Assembly (NCBI RefSeq): GCF_001046875.1
Contig: NZ_HF571038.1
Span: 1 to 64,000 of the forward strand
DNA: 64,000 bases
Reading direction: 5' to 3'
Source: Nostocoides jenkinsii Ben 74
GTDB taxonomy: Bacteria > Actinomycetota > Actinomycetes > Actinomycetales > Dermatophilaceae
Shown: positions 1-64,000 of the stretch, piece after piece
Position numbering within the stretch: the stretch's first letter is position 1
Layout: every line of letters begins with the position of its first letter
Notes under the pieces: model-generated
Told to the model about the DNA's origin: nothing
Database searches by the model: none
What the model saw: only the letters and a program-made list of their open reading frames with translations
Made by a program: the position numbers and the translations under genes

Positions 1-123
1 CGCGCTGGCCGGCGGGTCGGGGGTGACGCGCTCGGCATACCGCGCGCTCACCGCCCCGATTCCCGCGGTCAGTAGCGCGAGCGAGACGACCGCTGCCGCC
101 CAGCCCTTCGCCCCCCGTGCCAC
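1..123 (-). CDS. N-terminus of a membrane or secreted protein (cut by window edge)
   Basis: On the minus strand a GTG at 123 opens a frame of 41 codons that runs off the left edge without a stop. The peptide starts MARGAKGWAAAVVSLALL, a positively charged start followed by a hydrophobic stretch of about 17 residues, then a Pro/Ala-rich segment. That is the layout of a signal anchor or signal peptide. It is divergent from galE with about 60 bp between them. Only the N-terminus is visible, so no function can be given, and the exact start is uncertain because no strong ribosome binding site precedes it. Confidence 0.5.
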   Translation of the reverse strand, partial: MARGAKGWAAAVVSLALLTAGIGAVSARYAERVTPDPPASA

Positions 124-185
124 GGCGTCACCCTAGAGGTGGTTCGGGCCGCCCGCGAGGTGAGTGAACGGCATACGGTTGGCGC

Positions 186-1205
186 ATGCGCGTTCTTGTC
201 TCCGGCGGCGCCGGCTACATCGGGTCCCACACGGTGGTGCAACTGGTCGCGGCGGGGCACGACGTGGTGATCGTCGACTCTTTCGCCAACAGCAAGCCGG
301 CCGTCATCGGGCGGCTGGAGGCGCTGACCGGGACGCACCTTCCCGTGCACGCCTTCGACCTGACCGATCGGGACAAGACGGAGCGACTGTTCGCCGATGA
401 GTCGTTCGACGCGGTGATCCACTTCGCCGGGCTCAAGGCCGTAGGGGAGAGTGCGCAGATCCCGCTGGAGTACTACGAGAACAATCTCGACTCCACCTTC
501 TCCCTCGTGCGCGCGATGCGCCGCCACGGGGTCAAGCTGCTCGTCTTCTCTTCCTCCGCGACGGTGTATGGCGATCACGCCCCTCTGCCGTTCCGCGAGG
601 ACTACGCGCCGCTGGTGTCCACCAGCCCGTACGGCCGGACCAAGGTAATGAACGAACACGTCCTGACCGACGTGGCGCACGCCGACCCGACTTTGCGGAT
701 CGGCATCCTGCGCTACTTCAATCCGGTCGGCGCGCATCCTTCGGGCACGATCGGCGAGGACCCGCAGGGGATCCCCAACAACCTGTTGCCGTTCATCGCG
801 CAGGTCGCCATCGGGCGGCGCGACAAGTTGGTGGTGTTCGGCGACGACTACCCCACGGAAGACGGGACCTGCGAGCGCGACTACATCCATGTCGAGGATC
901 TCGCCGCCGGTCACGTGGCTGCGCTGACCAAGCTGGCAAGCACCGAGGAGCCGGTGTCGGTGTGGAATCTCGGTGTGGGACAAGGCACGAGCGTCTTGGC
1001 GATGCTGCACGCCTTCGAGCGCGCAGTCGGGCGTGAGCTGCCATACGAGATCGGGCCGCGACGGGCAGGTGATCAAGCTCGGTCCTGGGCCGACCCGGCG
1101 AAGGCGAATGCCGAGTTGAACTGGCGCACGGTCAAGACGATCGACGACGTCTGTGTCGATACGTGGCGCTGGCAGTCGGCCAACCCCACGGGTTACGAGG
1201 ACTGA
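186..1205 (+). CDS. galE: UDP-glucose 4-epimerase
   Basis: This 339-residue protein interconverts UDP-glucose and UDP-galactose in the cytoplasm, feeding the Leloir pathway and surface-polysaccharide synthesis. The N-terminal GGAGYIG loop (residues 7-13) binds NAD. The extended-SDR catalytic set is present: Ser in the FSSSATVYG stretch near 122-124, Tyr149 and Lys153 in SPYGRTK. The NPVGAHPSG and CERDYIHVEDLA segments are typical of GalE, and the length matches the family. The ATG at 186 has no obvious ribosome binding site, so initiation may be leaderless or weak. The downstream hydrolase starts 3 bp after its stop, suggesting co-transcription. Confidence 0.93.
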   Translation: MRVLVSGGAGYIGSHTVVQLVAAGHDVVIVDSFANSKPAVIGRLEALTGTHLPVHAFDLTDRDKTERLFADESFDAVIHFAGLKAVGESAQIPLEYYENNLDSTFSLVRAMRRHGVKLLVFSSSATVYGDHAPLPFREDYAPLVSTSPYGRTKVMNEHVLTDVAHADPTLRIGILRYFNPVGAHPSGTIGEDPQGIPNNLLPFIAQVAIGRRDKLVVFGDDYPTEDGTCERDYIHVEDLAAGHVAALTKLASTEEPVSVWNLGVGQGTSVLAMLHAFERAVGRELPYEIGPRRAGDQARSWADPAKANAELNWRTVKTIDDVCVDTWRWQSANPTGYED

Positions 1206-1207
1206 CC

Positions 1208-2152
1208 TTGGCGCATCGAGGCCGTCCGAGCGTGCGCCCGGGGCTGTTGCGATCGGGCCTATTTCGACCGGGGCTGGCTGGGCTGCTCGCTGCAGGTGGC
1301 ACGGGGGCCGGGTTGGCCGCGGTGGCTGGGGCCGCCGCGGCGGTTGCTGCGGGCAAGATCAGCGGTCCGCAGCGGCCGTGGCCGGATTATCGGTTCAGCC
1401 CGTTCGAGGTGGGCGCGGACAGTGAGGACGTCACCTTCGCCGCCGCCGATGGCACGCGCCTGGCCGGGTGGTGGCTCGATCGCCCCGATAGCGAGCGCGT
1501 CATCATCGTCAGCCACGGGCATCGCGGCAACAAGGCCGACATGCTCGGGATCGGGCCGGGCTTGTGGCGGGCGGGCAACACGGTGCTCCTCTTCGACTTC
1601 CGCGGCAACGGGGACTCCGAGGACGGGCCCCAATCCCTCGCACACTATGAGCAAGCGGACCTGCGCGCTGCCATTGCGTATGCCGCGTCCCGCCGCCCCG
1701 ACGCCACTCTCGTTCTCGTCGGGTTCTCCATGGGTGCCGCGGTCAGCGTCCTCGTCGGCGCGGACGAGCCGCGGGTGGGCGCCTTCGTCCTCGACTCCCC
1801 CTTTGCCGACATGCGGGGCGTCGTCGCGCACGCCATCTCGCGTCTGCGCCTGCCGCCCTTCCCCATGCTGCAACTCACCGACCGCGCCACCCGTCTCCGC
1901 TACGGCTACCGCTTCCACGACGTAGCCCCGATCGAGCGGATCGCCGACCTCGCCCCGCGCCCGGTGCTGCTGATGCACGGTGACCAGGACCGCATCATTC
2001 CCGTGGAGCACGCGCACCGGCTGTATGCCGCGGCCGGCCTCCCCAAGCCGACCCTCCACATCTTTGCCGGCGCGGACCATTGCGGCGGCTACTTCCAGGA
2101 CCGCGCGGCATACATCGAGCGGGTTGTCGACTTCTTGGACCGCAACGCCTGA
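1208..2152 (+). CDS. Alpha/beta hydrolase (BAAT/esterase-like)
   Basis: A protein of about 314 residues with a hydrophobic Gly/Ala-rich N-terminus (residues 18-49), which may be a membrane anchor, then an alpha/beta hydrolase fold. The nucleophile elbow GFSMG places the Ser at 174; the acid and His are suggested by MHGDQDRIIP and GADHCGG near the C-terminus. The oxyanion region SHGHRGNK lies before the elbow. I chose the TTG at 1208, 3 bp after the galE stop, because GAGG precedes it by 7 bp; a GTG at 1232 is possible, and a frame extension to 1163 would overlap galE. The substrate is unknown; serine esterase or peptidase activity is a family-level inference. Confidence 0.8.
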   Translation: MAHRGRPSVRPGLLRSGLFRPGLAGLLAAGGTGAGLAAVAGAAAAVAAGKISGPQRPWPDYRFSPFEVGADSEDVTFAAADGTRLAGWWLDRPDSERVIIVSHGHRGNKADMLGIGPGLWRAGNTVLLFDFRGNGDSEDGPQSLAHYEQADLRAAIAYAASRRPDATLVLVGFSMGAAVSVLVGADEPRVGAFVLDSPFADMRGVVAHAISRLRLPPFPMLQLTDRATRLRYGYRFHDVAPIERIADLAPRPVLLMHGDQDRIIPVEHAHRLYAAAGLPKPTLHIFAGADHCGGYFQDRAAYIERVVDFLDRNA

Positions 2153-2194
2153 GCCCGGGAAGAGTGGCAGTCGAGGTTTCGTCCCCGCCGGGGC

Positions 2195-3085
2195 TCAGCC
2201 CCGCGCCAGGAGTTCGTCGAGGATCTCGCCCTCGTGGCGGTAGCCGTAGAGGTGACCGACGTCGTCGGGCCAGGCGATGAACCGGGCATTCGGCAGTCGG
2301 TCGACCAGTCGGCGGGCGGCGGCGTGTGGGCAGTTGGCGTCGGCCGCGGCGTGCTGCCAGGTGATGTCGGTACCGATCGCCTCGGGGTGGATCTCGTCCC
2401 AGTTCTGGCTCATCGCCAGGGACTCATCGACCCAACCGTCGAGTCTGGCGCCGAGGGCTTCGGTCTGGGCGCGGGCGAAGGTGGCCTGCCAGTTGGGGTC
2501 GCGCATCACCGCCTGATCGTCGGCCGGCGCGTGCTCCATGATCGCGCGGAAGGCCGCGAGCGGATCGGCGAGGATCGCCTCGCGGACCGGCCCGAGGAGG
2601 GCGGCCTCGTCATCACGAAGCCCCGCCCGGCACAGCCGGTGCGACTGCTGGTTTAGCGGGATCATCGTCTCGATCTCGTTCTCCGCCAAGGGAGCCGTGC
2701 CGACGAGGATTGTCGCAGCACGGACCCGGGCGGGGTACGACTGGGCGAAGGCGAGTTCGTGCGGAGCCGCGCCGCTGGCCCCGATCAGGTGCACCCGCTC
2801 AATGCCCAGGTGGTCGAGAATCGCCGCGAGGTCGTCGGCATGCGCGCGGAATCCGCGCCCCGGCAATGGCGTCGACGCGCCGAATCCCGGGCGCTCCGTC
2901 GTGATCACCCGCAGCCCGCGCAGCGCCCACGGTGAGGTGTCGGCTCGGACCGACCAACGGCACCCGGGCGTGCCCGGTATGCGGAACAGCGGCACACCGC
3001 CCGGCTCGCCCCACTCGGTCCAGGCGACCACCCGCCCGTCGGGCCGGGTGAGCCGGTGGTCGCTGTATGCCGCGAAGACGTCCAT
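2195..3085 (-). CDS. Alpha/beta fold hydrolase
   Basis: A hydrolase of about 296 residues. The HGNP-equivalent motif reads RIPGTPGCRW, and the nucleophile region IGASGAAPHELA has Ser in GASGA. His in DDVGHLYGYRHEGE near the C-terminus completes the likely triad. The ATG at 3085 (MDVFAAYSDHRL) follows a G-rich ribosome binding site; the open frame extends upstream to 3154, but that part is low-complexity and does not resemble the family. It is convergent with the preceding hydrolase and 42 bp from its stop. Related proteins hydrolyse esters or epoxides. The substrate is not predictable. Confidence 0.8.
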   Translation of the reverse strand: MDVFAAYSDHRLTRPDGRVVAWTEWGEPGGVPLFRIPGTPGCRWSVRADTSPWALRGLRVITTERPGFGASTPLPGRGFRAHADDLAAILDHLGIERVHLIGASGAAPHELAFAQSYPARVRAATILVGTAPLAENEIETMIPLNQQSHRLCRAGLRDDEAALLGPVREAILADPLAAFRAIMEHAPADDQAVMRDPNWQATFARAQTEALGARLDGWVDESLAMSQNWDEIHPEAIGTDITWQHAAADANCPHAAARRLVDRLPNARFIAWPDDVGHLYGYRHEGEILDELLARG

Positions 3086-3160
3086 CCCCCGATCGTGCCC
3101 CTTTCGCGCGCGCTGGGGATCTTCACCAGCGATCTTTGTCGTCGCCTTCTCCACCGCCGA

Positions 3161-3240
3161 CCTTGCCCGCCGGTCTTCATCACCGACCTTGCCCGCCGAT
3201 CTTGCCCCCGCCGGTCGTCATCGCAGTCCTTGCCCGCCGG
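3161..3240. repeat. Degenerate intergenic repeats of CCTTGCCCGCCGG
   Basis: The gap between the hydrolase start (3085) and the HNH stop (3299) holds four near-copies of a 13-14 bp unit, CCTTGCCCGCCGG, at about 3161, 3187, 3201 and 3228, separated by similar CGTCATC/CTTCATC spacers. No gene or terminator is apparent in this 213-bp gap. Confidence 0.55.
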
Positions 3241-3298
3241 ACTCGTCACCGCCAATCTTCGGCGTCGCGAGGTTCATGGCGGCCTGCTCACCCAGTGG

Positions 3299-5395
3299 CT
3301 AGAACGGCGGTTCGTCGTAGTGCCGTGGCCCCGCAGGGCCTCCGGCGAAGTCCCATCGGTCGACGAGAACGGTGATGCGGAAAGCGTGGGTTTGGCGGTC
3401 GTTGGAGAAGACGCGGATCAGAGGCTCGGTGTTGCCGCGGGCGTGCGCCAGCAGGTGCTGCAACGTGTATTCGCCGACACTCAACGTGACCATGTCCGCC
3501 TCGCTCTTCGCCTCGGCTGTCTTGTCGACTGTCTTGTCGACTGTCCTGTCGGTGCAAGCCTCGCTCTCGGCCGTGTTGAACGCCAGCGAGGTTGCCGTGT
3601 CGAGCGTGACGGACGTTGCACTGAGGCGGTCCACGGGCAAGGTGACCTGCTCTCTGCCCGCGGGGTCGCGCCATACGGCACGAGCCCCCGGCGTGAGACG
3701 GACGCGCCAGCCAGCGGACTGCTTGACGCGGTGATGGCGGCGGCATAGGCACATCAGGTTGTCGGCGTGGGTCGGCCCCTCGGGCCATGCGCGGACGTGG
3801 TCCACGTCGCAGAAGCGGGCGTTGATGGAACAGCCGGGGAACCGGCATCGCCCGTCGCGGGCTTTGATCAGGTCGATGAGCTTGCCCGCGGGCCGGTAGC
3901 GGGCGGGTTCCGGAGAAAGGGCCTCGCCCGGGTTGGGATCGCTCGGCTGACGTGGGTGTGGTGGCCGAATATCAGAAGCAGGCTTGCCACGCTTGCACGG
4001 TCCGTTGCTCATCCCCAGCCAGTCATCGGGCAGGAGCGCACCCGTACGCGAGTCGCACTTCTGGACGCGGCGGGTGACGAAGGCGCTCCCGGCCAACCAA
4101 TCTCGATCGAGGAACACCGTGTCGTTGCGTCCGATGGGCGTGACTTCCAACAGTGCGGGGCCCCCGTCCGCGTCGTCTGCGCTAGGGTCGACGATTGCGC
4201 CGGCCCCGCGAGAATCAGCAGACGTGGCCGGACCGAATTCACCGGACCCGAGCTCGCAGGCGCGAGCGCCTCGGCCCCGGACTTCGGAACCACTGGCCTC
4301 GGCGGAGTTCAACCCCCGCTCGTCCCCGCCCGACTCATTCGAAACTGGCACTCCCTGATCCGAGACACCGCGATCCAGGATTGGCACGCTCAGCTCCGGC
4401 TCGCCCAGGTCCGGCTTCCTCGGGTCGGAGCCCGGGCGGCTCGGGTCGGAGCTCGGGCGGCTCGGGCCAGGGGTCGACGCATTCGGACTGTCGCCATCCT
4501 CTGGGAGCGCCGAGGCGGGGACGGTCACTACGACATTGACCTCGATCGTCGCCTGGCCGGTGATCAAGTCACATAGGGCGTGGGCGCGGGCGGTCTCCAT
4601 ACGGGCATACGTCCCTGCTTTCACGTAGTCCCGCGCCAACTGATCGACTGCGGCCCACGCGGGGAGGGCGAGTTCGGCGGGTAGGTTGGCCCGCCACGTG
4701 TCGACACCCGGGTCGTTCACCCACCGCTCAAGTCGGATGTCGGCTCGGGCGCGAGCCATCCGCAGCCTGAGCGCGGACTGATCGACCTGGGCGAGGTACT
4801 TCCGGGTCCGGGCGCGCAGCTGCGCTCCAGTGGCGAGGTCGAACTCGGCGTCCAGCCGCTCAATAACGAGGGCCGCGGCTTCCGCGGGTGCGTCCGCCAA
4901 CTCATCCGCGATCACACTGGCCCGGTATCCATCGAGTCGCCCGCAGCGCATCGCCGCCGCCAACCCACCCAGCCCCGTCGGCTGACCCGGGCCAGCCTCG
5001 GGTGCCTTCGGCATACCCACGGTGTCTTCGACAAACTGCGGCTGGCGCCCGGCGGCCACGCGCACCGCCGTCTCAACCCGCCGAGACACCGCCGCGTGCG
5101 GGAGGCGCAGGCGCATCGCGACCAAGTCGGGACCGTCGAGGCTCACATGACCGAGCGCGCGATGAGTCTCGACAACCACACCGTCCTCATCCCAGTCCTC
5201 GTCAATCGCCACCGCTCGGACCATGACTTGATCTTGCGCGCCCGCGAGGGTATTGATGACGGACTGGAGGTCTTCGACTATCTGCACCCAGCTGGCGCGG
5301 TCGGCAGCCACCGAGGGGCGGGAGCCGGCGGCATACAGCTGGTCGGCGACACGCTTCGCATCCTCCAGGAGGCTTGCAACATCCGACACAACCAT
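3299..5395 (-). CDS. DUF222 / HNH endonuclease-family protein
   Basis: A 698-residue member of the actinobacterial DUF222-HNH family (the 13E12-like repeat proteins), usually found in multiple copies per genome. The N-terminal 280 residues are the alpha-helical DUF222 region. A low-complexity acidic/Ser-Pro linker follows (about 290-420), containing a 21-bp tandem duplication at 4420-4461. A C-terminal HNH module has RCRFPGC, the DVDHVRAW core and CLCRRHHRVKQ, so both zinc Cys pairs and the catalytic His are present. Near the C-terminus is a small DKTV repeat. GAGGAGG precedes the ATG. The biological role of the family is unsettled; nuclease activity is inferred from the HNH motif. Confidence 0.88.
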   Translation of the reverse strand: MVVSDVASLLEDAKRVADQLYAAGSRPSVAADRASWVQIVEDLQSVINTLAGAQDQVMVRAVAIDEDWDEDGVVVETHRALGHVSLDGPDLVAMRLRLPHAAVSRRVETAVRVAAGRQPQFVEDTVGMPKAPEAGPGQPTGLGGLAAAMRCGRLDGYRASVIADELADAPAEAAALVIERLDAEFDLATGAQLRARTRKYLAQVDQSALRLRMARARADIRLERWVNDPGVDTWRANLPAELALPAWAAVDQLARDYVKAGTYARMETARAHALCDLITGQATIEVNVVVTVPASALPEDGDSPNASTPGPSRPSSDPSRPGSDPRKPDLGEPELSVPILDRGVSDQGVPVSNESGGDERGLNSAEASGSEVRGRGARACELGSGEFGPATSADSRGAGAIVDPSADDADGGPALLEVTPIGRNDTVFLDRDWLAGSAFVTRRVQKCDSRTGALLPDDWLGMSNGPCKRGKPASDIRPPHPRQPSDPNPGEALSPEPARYRPAGKLIDLIKARDGRCRFPGCSINARFCDVDHVRAWPEGPTHADNLMCLCRRHHRVKQSAGWRVRLTPGARAVWRDPAGREQVTLPVDRLSATSVTLDTATSLAFNTAESEACTDRTVDKTVDKTAEAKSEADMVTLSVGEYTLQHLLAHARGNTEPLIRVFSNDRQTHAFRITVLVDRWDFAGGPAGPRHYDEPPF

Positions 5396-5434
5396 GTCCG
5401 GCTCACCTCCTCTCTGCGGCTTCGCATTTTCGGT

Positions 5435-5959
5435 TCATTCTATCGTATTGTCGTACGAATTGCCACCCTGCACTCCTATGAAATCCGATGCGGCATAACG
5501 ATTTTCAACGTCATCAGCCCAAGGAATCTCCGACCCAACGGAGCCGCGAAACAGCGCTATCCGGGCGCCCTGGCATCCCCTCTCGCCGCGCCGGCGGCCA
5601 GCCACCACTTTCATAGCAACAAATGGGCTGCGGACGCTCACGCGCAAGCCCGGGTGGTCGAAGACCCGCGGCGCGTCCTCATCAATCTGCGTCCACACCT
5701 ATGCGTGGCTTGCTCGCTGAGCCACCAGGTGGGCAGACCCAACTCGCGTGCTACCTCCTGGGCCTCGTCGATGACGAATCTCATGAGGCTGCCAGACGGC
5801 ATCTATATCGAGAGTGGAAAGCTGGCGGTCATACGCAAGCGTCATTGCAGCCCCGCCGAAGACATACAGATCGGCGACGACCCCACGCCGGACGAGCCGT
5901 TCCCCCAGGCGGGTCAGGGCCGCCTCGATCGCCGCCCGATCCAGGAGCGGCCCGGTCAT
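5435..5959 (-). pseudogene. Frameshifted nucleotidyltransferase-like (DUF6036/AbiEii-type) toxin gene
   Basis: Three minus-strand frames together spell one degraded protein. The first (5959 to about 5780) has the nucleotidyltransferase core VFGGAAMTLAYD followed by STLDIDAVWQPH. A second frame continues VIDEAQEVARELGLPTWWLS down to about 5705. A third resumes DEDAPRVFDHPGLRVSVRSP and MKVVAGRRR (5698 to about 5600), ending near 5435. Such proteins normally read straight through these blocks, so at least two frameshifts (near 5780 and 5700) and probably further decay near 5600 have killed the gene. Its ATG overlaps the stop of the intact upstream partner (ATGA). The family resemblance to two-gene toxin/antitoxin or abortive-infection systems is from memory of conserved blocks. 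Confidence 0.72.
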
Positions 5960-6321
5960 GCGACCTCGAGCTCTCGAGCCGCCAGAAAGACGCCCCGAGA
6001 TCGGAAGGCTGCCGGGGCGTGGACGAAGGCGTCGACACGGGCCGCGTCGGTGTTGAAGGGGAACCAGAACTGCTCGAGGATCTTCCCGTCCGCCCAGGCC
6101 GGCGCCGCCCGGCCCTCGCGCGCCGCTAGATGTTCGGCGAGCGCCGCCAGAAGGACGTCCCAGCGGCGGTCTTGTGTCGACGGCGGAGCGGCGCTCAAGA
6201 GGTGAAGGCGCTCACCCGGCGGCGCCCAGCGAAACTCTTCGAGGAATTCGGCGAGGAGGCGCCACCGGTGGTCGTCATCGGACGCCCCGGCCAAATGCGC
6301 GCCGAGGTCGGCGAGGCTCAT
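5956..6321 (-). CDS. Antitoxin-like partner of the nucleotidyltransferase locus
   Basis: A 121-residue protein starting MSLADLGAHLAG and ending LVHAPAAFRSRG-type text (here FVHAPAAFRSRGVFLAARE). The blocks RRWDVLLAALAEHLAAREG, APAWADG and FWFPFNT are those of the small proteins encoded just upstream of DUF6036-type nucleotidyltransferases, where it is the presumed antitoxin or regulator. Its TGA overlaps the ATG of the following toxin-like gene (5956-5959), the usual coupling of such pairs. An in-frame TTG at 6375 would add 18 residues through a run of ACGCGT repeats; ATG 6321 fits the family better. The partner is a pseudogene, so this gene may be a relic or may still neutralise a toxin elsewhere. 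Confidence 0.65.
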   Translation of the reverse strand: MSLADLGAHLAGASDDDHRWRLLAEFLEEFRWAPPGERLHLLSAAPPSTQDRRWDVLLAALAEHLAAREGRAAPAWADGKILEQFWFPFNTDAARVDAFVHAPAAFRSRGVFLAARELEVA

Positions 6322-6403
6322 CGGCGCATAGGCGGGGGCGGCGTCCACGCGTCCACGCGTAGACGCGGGCACCAAGTCGGGCGGCTCTGCCAGACTGCCG
6401 CGT

Positions 6404-8599
6404 ATGGCCGAGGAGACCCGCTACATCACCTGTGTCCTATGCGAGGCAAGCTGCGGGCTGGAGGTCAAGGTCGACGGGCCGACCGTGGTGAGCATCCGCG
6501 GCCACAAGCAGGACCCGCTCTCGCGTGGCCATATTTGCCCCAAAGCCATTGCCCTACAGGACATTCACACCGACCCTGACCGCCTCCGCACCCCCGTCCG
6601 CCGGGTGGGCGCGCCTGGCACGGACGCGACGTGGGAGCCGATCGGTTGGGACGAGGCCTTCGATCTCGTCGCGGAGCGCATTGTCGAGGTCCAGGCGGAG
6701 CACGGGGCGGACGCGGTCGCGGCATACCTCGGCAATCCCAATGTCCACAGCCTCGGGGCGCTCACCCACGGGGTGAACCTCGTGCGAACCATCAAGTCCC
6801 GCAACACCTTCAGCGCCACCAGCGTCGACCAGCTCCCGCATCACCTCAACGCGATGCTGCTCTATGGCCACCAATTCCTGCTGCCCGTCCCGGACATCGA
6901 CCGCACCCAGCTGCTCGTCCTCATCGGCAATAACCCGATGGCCAGCAATGGCTCGATGATGACCGTCCCGGACTTCCCCGGTCGCCTGCGCGAACTCAAG
7001 GCCCGCGGCGGCCGGCTCGTCGTCCTCGACCCCCGGCGCACCGAGACGGCCAAGGTCGCGGACGCGCACCACTTCATCCGTCCCGGCACCGATGCTTATG
7101 TGCTCCTCGCGATCCTCAATGTCCTCACCTCCGAGGGCCTGACCAAGCCCGCCGAGTATGTCCGTGGCCTCGCCGAGGTCGCCGCCGCCGTCGCCCCGTT
7201 CACCCCCGAGCGCGCGGAAACGATGAGCGGTATGCCGGCCGCCGACATCATCGCCCTCGCCCGGCAGATCGCGGGTGCCGAGAGCGCCGCCGTGCACGGC
7301 CGGATGGGCGTCTCCACCCAGGAGCACGGAGCCATTTGCCAATGGGCCGTGCAGTGCATCAACGCCCTCACCGGCAATCTCGACCGCCCCGGCGGCACGA
7401 TGTTCACCACCCCCGCGATCGACCTCATCGGCAAGCGGATGCTCGGCCCCGGCCACCTCGGCGCGTGGTCCTCCCGCGTCCGCGGCCTGCCGGAGTTCGG
7501 CGGCGAACTGCCCGTTTCCGTTCTCGCGGAAGAGATCTCAACACCAGGTGACGGCCAGATCAAGGCGCTCGTCTGCCTTGCCGGCAATCCTGTCTCGTCC
7601 ACCCCTGCCGGCGACGACCTCGGCGACGCCCTCGCCGGGCTCGATTTCATGGTCGCGATCGACTTCTACATCACCGAGACCAGCCGGTATGCCGACGTCA
7701 TCCTCCCGCCGACCGGTCCCCTTGAGCGCGACCACTACGATCTCGTCTTTCACCTGCTCGCGGTCCGCAACACCGCGCGCTGGTCGAGCGCCCTCTTCGA
7801 CAAGCCGAAGGAGGCCCGCCACGACTGGGAGATCGCCAAGGAACTGGCCCTGCGGATCATCACGCTTCGCGAAAAGCGCGCCTTCGCCGACGCGCAGGGA
7901 CTGAGCGGCTTGGCCACGGCCACAGCCGCCACCGTCAAAGACCTCCCGAAAACCATCGAAACCCAGGCCCGCTTCCGCTCCACCCCCAAGCAGCAGGTCG
8001 ACCTCCTCCTCGAGGCCCTCAGCACCGGCCTGTCCGTAAAGAAACTCGCCGAGACCCCCGGCGGCGCCGACCTCGGCCCTCTCGAACGCCGCCTCCCGGA
8101 GCGCCTCTACACCGAGGACAAACTCGTCCACCTGGACCAGCCGCTGATCCTCGACGCGCTCACCGTCCTCGACGCGACCAAGACTCCAGCAACCGGCACA
8201 AGTGACGACCTCCTCCTCATCGGTCGCCGCGCCCAACGGGACAACAATTCGTGGCTGCATAACGTCCCGCGCCTGACCAGCGGCAAGCCCCGCCACCGCC
8301 TGTTCATCAACCCCGCCGATGCTGCCGACCGCGCCATCAACGATGGAGATGTCGTCAATCTCACATCGGCTTCGGGCAAGGTCAGCATCGACTGCCAGGT
8401 GACCGACGACGTCATGCCCGGAGTGGTCTGCCTGCCGCACGGATATGGCCACGGAAAGGCGGACGGCATACGGCTTGAACACGCGAAAACCCTTGCGGGA
8501 GTGTCGTTTAACGAACTCAGCGACCCGCAGCGCACCGAGGCAATCACCGGGAATGCGATCCTCAATGGCATACCTGTGGGCGTATCTCGGGCCGACTAG
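6404..8599 (+). CDS. Molybdopterin-dependent oxidoreductase (FdhF/NarB-like)
   Basis: A 731-residue bis-MGD enzyme of the DMSO-reductase superfamily. The N-terminus carries the [4Fe-4S] ligands Cys10, Cys13, Cys17 and Cys45 (CVLCEASC ... GHICPKA). Molybdopterin-binding blocks follow, and a molydopterin dinucleotide-binding domain lies at about 600-720 (LLLIGRRAQRDNNSWLHN, INPADAADRAINDGD). Where formate dehydrogenases have Sec or Cys, the text reads RNTFSATSVDQLP, so no Cys/Sec ligand is visible; a Ser ligand is possible. There is no Tat signal, so it is probably cytoplasmic. It lies upstream of cydABDC on the same strand with 148 bp between. The substrate is unknown, and formate dehydrogenase is not well supported. 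Confidence 0.82.
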   Translation: MAEETRYITCVLCEASCGLEVKVDGPTVVSIRGHKQDPLSRGHICPKAIALQDIHTDPDRLRTPVRRVGAPGTDATWEPIGWDEAFDLVAERIVEVQAEHGADAVAAYLGNPNVHSLGALTHGVNLVRTIKSRNTFSATSVDQLPHHLNAMLLYGHQFLLPVPDIDRTQLLVLIGNNPMASNGSMMTVPDFPGRLRELKARGGRLVVLDPRRTETAKVADAHHFIRPGTDAYVLLAILNVLTSEGLTKPAEYVRGLAEVAAAVAPFTPERAETMSGMPAADIIALARQIAGAESAAVHGRMGVSTQEHGAICQWAVQCINALTGNLDRPGGTMFTTPAIDLIGKRMLGPGHLGAWSSRVRGLPEFGGELPVSVLAEEISTPGDGQIKALVCLAGNPVSSTPAGDDLGDALAGLDFMVAIDFYITETSRYADVILPPTGPLERDHYDLVFHLLAVRNTARWSSALFDKPKEARHDWEIAKELALRIITLREKRAFADAQGLSGLATATAATVKDLPKTIETQARFRSTPKQQVDLLLEALSTGLSVKKLAETPGGADLGPLERRLPERLYTEDKLVHLDQPLILDALTVLDATKTPATGTSDDLLLIGRRAQRDNNSWLHNVPRLTSGKPRHRLFINPADAADRAINDGDVVNLTSASGKVSIDCQVTDDVMPGVVCLPHGYGHGKADGIRLEHAKTLAGVSFNELSDPQRTEAITGNAILNGIPVGVSRAD

Positions 8600-8645
8600 C
8601 CGCCCCCTGTCAAGCCCCGTGGAGTAACCCCGCCTGTCTGATCGG

Positions 8646-8688
8646 TCACGAAGGTCCGCCTCACGAAGGTTCGCCTCACATGAGGCGA
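8646..8688 (+). promoter_or_regulatory. Candidate control region of cydABDC: 15-bp direct repeats and a palindrome
   Basis: In the 148-bp leader of cydA two adjacent 15-mers (TCACGAAGGTCCGCC at 8646 and TCACGAAGGTTCGCC at 8661) differ at one base. They run into an inverted repeat with 8-bp arms, TCGCCTCA (8671-8678) and TGAGGCGA (8681-8688), separated by CA. The arrangement suggests an operator for a dimeric regulator of the oxidase operon. The regulator is not identifiable. Confidence 0.5.
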
Positions 8689-8747
8689 TCAAAAGGCCTT
8701 CTTAGGGTCAGAGCGTCATATCCAAAATCGTTCTCCCGGAGTACGCG

Positions 8748-10184
8748 ATGGACGCCCTAGACCTGGCCAGGTGGCAGTTCGCCATCACGACCGTCTACCA
8801 CTTCCTTTTCGTCCCGATCACCATCGGGATGAGTGCGATCGTGGCCTACTTCCACATCCAGTGGGTCCGCACGCACAACCCTGACTACCTGCGCCTGACG
8901 AAGTTCTTCGGCAAGCTGTTCACGATCAACTTCGCGCTCGGCCTGGTGACCGGCATCGTCCAGGAGTTCCAGTTCGGCATGAACTGGTCGGACTACAGCC
9001 GCTTCGTCGGGGACATCTTCGGCGCCCCACTCGCCTTTGAGGCCCTGCTCGCCTTCTTCCTCGAATCCACCTTCCTCGGCCTGTGGATCTTCGGCTGGGG
9101 CAAGCTGCCGGAGAAGCTGCACGCGCTGACCATGCTCGCCGTGCACATCGGCACGGTGCTGTCCGCATACTTCATCCTCGCGGCGAACTCGTTCATGCAG
9201 AACCCGGTTGGCTACAAGTACAACCCCACGACGGGCCGCGCCGAGATGACCGACTTCCTGGCCGTGCTCACCAACAAGGTCCAGCTCGTGACCTTCCCGC
9301 ACGTCATCACCTCGGCATATATGGTCGGCGGCGCCATGGTCATGGGGGTCTCCGTCTGGCTGATGCGTCGCAGCCGGCCAGCCGCCGACAACTCCCTCTA
9401 TCGTCGCTCGGCCCGCGTTGGCGCCATCGTGACCCTGATCGCCAGCCTCGGCGTGATCTTCTCCGGTGACCTCCAGGGCAAGATCATGACCGAAGTGCAG
9501 CCGATGAAAATGGCTGCCGCAGAGGCACTTTATGAGACCAGCGACACCTGCGCCCCGTTCTCCGTATTCACCATCGGCACCCCCGATGGCACGAAGGAGA
9601 AGTTCGCCATCAAGGTCCCGTGTGTCCTCGGCTTCATGGCCACCGGCAGCCTGGACAAGCCCGTCGAGGGCATCAACCCGCTGCGCGAGCAACTGATCGC
9701 GACGTACGGCTCCGACTCCAGCACCCTCGTCAAGGACGCGACCTACACGCCATACATCCCGGTCACGTATTGGTCCTTCCGCTTCATGATGGGCCTCGGC
9801 TTCGTGACGATGGCGGCCGCAGCCGCGGTGCTGTGGTCGACCCGCAAGGGCGGCACCCCACGCAGTAGGTGGTGGAGCCTGGTGATCTTCGGCGCGCCCC
9901 TCGCCCCGGTCTTCGCCAACAGCTTCGGCTGGATTTTCACCGAGATGGGCCGCCAGCCGTGGCTCGTCAACGGTCTGATGACGACCGCCACCGGCGTCTC
10001 CCCGAGCGTCAGCTCGGCCGAAGTCTGGATCTCGATGATCGTCTACACGCTGCTGTATGCCGCCCTCGCAGTCGTCGAGATCAAGCTCTACACCGACTAC
10101 ATCAAGAAGGGCGCCGAGCCCTTCGAGCAGCCCAAGTCGCCGGATCAGATGACCGACGACACCGAACTGCAGTTCGCCTACTGA
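8748..10184 (+). CDS. cydA: Cytochrome bd ubiquinol/menaquinol oxidase subunit I
   Basis: Subunit I (478 residues) of the membrane-bound high-affinity terminal oxidase, carrying hemes b558, b595 and d and oxidising quinol with oxygen. The N-terminus MDALDLARWQFAITTVYHF has the conserved helix-1 His near residue 18. The LFTINFALGLVTGIVQEFQFGMNW segment and the FGWIFTEMGRQPW motif are diagnostic. The quinol-binding Q-loop is short, without the proteobacterial insertion, as in Gram-positive enzymes. Around nine membrane segments are visible. It begins the cydABDC operon, and cydB follows after 17 bp with its own AAGGAG site. Confidence 0.95.
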   Translation: MDALDLARWQFAITTVYHFLFVPITIGMSAIVAYFHIQWVRTHNPDYLRLTKFFGKLFTINFALGLVTGIVQEFQFGMNWSDYSRFVGDIFGAPLAFEALLAFFLESTFLGLWIFGWGKLPEKLHALTMLAVHIGTVLSAYFILAANSFMQNPVGYKYNPTTGRAEMTDFLAVLTNKVQLVTFPHVITSAYMVGGAMVMGVSVWLMRRSRPAADNSLYRRSARVGAIVTLIASLGVIFSGDLQGKIMTEVQPMKMAAAEALYETSDTCAPFSVFTIGTPDGTKEKFAIKVPCVLGFMATGSLDKPVEGINPLREQLIATYGSDSSTLVKDATYTPYIPVTYWSFRFMMGLGFVTMAAAAAVLWSTRKGGTPRSRWWSLVIFGAPLAPVFANSFGWIFTEMGRQPWLVNGLMTTATGVSPSVSSAEVWISMIVYTLLYAALAVVEIKLYTDYIKKGAEPFEQPKSPDQMTDDTELQFAY

Positions 10185-10201
10185 GATAAGGAGATTCAGA
10201 C

Positions 10202-11254
10202 ATGGACCTCGCAGTGATCTGGTTCCTCCTCATCGCCGTGCTGTGGACTGGCTACTTCGTCCTGGAGGGCTTCGACTTCGGTGTCGGCATGCTCTTCCCC
10301 ATCCTCGGGAAGGGCCGCGACGCCGACGACACCGAGAAGCGCCGCCGCGTCCTCCTCAACAGCATCGGGCCGGTCTGGGACGGCAACGAGGTATGGGTGC
10401 TCACCGCCGGTGGCGCCACCTTCGCCGCCTTCCCGCACTGGTACGCCACGCTGTTCAGCGGTTTCTACCTCCCGCTGCTGCTCATCCTCGTCGCGCTCAT
10501 CGTCCGCAACATGGGCTTCGACTACCGCGGCAAGCGCGCCGATGCGGCGTGGAAGGCCAACTGGGACAAGGCAATCATCGTCGGCTCGTTCTTGCCGGCC
10601 CTGCTGTGGGGCGTCGCCCTGACCAATATCGTCCGCGGCGTCCCGATCGACGAGAACATGGAATACACCGGCAACCTCTTCACCCTGCTCAACCCGATCG
10701 GGTTGCTCGGTGGCCTGGTCTTCGTCGCGCTCTTCCTGACCCACGGGGCCTACTTCGTGGCGCTGAAGACCGACGGCCCAATCCGCGCCGATGCGCGCGC
10801 ACTGGCCACCAAGACCGGGTTGGTCGCCGCCGGCCTCGCCGTCGTCCTCCTGCTCGTCCTCGGCATCAGCAAGGGCTCGGTATGGAGCTGGCTCACCACC
10901 GCCATCGCCGCCGGCGCGCTGCTCTTCTCGATCTGGGCCAACACGCGCGGCAAGGAAGGACAGGCGTTCACCGGCACGGCCCTGACCATCGCTGCCGCGG
11001 TCGCGACGTACTTCTTCCTGCTCTATCCCAATGTCATGCCGAGCTCGACGAATGACGCCTTCAGCCTGACGATCCACAATGCGTCGAGCACGGACTACAC
11101 CCTGAAGATCATGACGATCGCGGCCCTGGTCTTCACCCCGATCGTGCTCGCCTACCAAGCGTGGAGCTACTGGATCTTCCGCAAGCGCATCTCGACCGCG
11201 CACATCCCACCGGCGCAGGACCCGACCCACCTGCCGGCCCGCGCGAGTCGCTGA
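10202..11254 (+). CDS. cydB: Cytochrome bd oxidase subunit II
   Basis: Subunit II (350 residues) of cytochrome bd, an integral membrane partner of CydA that stabilises the heme-bearing subunit. The start MDLAVIWFLLIAVLWTGYFVLEGFDFGVGML contains the family signature YFVLEGFDFGVG, and the conserved GPVWDGNEVW segment follows near residues 58-67. Roughly nine hydrophobic helices are visible. TAAGGAG lies 8 bp before the ATG. The stop at 11254 is followed after 5 bp by the likely start of cydD, consistent with one transcript making the oxidase and its assembly transporter. Confidence 0.95.
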   Translation: MDLAVIWFLLIAVLWTGYFVLEGFDFGVGMLFPILGKGRDADDTEKRRRVLLNSIGPVWDGNEVWVLTAGGATFAAFPHWYATLFSGFYLPLLLILVALIVRNMGFDYRGKRADAAWKANWDKAIIVGSFLPALLWGVALTNIVRGVPIDENMEYTGNLFTLLNPIGLLGGLVFVALFLTHGAYFVALKTDGPIRADARALATKTGLVAAGLAVVLLLVLGISKGSVWSWLTTAIAAGALLFSIWANTRGKEGQAFTGTALTIAAAVATYFFLLYPNVMPSSTNDAFSLTIHNASSTDYTLKIMTIAALVFTPIVLAYQAWSYWIFRKRISTAHIPPAQDPTHLPARASR

Positions 11255-11259
11255 CCTCG

Positions 11260-12933
11260 TTGCGTCCGTTCGACCCCGCGCTCCTGCGCGCCGTCCCCGA
11301 GGTCCGCCGCCCGCTGGCGGTCCTCGGGGCGGTCGGCATTGCGCAGGGCGCGACGACGATCGCGACAGCGTTCGCCCTCACCGGGGTCGTGGTCGCGCTC
11401 GCCACCGATGCCCCGCTCGGCGCCGCGCTCGGCTGGCTCGTCCTGCTGTTCGTCGTCCGCGGCCTGCTGACCACGATCGGGGAGTATGCCGCGGCCCGCG
11501 CCGGCGCCGACGTCTCGACCGCGTTGCGACGCCGCCTGCTCGGCGCCTGGACACGGGCCGGGCGGGCGACAACCGACGATCCCGCCGCCCGCCTCACCCT
11601 CGCCACCGCCGGCTGCACCAGCATCGAGCCGTATGCCGCGCGCTTCCTCCCCGCCCTCGTCGCCGCCGCGGTCGTCCCCGCCGGGGCCGTGCTGGCGCTG
11701 CTGTTCGTGGACTGGGCCAGCGCCCTGGTCGTCGTGCTGACCCTGCCCCTCCTGCCGCTCTTTGCCGCACTCATCGGCCGTACGACCGCCGAGGAGACCC
11801 AACGCCGCTGGCGGTCCCTCGCCGACCTCTCCGGGCACTTCCTCGATGTTGTTCGCGGGCTGCCCACGCTGGTGAACTATGGCCGCGCCGAACGCCAACT
11901 CGACGGGATCCGGCAGGTCAGCGACCGCCACCGCCTGACGACCGTCCGCACGCTGCGGCTGGCCTTCCTCTCCACCGGCGCGCTGGAATTGCTGGCCACC
12001 ATTTCCGTGGCGATTGTCGCCGTCCTGTGCGGCGTCCGGCTCGCGCACGGGTCGATGCCGCTCGACAGCGCCCTGCTCGCGATCTTGCTTGCGCCGGAGG
12101 CGTATTGGCCGATCCGACGAGTCGGCCAGGAGTTCCACAGCGCCGCCGATGGCGCCACCGCGATCGCCGCGATCCTGGGTGAGCTGGGTGAACTGGGCAC
12201 CATCCCGATTGATCGGAAACCCGGAGGCGCCCCCACCTGCAACAGCCCCACGAGCAGCCCCGCGACCAACCCCACGACCGCCCAACTGGCGCGCGTCGCG
12301 GTAGACGCCGTGACCTATACCTACCCCGGCGCCGCCGAACCAGTCATCCGTGACCTGAGCCTGGTCGCCGACGCCGGCTTGACCGTCTTGACCGGAGCCT
12401 CCGGGGTCGGCAAGACCACCGTCGTCGAACTCATCGCCGGCCTGCGCCAACCCGACACCGGCCGAGTGACCGCGCCACGATGCCACCTCGTCACGCAGCG
12501 CCCCTTCCTCCCCACCGGCACCCTGCGCGCCTGCCTCGCCCTGGGCAATGGCGCCGGCCCGGACGCCCAGTGGGCCGCCCTGCGTCAGGTGGGCCTCGAC
12601 GGCTTCGTCGCCGCCCTCCCGAACGGCCTCGACACGGTGGTCGGAGACGACGGCTTCGGCCTCTCGGCCGGCCAAGGCGCGCGGATCGGCCTTGCGCGCG
12701 CCCTGCTCGCCCCCGAGACGGTGATCCTGCTCGATGAGCCCACCGCCCATCTCGATGATGCCAGCGCGGAGTTGGCGCACTCCGCGATTTCCCTTCTCGC
12801 GCAACGCGCGTGCGTCATCGCCATCACCCACCGCCACGAGCTGCTCGACCATGCGCAACACCACGTCCACCTGACCGGCGCTGCCCTCGGGGGGCGCGGG
12901 CGCGGCATACGTCCGAAGGGGGGTGCCCGGTGA
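11260..12933 (+). CDS. cydD: Thiol reductant ABC exporter subunit CydD
   Basis: One half (about 557 residues) of the heterodimeric CydDC ABC transporter, which exports thiols such as cysteine or glutathione in enterobacteria and is needed for cytochrome bd assembly. The N-terminal 330 residues form the membrane domain. The C-terminal ATPase has Walker A TGASGVGKTTV, the signature LSAGQGARIGLARALL and Walker B VILLDEPTAHLD. I chose the TTG at 11260 (MRPFDPALL), 5 bp after cydB; the frame is open further upstream inside cydB. A short repetitive Ser/Thr-Pro linker (about 328-345) joins the domains. The stop overlaps cydC by 4 bp. Confidence 0.9.
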   Translation: MRPFDPALLRAVPEVRRPLAVLGAVGIAQGATTIATAFALTGVVVALATDAPLGAALGWLVLLFVVRGLLTTIGEYAAARAGADVSTALRRRLLGAWTRAGRATTDDPAARLTLATAGCTSIEPYAARFLPALVAAAVVPAGAVLALLFVDWASALVVVLTLPLLPLFAALIGRTTAEETQRRWRSLADLSGHFLDVVRGLPTLVNYGRAERQLDGIRQVSDRHRLTTVRTLRLAFLSTGALELLATISVAIVAVLCGVRLAHGSMPLDSALLAILLAPEAYWPIRRVGQEFHSAADGATAIAAILGELGELGTIPIDRKPGGAPTCNSPTSSPATNPTTAQLARVAVDAVTYTYPGAAEPVIRDLSLVADAGLTVLTGASGVGKTTVVELIAGLRQPDTGRVTAPRCHLVTQRPFLPTGTLRACLALGNGAGPDAQWAALRQVGLDGFVAALPNGLDTVVGDDGFGLSAGQGARIGLARALLAPETVILLDEPTAHLDDASAELAHSAISLLAQRACVIAITHRHELLDHAQHHVHLTGAALGGRGRGIRPKGGAR

Positions 12934-14561
12934 CCGGTCCGGACCTCAGCACGGGGCGGCTCACCCGACCCCTGTTGCTTGCCGGGATCATCGGCGGGCT
13001 CGCCCTCGCCAGCGGCGTCGCGCTGACCGTCACCTCGGGCTGGCTGATCGTCAAGGCCAGCGAGATGCCGGTCATCCTCACCCTGATGACCGCCATCGTC
13101 GGCGTTCGGGCATTCGGTATGGCGCGCCCCGCCTTCCGCTATTGGGAGCGCCTTCGGACCCACGACGCCGCCCTCGCCGACCTGGCTCGCCGCCGCGTCC
13201 AGACGTATGCCGCGCTCATCCCGCTCACCCCCGCCCGCCTTGGGCAGCGGGGCCGAGCCGACCTCCTCACCGGTGTCGTCGACGATCTCGACGACATTGT
13301 CGGCGCCCAGATCCGGGTCACCGTGCCCGCCGTTTCGACACTGGTTGCCTGGGGCATCACCTCGGCGGTCACAACCGCATTCGACGCGCGCGTCGGGCTC
13401 GTCGTGATCGCCCTCGGGTTGGCGGTCCTGGCGATCTCCCTTGTGGCGGTGCGCGTGGAGACCCGCGGTCAGGTGGAGTTGGGTGACGCACGCGCCGACG
13501 TGACCCGCATCGCGGACACCCTCACTGCCCAGGCCGGGGAGATCGCCGCCATCGGTGCCGGGCCCGACTTGATCGCGGAACTCGATGTCCGCCAAGCCAA
13601 TTGGCGAGCCCTCGTGCTGCGACAGGCCCGGGGTCGCGCGCTCGCCGCCGGAGCGATCCTGGTGGCCGTGGGTGGTGCGGTCGCGATCGTGGCGCTCCTG
13701 CTTGAGGGGAGCACGCGGCATACGCCCGCCGTGAACGCGATGTTGGTGTTGGCGCCCGTGGCGGTGGCCGACGCCCTCACTCCGCTGGCAGAGGCGGCCC
13801 GAGCGCTGGCGCGGTCCCGGGGTAGCGCGCGGAGGTTGGCGCGCGTACTAAGTCAGGTGCCCGCCGTGGCGGAGCCGAGCGGGGTGGCATCCCCCGACAC
13901 CGGGCAGGGGCTGGAACTGCGCGGCATCAGCGCCCGCTGGTCGCCCGAGCGTCCCGTGGCCCTGCGACCCCTCGACCTCGACCTTCCGCCCGGCACTCAC
14001 CTGGCCGTCAGCGGCCCCAACGGTTGCGGGAAGTCCACCCTGCTGGCCGTGCTTGCCCGCCACCTCGACCCCGAGGCCGGGACCTATCGCGTCGGCAATG
14101 ACGGAGTCGGTAGGCGGGACGTGCTGTCGGAACCGCTCCCGGCCGCGCGCGGCCGGATCGCGATCGTGGACGACACCCCGCACGTCTTCGCCTCCACCCT
14201 GCGCGAGAACCTCCGCTTTGCCCGAGACGACGCGGACGATACGGACTTGATCGCTGCGCTCGAGGCGGCGGGTCTCGGGACCTGGGTCACGGGGCTCCCG
14301 GATGGACTGGAGACTCGGCTCGGGGTCGGGGGCCGCGGCATTTCCGGCGGTGAGCGTGCGCGCCTCGGCTTGGCGCGGGCGTTGCTGTCGGAGCGGCCCG
14401 TCATCCTGCTCGACGAGCCGGTAGCGCACCTCGACTCCGCCACCGCCCGGGCCGTGATCGCCGATCTGGTGGCGTCCTCGCCGGATCGAACGCTGGTGAT
14501 GGTCAGCCACCGAGAGGACGGGCGGGACGGCTTCGCGCGGACTCTGCGCCTGACCGGCTGA
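12930..14561 (+). CDS. cydC: Thiol reductant ABC exporter subunit CydC
   Basis: The second half (543 residues) of the CydDC exporter. The GTG at 12930 overlaps the cydD stop as GTGA, so the two are probably translationally coupled. An N-terminal membrane domain (about 1-300) starts LLLAGIIGGLALASGVALTVTSGWLI. The ATPase domain has Walker A SGPNGCGKSTL, the signature ISGGERARLGLARALL and Walker B VILLDEPVAHLD. It completes the cydABDC operon; the next gene, a phosphatase, begins 50 bp downstream. The physiological cargo in actinobacteria, which lack glutathione, is uncertain; cysteine or mycothiol-related thiols are possible. Confidence 0.9.
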   Translation: MTGPDLSTGRLTRPLLLAGIIGGLALASGVALTVTSGWLIVKASEMPVILTLMTAIVGVRAFGMARPAFRYWERLRTHDAALADLARRRVQTYAALIPLTPARLGQRGRADLLTGVVDDLDDIVGAQIRVTVPAVSTLVAWGITSAVTTAFDARVGLVVIALGLAVLAISLVAVRVETRGQVELGDARADVTRIADTLTAQAGEIAAIGAGPDLIAELDVRQANWRALVLRQARGRALAAGAILVAVGGAVAIVALLLEGSTRHTPAVNAMLVLAPVAVADALTPLAEAARALARSRGSARRLARVLSQVPAVAEPSGVASPDTGQGLELRGISARWSPERPVALRPLDLDLPPGTHLAVSGPNGCGKSTLLAVLARHLDPEAGTYRVGNDGVGRRDVLSEPLPAARGRIAIVDDTPHVFASTLRENLRFARDDADDTDLIAALEAAGLGTWVTGLPDGLETRLGVGGRGISGGERARLGLARALLSERPVILLDEPVAHLDSATARAVIADLVASSPDRTLVMVSHREDGRDGFARTLRLTG

Positions 14562-14610
14562 GCGCCGAGGCCGGGGAGCCGGGCCCACGGCCATACGAAA
14601 GACTGAGCCC

Positions 14611-15111
14611 GTGACGTATCGAATCTGCGTTGTCTGCACGGGCAACATCTGCCGCTCGCCGATGCTGGAGTTCCTGCTGCGCGAGGCCCTCGACGACGCC
14701 GGCCTGGCTGATCGGGTCGAGGTGGACTCGGCAGGAATCTCGGCGGAGGAGAGCGGCAACCCCGCCGACCCGCGGACGCTTGCGGTGTTGCGCCGGAACG
14801 CACACGCGGATTGGGGCGGGTCGTCACACCGGGCCCGCCGGATCGAGAAATCCTGGCTCGCCGACCGCGATCTCGTCCTGGCCGCGGACAGTGGGCACCT
14901 GCGCGCGCTGCGCCGGCTCGCGGGTGGGGAGCCCGATCACGTCCGCCTCATCCGGTCCTTCGACCCGGCGGCGGTTGCGGCGGGCACCTTGGACGTAGAC
15001 GACCCGTGGTACGGGTGGACCGATAACGCCTTCGATCAGACGTATGCCGAACTTCAGGCCGCCATCCCCGGCATTCTCGCGCACGTGGAGGCGGCCCTGG
15101 CCGAGCGCTGA
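14611..15111 (+). CDS. Low-molecular-weight protein tyrosine phosphatase
   Basis: A cytoplasmic phosphatase of 166 residues, close to the family length. The P-loop CTGNICRS (Cys9 nucleophile, Arg15) is intact at the N-terminus. The general-acid loop reads DDPWYG, a variant of the usual DPYYG that retains the Asp. The start is the GTG at 14611. Homologues dephosphorylate protein tyrosines, for example in capsule synthesis or host signalling, and some act as arsenate reductases. Nothing in the neighbourhood identifies the target, and no partner kinase is present in the window. Confidence 0.88.
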   Translation: MTYRICVVCTGNICRSPMLEFLLREALDDAGLADRVEVDSAGISAEESGNPADPRTLAVLRRNAHADWGGSSHRARRIEKSWLADRDLVLAADSGHLRALRRLAGGEPDHVRLIRSFDPAAVAAGTLDVDDPWYGWTDNAFDQTYAELQAAIPGILAHVEAALAER

Positions 15112-15129
15112 CTTCGGGTCAACGCCTCG

Positions 15130-15891
15130 TCAGGTCCCGCGACGAACCAGGATCTTCGAACTCCACTCCTTGTCGGTCCGGAAGCCGAGCGAGTGGTAGA
15201 CGCGCCTCGCGGCGGCGGAATCGGCATACATCCCCAGGGTCACGACCGGCTCGCGGGCCAGCACCCACCGGGTGAGTCCCGCGGTCACGGCGCGCCCGAG
15301 ACCCCGGCCGCGGACTCGCTCGGCCGTGTGGATTCCCGCGAGATGCGCTGTGCCCGAGTCCAATCGGTGCACCGCACCACACGAGGCCAGGGCACCACCA
15401 TCATCCCGTATGCCGAGCCACACCTCCGCGCGACCCGTGCCCGGGTAGCCCTCGGACCGCGGGTTCTCCGCCAGCAAATTGGTGATCTCGGCCGCATCCG
15501 TGGTGTCGTCCAGCGTGATCAACCGGTCATCCGCGGACGTCGTCCCCGGCGGTGTGTCGGTCCACATCCAGTCCCACTCGCCGCCCCCGCGCACCGACAC
15601 GGTGCGCTCCAGAACGTCGATCTGGTCGCGCGGCACCGAAATCCAGGCAGCACCGAGGTCGGACAAGACTGCGCCGTCGCGCAGCCGCACGAGGAGCGGG
15701 CCGATGTCCGGCCCCCAGACGTTCATCGTGAGCCGGCCCGAGTGCGAGCGCCGCAGGTAGGCCACCGCCTCATCGAGCGCGAACCCGGCAGCAAGCCGGT
15801 CGGGCGGGTCCCAGCGCGCGAAGGCATCGCCAGGGCAGGCCGCGACCAGATCGTCGCGGGTCGTCAGTTCACGCAGGACCCCGCTCACCAC
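15130..15891 (-). CDS. GNAT-family N-acetyltransferase
   Basis: A protein of about 253 residues whose C-terminal half is a GNAT domain: AGIHTAERVRGRGLGRAVTAGL carries the acetyl-CoA pyrophosphate loop (R/Q-x-x-G-x-G/A), followed by VTLGMYADSAAARRVYHSLGF. The N-terminal half is less conserved and may hold a second, degenerate GNAT fold. The start is uncertain: consecutive GTG codons at 15891 and 15888, or an ATG at 15936 that would overlap the preceding SRPBCC gene by 17 bp. The acceptor is unknown. It is convergent with the phosphatase, 18 bp away. Confidence 0.75.
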   Translation of the reverse strand: MVSGVLRELTTRDDLVAACPGDAFARWDPPDRLAAGFALDEAVAYLRRSHSGRLTMNVWGPDIGPLLVRLRDGAVLSDLGAAWISVPRDQIDVLERTVSVRGGGEWDWMWTDTPPGTTSADDRLITLDDTTDAAEITNLLAENPRSEGYPGTGRAEVWLGIRDDGGALASCGAVHRLDSGTAHLAGIHTAERVRGRGLGRAVTAGLTRWVLAREPVVTLGMYADSAAARRVYHSLGFRTDKEWSSKILVRRGT

Positions 15892-15919
15892 GACGCGACC
15901 CCGGCCATTCGAACCCTGT

Positions 15920-16426
15920 TCACCACGTCCCGGCATGGCCCGGACGCGCATCACCGGGAGCGGCCGGTCCCGCCTCGACGACCTTCTTGATCGTCGCCAG
16001 GCTCTGCGTCATACCGGCTTCGAGTTCGTCGGAGTGACCGTCATTGCCGCCCAGCAACGCGCCGGTGAAGATCGAGGCGAACCGGGAGAGGCCCGCCTCG
16101 GCGGTGCGGGTCTCCGTCAGCCGGGTGCCGCCCGTGATCGGCTCCAGGGCATACGTCCAGGTCGAGCCGTTCTCGGCAATCCGATACGCGAGAACGCGAT
16201 TGGGCTCGAACCGGACCACTTTGGCATTGGTCGGCCAGACCACCACACCGCGCCGGTTGACGCCGACGAAGCGCGACCCGAGCCCGACCTGCCCGCGCGC
16301 CACCACCTTGCGGCACTCGGGGGACCACTCGCCGGTGCGTCGGACGTCGGCGACCACTCGCCATACGGCCTCAGGAGGTGCGGCGATGTCGACGCTGACG
16401 GAGAGCGGACGCACAGGCTGACCCAT
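15920..16426 (-). CDS. SRPBCC-family (START/Bet v1-like) protein
   Basis: A 168-residue single-domain protein of the polyketide cyclase/START-like fold. The start MGQPVRPLSVSVDIAAPPEAVW and the DVRRTGEWSPEC segment are typical of family members, which bind hydrophobic ligands in a central cavity; many are of unknown role. The ATG at 16426 lies directly beside a palindromic candidate operator at 16433-16466. It is divergent from the VOC gene, with 145 bp between, and upstream of the GNAT gene on the same strand. No catalytic residues can be assigned. Confidence 0.8.
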   Translation of the reverse strand: MGQPVRPLSVSVDIAAPPEAVWRVVADVRRTGEWSPECRKVVARGQVGLGSRFVGVNRRGVVVWPTNAKVVRFEPNRVLAYRIAENGSTWTYALEPITGGTRLTETRTAEAGLSRFASIFTGALLGGNDGHSDELEAGMTQSLATIKKVVEAGPAAPGDARPGHAGTW

Positions 16427-16432
16427 GTCGTC

Positions 16433-16466
16433 ATTCTCACTGAGAATTTGCCTCACTGAGAATCTG
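16433..16466. promoter_or_regulatory. Palindromic candidate operator between SRPBCC and VOC genes
   Basis: The sequence ATTCTCACTGAGAAT (16433-16447) is a perfect interrupted palindrome with 7-bp arms and one central base. Its core CTCACTGAG recurs 16 bp downstream, inside CTCACTGAGAATCTG at 16452-16466. The pair lies directly upstream of the SRPBCC start and within the divergent promoter region, so a dimeric repressor site is likely. The regulator is not encoded next to it. Confidence 0.5.
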
Positions 16467-16571
16467 CTGGGAACCACGCGGGACCACTCGACGGGCGCGG
16501 CACCAGGGTGCAAGATGCCCCACGGCACGACACCGCTGCCCCGCTCACTCCCGCTATCGGAGGTCCACCAG

Positions 16572-17372
16572 ATGCCCACCCGTGATTCCGCTTGGCCCGA
16601 AGGCACGCCGTGCTGGGTCGACTGCCAGGTCGACGACACCAAGGCCGCCCGCGAGTTCTATGGACGGTTGTTCGGCTGGCAGATCGAGGACGGCCCGGAG
16701 GAGTTCGGCGGCTACCTCATGGCGATGAAGTACGGCAAAGCAGCCGCCGGCATCGGCCCCAAGCCCGAGGGGATGCCCATGCCGTCGGTGTGGACGACCT
16801 ATCTCGCCGCGGACTCGGCAGATGCCGTCGCGGACAAGATCACGGCCGCCGGTGGCCAGGTGATGATGCCGCCCTTCGACGTCGCCGACGTGGGGCGCAT
16901 GTTCGTCGGACTCGACTCCACCGGCGGCGCGTTCGGGGTCTGGCAGGCCATGTCGCACAACGGTGTCGGCATTTGCAACGAGCCGGGAACGCTGTGCTGG
17001 AACGAACTCCACACCCGTCAGTACGACGAGGCCAAACGCTTCTATGGCGAGGTCTTCGGCTACAGCTACCAGGGCATGATGGGCGGCAGCGAGAACGGCT
17101 ACGCCACCTTCTCCCTGCCCGGCAGTGAAGACGGGGTCGGCGGCATCTGCGATGACACCGCGATGCCGGATGCGCCCGAGGCGCCGACGCACTGGCTGAC
17201 CTGGTTCGCCGTCGACGACGTCGACGCCAGCACCGCGCTGGTCGCCGAACTCGGTGGCCAGGCCATGATGCCGCCGATGGACATGCCTGTCGGTCGCGCC
17301 TCGGTCGTCGCCGGTCCGCAGGGTGAGTTCTTCGGCCTCATCGCCCTGCAGGCTCCGCCGGACGAGGATTGA
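16572..17372 (+). CDS. VOC (glyoxalase/extradiol dioxygenase fold) family protein
   Basis: A 266-residue protein with two tandem VOC modules: residues about 10-125 (CWVDCQVDDTKAAREFYGRLFGW) and about 140-262 (CWNELHTRQYDEAKRFYGEVFGY). Each has the beta-alpha-beta pattern ending in a 'GQVMMPPFD' or 'GQAMMPPMD' block. GGAGG 9 bp upstream of the ATG at 16572 fixes the start; the open frame extends back to 16425 but lacks family similarity. The family includes bleomycin-resistance-like and antibiotic-binding proteins, as well as glyoxalases. Metal ligands and substrate cannot be assigned with certainty. The 3' end runs into a 15-bp tandem repeat. Confidence 0.85.
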   Translation: MPTRDSAWPEGTPCWVDCQVDDTKAAREFYGRLFGWQIEDGPEEFGGYLMAMKYGKAAAGIGPKPEGMPMPSVWTTYLAADSADAVADKITAAGGQVMMPPFDVADVGRMFVGLDSTGGAFGVWQAMSHNGVGICNEPGTLCWNELHTRQYDEAKRFYGEVFGYSYQGMMGGSENGYATFSLPGSEDGVGGICDDTAMPDAPEAPTHWLTWFAVDDVDASTALVAELGGQAMMPPMDMPVGRASVVAGPQGEFFGLIALQAPPDED

Positions 17373-17455
17373 TCGAGCCAGGTCTGATCGGTCCGGGACT
17401 GATTGAGTCAGGTCTGACCGGGCCGGGACTGATCGAGCTGGGACTGATCGAGCTG
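17366..17455 (+). repeat. Six tandem 15-bp units
   Basis: Starting in the last codons of the VOC gene, six consecutive 15-mers follow the pattern GG(A/T)(C/T)TGA(T/C)(C/T)G(A/G)G(C/T)(C/T)(A/G): GGATTGATCGAGCCA, GGTCTGATCGGTCCG, GGACTGATTGAGTCA, GGTCTGACCGGGCCG, then GGACTGATCGAGCTG twice. Most of the array lies between the VOC stop and the alcohol dehydrogenase remnant, so it is not coding. Divergence falls toward the right end, where the last two units are identical. Confidence 0.8.
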
Positions 17456-17471
17456 GGCCCCTGACGCTCGG

Positions 17472-18601
17472 CTACGGAAAGCGCACTATCTGGCGCAGGG
17501 CCTGACCGGCGGCGAGGCGCTCCATACCGAGGTTGATCTCCGCGAGCGGGAGTTCGTGGCTGATCAACTCCTCGACGCGCAGCCGTCCCTCGCGCCACCG
17601 GCGTGCGAATCTCGGGATGTCGCGGGCGGGCACGGCCGAGCCGAGGTAGCTGCCAATGATCGAGCGCCCGCCGGCGACCAGATCCAGCGGCGCGATCGGG
17701 CGGTGGCGTCGGGGGCTGGCAGCCCGACCGTCACCAATCGTCCCCCCGGGGCAAGCAGCCGGTATGCCGTTTCGAACGCCCGCGCGGTGCCCGCGGCCTC
17801 GATCACCACGTCGAAGGCGCCCATCTCGGCTGCCTCGGGGGCTGCCTCCGCATGGGCGCCGAGGTGCCGCGCCTGGTCGCGCTTGGCTGCGACCGGGTCG
17901 ATCCCGGTCACGCTGACATCGCCCAGTCCGGCGGCGGTCAGGACGGCCGACATCCCGACACCGCCCAACCCGACGACGGCCAGCCGCTCGCCCGGCTTCG
18001 GCCGGCCGGCGTTGAGGACCGCGCCGCCGCCGGTCAAAACGGCACAGCCCAGTAGCGCGGCCACGGCGGGCGGAATGTCGTCCTCGACGACCACGAGCGA
18101 GCGCGCGTCCACCACGGCATACGTGGCGAAGGCGGAGACCCCGAGATGGTGGTGCACGGGCGTCAACCCCAGCTGCGCCTGCGGCCGCCACGCGAGGCGA
18201 CGCCCACCCGCCAACAGCGTGCCCTCGGCATTGCTCGCGGACCCCGGTACGCACGGGCGGATCCCCTCCGTCGCGCAGCCCGCACACCGACCGCAGCGCG
18301 GCAGAAGGGTCATCACGACCCGGTCCCCGAACCGGACCCCGTCGACCCCTCCGGCCACCTCGGCGCCCACCTCGACGACCCGCCCGGCGCCCTCGTGCCC
18401 CAGGACCATCGGCACCGGCCGGGGGCGCGTTCCATCGATGACGGAGAGGTCGGAGTGACAGATCCCGGCCGCCTCCAGGGCGACCAGCACCTCGGTCGGA
18501 CCGGGCGGCGCCAACTCCACCTCCTCGATCGACAACGGGCGAGACGTGTCGTACGGGCGCTGATGACCGTGGGCCTCAAGCAGGGCGGCAGTGATCTTCA
18601 C
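17472..18601 (-). pseudogene. Zinc-dependent alcohol dehydrogenase with a single-base frameshift
   Basis: The minus strand encodes a medium-chain zinc dehydrogenase from a GTG at 18601 (VKITAALLEAHGHQRPYDTS): catalytic Cys in AAGICHSDLS, GHEGAGRVVEVG, the structural-zinc cluster CGRCAGCATEG and the NAD motif VVGLGGVGMSAV. The frame is sound to VTVGLPAPDAT (about 17700), then runs into nonsense-like text. The expected C-terminus continues in another frame as PIAPLDLVAGGRSIIGSYLG and ends QALRQIVRFP at a TAG at 17472. The span of 1130 bp is one base short of a multiple of three; restoring one base near 17697-17703 gives 376 residues, normal for the family. It is either a recent inactivation or a sequencing error. 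Confidence 0.82.
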
Positions 18602-18679
18602 GCACCCATCCTCTGACGCGACCAACCACCGCTCGGTCGCGGGTGACGGCGCGGCATACGCCCCTGGCAGGATGGGGGT

Positions 18680-20107
18680 ATGCCGAGCCTCGCCGACGAT
18701 TCCGTCGCCCTGGGTGCCCTCGACGGCCGCTACCGCCCCGTGATTGCCCCGCTCATCGATCACCTCTCCGAGCCGGCGCTCAATCGCGAGCGCCTCCGGG
18801 TCGAGGTGGAGTGGCTGATTCACCTGACGCAGAACGACATCATCCCCGGGGCGCCGACGCTGACGAAACAGGAGCAAGAGCAGCTTCGGCGGCTCGTCAC
18901 CGATTTCGGGGCCGATGACATCGCCGCCCTCGGTGAGATCGAGCGCGTCACGCAGCACGACGTCAAGGCGATCGAGTACTTCCTCAAGGAGCGCCTCGCC
19001 GCCATCGCCCCTGCGAGCAGCGAGCGGCTCGGCGAGCTGATCCACTTCGGCTGCACCTCCGAGGATGTCAACAACCTCTCCTACGCCCTGATGGTTCGTG
19101 GTGCGATCCAGCAGGTCTGGCTGCCCAAGGCTCAGGCGCTCGTCGCCCAGGTCGAGGACATGGCACGCGAGTTGCGCGCGGTGCCGCTGCTCGCGCATAC
19201 GCACGGACAGCCCGCGACGCCGACGACGATGGGCAAGGAACTCGCCGTCCTCGCCTGGCGATTGGGGCGGCAGCTGCGCCGGATCGAAGGAGCCGAGTTC
19301 CTCGGCAAGTTCAACGGCGCCACCGGGACGTATGGCGCGCATCTCGCCGCCGTCCCCACGGCCGACTGGCAGGGGATCAGCCGGGAATTCGTCGAAAGCC
19401 TCGGCCTGACCTGGAACCCGCTGACGACTCAGATCGAGAGCCACGACTGGCAGGCGGAGCTGTATGCCGATCTGGCCCGCTTCAATCGCATCCTCCACAA
19501 CCTCTGCACCGATGTCTGGAGCTATATCTCCCTCGGCTACTTCGCGCAGGTGCGCGGGCAGGGGACCATCGGGTCGAGCACGATGCCGCACAAGGTGAAC
19601 CCGATCCGGTTCGAGAATGCCGAGGCCAATCTCGAGGTCAGCAATGCGCTCCTGGATGTGCTGGCCTCAACCTTGGTCACGTCGCGATTGCAGCGAGACC
19701 TGACCGACTCCTCGATGCAGCGCAATATCGGCTCGGCCGTAGGGCATTCACTCCTCGCGCTCGACAATGTGCATCGAGGCTTGGCCGGTCTCGACGCGGC
19801 CCCCGAGGTGATGGCGGCCGATCTGGACGCCAATTGGGAGGTGCTCGCCGAGCCGATCCAGTCGGCCATGCGGGCGCTGGCTGCGCAGGGCCACGAGGGG
19901 ATGGCGAACCCCTACGAGCGACTGAAGGAACTGACCCGCGGCCGGCGAATCGGGCCGGTCGACCTGCGCGCCTTCATCGACGGACTGGGGTTGCCCGAGG
20001 ACGTTGCCGCCCGATTGCGCGCCCTGAGTCCGAGTGAATATGTGGGCCTCGCCCCGGAGTTGGTGTCCCACTTGGACTCGGTTGGACATGGTCAAAAGCA
20101 CCCCTAA
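18680..20107 (+). CDS. purB: Adenylosuccinate lyase
   Basis: Cytoplasmic enzyme of purine synthesis (475 residues) catalysing two fumarate-releasing steps: SAICAR to AICAR and adenylosuccinate to AMP. The superfamily signature GSSTMPHKVNP carries the catalytic Ser, and TQHDVKAIEYFL with FGCTSEDVNN and LLAHTHGQPATPT (active-site His) are the conserved blocks. Length and blocks match the Escherichia coli-type PurB rather than the shorter Bacillus type. The ATG overlaps a copy of the GTATGCC motif (18678). It is divergent from the alcohol dehydrogenase remnant, 78 bp away. The following VOC-like gene begins 20 bp after the stop. Confidence 0.93.
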   Translation: MPSLADDSVALGALDGRYRPVIAPLIDHLSEPALNRERLRVEVEWLIHLTQNDIIPGAPTLTKQEQEQLRRLVTDFGADDIAALGEIERVTQHDVKAIEYFLKERLAAIAPASSERLGELIHFGCTSEDVNNLSYALMVRGAIQQVWLPKAQALVAQVEDMARELRAVPLLAHTHGQPATPTTMGKELAVLAWRLGRQLRRIEGAEFLGKFNGATGTYGAHLAAVPTADWQGISREFVESLGLTWNPLTTQIESHDWQAELYADLARFNRILHNLCTDVWSYISLGYFAQVRGQGTIGSSTMPHKVNPIRFENAEANLEVSNALLDVLASTLVTSRLQRDLTDSSMQRNIGSAVGHSLLALDNVHRGLAGLDAAPEVMAADLDANWEVLAEPIQSAMRALAAQGHEGMANPYERLKELTRGRRIGPVDLRAFIDGLGLPEDVAARLRALSPSEYVGLAPELVSHLDSVGHGQKHP

Positions 20108-20127
20108 ACCTGTGTAACGATGGCCAT

Positions 20128-20763
20128 ATGCGCGTGGACCATGTCTCGTATGCCGCGGAACCGGACGGCCTTCAGGCCACGACCGAGCGACTCGCCGCCG
20201 AGTTGAGAGTCACGGCCGTCGAGGGTGGCATTCACCCGCGCTTCGGCACGCGCAATATGATCCTGCCGCTCGCCCACGAGCGCTATATCGAGGTCGTTGA
20301 GGTGCTCGATCACCCGGCCGCCGACAAGGCGCCCTTCGGGCAAGCCGTGCGCGCCCGCAGCGAGATGGGCGGCGGCTGGCTCGGCTGGGTCGTCCGCGTG
20401 GACGACCTGCACGATGTCGAAGGCCGGCTCGGTCGTTCGGCCGTAGACGGCAACCGCCGCATGCCTGATGGCCGCGAGTTCAAGTGGCGTCAGATCGGCA
20501 TCAAGGGGCTGCAGGCCGACCCGCAGTTGCCCTATTTCGTGGAGTGGGACGAGAACAGCCCGCACCCCTCCGACGACGCGCACACCGACGTGACCATCGA
20601 GTCGCTGGAGATCGGCGGCGACCCCGAGCGGGTGAAGGACTGGCTGGGCCTGCCCGCCGAGACCACGTCATCCGTCATCCACTTCACCTTCGTGGCCCCG
20701 CACGGGACCCCCGGCCTGATGGCCGTGACGTTCAACACCCCTGACGGCAAGGTCACGGTCTGA
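20128..20763 (+). CDS. Glyoxalase-like domain protein
   Basis: A 211-residue protein starting MRVDHVSYAAEPDGLQATTERLA, with the FGTRNMILPLAHERYIEVVEVLD block characteristic of the Glyoxalase-like domain family (long VOC-related proteins). His5 and the two Glu residues in ERYIEVVEV are candidate metal ligands by analogy. The second half (ADPQLPYFVEWDENSPHPSDD onward) completes the fold. It starts 20 bp after purB and may be co-transcribed. No substrate is known for this family, so function is left open. Confidence 0.75.
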   Translation: MRVDHVSYAAEPDGLQATTERLAAELRVTAVEGGIHPRFGTRNMILPLAHERYIEVVEVLDHPAADKAPFGQAVRARSEMGGGWLGWVVRVDDLHDVEGRLGRSAVDGNRRMPDGREFKWRQIGIKGLQADPQLPYFVEWDENSPHPSDDAHTDVTIESLEIGGDPERVKDWLGLPAETTSSVIHFTFVAPHGTPGLMAVTFNTPDGKVTV

Positions 20764-20796
20764 CCGAAGCCCGGCGGGCACACCGAGGACGCGCCG

Positions 20797-21969
20797 ATGC
20801 CAGGACCCCTGTCCGGCCTGCTGGTTGCCGACTTCAGCCGTGTCCTGGCCGGCCCGCTGGCGACGATGTATCTCGCCGACCTTGGCGCCACCGTCGTCAA
20901 GGTCGAGCGTCCCGGCACCGGGGATGACACCCGGATCTGGGGACCGCCATGGACCGAGCAGTCGTCCGCGTATTTCGAGGCAGTGAATCGCGGGAAACTC
21001 AGCGTCGCCTGGGATCTGACCGATCCCGGCGACCTCGCCGAAGCCCGCGCGCTGGCGGGCCGCGCGGATGTGCTGGTCGAGAACTTCCTGACCGGCACGA
21101 TGGCGAAGTTCGGCTTGGCGTATGCCGATGTCCGCGCCACCAACCCCGGCATCATCTATGCCTCCGTGACGGGATTCGGTTCCGGCGCAGGGGCAGCGCT
21201 GCCGGGCTACGACTTCGTGGCCCAGGCGATCGGTGGCCTGATGAGCATCACCGGCGAGCCGGCTGGCGAGGGGCAGAAGGCCGGGGTCGCGCTCGTCGAC
21301 GTGCTGACCGGCAAGGACGCGACGATCGGCATTCTGGCGGCGTTGGCGGCGCGCGAGCGAACCGGTGTCGGTGAGCACATCGAAGTGAACCTGCTGTCCA
21401 GCCTGCTCGGATCCCTCATCAACCAGGCCAGCGGCTATCTCACGACGGGAGTGGCGCCGAAGGCGTTGGGAAATGCGCACCCCAGCATCGCGCCATACGA
21501 ACCCATGCAGTGTGCGGACGCCCATCTGGCGGTCGCATGCGGCAACGACGCCCAGTTCGCCCGACTGGCCGGCGCGCTGGACCTCCCGCACCTCGCGCAG
21601 GACCCGCGCTTTGCCACGAACGCCGAGCGGGTCGCCAACCGCCCCGAGCTGATCGCCCGGCTGGAGGAGCGGCTGCGCACCGACACAGCGGCGCGCTGGG
21701 AAGAACGGCTGCTGGCCGTCGGCGTGGCGGCCGGCCCGGTCAACGACCTGGCCGGCGCATTCGCCCGGGCCCGGGCCCTCGACCTGGAGCCGACATTTTC
21801 CGTCGGCGACAGGCACCCGGATCAGGTCCGCAATCCAATCCTGTTCTCCGGCAGGCCCGTCGAACCAGCTGCGCCCCCGCCCGGCCTTGGCGAGCACACG
21901 GCCCTGGTGGAGGACTGGCTCGCCGGGCCCCTCCCAATACCCCTGCCCTCTCGACCACCAGGAGCCTGA
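20797..21969 (+). CDS. Family III CoA-transferase (CaiB/BaiF), probably glutarate-type
   Basis: A 390-residue formyl-CoA transferase/carnitine dehydratase family protein that moves CoA between carboxylic acids through an aspartyl-CoA thioester. The start LSGLLVADFSRVLAGPLATM and the block LADLGATVVKVERPGTGDDTR are typical. The catalytic Asp lies in GVALVDVLTGKDA, about residue 168. Its stop is one base before the acyl-CoA dehydrogenase ATG. Because that partner has glutaryl-CoA dehydrogenase features, this enzyme most likely activates glutarate using succinyl-CoA or another donor. Specificity is inferred from the pairing. Confidence 0.87.
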   Translation: MPGPLSGLLVADFSRVLAGPLATMYLADLGATVVKVERPGTGDDTRIWGPPWTEQSSAYFEAVNRGKLSVAWDLTDPGDLAEARALAGRADVLVENFLTGTMAKFGLAYADVRATNPGIIYASVTGFGSGAGAALPGYDFVAQAIGGLMSITGEPAGEGQKAGVALVDVLTGKDATIGILAALAARERTGVGEHIEVNLLSSLLGSLINQASGYLTTGVAPKALGNAHPSIAPYEPMQCADAHLAVACGNDAQFARLAGALDLPHLAQDPRFATNAERVANRPELIARLEERLRTDTAARWEERLLAVGVAAGPVNDLAGAFARARALDLEPTFSVGDRHPDQVRNPILFSGRPVEPAAPPPGLGEHTALVEDWLAGPLPIPLPSRPPGA

Positions 21970-21970
21970 C

Positions 21971-23155
21971 ATGACCTCCGTTGCCTCCCTGCACGACCGC
22001 CTCGACCTCGCGGGCCTGGACGACCTTCTGAGTGAGGAGGAGCGCGCGATCCGCGACGCCGTCCGGGAACTGTGCGCGCGGCGGATCGACCCGTTCGTGG
22101 CCGACTGGTTCGAGCGCGGGGAGATCGACGACCCGCGCGGGCTGACCCGGGAACTCGGCGCGATGGGGCTGCTCGGGATGCACCTGACCGGCTATGGGTG
22201 CGCGGGGATGTCCGCTGTGGACTACGGGCTGGCGTGCCTGGAACTCGAAGCAAGCGACTCCGGGGTGCGGTCGCTGGTGTCGGTGCAGGGGTCGCTGGCG
22301 ATGTACGCGATCTGGCGTTGGGGCACCGAGGAGCAGAAGATCGAGTGGCTGCCGCGGATGGCCACCGGTGAGGCGATCGGCTGCTTCGGCCTGACTGAGC
22401 CCGACCACGGCTCCGACCCAGGCAACATGCGCACCAACGCCCGGCGCGACGGCGACGACTGGGTTCTCAATGGCGCCAAGATGTGGATCACCAATGGGGC
22501 GATCGCCGACGTCGCCGTGGTGTGGGCCCAGACCGACGAGGGCATCCGCGGCTTCGCCGTTCCGACCGACACACCCGGGTTCTCGGCGCCGGTGATCAAG
22601 CACAAGATGTCGCTGCGGGCGTCGGTGACCAGCGAGTTGGTGCTCGACAACGTCCGCCTGCCGGGCGACGCGGTCTTCCCGGACGTGCGCGGGTTGAAGG
22701 GCCCGCTCTCCTGCCTCAACGAAGCGCGCTTCGGCATCGTCTGGGGCTCCCTGGGCGCGGCCCGCTCGGCGCTGGAGTCAGCGATCACGTATGCCGAGCA
22801 GCGCGAGCAGTTCGGCCGCCCGATCGGCGGGTTCCAGCTGACGCAGCAGAAGCTCGCCGAGATGTACCTCGAATACAGCAAGGGCTTCCTGCTCGCGCAC
22901 CACCTGGGCCGCCGCAAGGACGCCCACACCCTGCGCCCGGAGCAGGTCAGCCTGGGCAAGCTGAACAACGTCCGCGCCGCCCTGGACATCTGCCGCACTG
23001 CCCGAACCATCCTGGGCGCCAACGGAATTTCGCTGGAGTTCCCGGTGATCCGGCACATGAACAACCTGGAGTCGGTGCTGACCTACGAGGGCACCGTCGA
23101 GATGCACACCCTGGTCATCGGCCAGGCCCTCACCGGCCTCCCCGCCTTCCGCTGA
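21971..23155 (+). CDS. gcdH: Glutaryl-CoA dehydrogenase-like acyl-CoA dehydrogenase
   Basis: A 394-residue FAD enzyme. The segment GCFGLTEPDHGSDPGNMRTNA binds FAD/substrate. The C-terminal block LGANGISLEFPVIRHMNNLESVLTYEGT places the catalytic Glu in TYEGT, the position and text used by glutaryl-CoA dehydrogenases, which oxidise and decarboxylate glutaryl-CoA to crotonyl-CoA in lysine and tryptophan catabolism. ATG 21971 follows the CoA-transferase stop by one base, so the two are coupled; upstream frame extension lies inside that gene. An electron-transfer flavoprotein elsewhere would take the electrons. Decarboxylation activity is inferred from motif similarity. Confidence 0.87.
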   Translation: MTSVASLHDRLDLAGLDDLLSEEERAIRDAVRELCARRIDPFVADWFERGEIDDPRGLTRELGAMGLLGMHLTGYGCAGMSAVDYGLACLELEASDSGVRSLVSVQGSLAMYAIWRWGTEEQKIEWLPRMATGEAIGCFGLTEPDHGSDPGNMRTNARRDGDDWVLNGAKMWITNGAIADVAVVWAQTDEGIRGFAVPTDTPGFSAPVIKHKMSLRASVTSELVLDNVRLPGDAVFPDVRGLKGPLSCLNEARFGIVWGSLGAARSALESAITYAEQREQFGRPIGGFQLTQQKLAEMYLEYSKGFLLAHHLGRRKDAHTLRPEQVSLGKLNNVRAALDICRTARTILGANGISLEFPVIRHMNNLESVLTYEGTVEMHTLVIGQALTGLPAFR

Positions 23156-23211
23156 CCCCGTTCCGGCTCCGTCTGGCAAGCCAGCTCCGGCTCGGCTCAC
23201 CCCGGCCCCGC

Positions 23212-25080
23212 TCACCCGACCAGGGCGTATTCCGCGCGCTCGCTCGCCGCGACCAGGTCGGCGTAGCGTCCGCCCCGGTCGAGCAAAGACTCGTGGGTGC
23301 CCACCTCCACGACGCGGCCCGCTTGGAGCACGGCGATCTGGTCGGCATCGCGGACGGTCGAGAGCCGGTGGGCGATGGTGATGGTCGTCCGGCCGAGGCT
23401 GAGCTGATCCAGCGCTGCCTGCAGCGCGCGCTCGGTGCGGTTGTCGAGCGCCGACGTAGCCTCGTCAAGGACGAGCACCTTCGGATCGCGCAGTATGGTG
23501 CGCGCCACCGCCAGCCGCTGCTTCTCACCACCGGAGAATCGGTGGCCGCGCGAACCGACGACGGTCTCCAAACCCTCCGGGAGCCCGGCGACCAGATCGG
23601 CGACCTGCGCCGCTGCCAACGCCTGCCACAGCTGCGACTTCGTCGCCTCCGGCCGGGCGAGCATCAAGTTGGCGCGAATCGTGTCGTGCACGAGATAGGT
23701 CTCCTGCGAGACCACCCCGACGATGCTGGCGATGCTCGCCTCGTCCAGGCGGCGCAGGTCGATGCCGTCGATGGACACCGACCCGCTGGCCGGGTCGCGC
23801 AGGCGCGAGACCAGCGAGGCCAGGGTCGACTTCCCGGAGCCGGTGTCGCCTACCAGCGCCAGGCTGCTGCCGGCGGGGACCACAAGGGAGACGCGGTCGA
23901 CAGCGGGGGGCGAGCCCGCGGCATACGCGAAGGAAACGTCGTCGAAGACGACCTCACCCTGCACCCGAGCCGGATCGATCGTCACGGGGGCTACCGGCGC
24001 CGGGACATCGGTCACGAGGTCGAGGTAGCCGAAGATCCGACTGAACAACGCCATCGAGCTCACCCATTGCACGCCAACGTTGAGCAAGCCCATGACCGGC
24101 CGAAAGATCCCGGCTTGCAGGGCAGTGAAGGCGACGAGGGTGCCGATCGTCATCCCGCCGCTTGTCGCCGGGAAGCCCGCCGCCAGATAGAGCAGGGCCG
24201 GGATCGTCGCAAAGACGATCGACATCGTCGCCATGCGCCAGCGGCCGGCCAGTTGCGAGCGCAACTCCAGTTCCACGAGCTCGGCCGAGGTTGTGGCGAA
24301 CCGATCCGTCGCCGCTGACCCGGCGCCCAGCGTCTTAGTCAACAGCACCCCGCTGACCGACAGTCCCTCGTCGACCTGGACGTGCATGTCGGCCAACCGC
24401 CGCTGCAACGCAGCCGTGATCTCCCTGCGCAGCAACGCAACTCGCCGCGTCAGCCACACGGCCGGCGGCAGGACAAGCAACGACAGCAGCGACAGCCGCC
24501 AGCTCAGCGCAACCATCGCGATAGCGGTGCCCACGGCAGTCGTCAGGTTCGAGGCGATCGACGTGGCGGTCGAAGTAGCGACCGACTGCATCCCGCCGAT
24601 GTCCTGGATGATCCGCGACTGGACCTCGCCGCCGCGGGTGCGCGTGAAGAAGCCCATCGACTGCTTCTGCAAGTGCGCGAAGACGTCGGTGCGTAGCCGA
24701 TGCATGACTTGCTGGCCGACGCGCGTCGAGATCCACGTCTGCGCGACGCCCAGCAGGGCGGTCACGACGGTGACGACGAGCATGCCGGCCACGGCCAGCA
24801 CCAGGAGCCGAATGTCACTGTGCGGCAGGGCATCATCGATGATGGCCTTGACTAAGAAGGGCTGCGCCAGCGCGACCGTCGACGACACGACGATGATCGC
24901 CACGACGATGGCGATCGGCAGACGGTGTGGCGCGAAGAGTGCCAGAATGCGGCGGGGCGCGACCGGCGAGAGCTCCAGTTGAGCTCGATCGCGCGGGTCG
25001 ACTTTCATCGGGCCGCGGCCAGCACGACCGCCGCCACCAACACCGGCACCAACACCGCCAGAGGAGAAGTCCTCGGACAT
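23212..25080 (-). CDS. ABC exporter, fused membrane and ATPase domains
   Basis: A 622-residue half-transporter of the multidrug/lipid exporter type, working as a dimer in the membrane. A Gly-rich N-terminus (to about 25) precedes a six-helix membrane domain (about 50-340). The ATPase follows with Walker A VGDTGSGKSTL, Q-loop VVSQETYLVHDT, signature FSGGEKQRLAVARTILRD, Walker B VLVLDEATSALD and the H-loop His in TIAHRLSTV. It is divergent from a marR-family gene, and the 100-bp gap holds two operator-like palindromes, so it is probably repressed by that regulator. The substrate is unknown; drug efflux is a reasonable guess from the MarR pairing. Confidence 0.9.
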   Translation of the reverse strand: MSEDFSSGGVGAGVGGGGRAGRGPMKVDPRDRAQLELSPVAPRRILALFAPHRLPIAIVVAIIVVSSTVALAQPFLVKAIIDDALPHSDIRLLVLAVAGMLVVTVVTALLGVAQTWISTRVGQQVMHRLRTDVFAHLQKQSMGFFTRTRGGEVQSRIIQDIGGMQSVATSTATSIASNLTTAVGTAIAMVALSWRLSLLSLLVLPPAVWLTRRVALLRREITAALQRRLADMHVQVDEGLSVSGVLLTKTLGAGSAATDRFATTSAELVELELRSQLAGRWRMATMSIVFATIPALLYLAAGFPATSGGMTIGTLVAFTALQAGIFRPVMGLLNVGVQWVSSMALFSRIFGYLDLVTDVPAPVAPVTIDPARVQGEVVFDDVSFAYAAGSPPAVDRVSLVVPAGSSLALVGDTGSGKSTLASLVSRLRDPASGSVSIDGIDLRRLDEASIASIVGVVSQETYLVHDTIRANLMLARPEATKSQLWQALAAAQVADLVAGLPEGLETVVGSRGHRFSGGEKQRLAVARTILRDPKVLVLDEATSALDNRTERALQAALDQLSLGRTTITIAHRLSTVRDADQIAVLQAGRVVEVGTHESLLDRGGRYADLVAASERAEYALVG

Positions 25081-25105
25081 GAGGCCCTCCTTTCCATAGA
25101 AATTC

Positions 25106-25142
25106 GTGAGGTTGCCTCACTAGTTCCGTGAGGTTACCTCAC
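25106..25142. promoter_or_regulatory. Two palindromic operators, likely MarR-type
   Basis: GTGAGGTTGCCTCAC (25106-25120) and GTGAGGTTACCTCAC (25128-25142) are near-identical inverted repeats with 6-bp arms and a 3-bp centre. They start 22 bp apart, about two helical turns, so they lie on the same DNA face. They sit midway between the ABC exporter and the divergent MarR-family gene. This is the usual layout for an autoregulated MarR repressor controlling an exporter. Confidence 0.8.
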
Positions 25143-25180
25143 TATGTGGTCACCTCGCAAATTGTGCGTATGCTGCTCCC

Positions 25181-25600
25181 ATGCCCCCCGATGAGCCGCT
25201 CGACGCCCTCTTGGCGCGGACGTTTCGACTGCTTCGCCACACGTGGGCGCAGCACGGCGCCGATCTCGGGCTTGCCCCGCACCAAGGCCGGGCACTGCGG
25301 ATCATCGGGAGCGACGGCCCCATGCGGCTGTCGGCCCTGGCCGAGCGACTGCACGTCGTGCCGCGCTCGGCGACCGAAGTCGCCGACGCCCTGCAGGAGC
25401 GAGGGCTGGTCGACCGCTCCCCCGATCCCGACGATCGCCGGGCCACGTTGGTGAGCATCACGGCATCCGGCATCGAGGTCGCCGAGCAGGTGGCGGCCGC
25501 CCGCCGAGCTCAGGCCGAAGTCTTCTTCGGCCGGCTCTCGGACGCCGATCGCGCGGCCCTCCACCGCATCCTGAGCACCCTCGGCGAGCCAGGACACTAA
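25181..25600 (+). CDS. MarR-family transcriptional regulator
   Basis: A 139-residue winged-helix repressor. The recognition region reads RLSALAERLHVVPRSATEVADALQERGLVDRSPDPDDRRATLVSIT-like text, with the wing DPDDRR typical of MarR; helical segments before and after form the dimer interface. Ligand release of DNA is the family mechanism. It is divergent from the ABC exporter and flanks two palindromes at 25106-25142, which it probably binds, controlling both itself and the exporter. The next gene starts 19 bp after its stop. The inducer is unknown. Confidence 0.9.
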   Translation: MPPDEPLDALLARTFRLLRHTWAQHGADLGLAPHQGRALRIIGSDGPMRLSALAERLHVVPRSATEVADALQERGLVDRSPDPDDRRATLVSITASGIEVAEQVAAARRAQAEVFFGRLSDADRAALHRILSTLGEPGH

Positions 25601-25619
25601 ACGCTAGGACAATAGACCC

Positions 25620-26420
25620 GTGTCGACCATCGTCTTCTTTCACGCCCACCCCGACGACGAGGCCTCGCAGACCTCCGGCTCGATGGCCCGGGCCAGCGCC
25701 GAAGGACATCGCGTCGTCGTCGTCTTCGCCACCAATGGCGAGCATGGCGAGGTCCCGGAGGACCTCGCCCAGGGCGAGACCCTCATCGATCGGCGCCGCG
25801 CGGAGGCCATGCACTCCGCCGAGGCCCTGGGCACCGCCCGCGTCGAATGGCTCGGCTACTCGGACTCGGGTATGACCGGGTGGGAGCAGAACGCGCATAC
25901 CCACGCCTTTCACCAGGCGAACCTGACCGAGGCCGGCCTGAAACTCGCGGCCATCTTGGACCGCGAGGACGCCGACGTCGTCGTCGGGTATGACTGGCAT
26001 GGCGGCTACGGACACCCGGACCACGTCAAGGTCCACCACGTCCTGCATGCGGCGTCGAAGCTCGCCGCGCGACCGCCACGGGTGCTGGAATCGACGATGA
26101 ACCGCGACGCCATGCGCCGCCTCTATCAGCAGGCGATCGAGGCCGGTTTCGGCGACCAGGCGTGGGATCCGGACAAGCCCATGGACGACGGAAATCCGTT
26201 CGGCACCAACGAATTCGAGATCACCTGGGCCGTCGATGTGGCCGACTATCTCCCGCACAAGCGGGCGGCGCTCGAATCCCATCGCAGCCAAAAGACCGAC
26301 ATCGAGGGCCTACTCGGGATGCCGGAGCCGGTTTTCGCCCAGACCTTCGGCACCGAGTACTTCATCGAGCCCGCGGTCGGGCCTGGCCTCCGCCCAGGGT
26401 GGCCGTTCAGCCGCGCCTGA
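25620..26420 (+). CDS. PIG-L (LmbE)-family deacetylase
   Basis: A 266-residue zinc hydrolase. The metal-binding motif AHPDDEA (His10, Asp12, Asp13) is at the N-terminus, and the second His comes from GYGHPDHVKVHH near residue 137. The family includes the mycothiol enzymes MshB and Mca and other N-acetylglucosamine deacetylases. This one could be mycothiol-related, since actinobacteria make mycothiol, but the text does not allow me to separate Mca from general members. It starts with GTG at 25620, 19 bp after marR. The 3' end lies in a 26-bp duplication that contains its TGA. Confidence 0.82.
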   Translation: MSTIVFFHAHPDDEASQTSGSMARASAEGHRVVVVFATNGEHGEVPEDLAQGETLIDRRRAEAMHSAEALGTARVEWLGYSDSGMTGWEQNAHTHAFHQANLTEAGLKLAAILDREDADVVVGYDWHGGYGHPDHVKVHHVLHAASKLAARPPRVLESTMNRDAMRRLYQQAIEAGFGDQAWDPDKPMDDGNPFGTNEFEITWAVDVADYLPHKRAALESHRSQKTDIEGLLGMPEPVFAQTFGTEYFIEPAVGPGLRPGWPFSRA

Positions 26421-26463
26421 CCGCGCCCCGACTCAGACGCGCCTGACCGCGCCTCGGCTCAGC
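26412..26463 (+). repeat. 26-bp tandem duplication across a gene end
   Basis: Two near-identical units of 26 bp (26412-26437 and 26438-26463), each starting CGCGCCTGACCGCGCC, span the stop codon of the deacetylase gene and the short gap before the lemA stop. They differ at about four positions. Each copy carries a TGA in the same position, so the duplication itself does not alter the protein end. Confidence 0.65.
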
Positions 26464-26469
26464 GTCGCG

Positions 26470-27138
26470 TCAGCCCTGGCTTGGCGGCAGCTGCCCCGGC
26501 GCGGGCGGGTTCGGGATCTGCTGGGCACTGTCCTGCGGCTGGCCGTAGCCGCTGGGCGGCGGGATGTTGTAGGTGCTCTGCCCGAAGTCGACCTTCACCG
26601 GGTCGCGCTCGATGCCCTCGACCTCGAAGTAGTCGGCCTTGCCGACGTTGAACATCCCCGCCACAAAGTTGCTCGGCACCGTCTCGACCTTGGTGTTGAG
26701 TTCGCGCACGTTGGCGTTGTAGTAGCGCCGGGCAGAAGCGATCCGGTCTTCGGTCGAGGTGAGTTCATTCATCAGCGCGGTGAAGTTGCCATTGGCCTTC
26801 AGGTCCGGGTAGGCCTCCGCGACGGCGATCAAGCGACCGAGAGCGGCGGACAGCATGCCCTCGGACTGCGCCTGCTGACCGGGCGACTGGCCGCCGGCCA
26901 TGGCCGAGCTGCGCGCCTTCATCACGTCTTCGAGCGTGCCCCGCTCATGCGCGGCATACCCCTTGACCGTCTCGACGAGATTGCCGATCAGGTCATGGCG
27001 GCGCTTGAGTTCGACGTCGATCTGGCGCCAGGCCTCCTGCACCAGATTGCGCAGCTTGATCAGGCCGTTGTAGACACCGACCGCCCACAAAACCGCGAGG
27101 ACGATGACGCCGAGAATGACGAGCAAGGCGATGAGCAT
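26470..27138 (-). CDS. lemA: LemA-family membrane protein
   Basis: A 222-residue LemA protein. A single hydrophobic helix (residues 2-22) anchors a coiled helical domain outside. The conserved blocks are YNGLIKLRNLVQEAWRQIDV, LKRRHDLIGNLVETVKGYAAHE, RLIAVAEAYPDLKAN and RRYYNANVRELNTKVE. A Pro/Gly/Gln-rich tail (about 190-222) is extra. The family function is unclear; it often accompanies TPM-domain or heat-shock proteins. The gene precedes pyrE-convergent DNA without an obvious operon partner. Confidence 0.9.
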   Translation of the reverse strand: MLIALLVILGVIVLAVLWAVGVYNGLIKLRNLVQEAWRQIDVELKRRHDLIGNLVETVKGYAAHERGTLEDVMKARSSAMAGGQSPGQQAQSEGMLSAALGRLIAVAEAYPDLKANGNFTALMNELTSTEDRIASARRYYNANVRELNTKVETVPSNFVAGMFNVGKADYFEVEGIERDPVKVDFGQSTYNIPPPSGYGQPQDSAQQIPNPPAPGQLPPSQG

Positions 27139-27177
27139 GCCGCGATCCTAATGGCGCGACCCGCAGAAGGCCCGGGT

Positions 27178-27792
27178 TCAGGCCAGCCCAAGCTCGCTTA
27201 GGCCATAGACGTGCCGGTATTCCAATCCGGCGGCCGCGAACTTCTCGGCGGCACCCGTCGCCCGATCGGTAATCGTGGCCACGGCCACGACCTCGGCCCC
27301 GGCCTCGCGCGCCGCCTCGGCGGCCTCCAGCGGCGACGCCCCGGTGGTGGAGGTGTCCTCGACGATCAGGACCCGACGCCCGGCGATGGCCGGCCCCTCA
27401 ATCCGCTGCTGCAATCCGTGCGCCTTGCCGGCCTTCCGGACGACGAAGGCATCCAGCCGCTCCCCCGCCGCCGCAGCCGCATGCAGCATCGACGTCGCCA
27501 CCGGGTCGGCCCCCAACGTCAACCCACCCACGGCCTCGAAATCGAGATCCCGCACCAACTCACGCATCACCCGGCCGACCAGGGGGGCCGCCTCGCCATC
27601 GAGGGTGATCCGGCGCAGGTCGACGTAGTAGTCCGCATCCCGCCCCGAGGACAGCGTGACTCGACCGTGCACGATGGCTTTGTCCTTGACGATCTCGAGC
27701 AGACGAGCCCGATCGGCGGCTACGTCGGAGTGGGGGATTCCCGTGTCGGGGATTCCAGAGTCGGGGATTCCCGTGTTGGTGGTGTGCGGCAT
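27178..27792 (-). CDS. pyrE: Orotate phosphoribosyltransferase
   Basis: Pyrimidine biosynthesis enzyme (about 204 residues) making OMP from orotate and PRPP in the cytoplasm. The PRPP-binding loop reads RVLIVEDTSTTGAS, with the paired acidic residues, and the family blocks KAIVHGRVTLSSGRDADYYVDLR and GLTLGADPVATSM are intact. The N-terminus (MPHTTNTGIPDSGIPDTGIPHS) is an unusual pentapeptide repeat encoded by three 15-bp DNA units and is not part of the enzyme fold. The ATG at 27792 is my choice; one at 27819 is possible, and translation may instead begin nearer the conserved core. Confidence 0.92.
   Translation of the reverse strand: MPHTTNTGIPDSGIPDTGIPHSDVAADRARLLEIVKDKAIVHGRVTLSSGRDADYYVDLRRITLDGEAAPLVGRVMRELVRDLDFEAVGGLTLGADPVATSMLHAAAAAGERLDAFVVRKAGKAHGLQQRIEGPAIAGRRVLIVEDTSTTGASPLEAAEAAREAGAEVVAVATITDRATGAAEKFAAAGLEYRHVYGLSELGLA
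27733..27777. repeat. Three tandem 15-bp units inside the pyrE 5' end
   Basis: GGGGATTCCCGTGTC, GGGGATTCCAGAGTC and GGGGATTCCCGTGTT follow each other exactly. On the minus strand they encode GIPDT/GIPDS-type pentapeptides at the start of PyrE. Confidence 0.8.
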
Positions 27793-27818
27793 ACGACCAA
27801 CGTATGTCACGTCGCCCA

Positions 27819-27863
27819 CCTCACGAACGCCAACCTCGCGAACGCCAACCTCACGAACGCCAG
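27819..27863. repeat. Three tandem 15-bp units upstream of pyrE
   Basis: CCTCACGAACGCCAA, CCTCGCGAACGCCAA and CCTCACGAACGCCAG are consecutive, and a decayed fourth copy follows. The array lies between the SDR stop (27880) and the chosen pyrE start, in the leader of pyrE. Its unit sequence is unrelated to the array 40 bp away, although the period is the same. Confidence 0.75.
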
Positions 27864-27879
27864 GCTCACGACGCGAGCG

Positions 27880-28737
27880 TCACGTCCGACGGTGGCGACT
27901 GACCACGCGCGGGTCGCGCGCCACGGCGCGCGGCAGAACGCGCAACAACATGACCACGGCCCGATAGCGGCGGCTCGGGATGGAGACGACGACTCCGCGC
28001 TCGGCATCCGCGAGCGCCTCGCGCACCACGTCGGAAGCGCTCAACCACAGCGGCTTCGGCAAGGATCGCGTGTCCATCTCCGCGCGCTGATGGAACTCCG
28101 TCCGCACGAATCCCGGACAGACCACCGTCGCACTCACCCCCGTCCCCGCCAGTTGATGCGCCAGCGACTCGGTGAACACGGTCACCCACGCCTTCGCCGC
28201 CGAATACGGGCTCGCCGCAATGAAACTCGCCACTGAGGAGATATTGATGATCCGGCCGCTACCCCGGCTCACCATGGCCCTTGCGGCCGCGTGCGTGAGC
28301 ACGAGCACGGCCCGGCACATGACATCCAAGCTCTCCTCCTCGGCGGCCACGTCCACGTCGAGGAAACGAGCATTCAGCCCGAACCCGGCGTTGTTGATGA
28401 GCAGATCCACCGGTCGATGGACCTCGGCCAGGCGCGCGGCCACGACCTCGGTCTGCGCTCGATCACTCAGGTCCGCGGCCAGCACCTCCACCCCGATGCC
28501 GTATGCCGCGCGCAGCCGCCCCGCGGTCTCCTCCAGTCGGGCGGTGTCCCGGGCCACGAGAACGAGGTCGTGACCTCGGGCGGCCAACTGGGTGGCGAAC
28601 TCGTGCCCGATCCCCGCAGTCGCTCCCGTCACCAGCGCCGTTGTTCGGGTCATCGTCGTCCGGGTCATCGTCGTTCGGGTCATCGTCCTCCGGGCCGCTG
28701 CCGTGTTCTCCCCCGTGGTCTGGTCCCGTTCCGTCAT
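27880..28737 (-). CDS. Short-chain dehydrogenase/reductase
   Basis: A classical SDR of about 285 residues. The cofactor motif TGATAGIG follows an N-terminal MTRTT triplicate repeat; NNAGFG, the catalytic Ser in INISSVASF and the YSAAK (Tyr/Lys) motif are present. Family members reduce carbonyls or oxidise alcohols with NAD(P). The VARDTARLEETA segment after the second strand suggests NADP preference. Each 15-bp repeat unit supplies another ATG, so translation could start at any of several Met codons between 28737 and about 28650. It is divergent from xthA. Confidence 0.88.
   Translation of the reverse strand: MTERDQTTGENTAAARRTMTRTTMTRTTMTRTTALVTGATAGIGHEFATQLAARGHDLVLVARDTARLEETAGRLRAAYGIGVEVLAADLSDRAQTEVVAARLAEVHRPVDLLINNAGFGLNARFLDVDVAAEEESLDVMCRAVLVLTHAAARAMVSRGSGRIINISSVASFIAASPYSAAKAWVTVFTESLAHQLAGTGVSATVVCPGFVRTEFHQRAEMDTRSLPKPLWLSASDVVREALADAERGVVVSIPSRRYRAVVMLLRVLPRAVARDPRVVSRHRRT
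28644..28688. repeat. Three tandem 15-bp units at the start of the SDR gene
   Basis: Units TTCGGGTCATCGTCG, TCCGGGTCATCGTCG and TTCGGGTCATCGTCC lie end to end. On the minus strand they encode three successive MTRTT pentapeptides immediately before the nucleotide-binding core. The repeats multiply potential start codons. Confidence 0.8.
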
Positions 28738-28787
28738 GGCGCGCACCCTACGCCGCCGGTGGGACGGCCCTCGGATACGGTGACGAG

Positions 28788-29597
28788 ATGCGGATCGCCA
28801 CCTGGAATGTCAACTCGATCCGCTCCCGCATCGAGCGCGTCGTCGCGTGGCTGGAGCGCACGGACGTCGACGTTTTGGCGATTCAGGAGACCAAGACCCG
28901 CGAGGATCAGTTCCCGTTCTTCCGCTTCGAAGAGTTGGGTTACGAGGTCGCCCACCACGGCTACAACCAGTGGAATGGCGTGGCCATCGCCTCCCGCGTG
29001 GGCCTCGCCGACGTCCGGGCGGGCTTCGACGGCGCCCCGATCTGGGGCGAAGCGGACGGGCCGGAGGCGCGGCATCTCGCGGCGACGTGCGGCGGCATAC
29101 GCATCAACAGCCTCTATGTCCCGAACGGTCGGCACCTGCTCGACCCGCACATGGATTACAAGATCGAGTGGCTGAGGCGGCTGCGTGACGAGACCGCCGA
29201 CTGGCTGACAGCCGGCCCGACGATGCTCATGGGCGACTGGAATATCGCGCCGCGCGACGAGGACGTTTGGTCGATGGAGTTCTACGAGGACAAGTCGCAC
29301 GTGAGCCCCCGCGAGCGTGCCGCTTTCCAGGCGATCCTCGACGCCGGCTACGTCGATGTCGTGCGGCCGCTGCTGCCGGGCCCCAAGGTCTACACCTACT
29401 GGGACTACCAGCAACTGCGCTTCCAAAAAGGCCGCGGTATGCGGATCGACTTCCTCCTCGCGAGCCCGGACGTCGCGTCCCGGGTCACCGCCGCGATGAT
29501 CGATCGGGAGGAGCGCAAGGGCAAGGGCGCCTCCGACCACGCGCCCGTCGTCGTGGAGGTCGCCATGGATGCCTCCGTGGAGGTCACCAGTGAGTGA
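28788..29597 (+). CDS. xthA: Exodeoxyribonuclease III / AP endonuclease
   Basis: A 269-residue base-excision repair nuclease acting on abasic sites and 3' ends. The start MRIATWNVNSIRSR carries Asn7, Glu34 lies in IQETK, the GDWNIAP block gives the catalytic Asp/Asn, and SDHAPVVVE gives the C-terminal Asp-His pair. Length matches XthA. The ATG at 28788 follows an AGACGAG-like weak site; the frame is open upstream but that stretch is the complement of the SDR gene. The last 8 bp overlap the GTG start of the next hydrolase gene, suggesting coupling. Confidence 0.92.
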   Translation: MRIATWNVNSIRSRIERVVAWLERTDVDVLAIQETKTREDQFPFFRFEELGYEVAHHGYNQWNGVAIASRVGLADVRAGFDGAPIWGEADGPEARHLAATCGGIRINSLYVPNGRHLLDPHMDYKIEWLRRLRDETADWLTAGPTMLMGDWNIAPRDEDVWSMEFYEDKSHVSPRERAAFQAILDAGYVDVVRPLLPGPKVYTYWDYQQLRFQKGRGMRIDFLLASPDVASRVTAAMIDREERKGKGASDHAPVVVEVAMDASVEVTSE

Positions 29598-30456
29598 CCG
29601 CTTCCGCAGCGAACGATTCACCCTGCCCGTGGCCGATGGTGGCCGGATCGTCGGCGAGGTCTACTACCCCAGCGGCGTCGTGGACGAGTCCCTGCCGAGC
29701 GTTGTTCTCGCCCACGGCTGGACCCTCAACCGCACGCTGTGGTCGCGGGTGATCCGCGGCATTCACGAGCAGGCCGCCGTCCGCGTCGTCGCCTATGACC
29801 AGCGTGGCCACGGCGAGTCCACTCCCGGAACCGGAGCGCCCTCGATCGGTCGTCTCGGCGACGATCTCGCCGACGTCATCACCGCGACCATCCCGAATCG
29901 CGTTGTGCTGTGCGGACATTCGATGGGCGGGATGACCGTGATGGCGTATGCCGGGCGCCACCGTGACGACCTTCGCTCGCGCTGCGCTGGGGTCGTCCTC
30001 CTCGGCACCGCCGCGTCCGAGGTCTCTCGCCCCGGCCTGGTCGGCCGGGTCGAGATGGGGGTGATGTCCATCGCGGCCCGCGGTCCCCGCGTGCCCGCCG
30101 GGGTTTTCGTGCGGGAGGGACATCAGCGGCACTTGAACTTCGGCGACGACGCGGACCCGCGCGACGTCAAGCTCGTCCGCCGCGCCATCGCCGGGACGAA
30201 GATCCGCGACATGGGCAGCTACTTCAGCGCGTTGCGGGCCCTTGACGAGCGGGCATCGCTGGCGGCGCTCGCCGAGGTCCCGACCACAATCATGGTGGGG
30301 AGCAAGGATCGGCTGACCCCACCGCCATACGCCCGCGCCTTGCATGCGGCCATCCCCGGGTCGGAGTTGATCGAGTTCCCGGGGAAGGGCCACATGCTGG
30401 GCTACGAGGCTACCGACGATGTCGTCGCGGCGATCGTTGCCGACCTCACCGTCTAA
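29590..30456 (+). CDS. Alpha/beta fold hydrolase
   Basis: A 288-residue hydrolase. The oxyanion block LAHGWTLNRTLW, nucleophile elbow GHSMGGM, acid in GSKDRLTPP and His in GKGHMLGYE are all visible, so the triad is complete. The GTG at 29590 overlaps the end of xthA by 8 bp. Related proteins are haloperoxidase-like, epoxide hydrolase-like or lysophospholipase-like; the sequence does not decide. It is convergent with the dioxygenase gene, 9 bp away. Confidence 0.85.
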   Translation: MSDRFRSERFTLPVADGGRIVGEVYYPSGVVDESLPSVVLAHGWTLNRTLWSRVIRGIHEQAAVRVVAYDQRGHGESTPGTGAPSIGRLGDDLADVITATIPNRVVLCGHSMGGMTVMAYAGRHRDDLRSRCAGVVLLGTAASEVSRPGLVGRVEMGVMSIAARGPRVPAGVFVREGHQRHLNFGDDADPRDVKLVRRAIAGTKIRDMGSYFSALRALDERASLAALAEVPTTIMVGSKDRLTPPPYARALHAAIPGSELIEFPGKGHMLGYEATDDVVAAIVADLTV

Positions 30457-30465
30457 GGGCGGCGC

Positions 30466-31386
30466 CTACTTGGGCGCCGAACCCCCGGTCGGCTCGGTCG
30501 TGGTGTCGACCGCGGCAGTCAGAGCGATGGTGTAGCCCTTGTCCACACTGCCGCTCATCGTGGCCAGCTGGGTTGCACCGGAGTCGTCACTGAACACGTT
30601 GTCCGTGGCGAGCGACAGCTGCGAGAGGTTCGTCACGGACTGCTCATAACCGGTCGTCGCATACACCTCCTCGCACTGCGCCTGCGGGATGGCGATCTGC
30701 GAGGTGGCGATGGCCTTGCTGGAGTCGGTGATGCTGGCCTGGTCGGGATAGACCTCAAAGTGGATGTGCGGCCAGCGGCCGGAGTAGCACGCCGGGAAGA
30801 TCGAGGTGAAGCTGACCTTGCCGGAGTCGTCCGCGACCTGAACCCCGCGCAGGTAGTTCTGGTCGGTGATCCCGTCGGAATACAACGAGTAGTTGCCGTC
30901 CCGGTTGCAGTGCCACACATAGACCGCGACCCCGGCGAACGCGGCGTTGCCATTGGCCATGTCGAGGATCGTCAACTCGATCGTGGCGGGAACGCCCTCG
31001 GCGGTGCCGGAGTAGTCGCCGAAGCTGGTCGTGATGTCCTGACGAACGACCCCGTCCTCGGTGAGGACATTCGGGCCGTTGGAGCCGTCACCGGGATAGG
31101 GGCCCGCCGTCTCATCGGGGATTTCGGTCAAGTCGCCGGATGCCGTCGTGCTCGTGGTGGTCGACGTGCTCGACGACGAGCTGGCGCCCACGGCCGATGT
31201 GCTCGACGTGCTCGCCGAGTCGGTTGTGCCACCACATGCGGCCAGGGCCGCAGCGCTGGCACCGATGCCGAGATAGCGGAGTGCGCGGCGGCGATTCATG
31301 GTCTCGAGGTCGAAGGCCAGGCCTTGATCGAAAACCTCTTCCTCGGGTCGAGGGAGGGGGCGACCTTCGAAGCTGGGCTGATCCAC
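30466..31386 (-). CDS. Exported intradiol ring-cleavage dioxygenase lipoprotein
   Basis: A 306-residue protein. The GTG at 31386 follows AAAGGA. The leader DQGLAFDLETMNRRRALRYLG contains a twin-arginine-like RRR before a hydrophobic stretch ending in a lipobox (ALAAC), so it is probably exported and lipid-anchored. A Ser/Thr-rich spacer (about 55-85) follows. The catalytic domain is that of secreted intradiol dioxygenases: PDETAGPYPGDG, VYVWHCNRDGNYSLYSD (Fe ligand Tyr and His candidates), GVQVADDSGKVSFTSIFP and RWPHIHFEVY (His ligands). Aromatic diol cleavage outside the membrane is the family expectation; the substrate is unknown. Confidence 0.9.
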   Translation of the reverse strand: MDQPSFEGRPLPRPEEEVFDQGLAFDLETMNRRRALRYLGIGASAAALAACGGTTDSASTSSTSAVGASSSSSTSTTTSTTASGDLTEIPDETAGPYPGDGSNGPNVLTEDGVVRQDITTSFGDYSGTAEGVPATIELTILDMANGNAAFAGVAVYVWHCNRDGNYSLYSDGITDQNYLRGVQVADDSGKVSFTSIFPACYSGRWPHIHFEVYPDQASITDSSKAIATSQIAIPQAQCEEVYATTGYEQSVTNLSQLSLATDNVFSDDSGATQLATMSGSVDKGYTIALTAAVDTTTEPTGGSAPK

Positions 31387-31522
31387 GCTGGTCCTTTCGA
31401 GAGGTGGGGTGCGTTGACTCTAGTTTCCCCGAACCCCTGTGCATCTCCTGTGTGACACCTATGGCGCACAAAGGATTTGGCAGACTGAGCACGAACGTTC
31501 GGCGGCGAAAGGACCTGCGGCG

Positions 31523-31964
31523 AAGCTCGGACTCGGCATCGGCTATTGGGGCACGGCGCCGGATCCCGATCTCGCCGACCGGATTGCGTTGCACCCGGCC
31601 CGCCCGACCATCCCGATCCTGCTCGCCGCCCAGGGACCGAAGAATGTCGCGCTCTCCGCCGAGATCGCCGACGGCTGGATCCCGGCGTGGTTCTCGCCAT
31701 ACGCCTCGGCGGAGGCCGAGCGCGCGCTCGCGGACGGCTTCGCCAAGCGCGAAGTGCGCGGCGGTTCAGGAGCACTATCTGGCAGGGCGCAAGGCCGAGG
31801 CCATGGCCGCAATCCCGGTGTCCCTCATCGAAAAGATCGCTTTGGTCGGTCCGAAGGAGAAGATCCGCGACGACCTCGCCGCCTGGCGGGAGTCGCCCGT
31901 GACGACCCTGCTTGTGGATGGCACTCCCGAGACACTGCGCGCGATCGCCGACGTCTGGGAGTGA
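31523..31964 (+). pseudogene. Remnant of an LLM-class (F420-type) oxidoreductase
   Basis: Blocks of a luciferase-like F420-dependent oxidoreductase survive in two frames: KLGLGIGYWGTAPDPD, then directly PARPTIPILLAAQGPKNVAL with AEIADGWIPAWFSPYA, and in the next frame EHYLAGRKAEAMAAIPVSLI, ALVGPKEKIRDDLAAWRES and TTLLVDGTP to a TGA at 31964. A normal member is about 340 residues with the first two blocks some 110 residues apart, so an internal stretch is deleted. A second loss plus frameshift occurs near 31760. No start codon is evident. It is a non-functional fossil of an enzyme class common in actinobacteria. Confidence 0.8.
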
Positions 31965-31998
31965 GGCTCACGTCGACGACGCGGGCCTACTACGACGC

Positions 31999-32049
31999 GG
32001 GCTTCCTGGGACGACGGGCTTCCTGGGACGACGGGCTTACGGGGACGAC
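31999..32049. repeat. Three tandem 17-bp units at the 3' end of the META lipoprotein gene
   Basis: GGGCTTCCTGGGACGAC occurs twice in tandem (31999, 32016), followed by GGGCTTACGGGGACGAC (32033). The last unit contains the lipoprotein gene's stop (32037) and the others lie beyond it. Weaker copies extend left to about 31982. The array fills the space between the oxidoreductase remnant and the lipoprotein gene. Confidence 0.7.
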
Positions 32050-32702
32050 GTAGGCGAGGTGCTCGCGCCCGGTTCGGCGGGGGCAACTGAGGACGGCGTT
32101 GGGGCAGCCGGCGACGGATCCTTTGGCCCGGGCTCTGTCGTGGCGGAGTTCGACACCGGCTTGTCCGGATCGGCCGTGCCACCCGGCAGGACCTGCCAGT
32201 CGGAGCGGGTGAACCCGAGCCACCCCCCGTCGCCCCAATTCAGGGCAAGGTAGGGACCGGAGCGCTCAATCGTCGGGCGCTGCGTCATCGCCTTCGCCAA
32301 CCACGCGTCCTGATCCATCAGCTTTGTGTCACACGCCATCTCGGTCATTGCCAGGCCGACGCCGTCAACGACCAGCTGTGAGTCCTCCACCCGCACGTCG
32401 CCCGCGAGAGTGTTGCACCCGGCCGACATCCGAATGCTGTGATCGAGGATCTGCAGGGTGACGATGGTGTCTTTCAGCATCGCCGCCGGCCGGTTGGGGT
32501 GATCCGCATCCGTGTAGTTCCCGGTGACGTCGCTGAGCTTCGTCACCGCGTTCATGCCGCCTGAGTTGTCTCCCGCATCCCCACTCGCGCCACCACTAAC
32601 GCCTCCACTCGTGGCGCCCGTGCCGGACTGCTGTCCGCAGCCCGACATGAGCAGCATTCCAACGGCCACGACGATGCTGGTTCCCAAGTGGCGGCTTCTC
32701 AT
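32037..32702 (-). CDS. META-domain lipoprotein (HslJ-like)
   Basis: A 221-residue lipoprotein. The signal peptide MRSRHLGTSIVVAVGMLLMSGC ends in a lipobox with Cys22. A Gly/Ser-rich spacer precedes a META domain (about 55-170) with SAGCNTLAGDVRVEDSQLVV and MTEMACDTKLMDQDAW; these paired Cys are typical of the domain. A Pro/Ser/Thr-rich tail follows. Homologues include HslJ, linked to novobiocin resistance and heat shock in E. coli; the role here is unknown. It is 64 bp downstream of the MFS exporter gene, on the same strand. Confidence 0.85.
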   Translation of the reverse strand: MRSRHLGTSIVVAVGMLLMSGCGQQSGTGATSGGVSGGASGDAGDNSGGMNAVTKLSDVTGNYTDADHPNRPAAMLKDTIVTLQILDHSIRMSAGCNTLAGDVRVEDSQLVVDGVGLAMTEMACDTKLMDQDAWLAKAMTQRPTIERSGPYLALNWGDGGWLGFTRSDWQVLPGGTADPDKPVSNSATTEPGPKDPSPAAPTPSSVAPAEPGASTSPTSSP

Positions 32703-32766
32703 GCGTCTTTGGACGTATGCCGCGTGCCCCCGGTTCCAGGCCCGCCACCTCTCAAGAACGCCAGCC

Positions 32767-34572
32767 TCACAAGCCGAAGGTGCGCGCCCCGTCCACGGGG
32801 CCACGTCGCTGCAGCCCGAGTTTGATCGAGGCGAGTGCGCCGAGCGCGGCGGCGACGGTCGCGCCATACAAAACGGCGTGGACTTGGGCGATGCCGGCGT
32901 CGACGAGGGCGACGCGATCCGACGGATCGGGCAGCGCCGCCACCACCCCGTAGTAATGGTGCAGGCCGATCGCCGTCAGCAGCGCGATCCCGACGACCAT
33001 CCCGACCATCCGGGCGACCACGACCAGCGCGGACGCCGTGCCGTGGGCGTCCTGGGGGGCGTCCGCGAGCGCGGCGTTGTTGACCGGGGCCAGCGCGAGA
33101 CCGATGCCGAATCCGGCGAGGGCGAGCACGGCATACGAGGAGAAGTCGGCGAAGGAACCCCGGCCGTAGGTGGTCATCACGGCGAGCCCGATCGTGGCCA
33201 GCACGAGACCCAGACCGGACACGAGCCCATCCCCCAGCCGGCGCAAAAGCGCTCCTCCGACGACGGCGCCGACCGGGACCGCGAGCAGGAAGCGCACCAG
33301 GATGAACGCGCCCTCCGTCGCCGGACTCGACCCGCCCGGCACCTGCTCGTGAATCAGCCGGGCGAGCAGCGGCACGTCGACGACCACGGCGACGAGGGCA
33401 ACCCCGACCAGCAAGGACACCAGTAGCGACCACACCGTTCGACCGCGCAGGACTCCGCGCGGGATGACGGGATCGGGCGAGCGGCGGTGGACCGCGGCAT
33501 ACGCGAGGGCACAGATGACGGCCAGCGGCACCAGCGCAAAGCCGAGCGGGCCGACGATCTCGCGTTCCGGGTCGGACGCGGCAAAGGTCAACACGATGCA
33601 CCCCAGCGCCCCGCCGAGCAGCCCGGCGCCGATCGGGTCGGCGCGGCGCAGGACGGGCCAGGCGTGCCGAACGACCAGGACGAGCGCGGCGGCGGCCAGG
33701 ACGAGCCCGACGACGCCGATCGGCGTCATCAAGCGCGCGGTGCTCGTCCCGAACGGCACGAACGGGCCACCCAGGCTCACGCTGCTGGCCAGGAAATCGG
33801 GTGCCCAGAGCGCCAGGCCGAGAACGACGAGTGCCGCCCCAACAACTACTCGACGTATGCCGCGCGCTCGCCCCCTGGAAGCCACCTCCCCACTCGCTGT
33901 GCTACCGGAATCACGGCCCCGCCCGCCCACGCGCGCGATCAGCAGCGCCAAGACGATTCCACCAAAAGCGTTGAGCCAGAAGATTGCCCGCCAGTCGGCG
34001 ACGGCGAGGATGAGGGCGCCCAGGATGGGGCCCAGGACGGAGCCGAGCTCTTGGACTCCGCCGACGATCCCCAGCGGGAGGCCGCGGCGGTCCTCCGGCC
34101 AGAGCGCCGCGACGATGGCCAGCGTGGCCGGGACCAGGCCGCCGCCACCGATGCCCTGGATGACGCGGCCGGCGACTAGCACGGACAGGTCCACGGCCAG
34201 GGCAGTGACGCCGGAGCCGACTACGAAGATCGCCAGGCATCCCAGCAGAACGCGCTGGCGATCGAGAAGGTCGGCGAGGCGGCCGATAAGGGGGAGCACC
34301 GCGACATACCCCAGGAGGAAGCCCGAGATGATCGGAGCCGCGCGCTGGAGGCTCTCGATGCCGAGACCGACGCCTTGCATCATGTCGGTCAGGGCGAGCA
34401 CGACCACATAGGTGTCGGCGGCCGCCAACGCGACGGCGATGGCGGCGAAGGTCAGCAGCGTTCGGGCACGCGTGCTCGCCTCGGTCACGCCCGAGCCAGC
34501 CGCACCAATCGAGCCGGCCGAGCCGGACGGGCCAGCGGGCCCGGCAGACGCGTCAGGGCTCCGGGATGGCAA
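32767..34572 (-). CDS. MFS exporter, P55 (Rv1410)-like
   Basis: A 601-residue major facilitator transporter with about 14 membrane helices. Motif A is visible as GRLADLLDRQRVL, and GRVIQGIGGGGLVPATLAIVAALWP is the motif-C-like helix of drug:H+ antiporters. Its gene overlaps by 20 bp the upstream LprG-like lipoprotein gene. This pairing and order match the mycobacterial lprG-Rv1410c (P55) operon, in which the two proteins export triacylglycerides and lipoarabinomannan-related lipids and affect drug tolerance. Assignment as P55-like rests on the pairing plus the extra-helix DHA2-like topology. The Pro/Gly-rich N-terminus may start later than the ATG at 34572. Confidence 0.82.
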   Translation of the reverse strand: MPSRSPDASAGPAGPSGSAGSIGAAGSGVTEASTRARTLLTFAAIAVALAAADTYVVVLALTDMMQGVGLGIESLQRAAPIISGFLLGYVAVLPLIGRLADLLDRQRVLLGCLAIFVVGSGVTALAVDLSVLVAGRVIQGIGGGGLVPATLAIVAALWPEDRRGLPLGIVGGVQELGSVLGPILGALILAVADWRAIFWLNAFGGIVLALLIARVGGRGRDSGSTASGEVASRGRARGIRRVVVGAALVVLGLALWAPDFLASSVSLGGPFVPFGTSTARLMTPIGVVGLVLAAAALVLVVRHAWPVLRRADPIGAGLLGGALGCIVLTFAASDPEREIVGPLGFALVPLAVICALAYAAVHRRSPDPVIPRGVLRGRTVWSLLVSLLVGVALVAVVVDVPLLARLIHEQVPGGSSPATEGAFILVRFLLAVPVGAVVGGALLRRLGDGLVSGLGLVLATIGLAVMTTYGRGSFADFSSYAVLALAGFGIGLALAPVNNAALADAPQDAHGTASALVVVARMVGMVVGIALLTAIGLHHYYGVVAALPDPSDRVALVDAGIAQVHAVLYGATVAAALGALASIKLGLQRRGPVDGARTFGL

Positions 34573-35245
34573 TGGTCTTCCCGTAATCCGTGAGGACGAC
34601 GGTGTAGGTCGCGGGCGTCCCGGTATAGAACTCCCCCGTCAGCTTGGCCTGCCGCAGTTGGCCGCTCGTCTTCTCGATGCCGAAGGTCGCATCGAAGGTC
34701 GCCGCGTCGTCGCCGAGGTAAAGCAAGCTTTTGATGACGCTGCCCGGGACCTTCGCGGTGTAGGTGGTCAGGATTTCCTTGCCGTAGCGCTGATCCGCCC
34801 CGGCGACCGGATTCGTCGCCTTGGTCAGCAGGCTCGACAGGCCGGCGTCGGGCTTGAAGAGATTGCCCGGGTTGGGCGCGCCGAGGTCTTCGAGGTCGAC
34901 CGGGACGAGCTTGGGTGTGAACAGCGACATCCACGTCTTGTCGCCGATCGCGACCATGTCGACCGTGGCCGGCGTGCCATTGACGACCGCGCTGACCTTG
35001 CCCTTGAACTTCGGCGTCGTGGCATCGATGAGGCCAGTGCCCTCCGCGCCCGAAACACCGTTGTGCCCCGAAGGGATCGAGGCGCTCGATGTCAGTTTGA
35101 GCGTGACGGCCTTGGCTGTGTCGAGGGTGGTCTTGGCCTTGGCCAGCGCCGCAGCCGGGTCGGCCGCGACCGTCTTGTCCTCGCACCCAACCAGGGCGAG
35201 CGGGAGGCACAGCAGCGCTGTGGCAAGAGCGAGGCGTCGACGCAT
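34553..35245 (-). CDS. LppX/LprAFG-family lipoprotein (LprG-like)
   Basis: A 230-residue lipoprotein. The leader MRRRLALATALLCLPLALVGC ends in a lipobox at Cys21. The mature part is the LppX_LprAFG fold that carries lipids in a hydrophobic cavity: SGAEGTGLIDATTPKFKG and VVLTDYGKTIAIPEP at the C-terminus fit. It overlaps by 20 bp the start of the P55-like exporter, the same arrangement as lprG-Rv1410c in mycobacteria, so it likely hands lipids to that transporter. I chose the ATG at 35245 because it begins the signal peptide; an ATG 24 bp upstream is possible. Confidence 0.85.
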   Translation of the reverse strand: MRRRLALATALLCLPLALVGCEDKTVAADPAAALAKAKTTLDTAKAVTLKLTSSASIPSGHNGVSGAEGTGLIDATTPKFKGKVSAVVNGTPATVDMVAIGDKTWMSLFTPKLVPVDLEDLGAPNPGNLFKPDAGLSSLLTKATNPVAGADQRYGKEILTTYTAKVPGSVIKSLLYLGDDAATFDATFGIEKTSGQLRQAKLTGEFYTGTPATYTVVLTDYGKTIAIPEP

Positions 35246-35332
35246 GGCGATGACGATACCCGGCACCACCGACGGCCCACGGTTACGACCGGTACTCCCA
35301 AAGGGGAGACAGACGCCGCCCGAAGCGAGACG

Positions 35333-38300
35333 ATGTCGCTGCCCGTCGACGACAGGAGTGCCGGTATGCCGCTGCCCGTCCCCCGCCTGCCCATCCCCCT
35401 CCTGCCCGTCCCCCTTCCTCGCCTTCCCTGGCTGCGCGGCGCGCTCGCGTGGATGATCGTGGGGACCTACGTGGCCCTGAGTGAGGTCAACGGCTTGCTC
35501 GATCAGGTGCTATTGCCCGGCGGACGCACCACCAGCCCCACCTCGTTGACGAGCCCCGGCGCCCCATTTGCCTGGGGAGAGACCGTGTCCGACTGGCAAA
35601 GTCTCCTCCAAAGCCGCTCCGACCTTCCGAGCCACGCGTGGATCACGACGTATGCCGCGCTCGACCTCTGTTTCATTGCGCTCTACGGCACGGTTGGTTT
35701 GCTTCTTCGTCGGCGGGCGAATGTCAGCGTGATCGAGCTGACTCCCACGGGTGAGGCGACCTGGGAGAGATCGGCCCGCTGGGCGCGGGTCGGATCGGTG
35801 GTCCTGCTCGCAGCTGCCGTCGACGTCACCGAGAACGCGGCGATGCTGATCGCTCTCAAGGCGTCCGAAGCCGCCACTGTGCTTCCGGGCATCACCGCAC
35901 TCAAGTGGGTACTGATCCTTGGTGCCAGCGTTCTTGCCGTTCGCGCGCATAACGAGGACCGAAGGACTCGCTGGGAGCTCGGCTTGGCTCCGGCAAGAGT
36001 GGCCGTCGGGTGGGCGAAAGCCGCATACGCCCAACGCTTTTCACTGCTGATCGTGCTGCCGTTGGCGCTACTCGGCTTGGGCAAGGGACCTGACCTGCTG
36101 GAGCAGATCCCGGATATTGAGCGACGCTGGGCCGAGCAGCGTGGCTGGGCGCACCTGCTGTGGGCGAGCGTGGCAACCGTGCTCGTGGCTGGCACGATCT
36201 TCGTGCTCGGGCGCATGCGCAGCCACAACGTCGTGATGCGGGCCAGTGCCACGGTGCCCGATCCCCATACGAAACCCGTCCTTTGGCTCTGGTGGGCCAG
36301 CCCGGTGGCCGTCCTCCTGCTCGCTGGTATCGCCAACGCACGTGGCGTGTCGCCCACTTCGTCGCGCGTTGCGCTGTTCGCGAGCGTCCCCTTCGTCATC
36401 GCTGCCGTGTCAACCGCCGTGCGATGGGTCAATTACACCTTTTGCCCTGACGCCACCGGTCGCATGACAACCGCGAGCGACCTCCCAACGTGGGTGTCCC
36501 GCAAGACAAAGCCGTCAGCGTCGATCGAACAAGCACAACGAGCGATTGCCCTGGGTGACGGCCTGGCCATCGCCCTGATCATGCTCCCGGGCGTTGGACT
36601 CATCCGCGCATTCGCCGGCGAAGTGGCCCTCGGGGACCGACCGGCCATGGCATCGTGGCTCCTCGCCCTCGGCATCGTCATCTGCGTGTTCGGCTGGCCG
36701 ATCGCTGCCTTCGCCATCGACCGCCTCAATCACGCCTCGAGCGCGCCCATGCCAGCGCGCAGAGTCTGGGCGGCCATCTTGCGCATCCTGACTCCTGGGC
36801 TTACGACGTCACGACAGTGGCTGGCTCCAGTCCTCCTCGGCATTTTGGTGCTCGCGGTGATTCCCTTCGGCTCGTACGCAGCGGATGTCTCGCAGATCCT
36901 CGGCCCGATCGCGACCTTTCTCGTCGGCGTCACGATCATCTCGGGCCTCGTCGGAACGGTCGTCGTCATCCTCCAACAAGGAGGGGCGCCCGAGTTCTTT
37001 TGGCTCCCCCTGGTCCGTCGAGCCTCGGCCCCCGTGACCACATTGCTGATCCTTGCCACAATTCTCGGCACGGTGCGGGGCGGCGGCGATGACGTCCACG
37101 GCATCCGAACCCTCCCCGATTTCGTTCCGACGCAACGTCATTCCTGGAGCCAGGTGCTGGCGAACTGGGCCCGCGCCAACACCTGCGACATTCCCCTACC
37201 GGACACGAACTACAACGTTCGCCCCCTCTTTGTGTATGCCGCGGAAGGCGGCGGGATCCGCGCCGCCGTGTGGACATCGCTCGCCCTCGACAGGCTCGCC
37301 AGCATGGGGAAGCCAGGATGCACCACGGCCCTCATGTCGTCCGGCGCCAGTGGGGGCGCGGTGGGCCTGGCCGTCGCCAGCGTCCTCCCGCCCGGTCACG
37401 CAGCAGCCGCAACCGAGAGCATGAGCGGGCCCGAGGCGCTGTCCGTGGCGACGGTCGGCCTGACCGTTACAGACATCGTGTATGCCGCGACCGGCGTCCC
37501 AATCCCGGCCCGCGTGGGAGCTGATTGGCGCTGGCTTGATCGCGCGGGGCAGATGGAGATGGCGTGGGAACGAGCGGTCCCCAAACTGGAGTCGCCGTTC
37601 CTCAGCACGGCAGCGCCGTCTGGCATCACGGGCGCGCTGGTCCTCAACTCGACCTCGGCCACGAATCGATGCCGGGCCCTCGTGTCGCAGGTCGAATTGA
37701 GCGGGATCAAGGACCCTTCATCGGGCACACCGGCCAAGAGCCCTATCGATGACTGCACCGCCACGGGCCGGTCGCCAGCGAGCCTGGACGTGGTTCGCCT
37801 GACGGACGCGTGCGGCATCTCGCTGAGTACCAGCACGGCGGCGATGCTGGCGGCGCGTTTCCCGTTCGTGACCCCGTCCGCGGCCTTGTGCTCCGCGGCC
37901 GCCAACCAGCAACTCGTTGACGGCGGCTATATCGAGAACACCGGAGTCGGGACCGTGGCGGATCTCGCGCCGCAGTGGCTCCCGCTGGTCCGGAACCACA
38001 ACTCGCGCGTGCTTTCGATGCGCTCCGGCACCCTGTGGGTGCCGGTGCTGGTGTATTTCGACAACGGCCGCGGAAGTGACCTGGCCGCCCGGCCCAGCAG
38101 CCGCACTCAGGAGTTCTTGGTCCCGCCGAAGACCTACCTCGGGGGCACCAAGGTCCTGTTTGGCGCCGACGCGCAATTGCGTCGGGTGCAGCAGTTGTTC
38201 GCGGCCGACCAACTCTTTGCCGGTCGCGGCAGCGCTGCCGCGATCACCGCGGTGAACAAATGGCGACCAACGACGACTTATGTCGCCTATCAGGCCACTG

Positions 38301-38500
38301 CACCCTCGACCTCTGCCCCGCTGGGGTGGGTTCTGTCCGAAGCGAGTTACAAAGCGCTGGAAAGGGCTGCGAAGAACCAGCCCCGTCTTGCGCGTAAGGG
38401 TGACACCCCGGCCGATCAGAGCCCCGCGAGCGGGCTTGGCGTGATGCAAGAGAAGGGGTATGGCAGCCTGACAGACCTCGGCAGCCTCTTTGGTGAGTAG
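35333..38500 (+). CDS. Multi-membrane-spanning patatin-like phospholipase
   Basis: A 1055-residue protein with an N-terminal membrane region and a C-terminal patatin-type hydrolase. After a Pro-Leu repeat, roughly ten hydrophobic segments run to about residue 590. The patatin domain then has the oxyanion motif YAAEGGGIRAAV (about 635-646), the nucleophile elbow SSGASGGAVG (Ser near 669) and the catalytic Asp in VDGGYIENTG (about 862). Ser-Asp dyad lipases of this type hydrolyse membrane phospholipids or other lipids. Fusion to a long polytopic domain is unusual in bacteria; similar membrane-patatin proteins in actinobacteria are uncharacterised. The ATG at 35333 begins the repeat; one at 35366 is also possible. 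Confidence 0.82.
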   Translation: MSLPVDDRSAGMPLPVPRLPIPLLPVPLPRLPWLRGALAWMIVGTYVALSEVNGLLDQVLLPGGRTTSPTSLTSPGAPFAWGETVSDWQSLLQSRSDLPSHAWITTYAALDLCFIALYGTVGLLLRRRANVSVIELTPTGEATWERSARWARVGSVVLLAAAVDVTENAAMLIALKASEAATVLPGITALKWVLILGASVLAVRAHNEDRRTRWELGLAPARVAVGWAKAAYAQRFSLLIVLPLALLGLGKGPDLLEQIPDIERRWAEQRGWAHLLWASVATVLVAGTIFVLGRMRSHNVVMRASATVPDPHTKPVLWLWWASPVAVLLLAGIANARGVSPTSSRVALFASVPFVIAAVSTAVRWVNYTFCPDATGRMTTASDLPTWVSRKTKPSASIEQAQRAIALGDGLAIALIMLPGVGLIRAFAGEVALGDRPAMASWLLALGIVICVFGWPIAAFAIDRLNHASSAPMPARRVWAAILRILTPGLTTSRQWLAPVLLGILVLAVIPFGSYAADVSQILGPIATFLVGVTIISGLVGTVVVILQQGGAPEFFWLPLVRRASAPVTTLLILATILGTVRGGGDDVHGIRTLPDFVPTQRHSWSQVLANWARANTCDIPLPDTNYNVRPLFVYAAEGGGIRAAVWTSLALDRLASMGKPGCTTALMSSGASGGAVGLAVASVLPPGHAAAATESMSGPEALSVATVGLTVTDIVYAATGVPIPARVGADWRWLDRAGQMEMAWERAVPKLESPFLSTAAPSGITGALVLNSTSATNRCRALVSQVELSGIKDPSSGTPAKSPIDDCTATGRSPASLDVVRLTDACGISLSTSTAAMLAARFPFVTPSAALCSAAANQQLVDGGYIENTGVGTVADLAPQWLPLVRNHNSRVLSMRSGTLWVPVLVYFDNGRGSDLAARPSSRTQEFLVPPKTYLGGTKVLFGADAQLRRVQQLFAADQLFAGRGSAAAITAVNKWRPTTTYVAYQATAPSTSAPLGWVLSEASYKALERAAKNQPRLARKGDTPADQSPASGLGVMQEKGYGSLTDLGSLFGE
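35372..35416 (+). repeat. Three tandem 15-bp units in the patatin gene
   Basis: CTGCCCGTCCCCCGC, CTGCCCATCCCCCTC and CTGCCCGTCCCCCTT are consecutive. They encode LPVPR, LPIPL and LPVPL at the N-terminus before the first membrane helix. Confidence 0.8.
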
Positions 38501-38530
38501 GCCGAGTCACTGACGAAAGGTCGCTGCCTG

Positions 38531-39496
38531 ATGCGTGCGGTAGTGCTCGGCTCCACCGGTTTCCTCGGGCGCACGATCGTGGCCGAGTTAGCGCGGAGGG
38601 GTCACGCGGTTGTCGGCTACTCCCGCGAAGGTGCGCCGTGCCCGGAGGCCCCGGCCGCGGCATACGACTCATTGGATGTGGTGGCGGCGAGCGACAGTGA
38701 CTTGGACGCCTGCTTGGCCGGCGCCGATGCAGTCGTGTATTGCCTGGGACCCGATGAGCGCGTACGCATTCCGCGTCCCGCCACGACCTTCTTCCAACGC
38801 CTTCTCGTCGCGCCGACCGAGCGGGTGGCGTATGCCGTGCGGCGCTGCGGCGTGGCGCGATTCGTTGTCCTCGGGTCCTACTTCACTGCCTTCGACCGAC
38901 TCCACCCGGTGTGGCAACTGAGTGCGCGCCATCCCTATATCAAGGCGCGGGCGGACCAACAGCGGCGCGTTCACGCCGATGCGGGCGCCGCGAGCACGTC
39001 GGTGCTGGAGATTCCCTTCGTCTTTGGTTCTCTGCCGGGGATCGTGCCGATGTGGAAGTCCTATCTCATCGACCCGGCCCGCCGGTTCCCGGTTGTGTTC
39101 TCGCCGGCCGGACGGAACGCCGCGGCAACCAATCTCGATGTCGCGCAGGCCGTTTCGGGCCTGGTCGAGGGGTGGATCCCGGCCGGGGATCACCCGGTCG
39201 TCACCGACAACTACACCTTCGAGCGCCTCAACCGGGTGATCGTCGAGGCGCTCGATCGGCCACGCCGTCCGGTGGTGACAATTCCGACCGGACTGCTCGC
39301 CGCGGGGCTGCGCGGGGAGCAGGCGCGCCGGCGCCTGACCGGCGCCGGCGCGGGTCTCACCACGAGTCGGCTCGCCCGAGACATTCTGGCGCGGGACCTC
39401 GGGCTGGACCCCGCGGCATACGCCCCGGTGTTGGGCCTGACCCCCCGCTCACTGGACGATGCCGTCCGCGCAACCGTCGCGGCGTCGCTCGCCTGA
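38531..39496 (+). CDS. NAD-dependent epimerase/dehydratase-like protein
   Basis: A 321-residue atypical SDR. The Rossmann motif GSTGFLGRTIVAELARRGH is at the N-terminus. LGSYFTAFDRL and HPYIKARADQQRR cover the usual catalytic region, with a candidate Tyr and Lys in YIKAR. The C-terminal half (VTIPTGLLAAGLRGEQARRR) is lineage-specific. The family acts on nucleotide sugars, quinones or other small molecules, so substrate is not assigned. It lies 30 bp after the patatin gene on the same strand and is convergent with clpB. Confidence 0.8.
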   Translation: MRAVVLGSTGFLGRTIVAELARRGHAVVGYSREGAPCPEAPAAAYDSLDVVAASDSDLDACLAGADAVVYCLGPDERVRIPRPATTFFQRLLVAPTERVAYAVRRCGVARFVVLGSYFTAFDRLHPVWQLSARHPYIKARADQQRRVHADAGAASTSVLEIPFVFGSLPGIVPMWKSYLIDPARRFPVVFSPAGRNAAATNLDVAQAVSGLVEGWIPAGDHPVVTDNYTFERLNRVIVEALDRPRRPVVTIPTGLLAAGLRGEQARRRLTGAGAGLTTSRLARDILARDLGLDPAAYAPVLGLTPRSLDDAVRATVAASLA

Positions 39497-39520
39497 TCTC
39501 GGCGAGCGTATGCCGCGCCC

Positions 39521-42079
39521 TCAGGCGAGCGTGAGCGTGTCCCCGGCGGCGTCGAGACCGACCGTGACGGTGTCGCCATCGCGGACCTGGCCGGCGAGGA
39601 CCGCGCGGGCCAGCCGGTCGCCGATCTCGCGCTGCACCAGGCGGCGAAGGGGGCGAGCGCCATACGCCGGGTCGTAGCCGGTCTTGGCCAGCCAGTCGCG
39701 GGCAGCGTCGGTGACGTCGAGGGTGATGCGCCGGTCGCGCAGGCGGGTCGCCAGCTGGCGCACCTGCAGGTCGACGATGTGCGCCAACTCGTCCTGGCTC
39801 AGGGCGTCGAAGAGGATGACGTCATCGAGCCGGTTGAGGAACTCCGGTTTGAAGGCGGCGCGGACGCTCGACATGACGGCGTCCTTCTTCTGCTCCTGCG
39901 ACAGGGTCGGGTCGATGAGGAACTGGCTGCCGATATTGGAGGTCAGCACGAGGATGACATTGCGGAAATCCACCGTGCGGCCCTGCCCGTCGGTCAGGCG
40001 CCCGTCGTCGAGCACCTGCAGCAGGATGTCGAAGGTCTCCGGGTGCGCCTTCTCCACCTCATCCAGCAAGACCACGCTGTATGGCCGTCGGCGCACCGCC
40101 TCGGTCAGCTGCCCGCCCTCGTCGTACCCGACATAGCCGGGGGGCGCGCCGATGAGGCGCGCGACGGCGTGCCGCTCGGCATACTCGCTCATGTCGATGC
40201 GGACCATGGCGCGCTCGTCGTCAAAGAGGAAGTCCGCCAACGACTTGGCGAGCTCGGTCTTGCCGACACCGGTCGGGCCGAGGAAGAGGAAGGAGCCGGT
40301 CGGGCGGTCGGGATCGGCGAGGCCGGCCCGGCTGCGGCGCACCGCATCGGAGACCGCCTGTACGGCGCCGCCCTGGCCGATCAGGCGCGCGCCGATGATC
40401 GACTCCATCGACAGCAGCTTCTCGGTCTCGCCTTGAAGGAGCCGACCTGCGGGGATGCCGGTCCACGCGGAGATGACCTCGGCGATGTCGTCGGGGCCAA
40501 CGCGCTCCTTGACCATCAAATCCGCTGTGCCACGGGCGATCTCGTCCTCATTGGCCTTGGCGAGGTCCTTCTCGAGGGCGGGAATCTCGCCATACATCAG
40601 CCGCGACGCCTGCTCGTAGTTGCCCTCCCGCTGCAGCCGCTCGGCCTGCGTGCGCAGGTCGTCGAGGCGAACCTTGAGGTCACCGACCTTGTTGAGGCCA
40701 GACTTCTCTGCCTCCCAACGGGATTCGAGGGCGCCCAACTCCTCGGTGGAGTCGGCGAGGTCCTTGCGCAGCTTGGCCAGCCGCTCCTTGGAGGCGTCGT
40801 CAGTCTCGCGGGCGAGGTGGAGTTCTTCCATCTTCATCCGGTCGACGGACCGCCGTAGCTGGTCGATCTCGACCGGGCTGGAGTCGATCTCCATCCGCAG
40901 GCGTGAGGCCGCCTCGTCGACGAGGTCGATGGCCTTGTCCGGCAGTTGCCGGCCGCTGATGTAGCGGTCGGACAGCGAGGCCGCGGCCACGAGGGCGCTG
41001 TCCTCGATCTCGACCTTGTGGTGCGCTTCGTAGCGTTCCTTCAGGCCGCGCAGGATCGCGATGGTGTCTTCGACGCTCGGCTCGCCGACGAAGACCTGCT
41101 GGAAGCGGCGCTCCAGGGCGGGGTCTTTCTCGATGTGCTTGCGGTATTCGTCGAGAGTCGTCGCGCCGACAAGCCGCAGCTCGCCGCGGGCGAGGAGCGG
41201 CTTGAGCATGTTGCCCGCGTCCATCGCGCCTTCGCCAGTGGCCCCTGCGCCGACGACGGTGTGCAGTTCGTCGATGAAGGTGATGATCTGGCCGTCGCTG
41301 GCCTTGATCTCCTCCAGAACGGCCTTGAGCCGCTCCTCGAACTCGCCGCGATACTTCGCGCCAGCAACCATCGCCCCGAGGTCGAGGGAGAGAAGTCGCT
41401 TGTCCCGCAACGATTCCGGGACGTCACCGTCGACAATGCGCTGCGCTAGTCCTTCGACGACGGCGGTCTTGCCGACGCCGGGCTCGCCGATGAGGACGGG
41501 ATTGTTCTTGGTGCGCCGCGAGAGGACCTGGACGACGCGGCGGATCTCGGTGTCGCGGCCGATGACCGGGTCGAGCTTGCCGTCGCGGGCGGCCTGGGTC
41601 AGGTCGGTGGAGTATTTGTCGAGTGCCTCGCTGGTGGCATCCGGGTTCTCGGTCGTGACCTTCCGGCCGGCGCGCAGATGCTCGATCTGCGCCTCGACGG
41701 CCTTTGCGTCGACACCCTTGAGAGCACCTTTTTCGGCGAGCGCGAGGACCAGCGCGTCGACGGACATATAGGTGTCGCCCCACGCCTTCATCAGGGTGTC
41801 GGCCTGGTTGAGCACGGGCAGGACGGACTGGCCGAAGCCGGGTCCATTGCTCGATCCGCTGACCTTGGGCAGTTTGGCGATCTCGACGCGGGCGGCAGCG
41901 GCCACCGCCTCGGGGCTGGTGCCACCGGCGGCCAGCAGGGCGGGCACGGTGGTCTCGGGCACCTCGACCGCGGCCAGCGCCAGGTGGGCAGGGGTGATCT
42001 CGGGATTGCCGGCCGTCTGGGCCGAACGCTGGGCGATCGCCAGGATCTCGGCAACCTTGGTGGTCGGCTTGAGTTCCAT
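39521..42079 (-). CDS. clpB: ATP-dependent disaggregase ClpB
   Basis: An 852-residue AAA+ chaperone that, with DnaK, extracts proteins from aggregates. The order is: N-domain (1-145), first ATPase with [15 protein letters not shown], a coiled-coil middle domain (about 395-520, with [20 protein letters not shown]), and a second ATPase with [15 protein letters not shown]. There is no ClpP-binding loop evident. AAAGGAG precedes the ATG at 42079. A HAIR-like operator at 42137-42157 upstream matches that of dnaK, so HspR probably controls both. It is divergent from the GAF regulator. Confidence 0.95.
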
Positions 42080-42136
42080 GAAGAAAGGACTCCTTTGAAG
42101 CAGGGTAATGGGTTCACTCAGGGCAACGATCGTTAA

Positions 42137-42157
42137 GTTGAGTCTATTCCGCTCAAG
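42137..42157. promoter_or_regulatory. HAIR-like HspR operator upstream of clpB
   Basis: GTTGAGT-CTATTCC-GCTCAAG (42137-42157) matches the HspR consensus CTTGAGT-N7-ACTCAAG with one mismatch in each arm and correct 7-bp spacing. It is about 58 bp upstream of the clpB start. An hspR gene is present in this window (55986-56432). Confidence 0.78.
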
Positions 42158-42274
42158 TTGGCACCGCTAGCGGGGGCTGGGCCATGGGTTCCACAGCGGT
42201 CGTCGAGAAAGCTCAAGTAGGGCTTTCCTGGCCAAACCGTTCCCCTGGAGCGGCCTCTCGTTATTCACTTGGGC

Positions 42275-43414
42275 ATGGCCATCGTCCGTCCAGTCGTCGC
42301 CGAGTCCTGGCGTCGATCGCAGGCAGCCGGTGTGCGACCCTCGATCACTCAGGCGCCGCTGGCCATCCCCGGCGATGCCCTGCAGGACTACCGTCGGGCC
42401 CATCCCCTCTGGCAGGCGATGCCGGTCCTCTATGACGTGCTCGAGCAGGCCGTGCTGGACTGCGACGCCGTGCTCGCGGTCGCGGATGAGTATGGCCAGT
42501 TGCTCTTCGTGCGCGGCAGCAACTCCGCCCTCTCCCGAGTGGAGCAGATCGGCTTCGCCGAGGGAGCCTCCTGGGACGAGCGGCTGGTGGGCACCAACGC
42601 CCCCGGGACCTCACTCGCCTTGGGGACGCCGGTGGTTGTGCGCCAGGAGGAGCACTTCATGGAGTCGGTGCACCGCTGGTCCTGCGTGGCAGTGCCGATC
42701 CGCGACCTGCGTCATGGCGGGATCATCGGCGCGGTCGATGTCACCGGCGCGGACGAACTGATCGTGCCGCAGACGATGGCAATGCTGCGGGCTGCGGCTC
42801 GACTCGCCGAGATCGAACTGCTGCGCAGCGAGAATCCGGGCGCGAACCGGCCACGGGTGAGCGCCCTCGGCGTCGACAGTGCCGTGGTCACCACCGGCGC
42901 CCGCACGCTGTCGCTCAGCCCGCGGCACAGCGAGATCGTCGCCCTGCTGGTCAACCACCCGGGCGGCCTCACCGGCAGCGAATTGGCTTGCGGTCTCTAC
43001 GAATCCGAGGCCAGTGAGTCCACGATCCGCGCCGAGTTGTTGCGGCTGCGTGCCGTGCTCGGCGAGGACCTGCTCGGATCGCGCCCCTATCGCCTGCTCG
43101 AGCCCGTGCGGGCCGACTGGGCCACCGTCCTGGATCGACTGGCGGAGGGCGATATCGCCGCGGCGGCGCAGGCATACTCCGGGCCACTGCTGCCGCGCTC
43201 CCTGGCACCGGCGATCGCCGACCTGCGCGACGAGATCCATGAGGCGGTCGCCGCCGGGGTGCGCACCAGCGGACGAGCCGACCTGCTCTCCGCCTGGACG
43301 CGTCAGCCGTGGGGGTCCCAGGACGCCCGGGCGTGGGAGGCACTTGCCCTGATGCTGCCGATGACCTCACCGCTCGCGGCCGTCGCGCGGGCGAATGTGC
43401 ACCGCCTGCTCTGA
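42275..43414 (+). CDS. GAF-domain transcriptional regulator (AcoR N-terminus with winged-helix/BTAD-like end)
   Basis: A protein of about 379 residues. The start VRPVVAESWRRSQAAGVRPS and the GAF domain (about 55-175: DEYGQLLFVRG, GASWDERLVGTNAPGTSLAL, HRWSCVAVPIRDLRHGGIIGAVDVTG) resemble the sensory half of AcoR-type activators. There is no sigma-54 AAA+ domain. Instead, residues about 205-375 look like a winged helix (LSLSPRHSEIVALLVNHPGG, SESTIRAELLRLRAVLG) plus a helical tail. It sits immediately upstream of an aldehyde dehydrogenase and a DUF779 gene and presumably senses a small molecule and controls them. TTG 42269 is an alternative start. Confidence 0.78.
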   Translation: MAIVRPVVAESWRRSQAAGVRPSITQAPLAIPGDALQDYRRAHPLWQAMPVLYDVLEQAVLDCDAVLAVADEYGQLLFVRGSNSALSRVEQIGFAEGASWDERLVGTNAPGTSLALGTPVVVRQEEHFMESVHRWSCVAVPIRDLRHGGIIGAVDVTGADELIVPQTMAMLRAAARLAEIELLRSENPGANRPRVSALGVDSAVVTTGARTLSLSPRHSEIVALLVNHPGGLTGSELACGLYESEASESTIRAELLRLRAVLGEDLLGSRPYRLLEPVRADWATVLDRLAEGDIAAAAQAYSGPLLPRSLAPAIADLRDEIHEAVAAGVRTSGRADLLSAWTRQPWGSQDARAWEALALMLPMTSPLAAVARANVHRLL

Positions 43415-43453
43415 GCGAGCCCCCTCGGCAGCGCACCCCTCCCCACCAGGGAT

Positions 43454-43469
43454 GCAACGTTGTTGCAAC
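43454..43469. promoter_or_regulatory. Palindromic candidate operator before the aldehyde dehydrogenase
   Basis: GCAAC-GTT-GTTGC (43454-43466) is a perfect inverted repeat, and the overlapping GTTGCAAC (43462-43469) is itself palindromic. Both lie in the 105-bp gap between the GAF regulator stop and the dehydrogenase ATG, so they are plausible sites for that regulator. Confidence 0.5.
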
Positions 43470-43519
43470 GGTGGGCTAGTCATCATCGTCGTCACCTACC
43501 AACGACGATGGGAGCAGCG

Positions 43520-45043
<1,524 letters not shown>

Positions 45044-45082
45044 TCGACAGTTCGCTGTTCGACAGCCCCACCAGTTAGACCT

Positions 45083-45125
45083 GATGCTGGTGGCCGGCGC
45101 GAGACCCGTGCCGGCCACCAGCATC
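45083..45125. terminator. Perfect 16-bp-stem hairpin between aldehyde dehydrogenase and DUF779 genes
   Basis: GATGCTGGTGGCCGGC (45083-45098) is followed, after an 11-nt loop, by its exact complement at 45110-45125. The stem is strong, but no U-tract follows, so a classical rho-independent terminator is not shown. It may be a partial terminator, an mRNA-stability element or a protein-binding site that sets the ratio of dehydrogenase to DUF779 protein. Confidence 0.7.
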
Positions 45126-45152
45126 GGCATTTCACCGGAAGGGTGATCCCCC

Positions 45153-45542
45153 GTGACTCAGGACACGATCGAGAAGGTCGCCTGCACGCCGGCCGCGCAG
45201 GACCTGCTGCGCAGCCTGGTGAGCCGGCATGGTCCGGTGATGTTCCATCAGTCCGGCGGCTGCTGCGACGGCAGCGCCCCGATGTGTTACCCGCTCGGCG
45301 ACTTCATCGTCGGCGATGTCGACGTGCTGCTGCAGCAATTGCAGATCGACGGGATCGAAGAACCCATCCCCTTCTATATGAGCCAGTCGCAATACGAGTA
45401 CTGGAAGCACACCCATCTGACCGTCGATGTGGTCCCCGGTCGCGGCAGCGGCTTCTCCCTCGAGGCACCCGAAGGGGTGCGCTTCCTGATCCGATCCCGA
45501 ATCTTCACCGAGGATGAACTGATCGGCCTCGGACTGCTCTGA
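45153..45542 (+). CDS. DUF779 family protein
   Basis: A 129-residue protein with the DUF779 blocks CTPAAQDLLRSLVSRHGPVMFHQSGGCCDGSAPMCY and YEYWKHTHLTVDVVPGRGSGFSLE-type text. The CCDGSAPMC cysteines suggest metal or redox involvement. DUF779 genes regularly follow aldehyde dehydrogenase genes, as here (109 bp downstream), so a maturation or protective role for the dehydrogenase is a reasonable inference. It begins with GTG at 45153. Confidence 0.88.
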   Translation: MTQDTIEKVACTPAAQDLLRSLVSRHGPVMFHQSGGCCDGSAPMCYPLGDFIVGDVDVLLQQLQIDGIEEPIPFYMSQSQYEYWKHTHLTVDVVPGRGSGFSLEAPEGVRFLIRSRIFTEDELIGLGLL

Positions 45543-45566
45543 CCCGGGCGCGATGCCTTTGCCTGG

Positions 45567-45770
45567 ATGCCGATACACGAGCGCGCCTTCGAGCGCGCCC
45601 AGGAGGTGCAGCTGTTCCTCACGGAATTGGGCCAGCATCGCTCGGCGAAAGCGGTTGATTTGGTCATCGCCGCAACCGCCGAAGCGGCCGGTGTGAACCA
45701 ACTGACCGACGATCGAGACTACGTTGCCATTTCCACGATCACGGGGCAGCCGGTGACTCGCGTTCTCTGA
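45567..45770 (+). pseudogene. C-terminal remnant of a PIN-domain (VapC-like) toxin
   Basis: A 67-codon frame reads ERAFERAQEVQLFLTELGQH, then RSAKAVDLVIAATAEAAG and TDDRDYVAISTITGQPVTRV. This matches the second half of VapC-type PIN toxins (the KAVDLVIAATA block with its Asp, and the DRDYVAI region). The first half, including the N-terminal catalytic Asp, is missing, and no vapB partner is visible upstream. It lies directly downstream of the DUF779 gene. It is probably a fossil of a toxin-antitoxin pair. Confidence 0.72.
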
Positions 45771-45806
45771 CCGCGCGGGCGATGCCCGGAGTCGGGCTCA
45801 ACTGTC

Positions 45807-47210
45807 CTAGGCGCGCAGTTCGGGCTCTAACTCGGCGACGATGCGGGCGTGGAAGCCCTCGTCGATGACGAACTTGCGGCGCCACACGGCATACCCAGCG
45901 ATAATGAGAAGCGCCGGGATGAGCAGCATTGCGACCTTCATCATCGTGATCCCGCCGGGGGTGACATCGGCGGCGGTATCCGCCTCGTTGATCCCCGCGA
46001 TGATCACCGTCGCGGACACGATCCAGGTGTTCATCGCGGCCGAGGTCTTGTTGATGAACGGCTGCAGGGCGAAGGTCACGGCGTTGTTGCGGCGGCCGAG
46101 CTTCCACTGCCCATACTCGATCGTGTCGGCCTGGAAGACGAGCATGAGCAGCATGATGAAGCTCGCCAGGAAGAACATCACGAACGCGAGCCCGCCGAGG
46201 ACGACGATATTCATCGGCGCAACGAAGAACACGGCATACGTCACGACGATGAGCGCTGTCGACCAGGTGAAGAGCTGGCCGCGGGACCACCGTCGGCGGG
46301 CGAGCGGGAAGGTGGCAAGGCCGGCGATTTGGCCGAGACCGACGAAGAGCGCAAAGACCGGAAAGACGGCCTCGTCGCCATAGGCGTACTTGAAGAAGTA
46401 CCAACCGAACGCTCCGGTCGTGCCATAGCCGAGCATGAAGAGCAGGTATGCCGTTGCGGCCCAGAGCAATTGGTCGTTGCGGAAGAGCGCGCGCAGGAGT
46501 TCCCGGAGCCCCGTGCGTTCGCCGTCGAGATCGACATCGGTCCGCTCCCGGACGGCGAGGATCGGCACCAACATGAGGGCGACCATGACCACCGCGAGGA
46601 CGATCGCGACGGTCCGCCATGAGCCCGTCGTGCCGCCTTCGACGCCGCTGGCGAGGGCGGCGACGGCGACAGGCACCCCCGCGACAGCCGCGAACTGTCC
46701 GATCGAGGCGAAGGTCTTGGCGACGGCCGCCAAGCGCTCGCGCTCGCCCGGGTTGATGGACAGGGCGGGCAACATGCCCCAGTAGGCAATGTCGTGGGCC
46801 GACCACATCAGCCCCCAAAGGAGGACGACGATCCCGAAGACGGCGACGAAAGCGCCACCGCTCAGGCCGACGTCGGCGAACAGCAGGATCGTCGCCGCGC
46901 CGGACGCGAGGCCACCGAAGAGCAGCCAGGGCTTGAACTGCCCATACCGGCTCCGGGTGCTGTCGACGAGCGCCCCGACCACCGGATCCAGGACCGCATC
47001 GAGCAGTCGCGCGCCCAACAACACCCCGGAGACCCACCACATGGTGGAGTCGGGCAGGTCGAGCACGTCGGTCAGATAGACGACGAGATAGAAGCTGAAC
47101 AGGGTGTAGACCGCATCCCGCCCGAGGGTCCCCACCCCATACGTCCACTGGTTGCGACGAAAGTCCGGCGACACGGATGTGCGCAGGTCGGCGGGGGTCT
47201 GAGCACTCAT
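45807..47210 (-). CDS. Glycoside-pentoside-hexuronide (MelB-like) cation symporter
   Basis: A 467-residue MFS-type transporter of the GPH family with about 12 helices. The N-terminus YGVGTLGRDAVYTLFSFYLVVYLTDVL and the DPVVGALVDSTRSRYGQFKPW block (the loop with DPxxGxxxDxTxxxxGxxRP-like text) are diagnostic. Members couple sugar uptake to H+ or Na+. The sugar is not predictable: no glycosidase is adjacent, although a GH15-like gene lies 6.6 kb away. A second frame overlapping this gene on the same strand is a shadow. Confidence 0.88.
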   Translation of the reverse strand: MSAQTPADLRTSVSPDFRRNQWTYGVGTLGRDAVYTLFSFYLVVYLTDVLDLPDSTMWWVSGVLLGARLLDAVLDPVVGALVDSTRSRYGQFKPWLLFGGLASGAATILLFADVGLSGGAFVAVFGIVVLLWGLMWSAHDIAYWGMLPALSINPGERERLAAVAKTFASIGQFAAVAGVPVAVAALASGVEGGTTGSWRTVAIVLAVVMVALMLVPILAVRERTDVDLDGERTGLRELLRALFRNDQLLWAATAYLLFMLGYGTTGAFGWYFFKYAYGDEAVFPVFALFVGLGQIAGLATFPLARRRWSRGQLFTWSTALIVVTYAVFFVAPMNIVVLGGLAFVMFFLASFIMLLMLVFQADTIEYGQWKLGRRNNAVTFALQPFINKTSAAMNTWIVSATVIIAGINEADTAADVTPGGITMMKVAMLLIPALLIIAGYAVWRRKFVIDEGFHARIVAELEPELRA

Positions 47211-47294
47211 GGCGGGCAGATTACCGGTCGGTAGGACGGCTTGGGCGGGCCAAGGAACGTCTGCCCGCCCCGGACGGTCCCGACCCGGGAGTCG

Positions 47295-48977
47295 TCAGTC
47301 GGCGGGGGCTTCGAGGAAGCGGTGAACCAGGGGTATGACGCTCGCCCCCTCCCCGGCGGCGCTCGCCACCCGCTTCATCGAGCCGGAGCGGATGTCGCCG
47401 ACGGCGAAGATGCCAGGCACCGACGTGGCTAGAGCCTCGGGCGGGCAGTTGTCGACCCACTCTTCCATCGGCACCTCTCGCCCGGTGAGCACGAACCCGT
47501 GCTCGTCCATGCGCACCTGCTCGGGCAGGAACTCGCAGTGCGGCTCGGCGCCGAGCAGCAGGAACAGGCCGCGCGCTGCCAGTCGCTCCCGCGCCCCACT
47601 GCGGGTGTCCTCGACCTCGATCCACTCCAGCGACTCCTCGCCGCCGCCGTCGACCACGGTTACGTTGCCCCGCACCGCAATTCGCGGGTTGTGGTCGATC
47701 TCGTCGATCAGGTAGCGGGACATCGTCGCGCTCAGATCCGCGCGCCGGATCAGGATCGTCACCGAACGGGCGAAGCGGGCGAGGTGCACCGCGGCCTGCC
47801 CCGCCGAGTTGCCTCCACCGACGACGAAGACCGGCTGATCCTCCATCTCGCGCGCCGCCGTCATCGCCGCGCCATAGTTCACGCCGCGCCCAACCAACTC
47901 ATCGATCACGGGTATGCCGATCCGCCGGTAGTCCACGCCCGTCGCGATCACGATGGTGCGAGCCCGCACCTCCCCGCCGTCGGTGACGACCGTATGCGGC
48001 TCCCCCGGCTCCCCGGGTCGGATCGCGGTCACAGGCCAGCCGGTGAAGAACCGGGTCCCGAAGCGCAACGCCTGCGTCCGCGCCCGCTGAGCCAGCTTGC
48101 CGCCGGAGATGCCTCGCGGGAAGCCCAGGTAGTTGCGGATCATCGAAGACGTACCGGCCTGTCCCCCAATGGCTTCCGACTCGATCAGGACGGTGGAGAG
48201 GCCTTCGCTTGCGCCGTACACGGCCGTCGCGAGACCTGCGGGACCACCGCCGATGACCATGAGATCGACGATCGTGTCGACGTCGATGTCGGCCGGACGG
48301 CCATACAGCCGGGAGGCGATATCGCGCACGGACGTCGGCGCGAAGACATCGGTGGTGTTGTAGAGGCGCAGCAACGGGAAGGTCGGCTCCCCGGGGAAGG
48401 CCGCGATCAGGTCGCGGCCGACCTCCGTGTTGGTGCCATAGAGGCGGTTCGGCGAGCCGACCCGGTCGAGGTAGTCGCGCAACGCCAGCGTCAGGCCGCC
48501 GCTGGTGTCGGAGACGATCTGCACCGAATCGACTAAGGGCACAGGGACCGTCGCGCCCCACTCCGACAGCAATTCGCAGATGGCGGTGTGGAAATCTTCG
48601 TCCCGAGCGCCGCGCGGCATCAGCAGGAAGGCGTCGAACTTCCCCTTCGCCAGGCCCGGCCGTAGCGCGACCGAGTCCTCGCGGAAGTTGGCCCATTCGG
48701 CGACGATGACCCGCCGCGCCGTCGGCATCGCCGACCGCAACATGCTGATGCCGACCATCGCGTGCATGTCTGGCAGCCGTGACTCCGCCACGAACATCGC
48801 GATCTCGCCCCCGCGCCGGACCACCCGCATGGTCGCGGCCATCGCCTCATCGGCCGAGCGCGCGGTCACGAGGTCGTAGTCGCGGCCATACCTGCCGAAC
48901 TCGTCGGCGAGTCGCTCGCAATGCTCCGCCGAGACGAGCACGATCGCCGGCCGGGTCCCCTGCGCCACCTCAGTCAC
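47295..48977 (-). CDS. Pseudo-receiver fused to thioredoxin-reductase-like flavoprotein
   Basis: A 560-residue protein in two parts. Residues about 1-130 look like a response-regulator receiver, but the phospho-acceptor Asp is replaced by Glu (FVAESRLPDM where LLDxRLPDM is usual) and the N-terminal acidic pair is missing. Residues about 240-560 resemble thioredoxin reductase: GGGPAGLATAVYGASEGLST for FAD, GGGNSAGQAAVHLARFA for NAD(P)H, and IFAVGDIRSGSMKRVASAAGEG. The redox CxxC is absent; the equivalent segment reads NYGAAMTAAREM. It is therefore probably a regulated FAD oxidoreductase without disulfide activity. The start is the GTG at 48977. Confidence 0.8.
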   Translation of the reverse strand: MTEVAQGTRPAIVLVSAEHCERLADEFGRYGRDYDLVTARSADEAMAATMRVVRRGGEIAMFVAESRLPDMHAMVGISMLRSAMPTARRVIVAEWANFREDSVALRPGLAKGKFDAFLLMPRGARDEDFHTAICELLSEWGATVPVPLVDSVQIVSDTSGGLTLALRDYLDRVGSPNRLYGTNTEVGRDLIAAFPGEPTFPLLRLYNTTDVFAPTSVRDIASRLYGRPADIDVDTIVDLMVIGGGPAGLATAVYGASEGLSTVLIESEAIGGQAGTSSMIRNYLGFPRGISGGKLAQRARTQALRFGTRFFTGWPVTAIRPGEPGEPHTVVTDGGEVRARTIVIATGVDYRRIGIPVIDELVGRGVNYGAAMTAAREMEDQPVFVVGGGNSAGQAAVHLARFARSVTILIRRADLSATMSRYLIDEIDHNPRIAVRGNVTVVDGGGEESLEWIEVEDTRSGARERLAARGLFLLLGAEPHCEFLPEQVRMDEHGFVLTGREVPMEEWVDNCPPEALATSVPGIFAVGDIRSGSMKRVASAAGEGASVIPLVHRFLEAPAD

Positions 48978-49066
48978 AGCCGTGATCGTATGCCGCGCCG
49001 CCGCCGCCGTCGCGAACCTCCACGTCCGCGCAACCCCACCGTCAAGCAGGTGGGTGGTCGGACTGA

Positions 49067-49342
49067 TCAGGAATAGCGGGGCGTCGGCTCCGGGTCGTAC
49101 CAGCCGCCACGGTCGTCGACCACGGCCTGAAAGCGATCGGCCAGCCCCTTGGCGACCGGACCCGTCTCGTCGGCGACATTGGCTTCCCGGACGTAGACAG
49201 CCCACTCATCCGACTCGGCGTCGTCCTCCCCCGCCAGTGGTTGGCGGATGACGCGAACTTCGGTGAAGCCTTCCTCGCGTAATTCCTCGGCGACCTCGTC
49301 AGCGTCGTCGCGCTCGGGGAAGACCAAGAGATGTTCGGACAT
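49067..49342 (-). CDS. Small RraB-like protein
   Basis: A 91-residue acidic protein: MSEHLLVFPERDDADEVAEE, then FTEVRVIRQPL and FQAVVDDRGGWYDPEPTPRYS. The pattern of a beta strand, a helix with DADEVAEELREEGF and a C-terminal GGWYDPE resembles RraB-type regulators of RNase E activity, but the match is from memory and is weak. The ATG at 49342 is divergent from the MOSC gene by 51 bp. The gene is upstream of the flavoprotein on the same strand, with 89 bp between. Confidence 0.6.
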   Translation of the reverse strand: MSEHLLVFPERDDADEVAEELREEGFTEVRVIRQPLAGEDDAESDEWAVYVREANVADETGPVAKGLADRFQAVVDDRGGWYDPEPTPRYS

Positions 49343-49393
49343 GGGACGACACCCTAACCATCGCCACTCAGCCAACTTTGACACCCTGTGCCC

Positions 49394-49996
49394 ATGGCCC
49401 CCACCCGCTCCGCTCGCTACCGCACCACCGACGAGTTGCTCGACTTCGTCCCCGTTCTGGACGCCGCACCGAAGGACACCGGCACGCTCAACCTCGTGGT
49501 GCGTCGCCCCGCCGTGGGCGAGCGGGAGGTGCTGGACGTCGGGAGGCTCGACGCGGCATACGGCCTGGAGGGGGACACCTGGATCGAGCGTGGGTCCAAG
49601 CGCACCGAGGACGGCTCGTCCCACCCCGACATGCAGTTGAACGTCATGAGCCACCGGATGGTGGCCTTCCTCGCCGACGACCCGGCGATCGAACCGCTCG
49701 CGGGTGACCAGCTCTATGTGGATCTCGATCTCTCCGAAGAGAATTTGCCCGCGTGGACCTATCTGAGCTTCGGCGACCCGACGGCCCCGACCGCCGTCAT
49801 CCAGGTCACCGACCAGCCGCACACCGGGTGCGCCAAATTCATCGAGCGCTTCGGTGAGGAGGCGATGCGCTTCGTCAACGGCCGGACCGGCCGCCCCCGG
49901 CGCCTACGCGGACTTAACGCGCGCGTGGTCCAGCCCGGCGAGGTTCGCCCCGGTGACCCGGTCACCGTGCGCCGGCCAGGGGACGCTCAGGGCTGA
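49394..49996 (+). CDS. MOSC-domain protein
   Basis: A 200-residue protein with a MOSC domain (molybdenum cofactor sulfurase C-terminal type). The conserved Cys is in HTGCAKFIERFG, and PDMQLNVMSHRMV and NARVVQPGEVRPGD are family blocks. Such stand-alone proteins resemble YiiM and are thought to handle sulfur on molybdenum cofactor or detoxify N-hydroxylated compounds. A GTG six bases upstream is an alternative start. The 3' end overlaps the ccdA-like gene on the opposite strand by 10 bp. Confidence 0.85.
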   Translation: MAPTRSARYRTTDELLDFVPVLDAAPKDTGTLNLVVRRPAVGEREVLDVGRLDAAYGLEGDTWIERGSKRTEDGSSHPDMQLNVMSHRMVAFLADDPAIEPLAGDQLYVDLDLSEENLPAWTYLSFGDPTAPTAVIQVTDQPHTGCAKFIERFGEEAMRFVNGRTGRPRRLRGLNARVVQPGEVRPGDPVTVRRPGDAQG

Positions 49997-50721
49997 CCGG
50001 GTCCCCACTCCCAGGGTCGCAGCGGGCTGTTCTCGACTAGCCATGTCTCGACGGCCAGCATGCCACCGGTACCGATCAGGACGCCGATCCCGATGAAGAG
50101 CAGTCCGAGCGCCCGGCGCCAGGGCGTATGGGGATCACTCGCCCACCGCAGCCGCTGCACCAGGGAGCGGCCGAGGACGGCAACGGCCAGCAGGACGCCG
50201 ACGAGGCCCGCGGCATACGCCAGAAGTAGGGCGAGGCCACGGCCGAGATCGGCGGGTAAGACCGTGACGACCACGTATCCGTAGAGGGGGCTGCACGAGG
50301 TGAAGACCGGGCCGAGGGCGGCACCGGTGAGCATGGCTCCGCCGAGGCCGGTTCGGGCTCGCGAGCGAGAAAGCGCCGTCGCGGAGCGTGCGTTGACTCC
50401 GGAAGCGACCATGAGTCGCTCCCACACCTCGGGCACGGCGGCGAGGAACCCGAGCGTCACCAGCAAGCCGCCGCTGAGCCAGCGCCAGACGTCAGTTGGC
50501 ACGTCGATGAGCGCGGTACCCGCGCGGAGGAGCAGGGTGAAAGCAATCACCGACGCCCCCAACGAGGCGGCCACGACGAGCGGCCGGAGCCAAGGCCGAC
50601 CCGGGAGGTCACTGATCGAGCCGCCGACGATCACGGGGACCAGCGAGAGCGAGCAGGGCGCCAACGTCGTCAAGGCGCCCGCGAGGACGGCGCCGAGCAG
50701 AGCACCCAGGGTGGCGAGCAC
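49987..50721 (-). CDS. CcdA-like cytochrome c biogenesis / thiol-transfer membrane protein
   Basis: A 244-residue polytopic protein of the CcdA/DsbD-beta type with about six helices. The redox Cys pair is spread over LAPCSLSLVPVI (helix 1) and GPVFTSCSPLYGY (helix 4), as in CcdA. It would pass electrons from cytoplasmic thioredoxin to an extracytoplasmic thiol protein. Three base pairs upstream ends a thioredoxin-fold lipoprotein gene, its likely partner. No cytochrome c maturation genes are nearby, so general extracytoplasmic disulfide reduction is more likely than cytochrome c assembly. Confidence 0.85.
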   Translation of the reverse strand: MLATLGALLGAVLAGALTTLAPCSLSLVPVIVGGSISDLPGRPWLRPLVVAASLGASVIAFTLLLRAGTALIDVPTDVWRWLSGGLLVTLGFLAAVPEVWERLMVASGVNARSATALSRSRARTGLGGAMLTGAALGPVFTSCSPLYGYVVVTVLPADLGRGLALLLAYAAGLVGVLLAVAVLGRSLVQRLRWASDPHTPWRRALGLLFIGIGVLIGTGGMLAVETWLVENSPLRPWEWGPGQP

Positions 50722-50724
50722 GCC

Positions 50725-51219
50725 CTAGCCGGCCATCGCTTTGATGGCAGCGCCATCCTTGGCACCGGTCCACTTCTTGGTTGCCATCCCGGAGGAATCC
50801 ACGGCGACGAAGGTGTGCTGGATGGTCACGTCATACTTCTTCTTCAGCTCCGTCGCCGTGTCGTAGTCGACCTTGACGACGGTCAGCCCGTCCGGCACCC
50901 CCTGCGACATCAGCGCGGCGTCGGTTGCCTTGCAATCGGGGCACCAGGAGGCGTGGAAGAAGTAGACGACCGTGCTGCCCGATCGGTCCGCCATCTGCTT
51001 CTCGTAGTCCGCAAGGGAGAGGTAAGCGCCTTTCGCCATCGTCATGCTCGACGCGTCCGACGCCCCTGCGGTGCTGGTCGAGCTCGCTCCAGCGGAGCTG
51101 GTCATGGCGTGACTGTCGCTGTCCGTCATGTCGCCCCCCGAGCACGCGGAGATGCTGCCGGCGAGGCTAAGGACGAGCGCGGTGGCGACGATGTGGCTAC
51201 GGGACAGCAGAGCAGGCAT
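50725..51219 (-). CDS. Thioredoxin-family lipoprotein
   Basis: A 164-residue lipoprotein. The leader MPALLSRSHIVATALVLS ends in a lipobox around Cys26 (SISAC), followed by a Ser/Ala-rich spacer and a thioredoxin fold with WCPDC (Cys93 and Cys96). The later cis-Pro region reads IQHTFVAVD, where the usual Pro is absent, which may alter substrate release. It is three bases upstream of the CcdA-like gene, so the membrane protein probably keeps it reduced. ATG 51219 begins the signal peptide; an upstream ATG at 51237 is possible. Confidence 0.85.
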   Translation of the reverse strand: MPALLSRSHIVATALVLSLAGSISACSGGDMTDSDSHAMTSSAGASSTSTAGASDASSMTMAKGAYLSLADYEKQMADRSGSTVVYFFHASWCPDCKATDAALMSQGVPDGLTVVKVDYDTATELKKKYDVTIQHTFVAVDSSGMATKKWTGAKDGAAIKAMAG

Positions 51220-51323
51220 GGCGGGTGGTCCTTCCACGAAGTGCGCGAGGCACGGATGTGAGGTGCGGGCTCCGCCAGTTCATCGCGACGAGGGGGCCAG
51301 GTGCCAGGCCGAGCGCCGGACCG

Positions 51324-52328
51324 TCAGCGGTCCGTAAGGTCTCCGACCGACAGGCGGGCCAGGCAGCCGTTGCCGCTCGCAAGATTGGTCACGGTCAACT
51401 CACCGTCGTGGTCGCGGGCGACCGCGGCTGCGATGGCCAGCCCGAATCCGGCACCAGACCGGGACCGCGCGGAATCCCCGCGCCAACCCGCCTCCATGAG
51501 GCGGTCCAGATCCTCTTCCCGTATGCCGCCGCACCGGTCCTCGACGTCAACGCGTGTGCCCTCGATGGACACAACCACCTGTTCCCCTGCCGGCGTATGT
51601 TGCACTGCGTTTCGCACGAGATTGGTGACCGCGCGCGTCAACGCCCGGACGTCGCCCAGCACCGTCGCACCGGTGACGGCGCCCGCGATGATCGAGACCT
51701 TTGCCGCCTCGGCCTCGGCGCTGACCGCCGCCACGGCATCGGAGAGGACATCGGTCAGGTCGACCGCGGACCGGACCCTGGGCCCCGGGCCCTGCAAGCG
51801 ACTCATCTCGGCGATGTCCCCGACCAGGGCATCGACGCGGTCGACCTCTCGAACCAGCCGGTTCAGGTCAGCACTGGTGCCGGCGTCCTCGGCATGCCGA
51901 TCGGCGAGCCCTTCGGCGAGCAGCCGGATGCCCGTGATTGGGGTGCGCAGGTCGTGCGACAGCCAGCCGATCGTGTCGCGTCGAGACGCTTCCACCTCGG
52001 CGAGGCGCTGCTGCTCGGCGCTCTCTCGCGCCGCGCGCCGCTCCCAGCGCTGGACGCGGCGGGCCAGCACCATACCGACGAGAAGCGCCATCGGTGCACC
52101 GGCGAGCAGCACGAAAAGCAGTGTGCGGTAGTCGTCTTTGGCGACCAGCATTGACCGCGTCGCGGCCGCGACTCCGGCGGCGAGGGACGCGACAAGGACG
52201 ATCGGGGCGCCGAGGGCGGCGATCGACGGGCGTCGCTCCGCGGCCCGGATCAGCGCGAGGGCGCCGAGGACCGCGACGAGACCCGTGACGCCGATGGACA
52301 CCGCGACAGCGCCGGCCTGTGGGTTCAC
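51324..52328 (-). CDS. Sensor histidine kinase
   Basis: A 334-residue membrane kinase. Two groups of hydrophobic helices (about 5-30 and 35-95) hold little extracytoplasmic sequence, so sensing may be within the membrane. The HisKA phospho-acceptor is in SHDLRTPITGIR, and the ATPase has NLVRNAVQHTP (N box), EDRCGGI (where the usual G1 DxGxG Asp-Gly pair is altered to DRCGG) and GAGFGLAIAAAVAR (G2). The GTG at 52328 overlaps the stop of the response regulator as GTGA, so the pair is coupled. Target genes are unknown. Confidence 0.85.
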   Translation of the reverse strand: MNPQAGAVAVSIGVTGLVAVLGALALIRAAERRPSIAALGAPIVLVASLAAGVAAATRSMLVAKDDYRTLLFVLLAGAPMALLVGMVLARRVQRWERRAARESAEQQRLAEVEASRRDTIGWLSHDLRTPITGIRLLAEGLADRHAEDAGTSADLNRLVREVDRVDALVGDIAEMSRLQGPGPRVRSAVDLTDVLSDAVAAVSAEAEAAKVSIIAGAVTGATVLGDVRALTRAVTNLVRNAVQHTPAGEQVVVSIEGTRVDVEDRCGGIREEDLDRLMEAGWRGDSARSRSGAGFGLAIAAAVARDHDGELTVTNLASGNGCLARLSVGDLTDR

Positions 52329-53011
52329 CGGGTCAGCCCATCCCAGCGATAGCCCTTGCCGAATACCGTCACGAGGGCGATCGGCGCGCCCGGGTCGACC
52401 TCGATCTTTTCGCGTAGCCGCCGCACGTGCACCGTCACCGTCGATTCGTCGCCGACATGCCAACCCCACACGCGTTCCAGTAGTTCCTCACGCGAGAAGA
52501 CGCGTCCGGGGTAACGCATGAAGTGGGCGAGCAGGTCGAACTCGCGGGCGGTCAACGCCAGGGGCGCATCGCCGCGCCGCGCCGCCCGGGCGGCCGGGTC
52601 CAGGCTCAGATCGCCGTCTGCGAGGGCAGGAGAAACCGCTGGCCCGCTGGGCTCCCGTCGTCGAAGGACCGCCCGAATCCGCAACTCCACCTCTCGGGCA
52701 CTGAACGGCTTGACCACATAGTCATCCGCGCCGACCTGCAGGCCCTGGACTCGCTCGTGCTCCTCACCGCGTGCGGTCACCATGAGCACCGGCAAATCCG
52801 GACGGATGCCGCGCAGCCGCCGACATACCTCCAGACCACCAAGGCCGGGGAGCATCAAGTCGAGCAGGACGACATCGGCCGGCTGCGCGGCATACGACTC
52901 CAGCGCGTCGGGACCGGTGGGGGCGACGGTCACGGTCATACCGGCGTGGGTCAAGTGCCGAGCGAGGGCCTCACGGACCGTCGCGTCGTCCTCGACGAGT
53001 AGCACGCGCAC
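52325..53011 (-). CDS. OmpR-family response regulator
   Basis: A DNA-binding regulator of about 228 residues. The receiver has VLLVEDD, the phospho-acceptor Asp in VVLLDLMLPGLGG, Thr in VMVTARGE and Lys in VKPFSARE. The winged helix follows (LTAREFDLLAHFMRYPGRVFSREELLERVWG, TVTVHVRRLREKIE). The start is one of several GTG codons between 53023 and 53011; I chose 53011 because it gives the usual MRVLLVEDD beginning. It is followed by the coupled histidine kinase gene. Confidence 0.9.
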   Translation of the reverse strand: MRVLLVEDDATVREALARHLTHAGMTVTVAPTGPDALESYAAQPADVVLLDLMLPGLGGLEVCRRLRGIRPDLPVLMVTARGEEHERVQGLQVGADDYVVKPFSAREVELRIRAVLRRREPSGPAVSPALADGDLSLDPAARAARRGDAPLALTAREFDLLAHFMRYPGRVFSREELLERVWGWHVGDESTVTVHVRRLREKIEVDPGAPIALVTVFGKGYRWDGLTR

Positions 53012-53054
53012 CACGACAGCCACGCTAGGCGATCGGCCTGGCACAGTGGGGCGT

Positions 53055-53744
53055 ATGACGAGCCCTCCCTCCCTGCGTCAACGGACGTGGATGCCGCTCG
53101 CGGTGGTCGCCGTGGGCGTCTTGGCGCTGTCGATCCTGTTTGCCGGAGCGCTGGGCTCGCTGCGCGATGCATTGTTCGGCACCGATGCGGCGCCCGCCCC
53201 CGGCGACACGACCCTGCTCGAGATCCGCAAAACGGCGGAGCTGCGGGCGGCGACCGGGTCGTTCTCCGTACCGGTGTATTACGGCTTCGACGAGGACAAG
53301 GGATTGCTCCGCAAGATCGTCCCGGATGTCATCGATGAGAACAGCGGCGTCGCCATCTATCAAGGATCGATCGATGCGCTGATCGATCTGAAAGCCTTGC
53401 AGGACAGGAATATCACGGCCGACAAGGCCGCCGGGACGTTGACGATCACGGTGCCGACGCCGGCGCTCACCACACCCAAGATCGACCTGACCAAGTCGCG
53501 CATCGTGGCCCAGCAGCGCGGCATCGGTACGCGCGTCGGCGACTTCTTCGCCAGCGCCCCCTTGGAGCAACGCCAGGCCCTCGACCAGGCGGCCGTTCAG
53601 GCATTGCAGCAGGCGGCTGCGGAGTCCGGGCTCCAAGCGACAGCGCGCGAGAACGGTCGCGACTTCCTGACGGCGCTCGGCCATCAGTTGGGCTTCGCGA
53701 CAGTGACCATCGTGTATGCCGACGAGCCCGGCGCGTTGCCGTAG
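53055..53744 (+). CDS. DUF4230 membrane-anchored protein
   Basis: A 229-residue protein with one N-terminal membrane helix (about 12-32) and a DUF4230 domain: ELRAATGSFSVPVYYGFDED, VYYGFDEDKGLLRKIVPDVI and LTKSRIVAQQRGIGTRVGDFF. The family is exported and of unknown function. The start is the ATG at 53055; the frame is open upstream but overlaps the response regulator on the other strand. It is divergent from the two-component genes by about 43 bp and could be their target, though nothing proves it. Confidence 0.82.
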   Translation: MTSPPSLRQRTWMPLAVVAVGVLALSILFAGALGSLRDALFGTDAAPAPGDTTLLEIRKTAELRAATGSFSVPVYYGFDEDKGLLRKIVPDVIDENSGVAIYQGSIDALIDLKALQDRNITADKAAGTLTITVPTPALTTPKIDLTKSRIVAQQRGIGTRVGDFFASAPLEQRQALDQAAVQALQQAAAESGLQATARENGRDFLTALGHQLGFATVTIVYADEPGALP

Positions 53745-53809
53745 GCCGGGGAAGGAATCGTGGGTGTATTCCTCCGCATCGTCGATACGTGAATCCGGAC
53801 ACCCAAGGC

Positions 53810-55096
53810 TTAGTCAGGCCGTGACCGCAGGTGGCCGATCGTCGTGACCACTACGGCGGCGGTCCAGGCCAGTGGCGCGACCGCCGCGGGCTCGCCGTTG
53901 TGCAAGACCTTCTCCGGCAACGACCCGGCCGCCGTGCGGTGATTCTCCAACCAGGTCAACAGCGTTCGCGCCGATCCCGCTCTGCCGGTATGCGCGTAGG
54001 CCTGCGCCAGCACGGCCGTGGCCGGGGTCCAGCTGATGCCATCATTGCGCCACGTCGACCCGGGTGCGACACCGCCCGCCGGCCGGCGGGCCAGCCGACG
54101 ATAGCGATCCAGCGCCGCCGACAAACCCGGCGGCGTGGTCGCCTGATAGGGCGGCGCCATGAAGGTCATCGACGCGTCCAATCCCCGCCCGCCGAGATAG
54201 CGCGGCCATCCCCTGGGCTCGTATGACCGTGTCACCTCCGCGCGGCACCGCGCGCCCGCCTCGCCGGCGAGGTCGGCGAGCCGACGGTCGGTCCAGACGT
54301 CGCCAAGGCGCGCGGCGGCATCGAGAGCGGCCACCACGGGCGCTGCGATGCCCAAGGAGAGGGCCGGCGCCTTGACCTCCCAATAGTCAGGCGTGGCCGG
54401 GGGCAAACCCGAGTCGTCGAGAAGGCTGGCCAGCAGCGCGGTGGAACGGCGCACCATACGACCGGAGATGTGGTGGATGCGGTCCGTCTCGTCCGGGTGC
54501 AGGGCACACAGCCGATCAGCCGCCCACACCACCCACGCCGTCGAGTCGAGCTGGCGGGTGCGGTTGTCCGGCGGAGCCTCGGTCCAGGGGTCGTAGCGCG
54601 GAGCGAACCACCCCGACTCCTCCTGCACGCGCGCGAGGAAGACCAGTTGCGCCAACGCCCGATCGAGCTGGCCGATGGCCGCGAAGGCGACGGCCACGTG
54701 GGCGGCGTCGCGCGCCCATACGAACCGCCAGTATGGGGACCAGGCGGCGACGCTCGCCGGCAGCCCCTCGGACAGCACCCACAGATCGAGCAGGGCGCTG
54801 ATCAGCAGATCCTGGTGCTCACCGCCGCGGTGCACCCAGTCGGGCAGCGCGTCCAGATGGCGCCGCTCGGCGGCACGCACGAGCATCGAGGCCGTATCCA
54901 GGCAGCGGCTGCCGGGTCGAAGCCGTGGAAGATCCGCGGCATGGAGCAGGTGGCGCTGACCATCACCGCTGATGGCGACCGTCTCGGAGAGCAGGCCGAC
55001 CCAGCCGTGCCGCTCCCGATAGGCCTGCCCGGCGAGCCCCACTCCGATCGCCCCGACGCCGAGCATGACCCCTCGCCGCGTCGGTGACTGCCCCAT
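53810..55096 (-). CDS. Exported GH15-like (glucoamylase-type) protein
   Basis: A 428-residue protein. Its N-terminus MGQSPTRRGVMLGVGAIGVG has RR before a hydrophobic stretch, suggesting export by Tat or Sec. The mature part has the helical-barrel blocks of glycoside hydrolase family 15: SPYWRFVWARDAAHVAVAFA, GWFAPRYDPWTEAPPDNRT, QLDSTAWVVWA and RNDGISWTPATAVLAQAY. The usual catalytic Glu pair cannot be placed with certainty. Such proteins cleave alpha-glucans or related sugars outside the cell. It is divergent from a polysaccharide deacetylase (72 bp), which suggests a shared role at the cell surface. Confidence 0.75.
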   Translation of the reverse strand: MGQSPTRRGVMLGVGAIGVGLAGQAYRERHGWVGLLSETVAISGDGQRHLLHAADLPRLRPGSRCLDTASMLVRAAERRHLDALPDWVHRGGEHQDLLISALLDLWVLSEGLPASVAAWSPYWRFVWARDAAHVAVAFAAIGQLDRALAQLVFLARVQEESGWFAPRYDPWTEAPPDNRTRQLDSTAWVVWAADRLCALHPDETDRIHHISGRMVRRSTALLASLLDDSGLPPATPDYWEVKAPALSLGIAAPVVAALDAAARLGDVWTDRRLADLAGEAGARCRAEVTRSYEPRGWPRYLGGRGLDASMTFMAPPYQATTPPGLSAALDRYRRLARRPAGGVAPGSTWRNDGISWTPATAVLAQAYAHTGRAGSARTLLTWLENHRTAAGSLPEKVLHNGEPAAVAPLAWTAAVVVTTIGHLRSRPD

Positions 55097-55168
55097 GCTC
55101 GGGAACCTAACCCGGGGGTCCGCACCGATGCAATGGACTCGGCGAGACGGTGATCTAACCTTCACGAC

Positions 55169-55966
55169 ATGGCAGAGGGGCGCGGAGTGCGGCGGCGCGA
55201 CGCGGTCATTGCAGCCGGTGCCGCGGCGGCCGGCGTCGGCGGCACCCTGGCGGCTCGGCGCGCGCTGGAGAACGAGAGTCCGCTCCCGTTCTATGGGGGC
55301 CCGGCCTCGCTCCTCCCGGCCCCCGACCCGGACACGCCCATCGCGACCGACCTGCGGCTTGTATGGGGCGCGCCCACCTCCGAGCGGGTCGTCGCCTTGA
55401 CCTTTGACGACGGTCCGCACCCCGAGTGGACCCCGCTCGTCCTCGCGGCGCTCGACTCGGCAGGCGTGCCGGCCACGTTCTTCCTTCGCGGCGACAATGT
55501 CGCGGCACACGGGTCCCTGCACGCTGACTCGCTGGCCCGCCATGAACTCGGCAATCACACCTACAGCCACACCGACCTCGCCCGGCTCGATCTCGCTGCC
55601 GCCCAGAACGAGATCGGCCGATGCAGCGAGGCGATGGCCACGGCATACGGCAAAACGCCCACCCTGTTTCGGCCGCCCTATGGGCATTCCTCCGGGGCAG
55701 CACTCCTGGCCGCGGCGGCGGCGGGGATGACGACGGTGCTGTGGGGAGGGCGCTTCCGGGAGAGTTCGTTTCACACCGACCCGGACGGGCTGTTGCAGGA
55801 TTCCATCGGCCAGATGCGGCCGGGGACGATCTTCCTCGGGCACGACACGGGCACGCCCGACCGCATTCACTCCGTGCGCATCCTGGCGCCGCTCATCGAC
55901 AAGATGCAATCCGAAGGCTGGCGGTTTGTGACGGTGAGCGAGTTGCTCGGCGGGGTCGGCGCCTGA
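55169..55966 (+). CDS. Polysaccharide deacetylase (CE4, NodB-like)
   Basis: A 265-residue deacetylase. The N-terminus GVRRRDAVIAAGAAAAGVGG resembles a twin-arginine or signal-anchor segment, so it acts outside the membrane. The NodB domain has the metal and catalytic motifs TFDDGPHP (motif 1), HTYSHTDL (motif 2) and RPPYGHSS (motif 3), with LLGGV at the end. It likely removes N-acetyl groups from peptidoglycan, chitin-like or other surface glycans. It is divergent from the GH15-like gene and convergent with hspR (19 bp). Confidence 0.87.
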   Translation: MAEGRGVRRRDAVIAAGAAAAGVGGTLAARRALENESPLPFYGGPASLLPAPDPDTPIATDLRLVWGAPTSERVVALTFDDGPHPEWTPLVLAALDSAGVPATFFLRGDNVAAHGSLHADSLARHELGNHTYSHTDLARLDLAAAQNEIGRCSEAMATAYGKTPTLFRPPYGHSSGAALLAAAAAGMTTVLWGGRFRESSFHTDPDGLLQDSIGQMRPGTIFLGHDTGTPDRIHSVRILAPLIDKMQSEGWRFVTVSELLGGVGA

Positions 55967-55985
55967 CCGCGGGTCCAACCCCCGG

Positions 55986-56432
55986 TCAGACGTCCAGGAT
56001 CGAGCGCGACCAGCGGACCAGTGCTTGAGACGTATGCTGCCTCGGCCGCTGCCCGGGCCGCATCATCACCGCGTCCCCGGCCGGGCCGACCGCAAAAATC
56101 CTACTGCCGGAGCTCATTTGGGCCGCCATGAGCGCCGCCGACAACTCCTCGACACGGCCGCGGAGGGCGTCGACCTGATTTTCCAGGGCGAGGATGCGAT
56201 GTATGCCCGCGAGGCTCACCCCCTCCTCCTGGGAGAGCCGCTGCACCTCCCGGAGTCGGGCAACATCGCGCGCCGAATAGCGGCGACCGCCGCCCTGCGT
56301 GCGTGAAGGGGTGACGAGGCCAAGCCGGTCATACTGCCGGAGCGTCTGGGCGTGCATACCCGCGAGCTGAGCCGCGACCGAGATGACGAAGACCGGCGTC
56401 TCGTCGTCGGGGCCGAGACCGTGAACCGACAT
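55986..56432 (-). CDS. hspR: Heat-shock repressor HspR (MerR-like)
   Basis: A 148-residue MerR-family repressor. The helix-turn-helix reads VISVAAQLAGMHAQTLRQYDRLGLVTPSRTQGGGRRYSARDVARLREVQRLSQE, and a coiled-coil dimerisation helix and a variable tail follow. HspR binds HAIR elements with DnaK as co-repressor; free DnaK falls during heat shock and the genes are released. It is the last gene of dnaK-grpE-dnaJ-hspR, five bases after dnaJ, giving autoregulation. HAIR-like sites lie before dnaK (60048-60068) and clpB (42137-42157). Confidence 0.92.
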   Translation of the reverse strand: MSVHGLGPDDETPVFVISVAAQLAGMHAQTLRQYDRLGLVTPSRTQGGGRRYSARDVARLREVQRLSQEEGVSLAGIHRILALENQVDALRGRVEELSAALMAAQMSSGSRIFAVGPAGDAVMMRPGQRPRQHTSQALVRWSRSILDV

Positions 56433-56437
56433 GCTGA

Positions 56438-57484
56438 TCAGTCCTTGGCCGCTTCGCGGAAGAGGTCGGCGCGGGGATCGCCGCCGGCTTCTTGGTCACG
56501 CAGGATCTCGACGGCGGCCATGGCCTCTTCGGTGAGCCGCTGAGGCACCAGGATGGCGACCTTGGCGAGGAGATCGCCAGTGTGGTCCTTGGCGGCGACT
56601 CCGCGGCCCTTGACGCGCAGGACCCGGCCGGAGGGGGTGCCCGGCGCGATCTTGACCTTGACCGGGTTCCCTTCCAAGGTCGGCACGGAAACCGTTGCGC
56701 CCAAGGTGGCTTCGGCGAAGGTGACGGGCAGGTCAACGGTGAGATTGTCGCCGTCGCGACCGAAGACAGGGTGGGGTTCGACGGCGACGGTGAGGATGAG
56801 ATCACCCTTCGGGGCGCCCGGGTCACCCTCGCCGCCCTTGCCGCGCAGCCTGATCTTCTGCCCGTCCTTGACTCCCGCCGGGATGCGCGTGGTGATGCGC
56901 TGACCGTCAAGACCGGAGAGCGTCACCGTGGCACCGGTGACGGCGTCTCGGAAGCTCAGCGTTGTCTTGGCGTGGATGTCCTGACCGGGCATGGGACCGC
57001 GCGGTGCGCCATACCCCCCGAAGCCGCCGCGCCCGCCGGGCTGCTGGAAGCCGCCCGACTGCTGGAAACCGCCCTGCCCAAAGAGGCCACCGAGGATGTC
57101 CTCAAGGTCGGGTTGGGCACCGCCGCCTCCCGTGCTGAACCGGACGTTGCCGCCTTGGCCACCGCCGAACATCGAGGAGAAGACGTCCTCGAAACCCGCG
57201 CCACCCGACGCGCCGCCGGGACCACCGGCAGTGAATCGGGCTCCCCCACGCGCCATCTGGCGGATCGCGTCATACTCCTCACGCTGCTTGGGGTCAGAGA
57301 GCACCGAGTTAGCCTCGGTGATGTCCTTGAACTTCTGCTCCGCTGCCGGGTCCCCGGCGTTCTTGTCGGGGTGGTGCTTGCGCGCGAGCTTGCGATAGGC
57401 CTTCTTGATCTCGGCGTCATCGGCATCGCTGGGGACGCCGAGGACGGCATAGAAGTCTTTCTCGAACCAATCCTGACTAGCCAT
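56438..57484 (-). CDS. dnaJ: DnaJ-type co-chaperone lacking the zinc-finger domain
   Basis: A 348-residue J-protein stimulating DnaK ATPase. The J domain (1-70) has the HPD motif in [11 protein letters not shown] Gly/Phe-rich linker (about 75-150, [16 protein letters not shown]) leads directly to the C-terminal substrate-binding beta-barrels ([37 protein letters not shown]). The four CxxCxGxG zinc repeats of class A DnaJ are absent, making this class B-like despite its location in the dnaK operon. GAGGAGG precedes the ATG; hspR follows after 5 bp. Annotators may call it CbpA-like. Confidence 0.9.
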
Positions 57485-57536
57485 CTCGGCGTCCTCCTCT
57501 CGGGAAAAGTGTTGTCACAGTGTCGATATCGAAACC

Positions 57537-58132
57537 TCAGCTCGGGTCGGCGACGGCCACGCGAGCCGGACGAATGATCCGGTTGCCCGCACGATAGCCG
57601 GGCTGGAGGACCTGGACGATGGTCGTCGAGGTCGCGTCGGCCGGCAGATCCGCGCCGGGCAGGTGCATGAGCGCTTCGTGGAACTCCGGGTCGAAGGCTT
57701 CGCCCACGGCGCCGAAGCGCTCGAAACCGAAGCGCCCCAGGGTGCCTTCGAACTTGTCGGCGATGGCAGCGAAGGGGCCATCACTCAGATCGCCGTGATC
57801 GCGAGCGCCCTGGATGTCGTCCATGACCGGAAGCAAGGCTTCCAGCACATCGGAGATCGCGCGCTCCTGGATCAGCGGTCGGTCGCGATCGACGCGGCGC
57901 TTGTAGTTGACATATTCGGCGTTGAGGCGTTGCAGGTCGTTCAATCGCTCAGCGGCCAAGAGGGTGTCGGGGTGCGGCGCCTCGGAAGCGGAGGAGGAGT
58001 CGGGGGCGGACGGCATACCGCCGCCCGCGGCGCCCGCGGACTCAGCCGAAGCTGAATCCGCAGGCGCCGCAGCGTCATTCACCGCGTCCGCCTCGACCGG
58101 GTGCTCGCCGTTCGAGGTGTCGGGGGAATCGG

Positions 58133-58136
<4 letters not shown>
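57537..58136 (-). CDS. grpE: GrpE nucleotide exchange factor
   Basis: A 199-residue co-chaperone releasing ADP from DnaK. A long acidic/Ala-rich N-terminus (about 1-60) precedes the coiled coil ([22 protein letters not shown]) and the beta-domain ([41 protein letters not shown]), which has the expected family text. The start is the GTG at 58136, overlapping the dnaK stop as GTGA. A 52-bp gap leads to dnaJ. Confidence 0.93.
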
Positions 58137-60025
<1,889 letters not shown>

Positions 60026-60047
60026 GTGGTGGTGCTCCTTGGTTGAG

Positions 60048-60068
60048 GTTGAGTTGCTTGCACTCAAG
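60048..60068. promoter_or_regulatory. HAIR-like HspR operator of dnaK
   Basis: GTTGAGT-TGCTTGC-ACTCAAG matches CTTGAGT-N7-ACTCAAG with one mismatch in the left arm. A transcript starting here would read dnaK on the minus strand; the operator is 23 bp from the ATG. Confidence 0.85.
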
Positions 60069-60109
60069 TTAAGGACTGTATGCCGCTTGCGCAACTCGGA
60101 GTCCGAAAA

Positions 60110-60130
60110 CTTGCGTCTGATTCACTCAAC
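60110..60130. promoter_or_regulatory. Second, degenerate HAIR-like site upstream of dnaK
   Basis: CTTGCGT-CTGATTC-ACTCAAC keeps the 7-bp spacing but has one mismatch per arm. It lies 42 bp upstream of the better site. Multiple HAIR copies occur in other actinobacterial dnaK promoters. Confidence 0.5.
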
Positions 60131-60204
60131 TCTTGTGGTCGGCCGATCATTCCCGCCCGCCTCTGCCCCCGAAGACCTCGGACTCTTGTAGGTTCTCGAT
60201 CTAC

Positions 60205-60260
60205 TTGTCGTTGTCTCACTTTCTTGTCGCAGGCGTGTCGTTGTCTCGCTAACTTGTCGC
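60205..60260 (+). repeat. Paired 26-bp direct repeats at the transposon left end
   Basis: Copies at 60205-60230 and 60235-60260 are identical at 22 of 26 positions, with a 4-bp gap and a 30-bp period. Both contain TGTCGTTGTCTC and end CTTGTCGC, so TTGTCG-type text occurs at each side of each unit. Their place directly before the transposase genes suggests TnsB-binding sites. Confidence 0.75.
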
Positions 60261-60264
60261 GCGG

Positions 60265-61044
60265 GTGGACGCTGGTCTCGTGGCCACGCAGCCGCGCGAG
60301 CGGATGGTCGAGTTCCGGTACACGTCCTTCATGGGCCAGGACGTGATCACGACGCTGAACTTGGCTCCGTCGGCGGAGGTGGCCCGGGGACTACCGGTTC
60401 GGTCCTTCCCCTCCTATGCGGGGATGGGGCACTACCCAGGTTGGTGGTGGTCCGCCACAGTGGGAGACCACGTGGGCTACGAGAGCCTGCTGGAGCGCGA
60501 CCGGCTGATGCTTGCCGACTTCGACCGTGACGTGGTGGCCATCGCGAGCCAGCCATTCGGCATCTCCGGTCGCGACGGCGATGCGCTACGTCGACACGTG
60601 CCGGACTACCTGCTGCTTCATCGCAACGGAACTGTGGAGGTCGTCGACGTCAAGCCTGCCGACATGTTGGACAAGCCCGATGTCGCGGTGGTTCTCGACT
60701 GGACTGGACGATTGCTGGCCGTACGCGGCTGGAGGTACTCGATCTGGTCGGGCGCGGATCCGATCGAACTGACGAACGTCCGCTTCCTCGCCCAGGGACG
60801 TCGCGCCCGGTTCGTCGATTCCGACGCGATGGCCACGCTGGCCCGTGCAGGTCGTCCTGGACGCACTCTCGGTGCAGCCCTGGCCGAGGCATCTCGGTCA
60901 CCCCACTCCAGTGCCACCCTGCGGGCGGCGCTCATCGCGCTGCTCTGGAAGCAGACGTGGCAGGTCGCGCTCGATCAGCCGATCGATATGAGCACCGAGA
61001 TCCGGACGATTCGAGAGGTCCATGACGAACAACGCTGTTCTTGA
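60265..61044 (+). CDS. TnsA-like transposon endonuclease
   Basis: A protein of 259 residues if the GTG at 60265 is used; a GTG at 60280 or ATG at 60304 is also possible, and 60265 is tight against the end repeats. The TnsA N-terminal nuclease fold is evident: Glu73 in GYESLLERDR, DFDRDVVAIASQPF, Asp114 in RHVPDYLLLH and Lys130 in VEVVDVKPAD. In Tn7, TnsA cleaves the 5' strands while TnsB cleaves 3' ends, giving cut-and-paste movement. The C-terminal part may form the TnsC-interacting helical domain. It overlaps the next gene by 23 bp. Confidence 0.85.
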   Translation: MDAGLVATQPRERMVEFRYTSFMGQDVITTLNLAPSAEVARGLPVRSFPSYAGMGHYPGWWWSATVGDHVGYESLLERDRLMLADFDRDVVAIASQPFGISGRDGDALRRHVPDYLLLHRNGTVEVVDVKPADMLDKPDVAVVLDWTGRLLAVRGWRYSIWSGADPIELTNVRFLAQGRRARFVDSDAMATLARAGRPGRTLGAALAEASRSPHSSATLRAALIALLWKQTWQVALDQPIDMSTEIRTIREVHDEQRCS

Positions 61045-63022
61045 GGTCCGCGTCGGCAGCCGGCTCTGGTTCGACGGGGAGGCGTGGTCGGTGTGCGAGG
61101 TCGACGCGACCACGGTGAGGCTGAACGCCGGCGACGGACGGTATCGCACGGTGACCGTGGCAGAGCTGATCGACACTGCAAGTCCCGCCGAGTCCGGGCA
61201 CCAACCGGACCCCGACGGGCTGCCCCTCCCGCGCAACGTCGCCTGGGCAAGTCTGTCGAGCAAGAAGAGGTCCAGCCTCGAGCGGGAGGTGACCGTCTTC
61301 AGCGTCCTGTTGGAGTCCGCGTTGGATGAGCAAGCAATTGCCATCCGGCGGGCGGCCGATGATCTCGGCGTTTCCATCCGTACCGTCCAGCGCAGGCTGC
61401 GCCGTTTCCAGCACCTCGGTCCGGAGGGTTTGATCGACGAACGTGTTCTCCAAGAGACCCGGCGTAGCGTGGATCCGCGCTGGGACGAGGCGTGCGTCGC
61501 GATCCTGCACGAATACGTCAACCGGTCGACACCGTCGAAGCAGACGGTCATCAGCCGGGCAACGAAGGCGTTCCTGCGCGAGGTGCCCGACGGAAAGCCA
61601 CCGACCCGGGCAGTGGCGTATCGGCGAGTCGTCGAGCTCGACGCGGGCAAGTACACGTTCAGCGACGCACCCCGGCGTCGATCCGTCGCGAAGCGGCCCC
61701 AGGGAGTCCTCGGTCAGCTTCGCCCGACCCGGCCAGGCGAATACGTCCTGATGGATGGATACAAGCTCGACGTCTTCGCGATGGAGCCGGTGACCATGCG
61801 CTGGGTCAACACCGAGCTGACGGTGGCGATGGACCTCTTTGACCGCTCGATCAAGGGAATCCGCCTGCGGCCGGTGGCAGCGAAGTCCGCGGATGTGGCC
61901 AGTGTCCTCCTCCAGTGCCTGACTCCGCAGCAGTGGGGCCGGGAGCCCAGCGCGCCAACTGGCCCCTACGCCGGTGTTCCCGAGAACGTGGTCCTCGGGT
62001 CGATCGGGGTCCTTCCCGACACCATCGTCATCGACCACGGCAACGTCTATATGTCCGAGCACACGCTCGGTTCCTGCCGTCGACTCGGAATCTCAGTCCA
62101 GCCCGCGATCCCCGACAAACCGACAGACAAGCCCGTCCTCGAGCGGTTCTTCCGGACGCTACGCCAATCACTGCTGGACAAGCTCAGCGGATACAAGGGG
62201 CCGAACATCGCTTCCCGCGGCAAGGACGTGGAGAAGGGCGCGTTCTACTTCGTCACCGAGCTTGAGCAGCTGATCAGGGAGTGGGTCGGCGACGTCTACC
62301 ACGTCAAGGCACACAAGGGATTGCGGGACCCACGCCTACCCGGCGTGGACCTCTCGCCCCAGGAGATGTTCAACCGCGGCATCGAGGTCTCCGGCCTGCT
62401 GCGACTCCCAACGCGCGAAGACCTGCGCTACGAGCTCATGGAGGTCCAGTGGCGCAAGATCAACCACTACGGCGTGGACATCGACACCCGTCGCTACGAC
62501 GGGCCCGCCCTCAACCCGTACCGAGGACACCGCTCGAACTACGGGGGAACTCACCCAGGGAAGTGGCCGATCCTGGTCGACGTCGACGACATCCGGACCG
62601 TCTACTTCCGGGACCCGGCCAACGACGCTTGGCATCCCTTGGAATGGCGTCTCGCCGTGGGAATCAACGCCCCATTCAGCAAGGACGCCGCCGACTACAC
62701 GCGGCGACTGACCATCCGAGAAAACCGGCACGTCGACCCGCAGCAAGCCGTCGAGGATCTGCTCGCCCGATGGACACGTGAAGAAGTGATGGGCCGTCGG
62801 GAACGCAACCTAGCGATCCGCATCGCCAGCATGCCCAGCTCGTTCGAGCCCGATTCCGACGTCAAACCCGAGGAACGGGCCTCGTTGCCTGGAGTGATCG
62901 ACCTGCTGAGCCGACGCCAGGAACACCGCCCTCAAGAACATCCCGACGACCTGGATGAGGTGTTCGAGCGCTACTACGCCGCCCAGCCCGACGCCGGCGG
63001 CTTCGACCTACTCGACGACTGA
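61022..63022 (+). CDS. TnsB/Mu-like DDE transposase
   Basis: A 666-residue recombinase. The N-terminal region has DNA-binding helices (SIRTVQRRLRRFQHLGPEGL). The integrase core carries Asp245 in VLMDGYKLDV, Asp338 in TIVIDHGNVYM and Glu374 in PVLERFFRTL; the last two are 35 residues apart, the classical DD(35)E spacing. A Mu-transposase C-terminal barrel (about 480-560, WRKINHYGVDIDTRRYD) and an acidic tail follow. It joins the 3' ends of the element to target DNA. ATG 61022 overlaps tnsA-like by 23 bp with GAGAGG upstream. All three catalytic residues are intact, so the element may be active. Confidence 0.9.
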   Translation: MTNNAVLEVRVGSRLWFDGEAWSVCEVDATTVRLNAGDGRYRTVTVAELIDTASPAESGHQPDPDGLPLPRNVAWASLSSKKRSSLEREVTVFSVLLESALDEQAIAIRRAADDLGVSIRTVQRRLRRFQHLGPEGLIDERVLQETRRSVDPRWDEACVAILHEYVNRSTPSKQTVISRATKAFLREVPDGKPPTRAVAYRRVVELDAGKYTFSDAPRRRSVAKRPQGVLGQLRPTRPGEYVLMDGYKLDVFAMEPVTMRWVNTELTVAMDLFDRSIKGIRLRPVAAKSADVASVLLQCLTPQQWGREPSAPTGPYAGVPENVVLGSIGVLPDTIVIDHGNVYMSEHTLGSCRRLGISVQPAIPDKPTDKPVLERFFRTLRQSLLDKLSGYKGPNIASRGKDVEKGAFYFVTELEQLIREWVGDVYHVKAHKGLRDPRLPGVDLSPQEMFNRGIEVSGLLRLPTREDLRYELMEVQWRKINHYGVDIDTRRYDGPALNPYRGHRSNYGGTHPGKWPILVDVDDIRTVYFRDPANDAWHPLEWRLAVGINAPFSKDAADYTRRLTIRENRHVDPQQAVEDLLARWTREEVMGRRERNLAIRIASMPSSFEPDSDVKPEERASLPGVIDLLSRRQEHRPQEHPDDLDEVFERYYAAQPDAGGFDLLDD

Positions 63023-63033
63023 CCGGGGGAGCA

Positions 63034-64000
63034 GTGACCAATCCGTGGGCCGCCTGGCTTCGCACCAACGATCGCCAGTCCTACGTGCTGGCCGACAAGG
63101 TCGGCTGGGACGCCTTCGTCAACTCTGGCCCGCGCGACCCCCTGCCGTCCCTGTCGCGAGATGAAATGGGCGCGCTGTCGGACGACGCTTTGGAGGACTA
63201 CAACGCAGCGCGTGCGGTGTGGCACGCCAACCCCGCCGCCGTCCGCACCACTCAGGTCGCGGCGGCCTACTCCGTCATCGACCAGGTCATGGCTGGCAAC
63301 CATCGCGACGGCGACCGACTCCGCGGAGCCGTGGTCATCGACTCTGAACCGGCACTGGGCAAGACCACCATCGCCACCCGCTACGGCAGGGACTTCCACC
63401 GGCGTATCTACCGGCGGTATGGGCCGACGACCGATACCGGATCCCAACGGTTGCCGGTCGTCTACGTGCCGCTCCGGAGCGCAACCACGCTCAAGGACCT
63501 GAACAAGCAGATCCTCAAGTTCTACCGGCACCCAGCCGGCTCCCGAGACACCAAGGCCGATCTGGTCGCCCTGGTCGTCGACGCCGTCACCACTGGCGAG
63601 ACCCGTCTGATCATCATCGACGACCTTCACTTCGTTGACTACAGCCACCGTGACGGCAAGGCGGTCGCCAACCACCTGAAGGGGTTGGCCAACGCTCTAC
63701 CGGTGACGTTCATGTACACGGGGGTGGGCCTGCTGGGGCGGCGCTTCTTCACCGAAGGCACGCAAGGGAATCCCAAGTCCGTTGAGGTGGCCCAGATGGG
63801 TCGTCGGACCACACGCTGCGCTGTGGCCCCGTTCACGCTCTCGACCGACGCCGGATTCCGGGCCTGGGTCGACCTGCTTGCTGCCCTGCAGTCACAGCTC
63901 CTGCTGGCCGACGCCCCGCCCGATGTCCTCACCCGGCACGCCCGGGAGCTGTTCCGCCGCACACAGGGTCGCATCGGCTCACTGACCGGTCTGCTCGAGC
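63034..64000 (+). CDS. TnsC/TniB-like AAA+ ATPase (cut by window edge)
   Basis: At least 322 residues, without a stop before the window end. The GTG at 63034 follows GGGGGAG. The Walker A reads DSEPALGKTTIA (Lys110), a variant in which the first Gly is replaced by Ser; Walker B is RLIIIDDLHF (Asp196-Asp197). FMYTGVGLL may be sensor 1. In Tn7-like elements this ATPase forms the regulator that links target selectors to the TnsAB transposase. The ~75 residues before the AAA core are unusual and may contact other subunits. The next gene, just off the window, could be TniQ or TnsD. Confidence 0.82.
   Translation, partial: MTNPWAAWLRTNDRQSYVLADKVGWDAFVNSGPRDPLPSLSRDEMGALSDDALEDYNAARAVWHANPAAVRTTQVAAAYSVIDQVMAGNHRDGDRLRGAVVIDSEPALGKTTIATRYGRDFHRRIYRRYGPTTDTGSQRLPVVYVPLRSATTLKDLNKQILKFYRHPAGSRDTKADLVALVVDAVTTGETRLIIIDDLHFVDYSHRDGKAVANHLKGLANALPVTFMYTGVGLLGRRFFTEGTQGNPKSVEVAQMGRRTTRCAVAPFTLSTDAGFRAWVDLLAALQSQLLLADAPPDVLTRHARELFRRTQGRIGSLTGLLE

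Follow-up and report, generated by a model that had tools for sequence, protein, structure and literature searches.

Tn7 has TGT ends, generates a 5-bp target-site duplication and inserts in a fixed orientation at the glmS site, to which it is directed by TnsD. Elements of the Tn5053/Tn402 type are defined by TniA-TniB-TniQ without TnsA. The element described here, located upstream of dnaK in Nostocoides jenkinsii Ben 74 (genome G000), resembles Tn7 in its gene set (TnsA, DDE transposase TnsB, AAA+ ATPase TnsC and TniQ/TnsD), its TGT ends, the 5-bp duplication (seen in relatives) and a fixed orientation in which the end bearing the tns genes adjoins the attachment gene. In contrast to Tn7, it appears to use a transcription-factor operator upstream of promoters, the HAIR box of the repressor HspR, and this at several genes; no TnsE was noticed, and the C-terminal third of TniQ is without a clear fold match. 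Since TnsA is present, assignment to the Tn5053/Tn402 type was rejected.

Tn6022 with TnsF at comM, as described in PMC10293859, similarly combines a dedicated selector with TniQ for a chromosomal site, but the target there is the comM coding sequence, whereas the operator proposed here lies outside genes; a TnsF was not noticed in the present element. Benler et al. 2021 (PMC8649781) describe a second clade of Tn7-like elements as Actinobacteria-dominated and as having no experimentally characterised member; host phylum and gene content are the two features by which the present element is likened to it. Neither dnaK nor promoter appears as a word in the main text of that paper. Among the matches listed in the literature searches, no paper linked Tn7-like elements with dnaK, HspR or HAIR, and no earlier report of a Tn7-like element homing to a HAIR box was found. 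The HAIR consensus was taken from PMC9775585 and PMC6102357, which report dnaK, lon and clpB as HspR targets.

Genes and ends of the element

The window comprises 64,000 nucleotides (contig NZ_HF571038.1, positions 1 to 64,000). Its last part, 60187-64000, contains the gene-proximal end and the tnsA-tnsB-tnsC genes of a Tn7-like transposon, as the initial annotation had proposed from the open reading frames and as the family matches confirm (Table 1). By the convention of PMC11406308, in which the transposon end upstream of the tns genes is the right end, the end at 60187 is the right end.

Table 1 Features of the dnaK locus and the transposon in N. jenkinsii Ben 74
Feature	Coordinates	Strand	Evidence or remark
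clpB	39521-42079	-	unoccupied HAIR box upstream
Unoccupied HAIR box upstream of clpB, predicted alternative site	42137..42157	.	pattern match
hspR, host repressor of HAIR boxes	55986..56432	-	NCBIfam NF047375, 147 bits, cut-off 105
dnaK, host gene with the insertion site in its promoter	58133..60025	-	NCBIfam DnaK, 932 bits
Second HAIR box, dnaK promoter	60048..60068	+	pattern match
HAIR box CTTGCGT-N7-ACTCAAC, HspR operator type, proposed targeting signal	60110..60130	+	56 bp from transposon end
TTCCC (GGGAA towards dnaK), promoter-side motif	60150..60154	+	shared by most of the empty dnaK sites displayed
5-bp flank ACTCT, candidate target-site duplication	60182..60186	.	adjoins proximal end
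Gene-proximal (right) transposon end, TGTAGGTTCTCG and TnsB-site-like repeats	60187..60265	+	repeats; boundary of identity with Knoellia
tnsA, nuclease subunit	60265..61044	+	NCBIfam TnsA_like_Actin; E73/D114/K130 invariant in 25 rows
tnsB, DDE transposase	61022..63022	+	Pfam Mu-transpos_C
tnsC, TniB-like AAA+ ATPase	63034..64000, stop at 64110 past the window	+	Pfam TniB
tniQ	64076-65806, outside the window, after tnsC		Pfam TniQ

TnsA matches the NCBIfam model TnsA_like_Actin with 216 bits (cut-off 110). The catalytic residues noted as intact are conserved throughout the alignments: E73, D114 and K130 of TnsA in 25/25 rows, and D338 and E374 of TnsB in 26/26, with D245 in 25/26 and a gap in the remaining row. 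The serine at the first Walker A position of TnsC was correctly noticed as deviating; it is found in this genome and in a Knoellia twin, with Gly in one row. Judged by the alignment, it is a feature of the clade and not damage, because the position is Ala in 23/26 rows and all 26 retain GKT. A search for TniQ/TnsD downstream had been suggested, and the gene following tnsC encodes TniQ (Pfam TniQ, 1.5e-16), so that all hallmark genes of a Tn7-like element (TnsA with E/D/K, DDE TnsB, AAA+ TnsC, TniQ/TnsD) are found in this genome.

Past the window, tniQ and the cargo are followed by a fragment resembling IS256 and by a stretch of 100 N at 70244-70343. The cargo gave Pfam matches to pYEATS, DUF433 and, weakly, a hydrolase. 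The CRISPR-associated or defence cargo that the initial annotation considered possible did not emerge: Pfam identified no CRISPR-associated or Cas effector gene in the readable cargo (the DNA inside the N run being unread), and PADLOC returned no match, defence or Cas, for six cargo proteins. On its readable cargo, the element does not qualify as a CRISPR-associated transposon (CAST).

In the proximal end, a 30-bp tandem repeat pair is located at 60206-60265, in place of the 26-bp repeats first described. The second repeat set predicted for the far end was not recovered: scans with the proximal repeat over 60-140 kb gave no far end, and the only match of the distal-end consensus in the whole genome is the proximal end of the element itself. 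The expected distal sequence is ...CGAGAACCTACA, followed by ACTCT if this copy is intact. The N run may hide the far end, or IS activity may have removed it; the region upstream of fur is rearranged.

Movement between genomes

A copy in Knoellia is 99.96% identical over 4.7 kb, the identity begins exactly at 60187, and the copy adjoins a dnaK promoter different from that of N. jenkinsii. This near-identity across genera indicates that the element has moved between them and bears out the earlier view of a foreign, recent arrival. The depletion of GTATGCC on which that view had drawn is also found: 70 sites occur in the 60.2 kb preceding the element, two in its readable 10.1 kb and 66 in the following 69.7 kb, and both sites of the element fall beyond the window end, leaving none in the part inside.

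Paired ends with TnsB-site repeats and exact 5-bp duplications are seen in the relatives G531 (CCCAG) and G596 (TTTGC); in N. jenkinsii, the proximal end alone was found. In tandem arrays the flanks are mostly inexact duplications, and G530, G500, G543 and G524 gave inexact pairs. Arrays behind dnaK hold the second G530 element, the second G500 element and G524.

Position of insertions relative to the HAIR box

Insertions were measured at 33 sites, selected as elements adjoining dnaK (28), lon (3) or clpB (2), with Lon and ClpB confirmed by NCBIfam at their three and two sites. Not included are the second elements of G530, G500 and G531, the elements G524 and G537, and L191 and L217 at contig edges. 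The distance from the HAIR end to the TGT is 55.2 +/- 2.0 bp (range 51-61), where the script accepted automatic ends solely at 45-66 bp from CTCAA[CG]; the ends of G521, L205, L211, L216 and G515, five in all, were placed by eye. In an initial automatic run the value was 54.5 +/- 2.3 (n=32). Sites with independently fixed ends give 54-56 bp: 56 bp in N. jenkinsii and 54 bp in Knoellia (ends set by their mutual identity), 55 bp each in G500 and G543, and 55 bp in G531 and 54 bp in G596 (ends set by the 5-bp duplications). A strict HAIR 21-mer is present at 31 of the 33 sites, and every element is located on the gene-distal side of the box in the same orientation. The HAIR box is near-palindromic; one-sided insertion therefore requires selection or some additional asymmetric cue.

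In the whole N. jenkinsii genome the strict HAIR pattern has 5 strand matches versus 10 for a reversed control pattern and is thus no commoner than the control, so that positions alone are telling, not numbers. The 450 bp preceding tnsA contain a HAIR box at 21/32 testable named clade loci and at 0/39 loci outside the clade (Fisher 2e-10, with rows that are not independent); L188 is counted among the clade loci here, despite being absent from the tree because of its short transposase ORF. Eleven clade loci lack the box, eight of them members at other sites and seven of these with a short TniQ.

Distribution in the clade

All 29 HAIR-site elements on the TnsB tree fall within one 43-row branch (SH-aLRT 100), and the lon and clpB sites need two changes each, both results being from a quick method. 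The Rhodococcus/Millisia subclade (L204, L206-L210, L213) is nested in the same TnsB clade and differs by its short TniQ and by differing sites without HAIR; the TniQ ORFs of seven Rhodococcus-type members are 216-314 aa long, with no HAIR at their sites. L214 has a 577-aa TniQ, yet no HAIR site. On plasmids, the closest transposase copies in this comparison show 46-47% identity.

A composite pattern searched across the family matches in 51/184 genomes, 27 of which have the match adjoining dnaK (coordinates compared by hand); end repeats were looked for in all of these except G412, G421, G465, G474, G479, G511 and G553, and are absent from G509, where the match is probably due to chance. The number of remaining genomes, 24, is close to the 19 in which the reversed control pattern matched. 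With small fragments excluded, the family has 22 transposase loci of the clade, and 17 of them directly adjoin dnaK. Three others are the array members behind dnaK, G537 abuts the end of another element, and the second G531 copy sits away from dnaK, lon and clpB.

Target recognition

The TniQ model has a mean pLDDT of 85.5. Its first part matches TnsD/TniQ (Z about 10, Knoellia protein), and the C-terminal third is helical and without a clear known fold (best Z 5.1). Weak fold matches include DtxR-, MarR- and, in our reading, DnaA-type helix-turn-helix proteins, and do not exclude other folds. A MerR/HspR-like fold was discarded, as no title naming HspR or MerR was returned by full-length or C-terminal fold searches.

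From these positions and gene contents, we infer that in this TnsABC-TniQ transposon the long TniQ/TnsD very probably directs insertion to HspR-controlled heat-shock promoters. The helical C-terminal third of TniQ would recognise the HAIR box, perhaps together with the nearby GGGAA motif, either directly or through bound HspR. TnsC would assemble from that point and set the fixed offset, and TnsA/TnsB would move the element by cut and paste to a position immediately upstream of the promoter, where it disrupts neither the heat-shock gene nor its control. L214, with its long TniQ but no HAIR site, and the second G531 copy speak against this reading.

The fixed attachment site beside dnaK that the initial annotation considered is thus retained as a fixed site, but the attachment site appears to be the HspR operator and not dnaK itself, because in relatives a box of this type also serves at lon and clpB. 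It is very improbable that the target is dnaK itself or the 5' part of its coding sequence, as glmS is for Tn7, with HAIR nearby simply because dnaK promoters carry it. The 28 of 33 insertions at dnaK would fit such a target, as would the attachment sites named for Tn7-like elements in PMC11406308 and PMC10293859, which are conserved genes or tRNA genes; however, members of the same clade at lon and clpB keep a HAIR offset of 51-58 bp, about as elsewhere, which rules out dnaK as sole target, and the distance from gene start to TGT (184 +/- 46 bp, range 90-305) varies far more than that to HAIR. Reading of GGGAA (TTCCC as written in the window) instead of HAIR is likewise improbable. The motif resembles an ECF-sigma -35 box, and at most sites some 31-40 bp separate TTCC from the end, but its role as the ruler is weakened by L202, where TTCC is displaced to 19 bp from the end while the HAIR offset is still 55 bp, and by G074, at a MaoC-like gene, where a half-HAIR lies 55 bp from the end with no TTCC between.

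There is a smaller chance, which we consider rather unlikely but worth weighing, that HspR on HAIR is the landmark, with TniQ contacting this host protein instead of the DNA. Target choice, perhaps also timing, of transposition would then be coupled to the heat-shock state, and any HspR-regulated promoter would be a possible home. All three of dnaK, lon and clpB are described as HspR targets (PMC9775585, PMC6102357), hspR is encoded in the same dnaK cluster of N. jenkinsii, and the missing fold match of the TniQ C-terminal third is compatible with docking; on the other side, TnsD of Tn7 is described as itself binding its attachment site (PMC10293859).

Implications

With recognition of the HAIR box by TniQ as the preferred reading, the constant landmark is a repressor operator common to a regulon, which would offer several safe sites per genome and agrees with the occurrence of tandem arrays upstream of dnaK. 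To our knowledge, tools for targeted large inserts in actinobacteria are few, and an insertion at about 55 bp from a HAIR box is a testable rule for this group. The pattern suggests that a target selector would have evolved towards, or onto, a transcription-factor site.

Genes and cargo of the transposon

In the 3.81 Mb, single-scaffold genome of Nostocoides jenkinsii (G000), the Tn7-like transposon runs across the window end, its interior being reached at 64000. NCBIfam and Pfam matches assign tnsA, tnsB and tnsC, as the initial annotation had proposed, and the catalytic residues described there as intact are kept throughout 25-26 aligned rows. Past the window, the anticipated TniQ gene is present, and the distal end of the element was sought in the own genome and not found. 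The GTATGCC motif, said to be absent, is depleted yet present, with 2 sites in the element's 10.1 kb vs. 70 in the preceding 60.2 kb and 66 in the following 69.7 kb.

Features of the transposon and adjoining DNA in N. jenkinsii
Feature	Position	Basis or remark
tnsA	60265-61044	NCBIfam/Pfam
tnsB	61022-63022	NCBIfam/Pfam
tnsC	63034-64110	NCBIfam/Pfam
tniQ	64076-65806	Pfam TniQ, 1.5e-16
Cargo stretch (DUF433, weak hydrolase, pYEATS, 187-aa proteins)	66271-70008	6271-10008 of the own-genome locus L002; 187-aa protein ends at 70008
100-N run	70244-70343	after the IS256-type fragment

Downstream of tniQ, the cargo genes encode first a protein of 125 aa and then a DUF433 protein, a product with a weak alpha/beta-hydrolase match, a pYEATS protein and, last, one of 187 aa with no family assigned. 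The suggested defence-gene cargo was not recovered, PADLOC returning no defence family among the six cargo proteins tested; the last four proteins are possibly an undescribed conflict system. The cargo is followed by what we take, from its protein, to be an IS256-type fragment and, beyond the N run, by chromosomal genes whose proteins are presumably fur-like and glgX-like.

A different Tn7-like TnsA, B, C and TniQ set (about 26-34% identity) is encoded twice in the same genome, in 100% identical copies of 11,726 bp (L080, G000:C1:3217474-3229199; L081, 3547869-3559594) that each start right after an N run.

Attachment site

The fixed site beside dnaK held, 17 of 22 family loci of the transposase clade lying directly upstream of this gene in a single orientation, with 11 genera at dnaK among the first 16. 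The best 80 of 224 named loci add dnaK sites in Georgenia, Brevibacterium, Cellulomonas, Isoptericola, Cellulosimicrobium, Mycolicibacter, Pseudokineococcus and Paraoerskovia, as well as sites at lon (Micropruina, two Gordonia) and clpB (two Nesterenkonia), both with gene identity confirmed. In the relevant parts of two papers, lon, dnaK and clpB are reported targets of HspR, acting at HAIR (CTTGAGT-N7-ACTCAAG) (PMC9775585, PMC6102357).

In 33 distinct insertions, the element lies 55.2 +/- 2.0 bp from the HAIR end (range 51-61; 14 at 55, 9 at 54), a spread bounded by design because the script took automatic ends only 45-66 bp from CTCAA[CG]; the distance from the gene start is 184 +/- 46 bp. 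Every locus of the set was resolved, five of the ends being placed by eye. Independently fixed ends give 54-56 bp, and the strict HAIR 21-mer is matched in 31 insertions. The offset is still 55 bp where the TTCC motif is displaced (L202), and 55 bp from a half-HAIR in G074, a member of the HAIR-site branch, upstream of what its protein suggests is presumably a MaoC-like gene. Among 30 loci shown, dnaK promoters without an element retain HAIR and in most cases TTCCC, which are therefore host features. The own genome has three strict HAIR boxes, all within the window: dnaK has two of them, and clpB has one that is unoccupied; HAIR is not commoner there than the reversed control pattern (5 vs. 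10 strand matches), and the informative part is the positions of the matches, not their number.

Among the best 80 of 224 named loci, nine of which were left out for too little upstream DNA, 21 of 32 testable clade loci have a strict HAIR ≤450 bp upstream of tnsA, vs. 0 of 39 outside the clade (Fisher 2e-10, the rows not being independent). Of the 11 misses, seven are Rhodococcus-type loci, whose TniQ ORFs measure 216-314 aa; two (L194, L226) are copies that lie behind another element; L192 has a near-consensus box, measured at 55 bp; and L214 has a TniQ of 577 aa. The 29 HAIR-site elements placed in the TnsB tree (90 rows, quick method) all belong to a single branch of 43 rows, which has support 100; two changes are required for lon and two for clpB. 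The Rhodococcus-type subclade (L204, L206-L210, L213) combines shortened TniQ with differing sites, possibly a natural loss of site choice. Plasmids of Rhodococcus, Gordonia and Nocardia carry transposases 46-47% identical.

Mobility and boundaries

The Knoellia remsis copy (G504) has two mismatches over 60187-64869; identity starts precisely at TGTAGG, the intergenic DNA beside dnaK being unlike, and fades mid-tniQ. The own tniQ equals that of Knoellia for ~264 codons and diverges from L002 4870 (genome 64870, past the window end), so that on sequence grounds it is a mosaic target selector. The cargo after tniQ also differs. Kineosphaera limosa (G500) and G543, of different genera, share a composite (~29.5 and 31 kb) with pieces 99.85-99.96% identical, which starts exactly at a TGT next to dnaK flanks that differ between the two, and which has additional element ends in its interior. 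Arrays of different elements, with facing ends 5-15 bp apart, lie behind dnaK in G530, G500 and G524.

Within the genus, G397 carries no element at the corresponding dnaK place, and in G396 the element there is reduced to its proximal end, tnsA and the beginning of tnsB. Exact 5-bp duplications were found elsewhere, at the boundaries of the G531 (13,680 bp, CCCAG) and G596 (13,633 bp, TTTGC) elements. In G396, a 19-bp stretch (L095 2828-2846) lying between the element and the HAIR box of dnaK is identical to the outermost 19 bp of the G531 element; this match suggests an earlier occupant and a new insertion whose position was set by distance, not by local sequence. A related element at dnaK in Dermacoccus abyssi (G307, L072 7631-13269) is probably decaying, because tnsA has a stop and tniQ is frameshifted; what appears from its protein to be a heavy-metal ATPase-like gene follows.

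Putative mechanism

In the Knoellia TniQ model (mean pLDDT 85.5), the first part matches TnsD/TniQ at a Z of about 10. Matches to the C-terminal third, which is helical (191 residues, pLDDT 93), are only weak (best Z 5.1). This third, alone or via HspR, may recognise HAIR, TnsC would set the offset, and TnsAB would insert the element upstream of the promoter. The offset resembles the 50-60 bp between protospacer and insertion given for CAST in a part of Benler 2021 (PMC8649781). The element belongs to the Tn7-like transposons. No earlier report of an operator-type (HAIR) attachment site is among the literature matches listed, and the new part is an operator-type attachment site that is used at several genes of a regulon.
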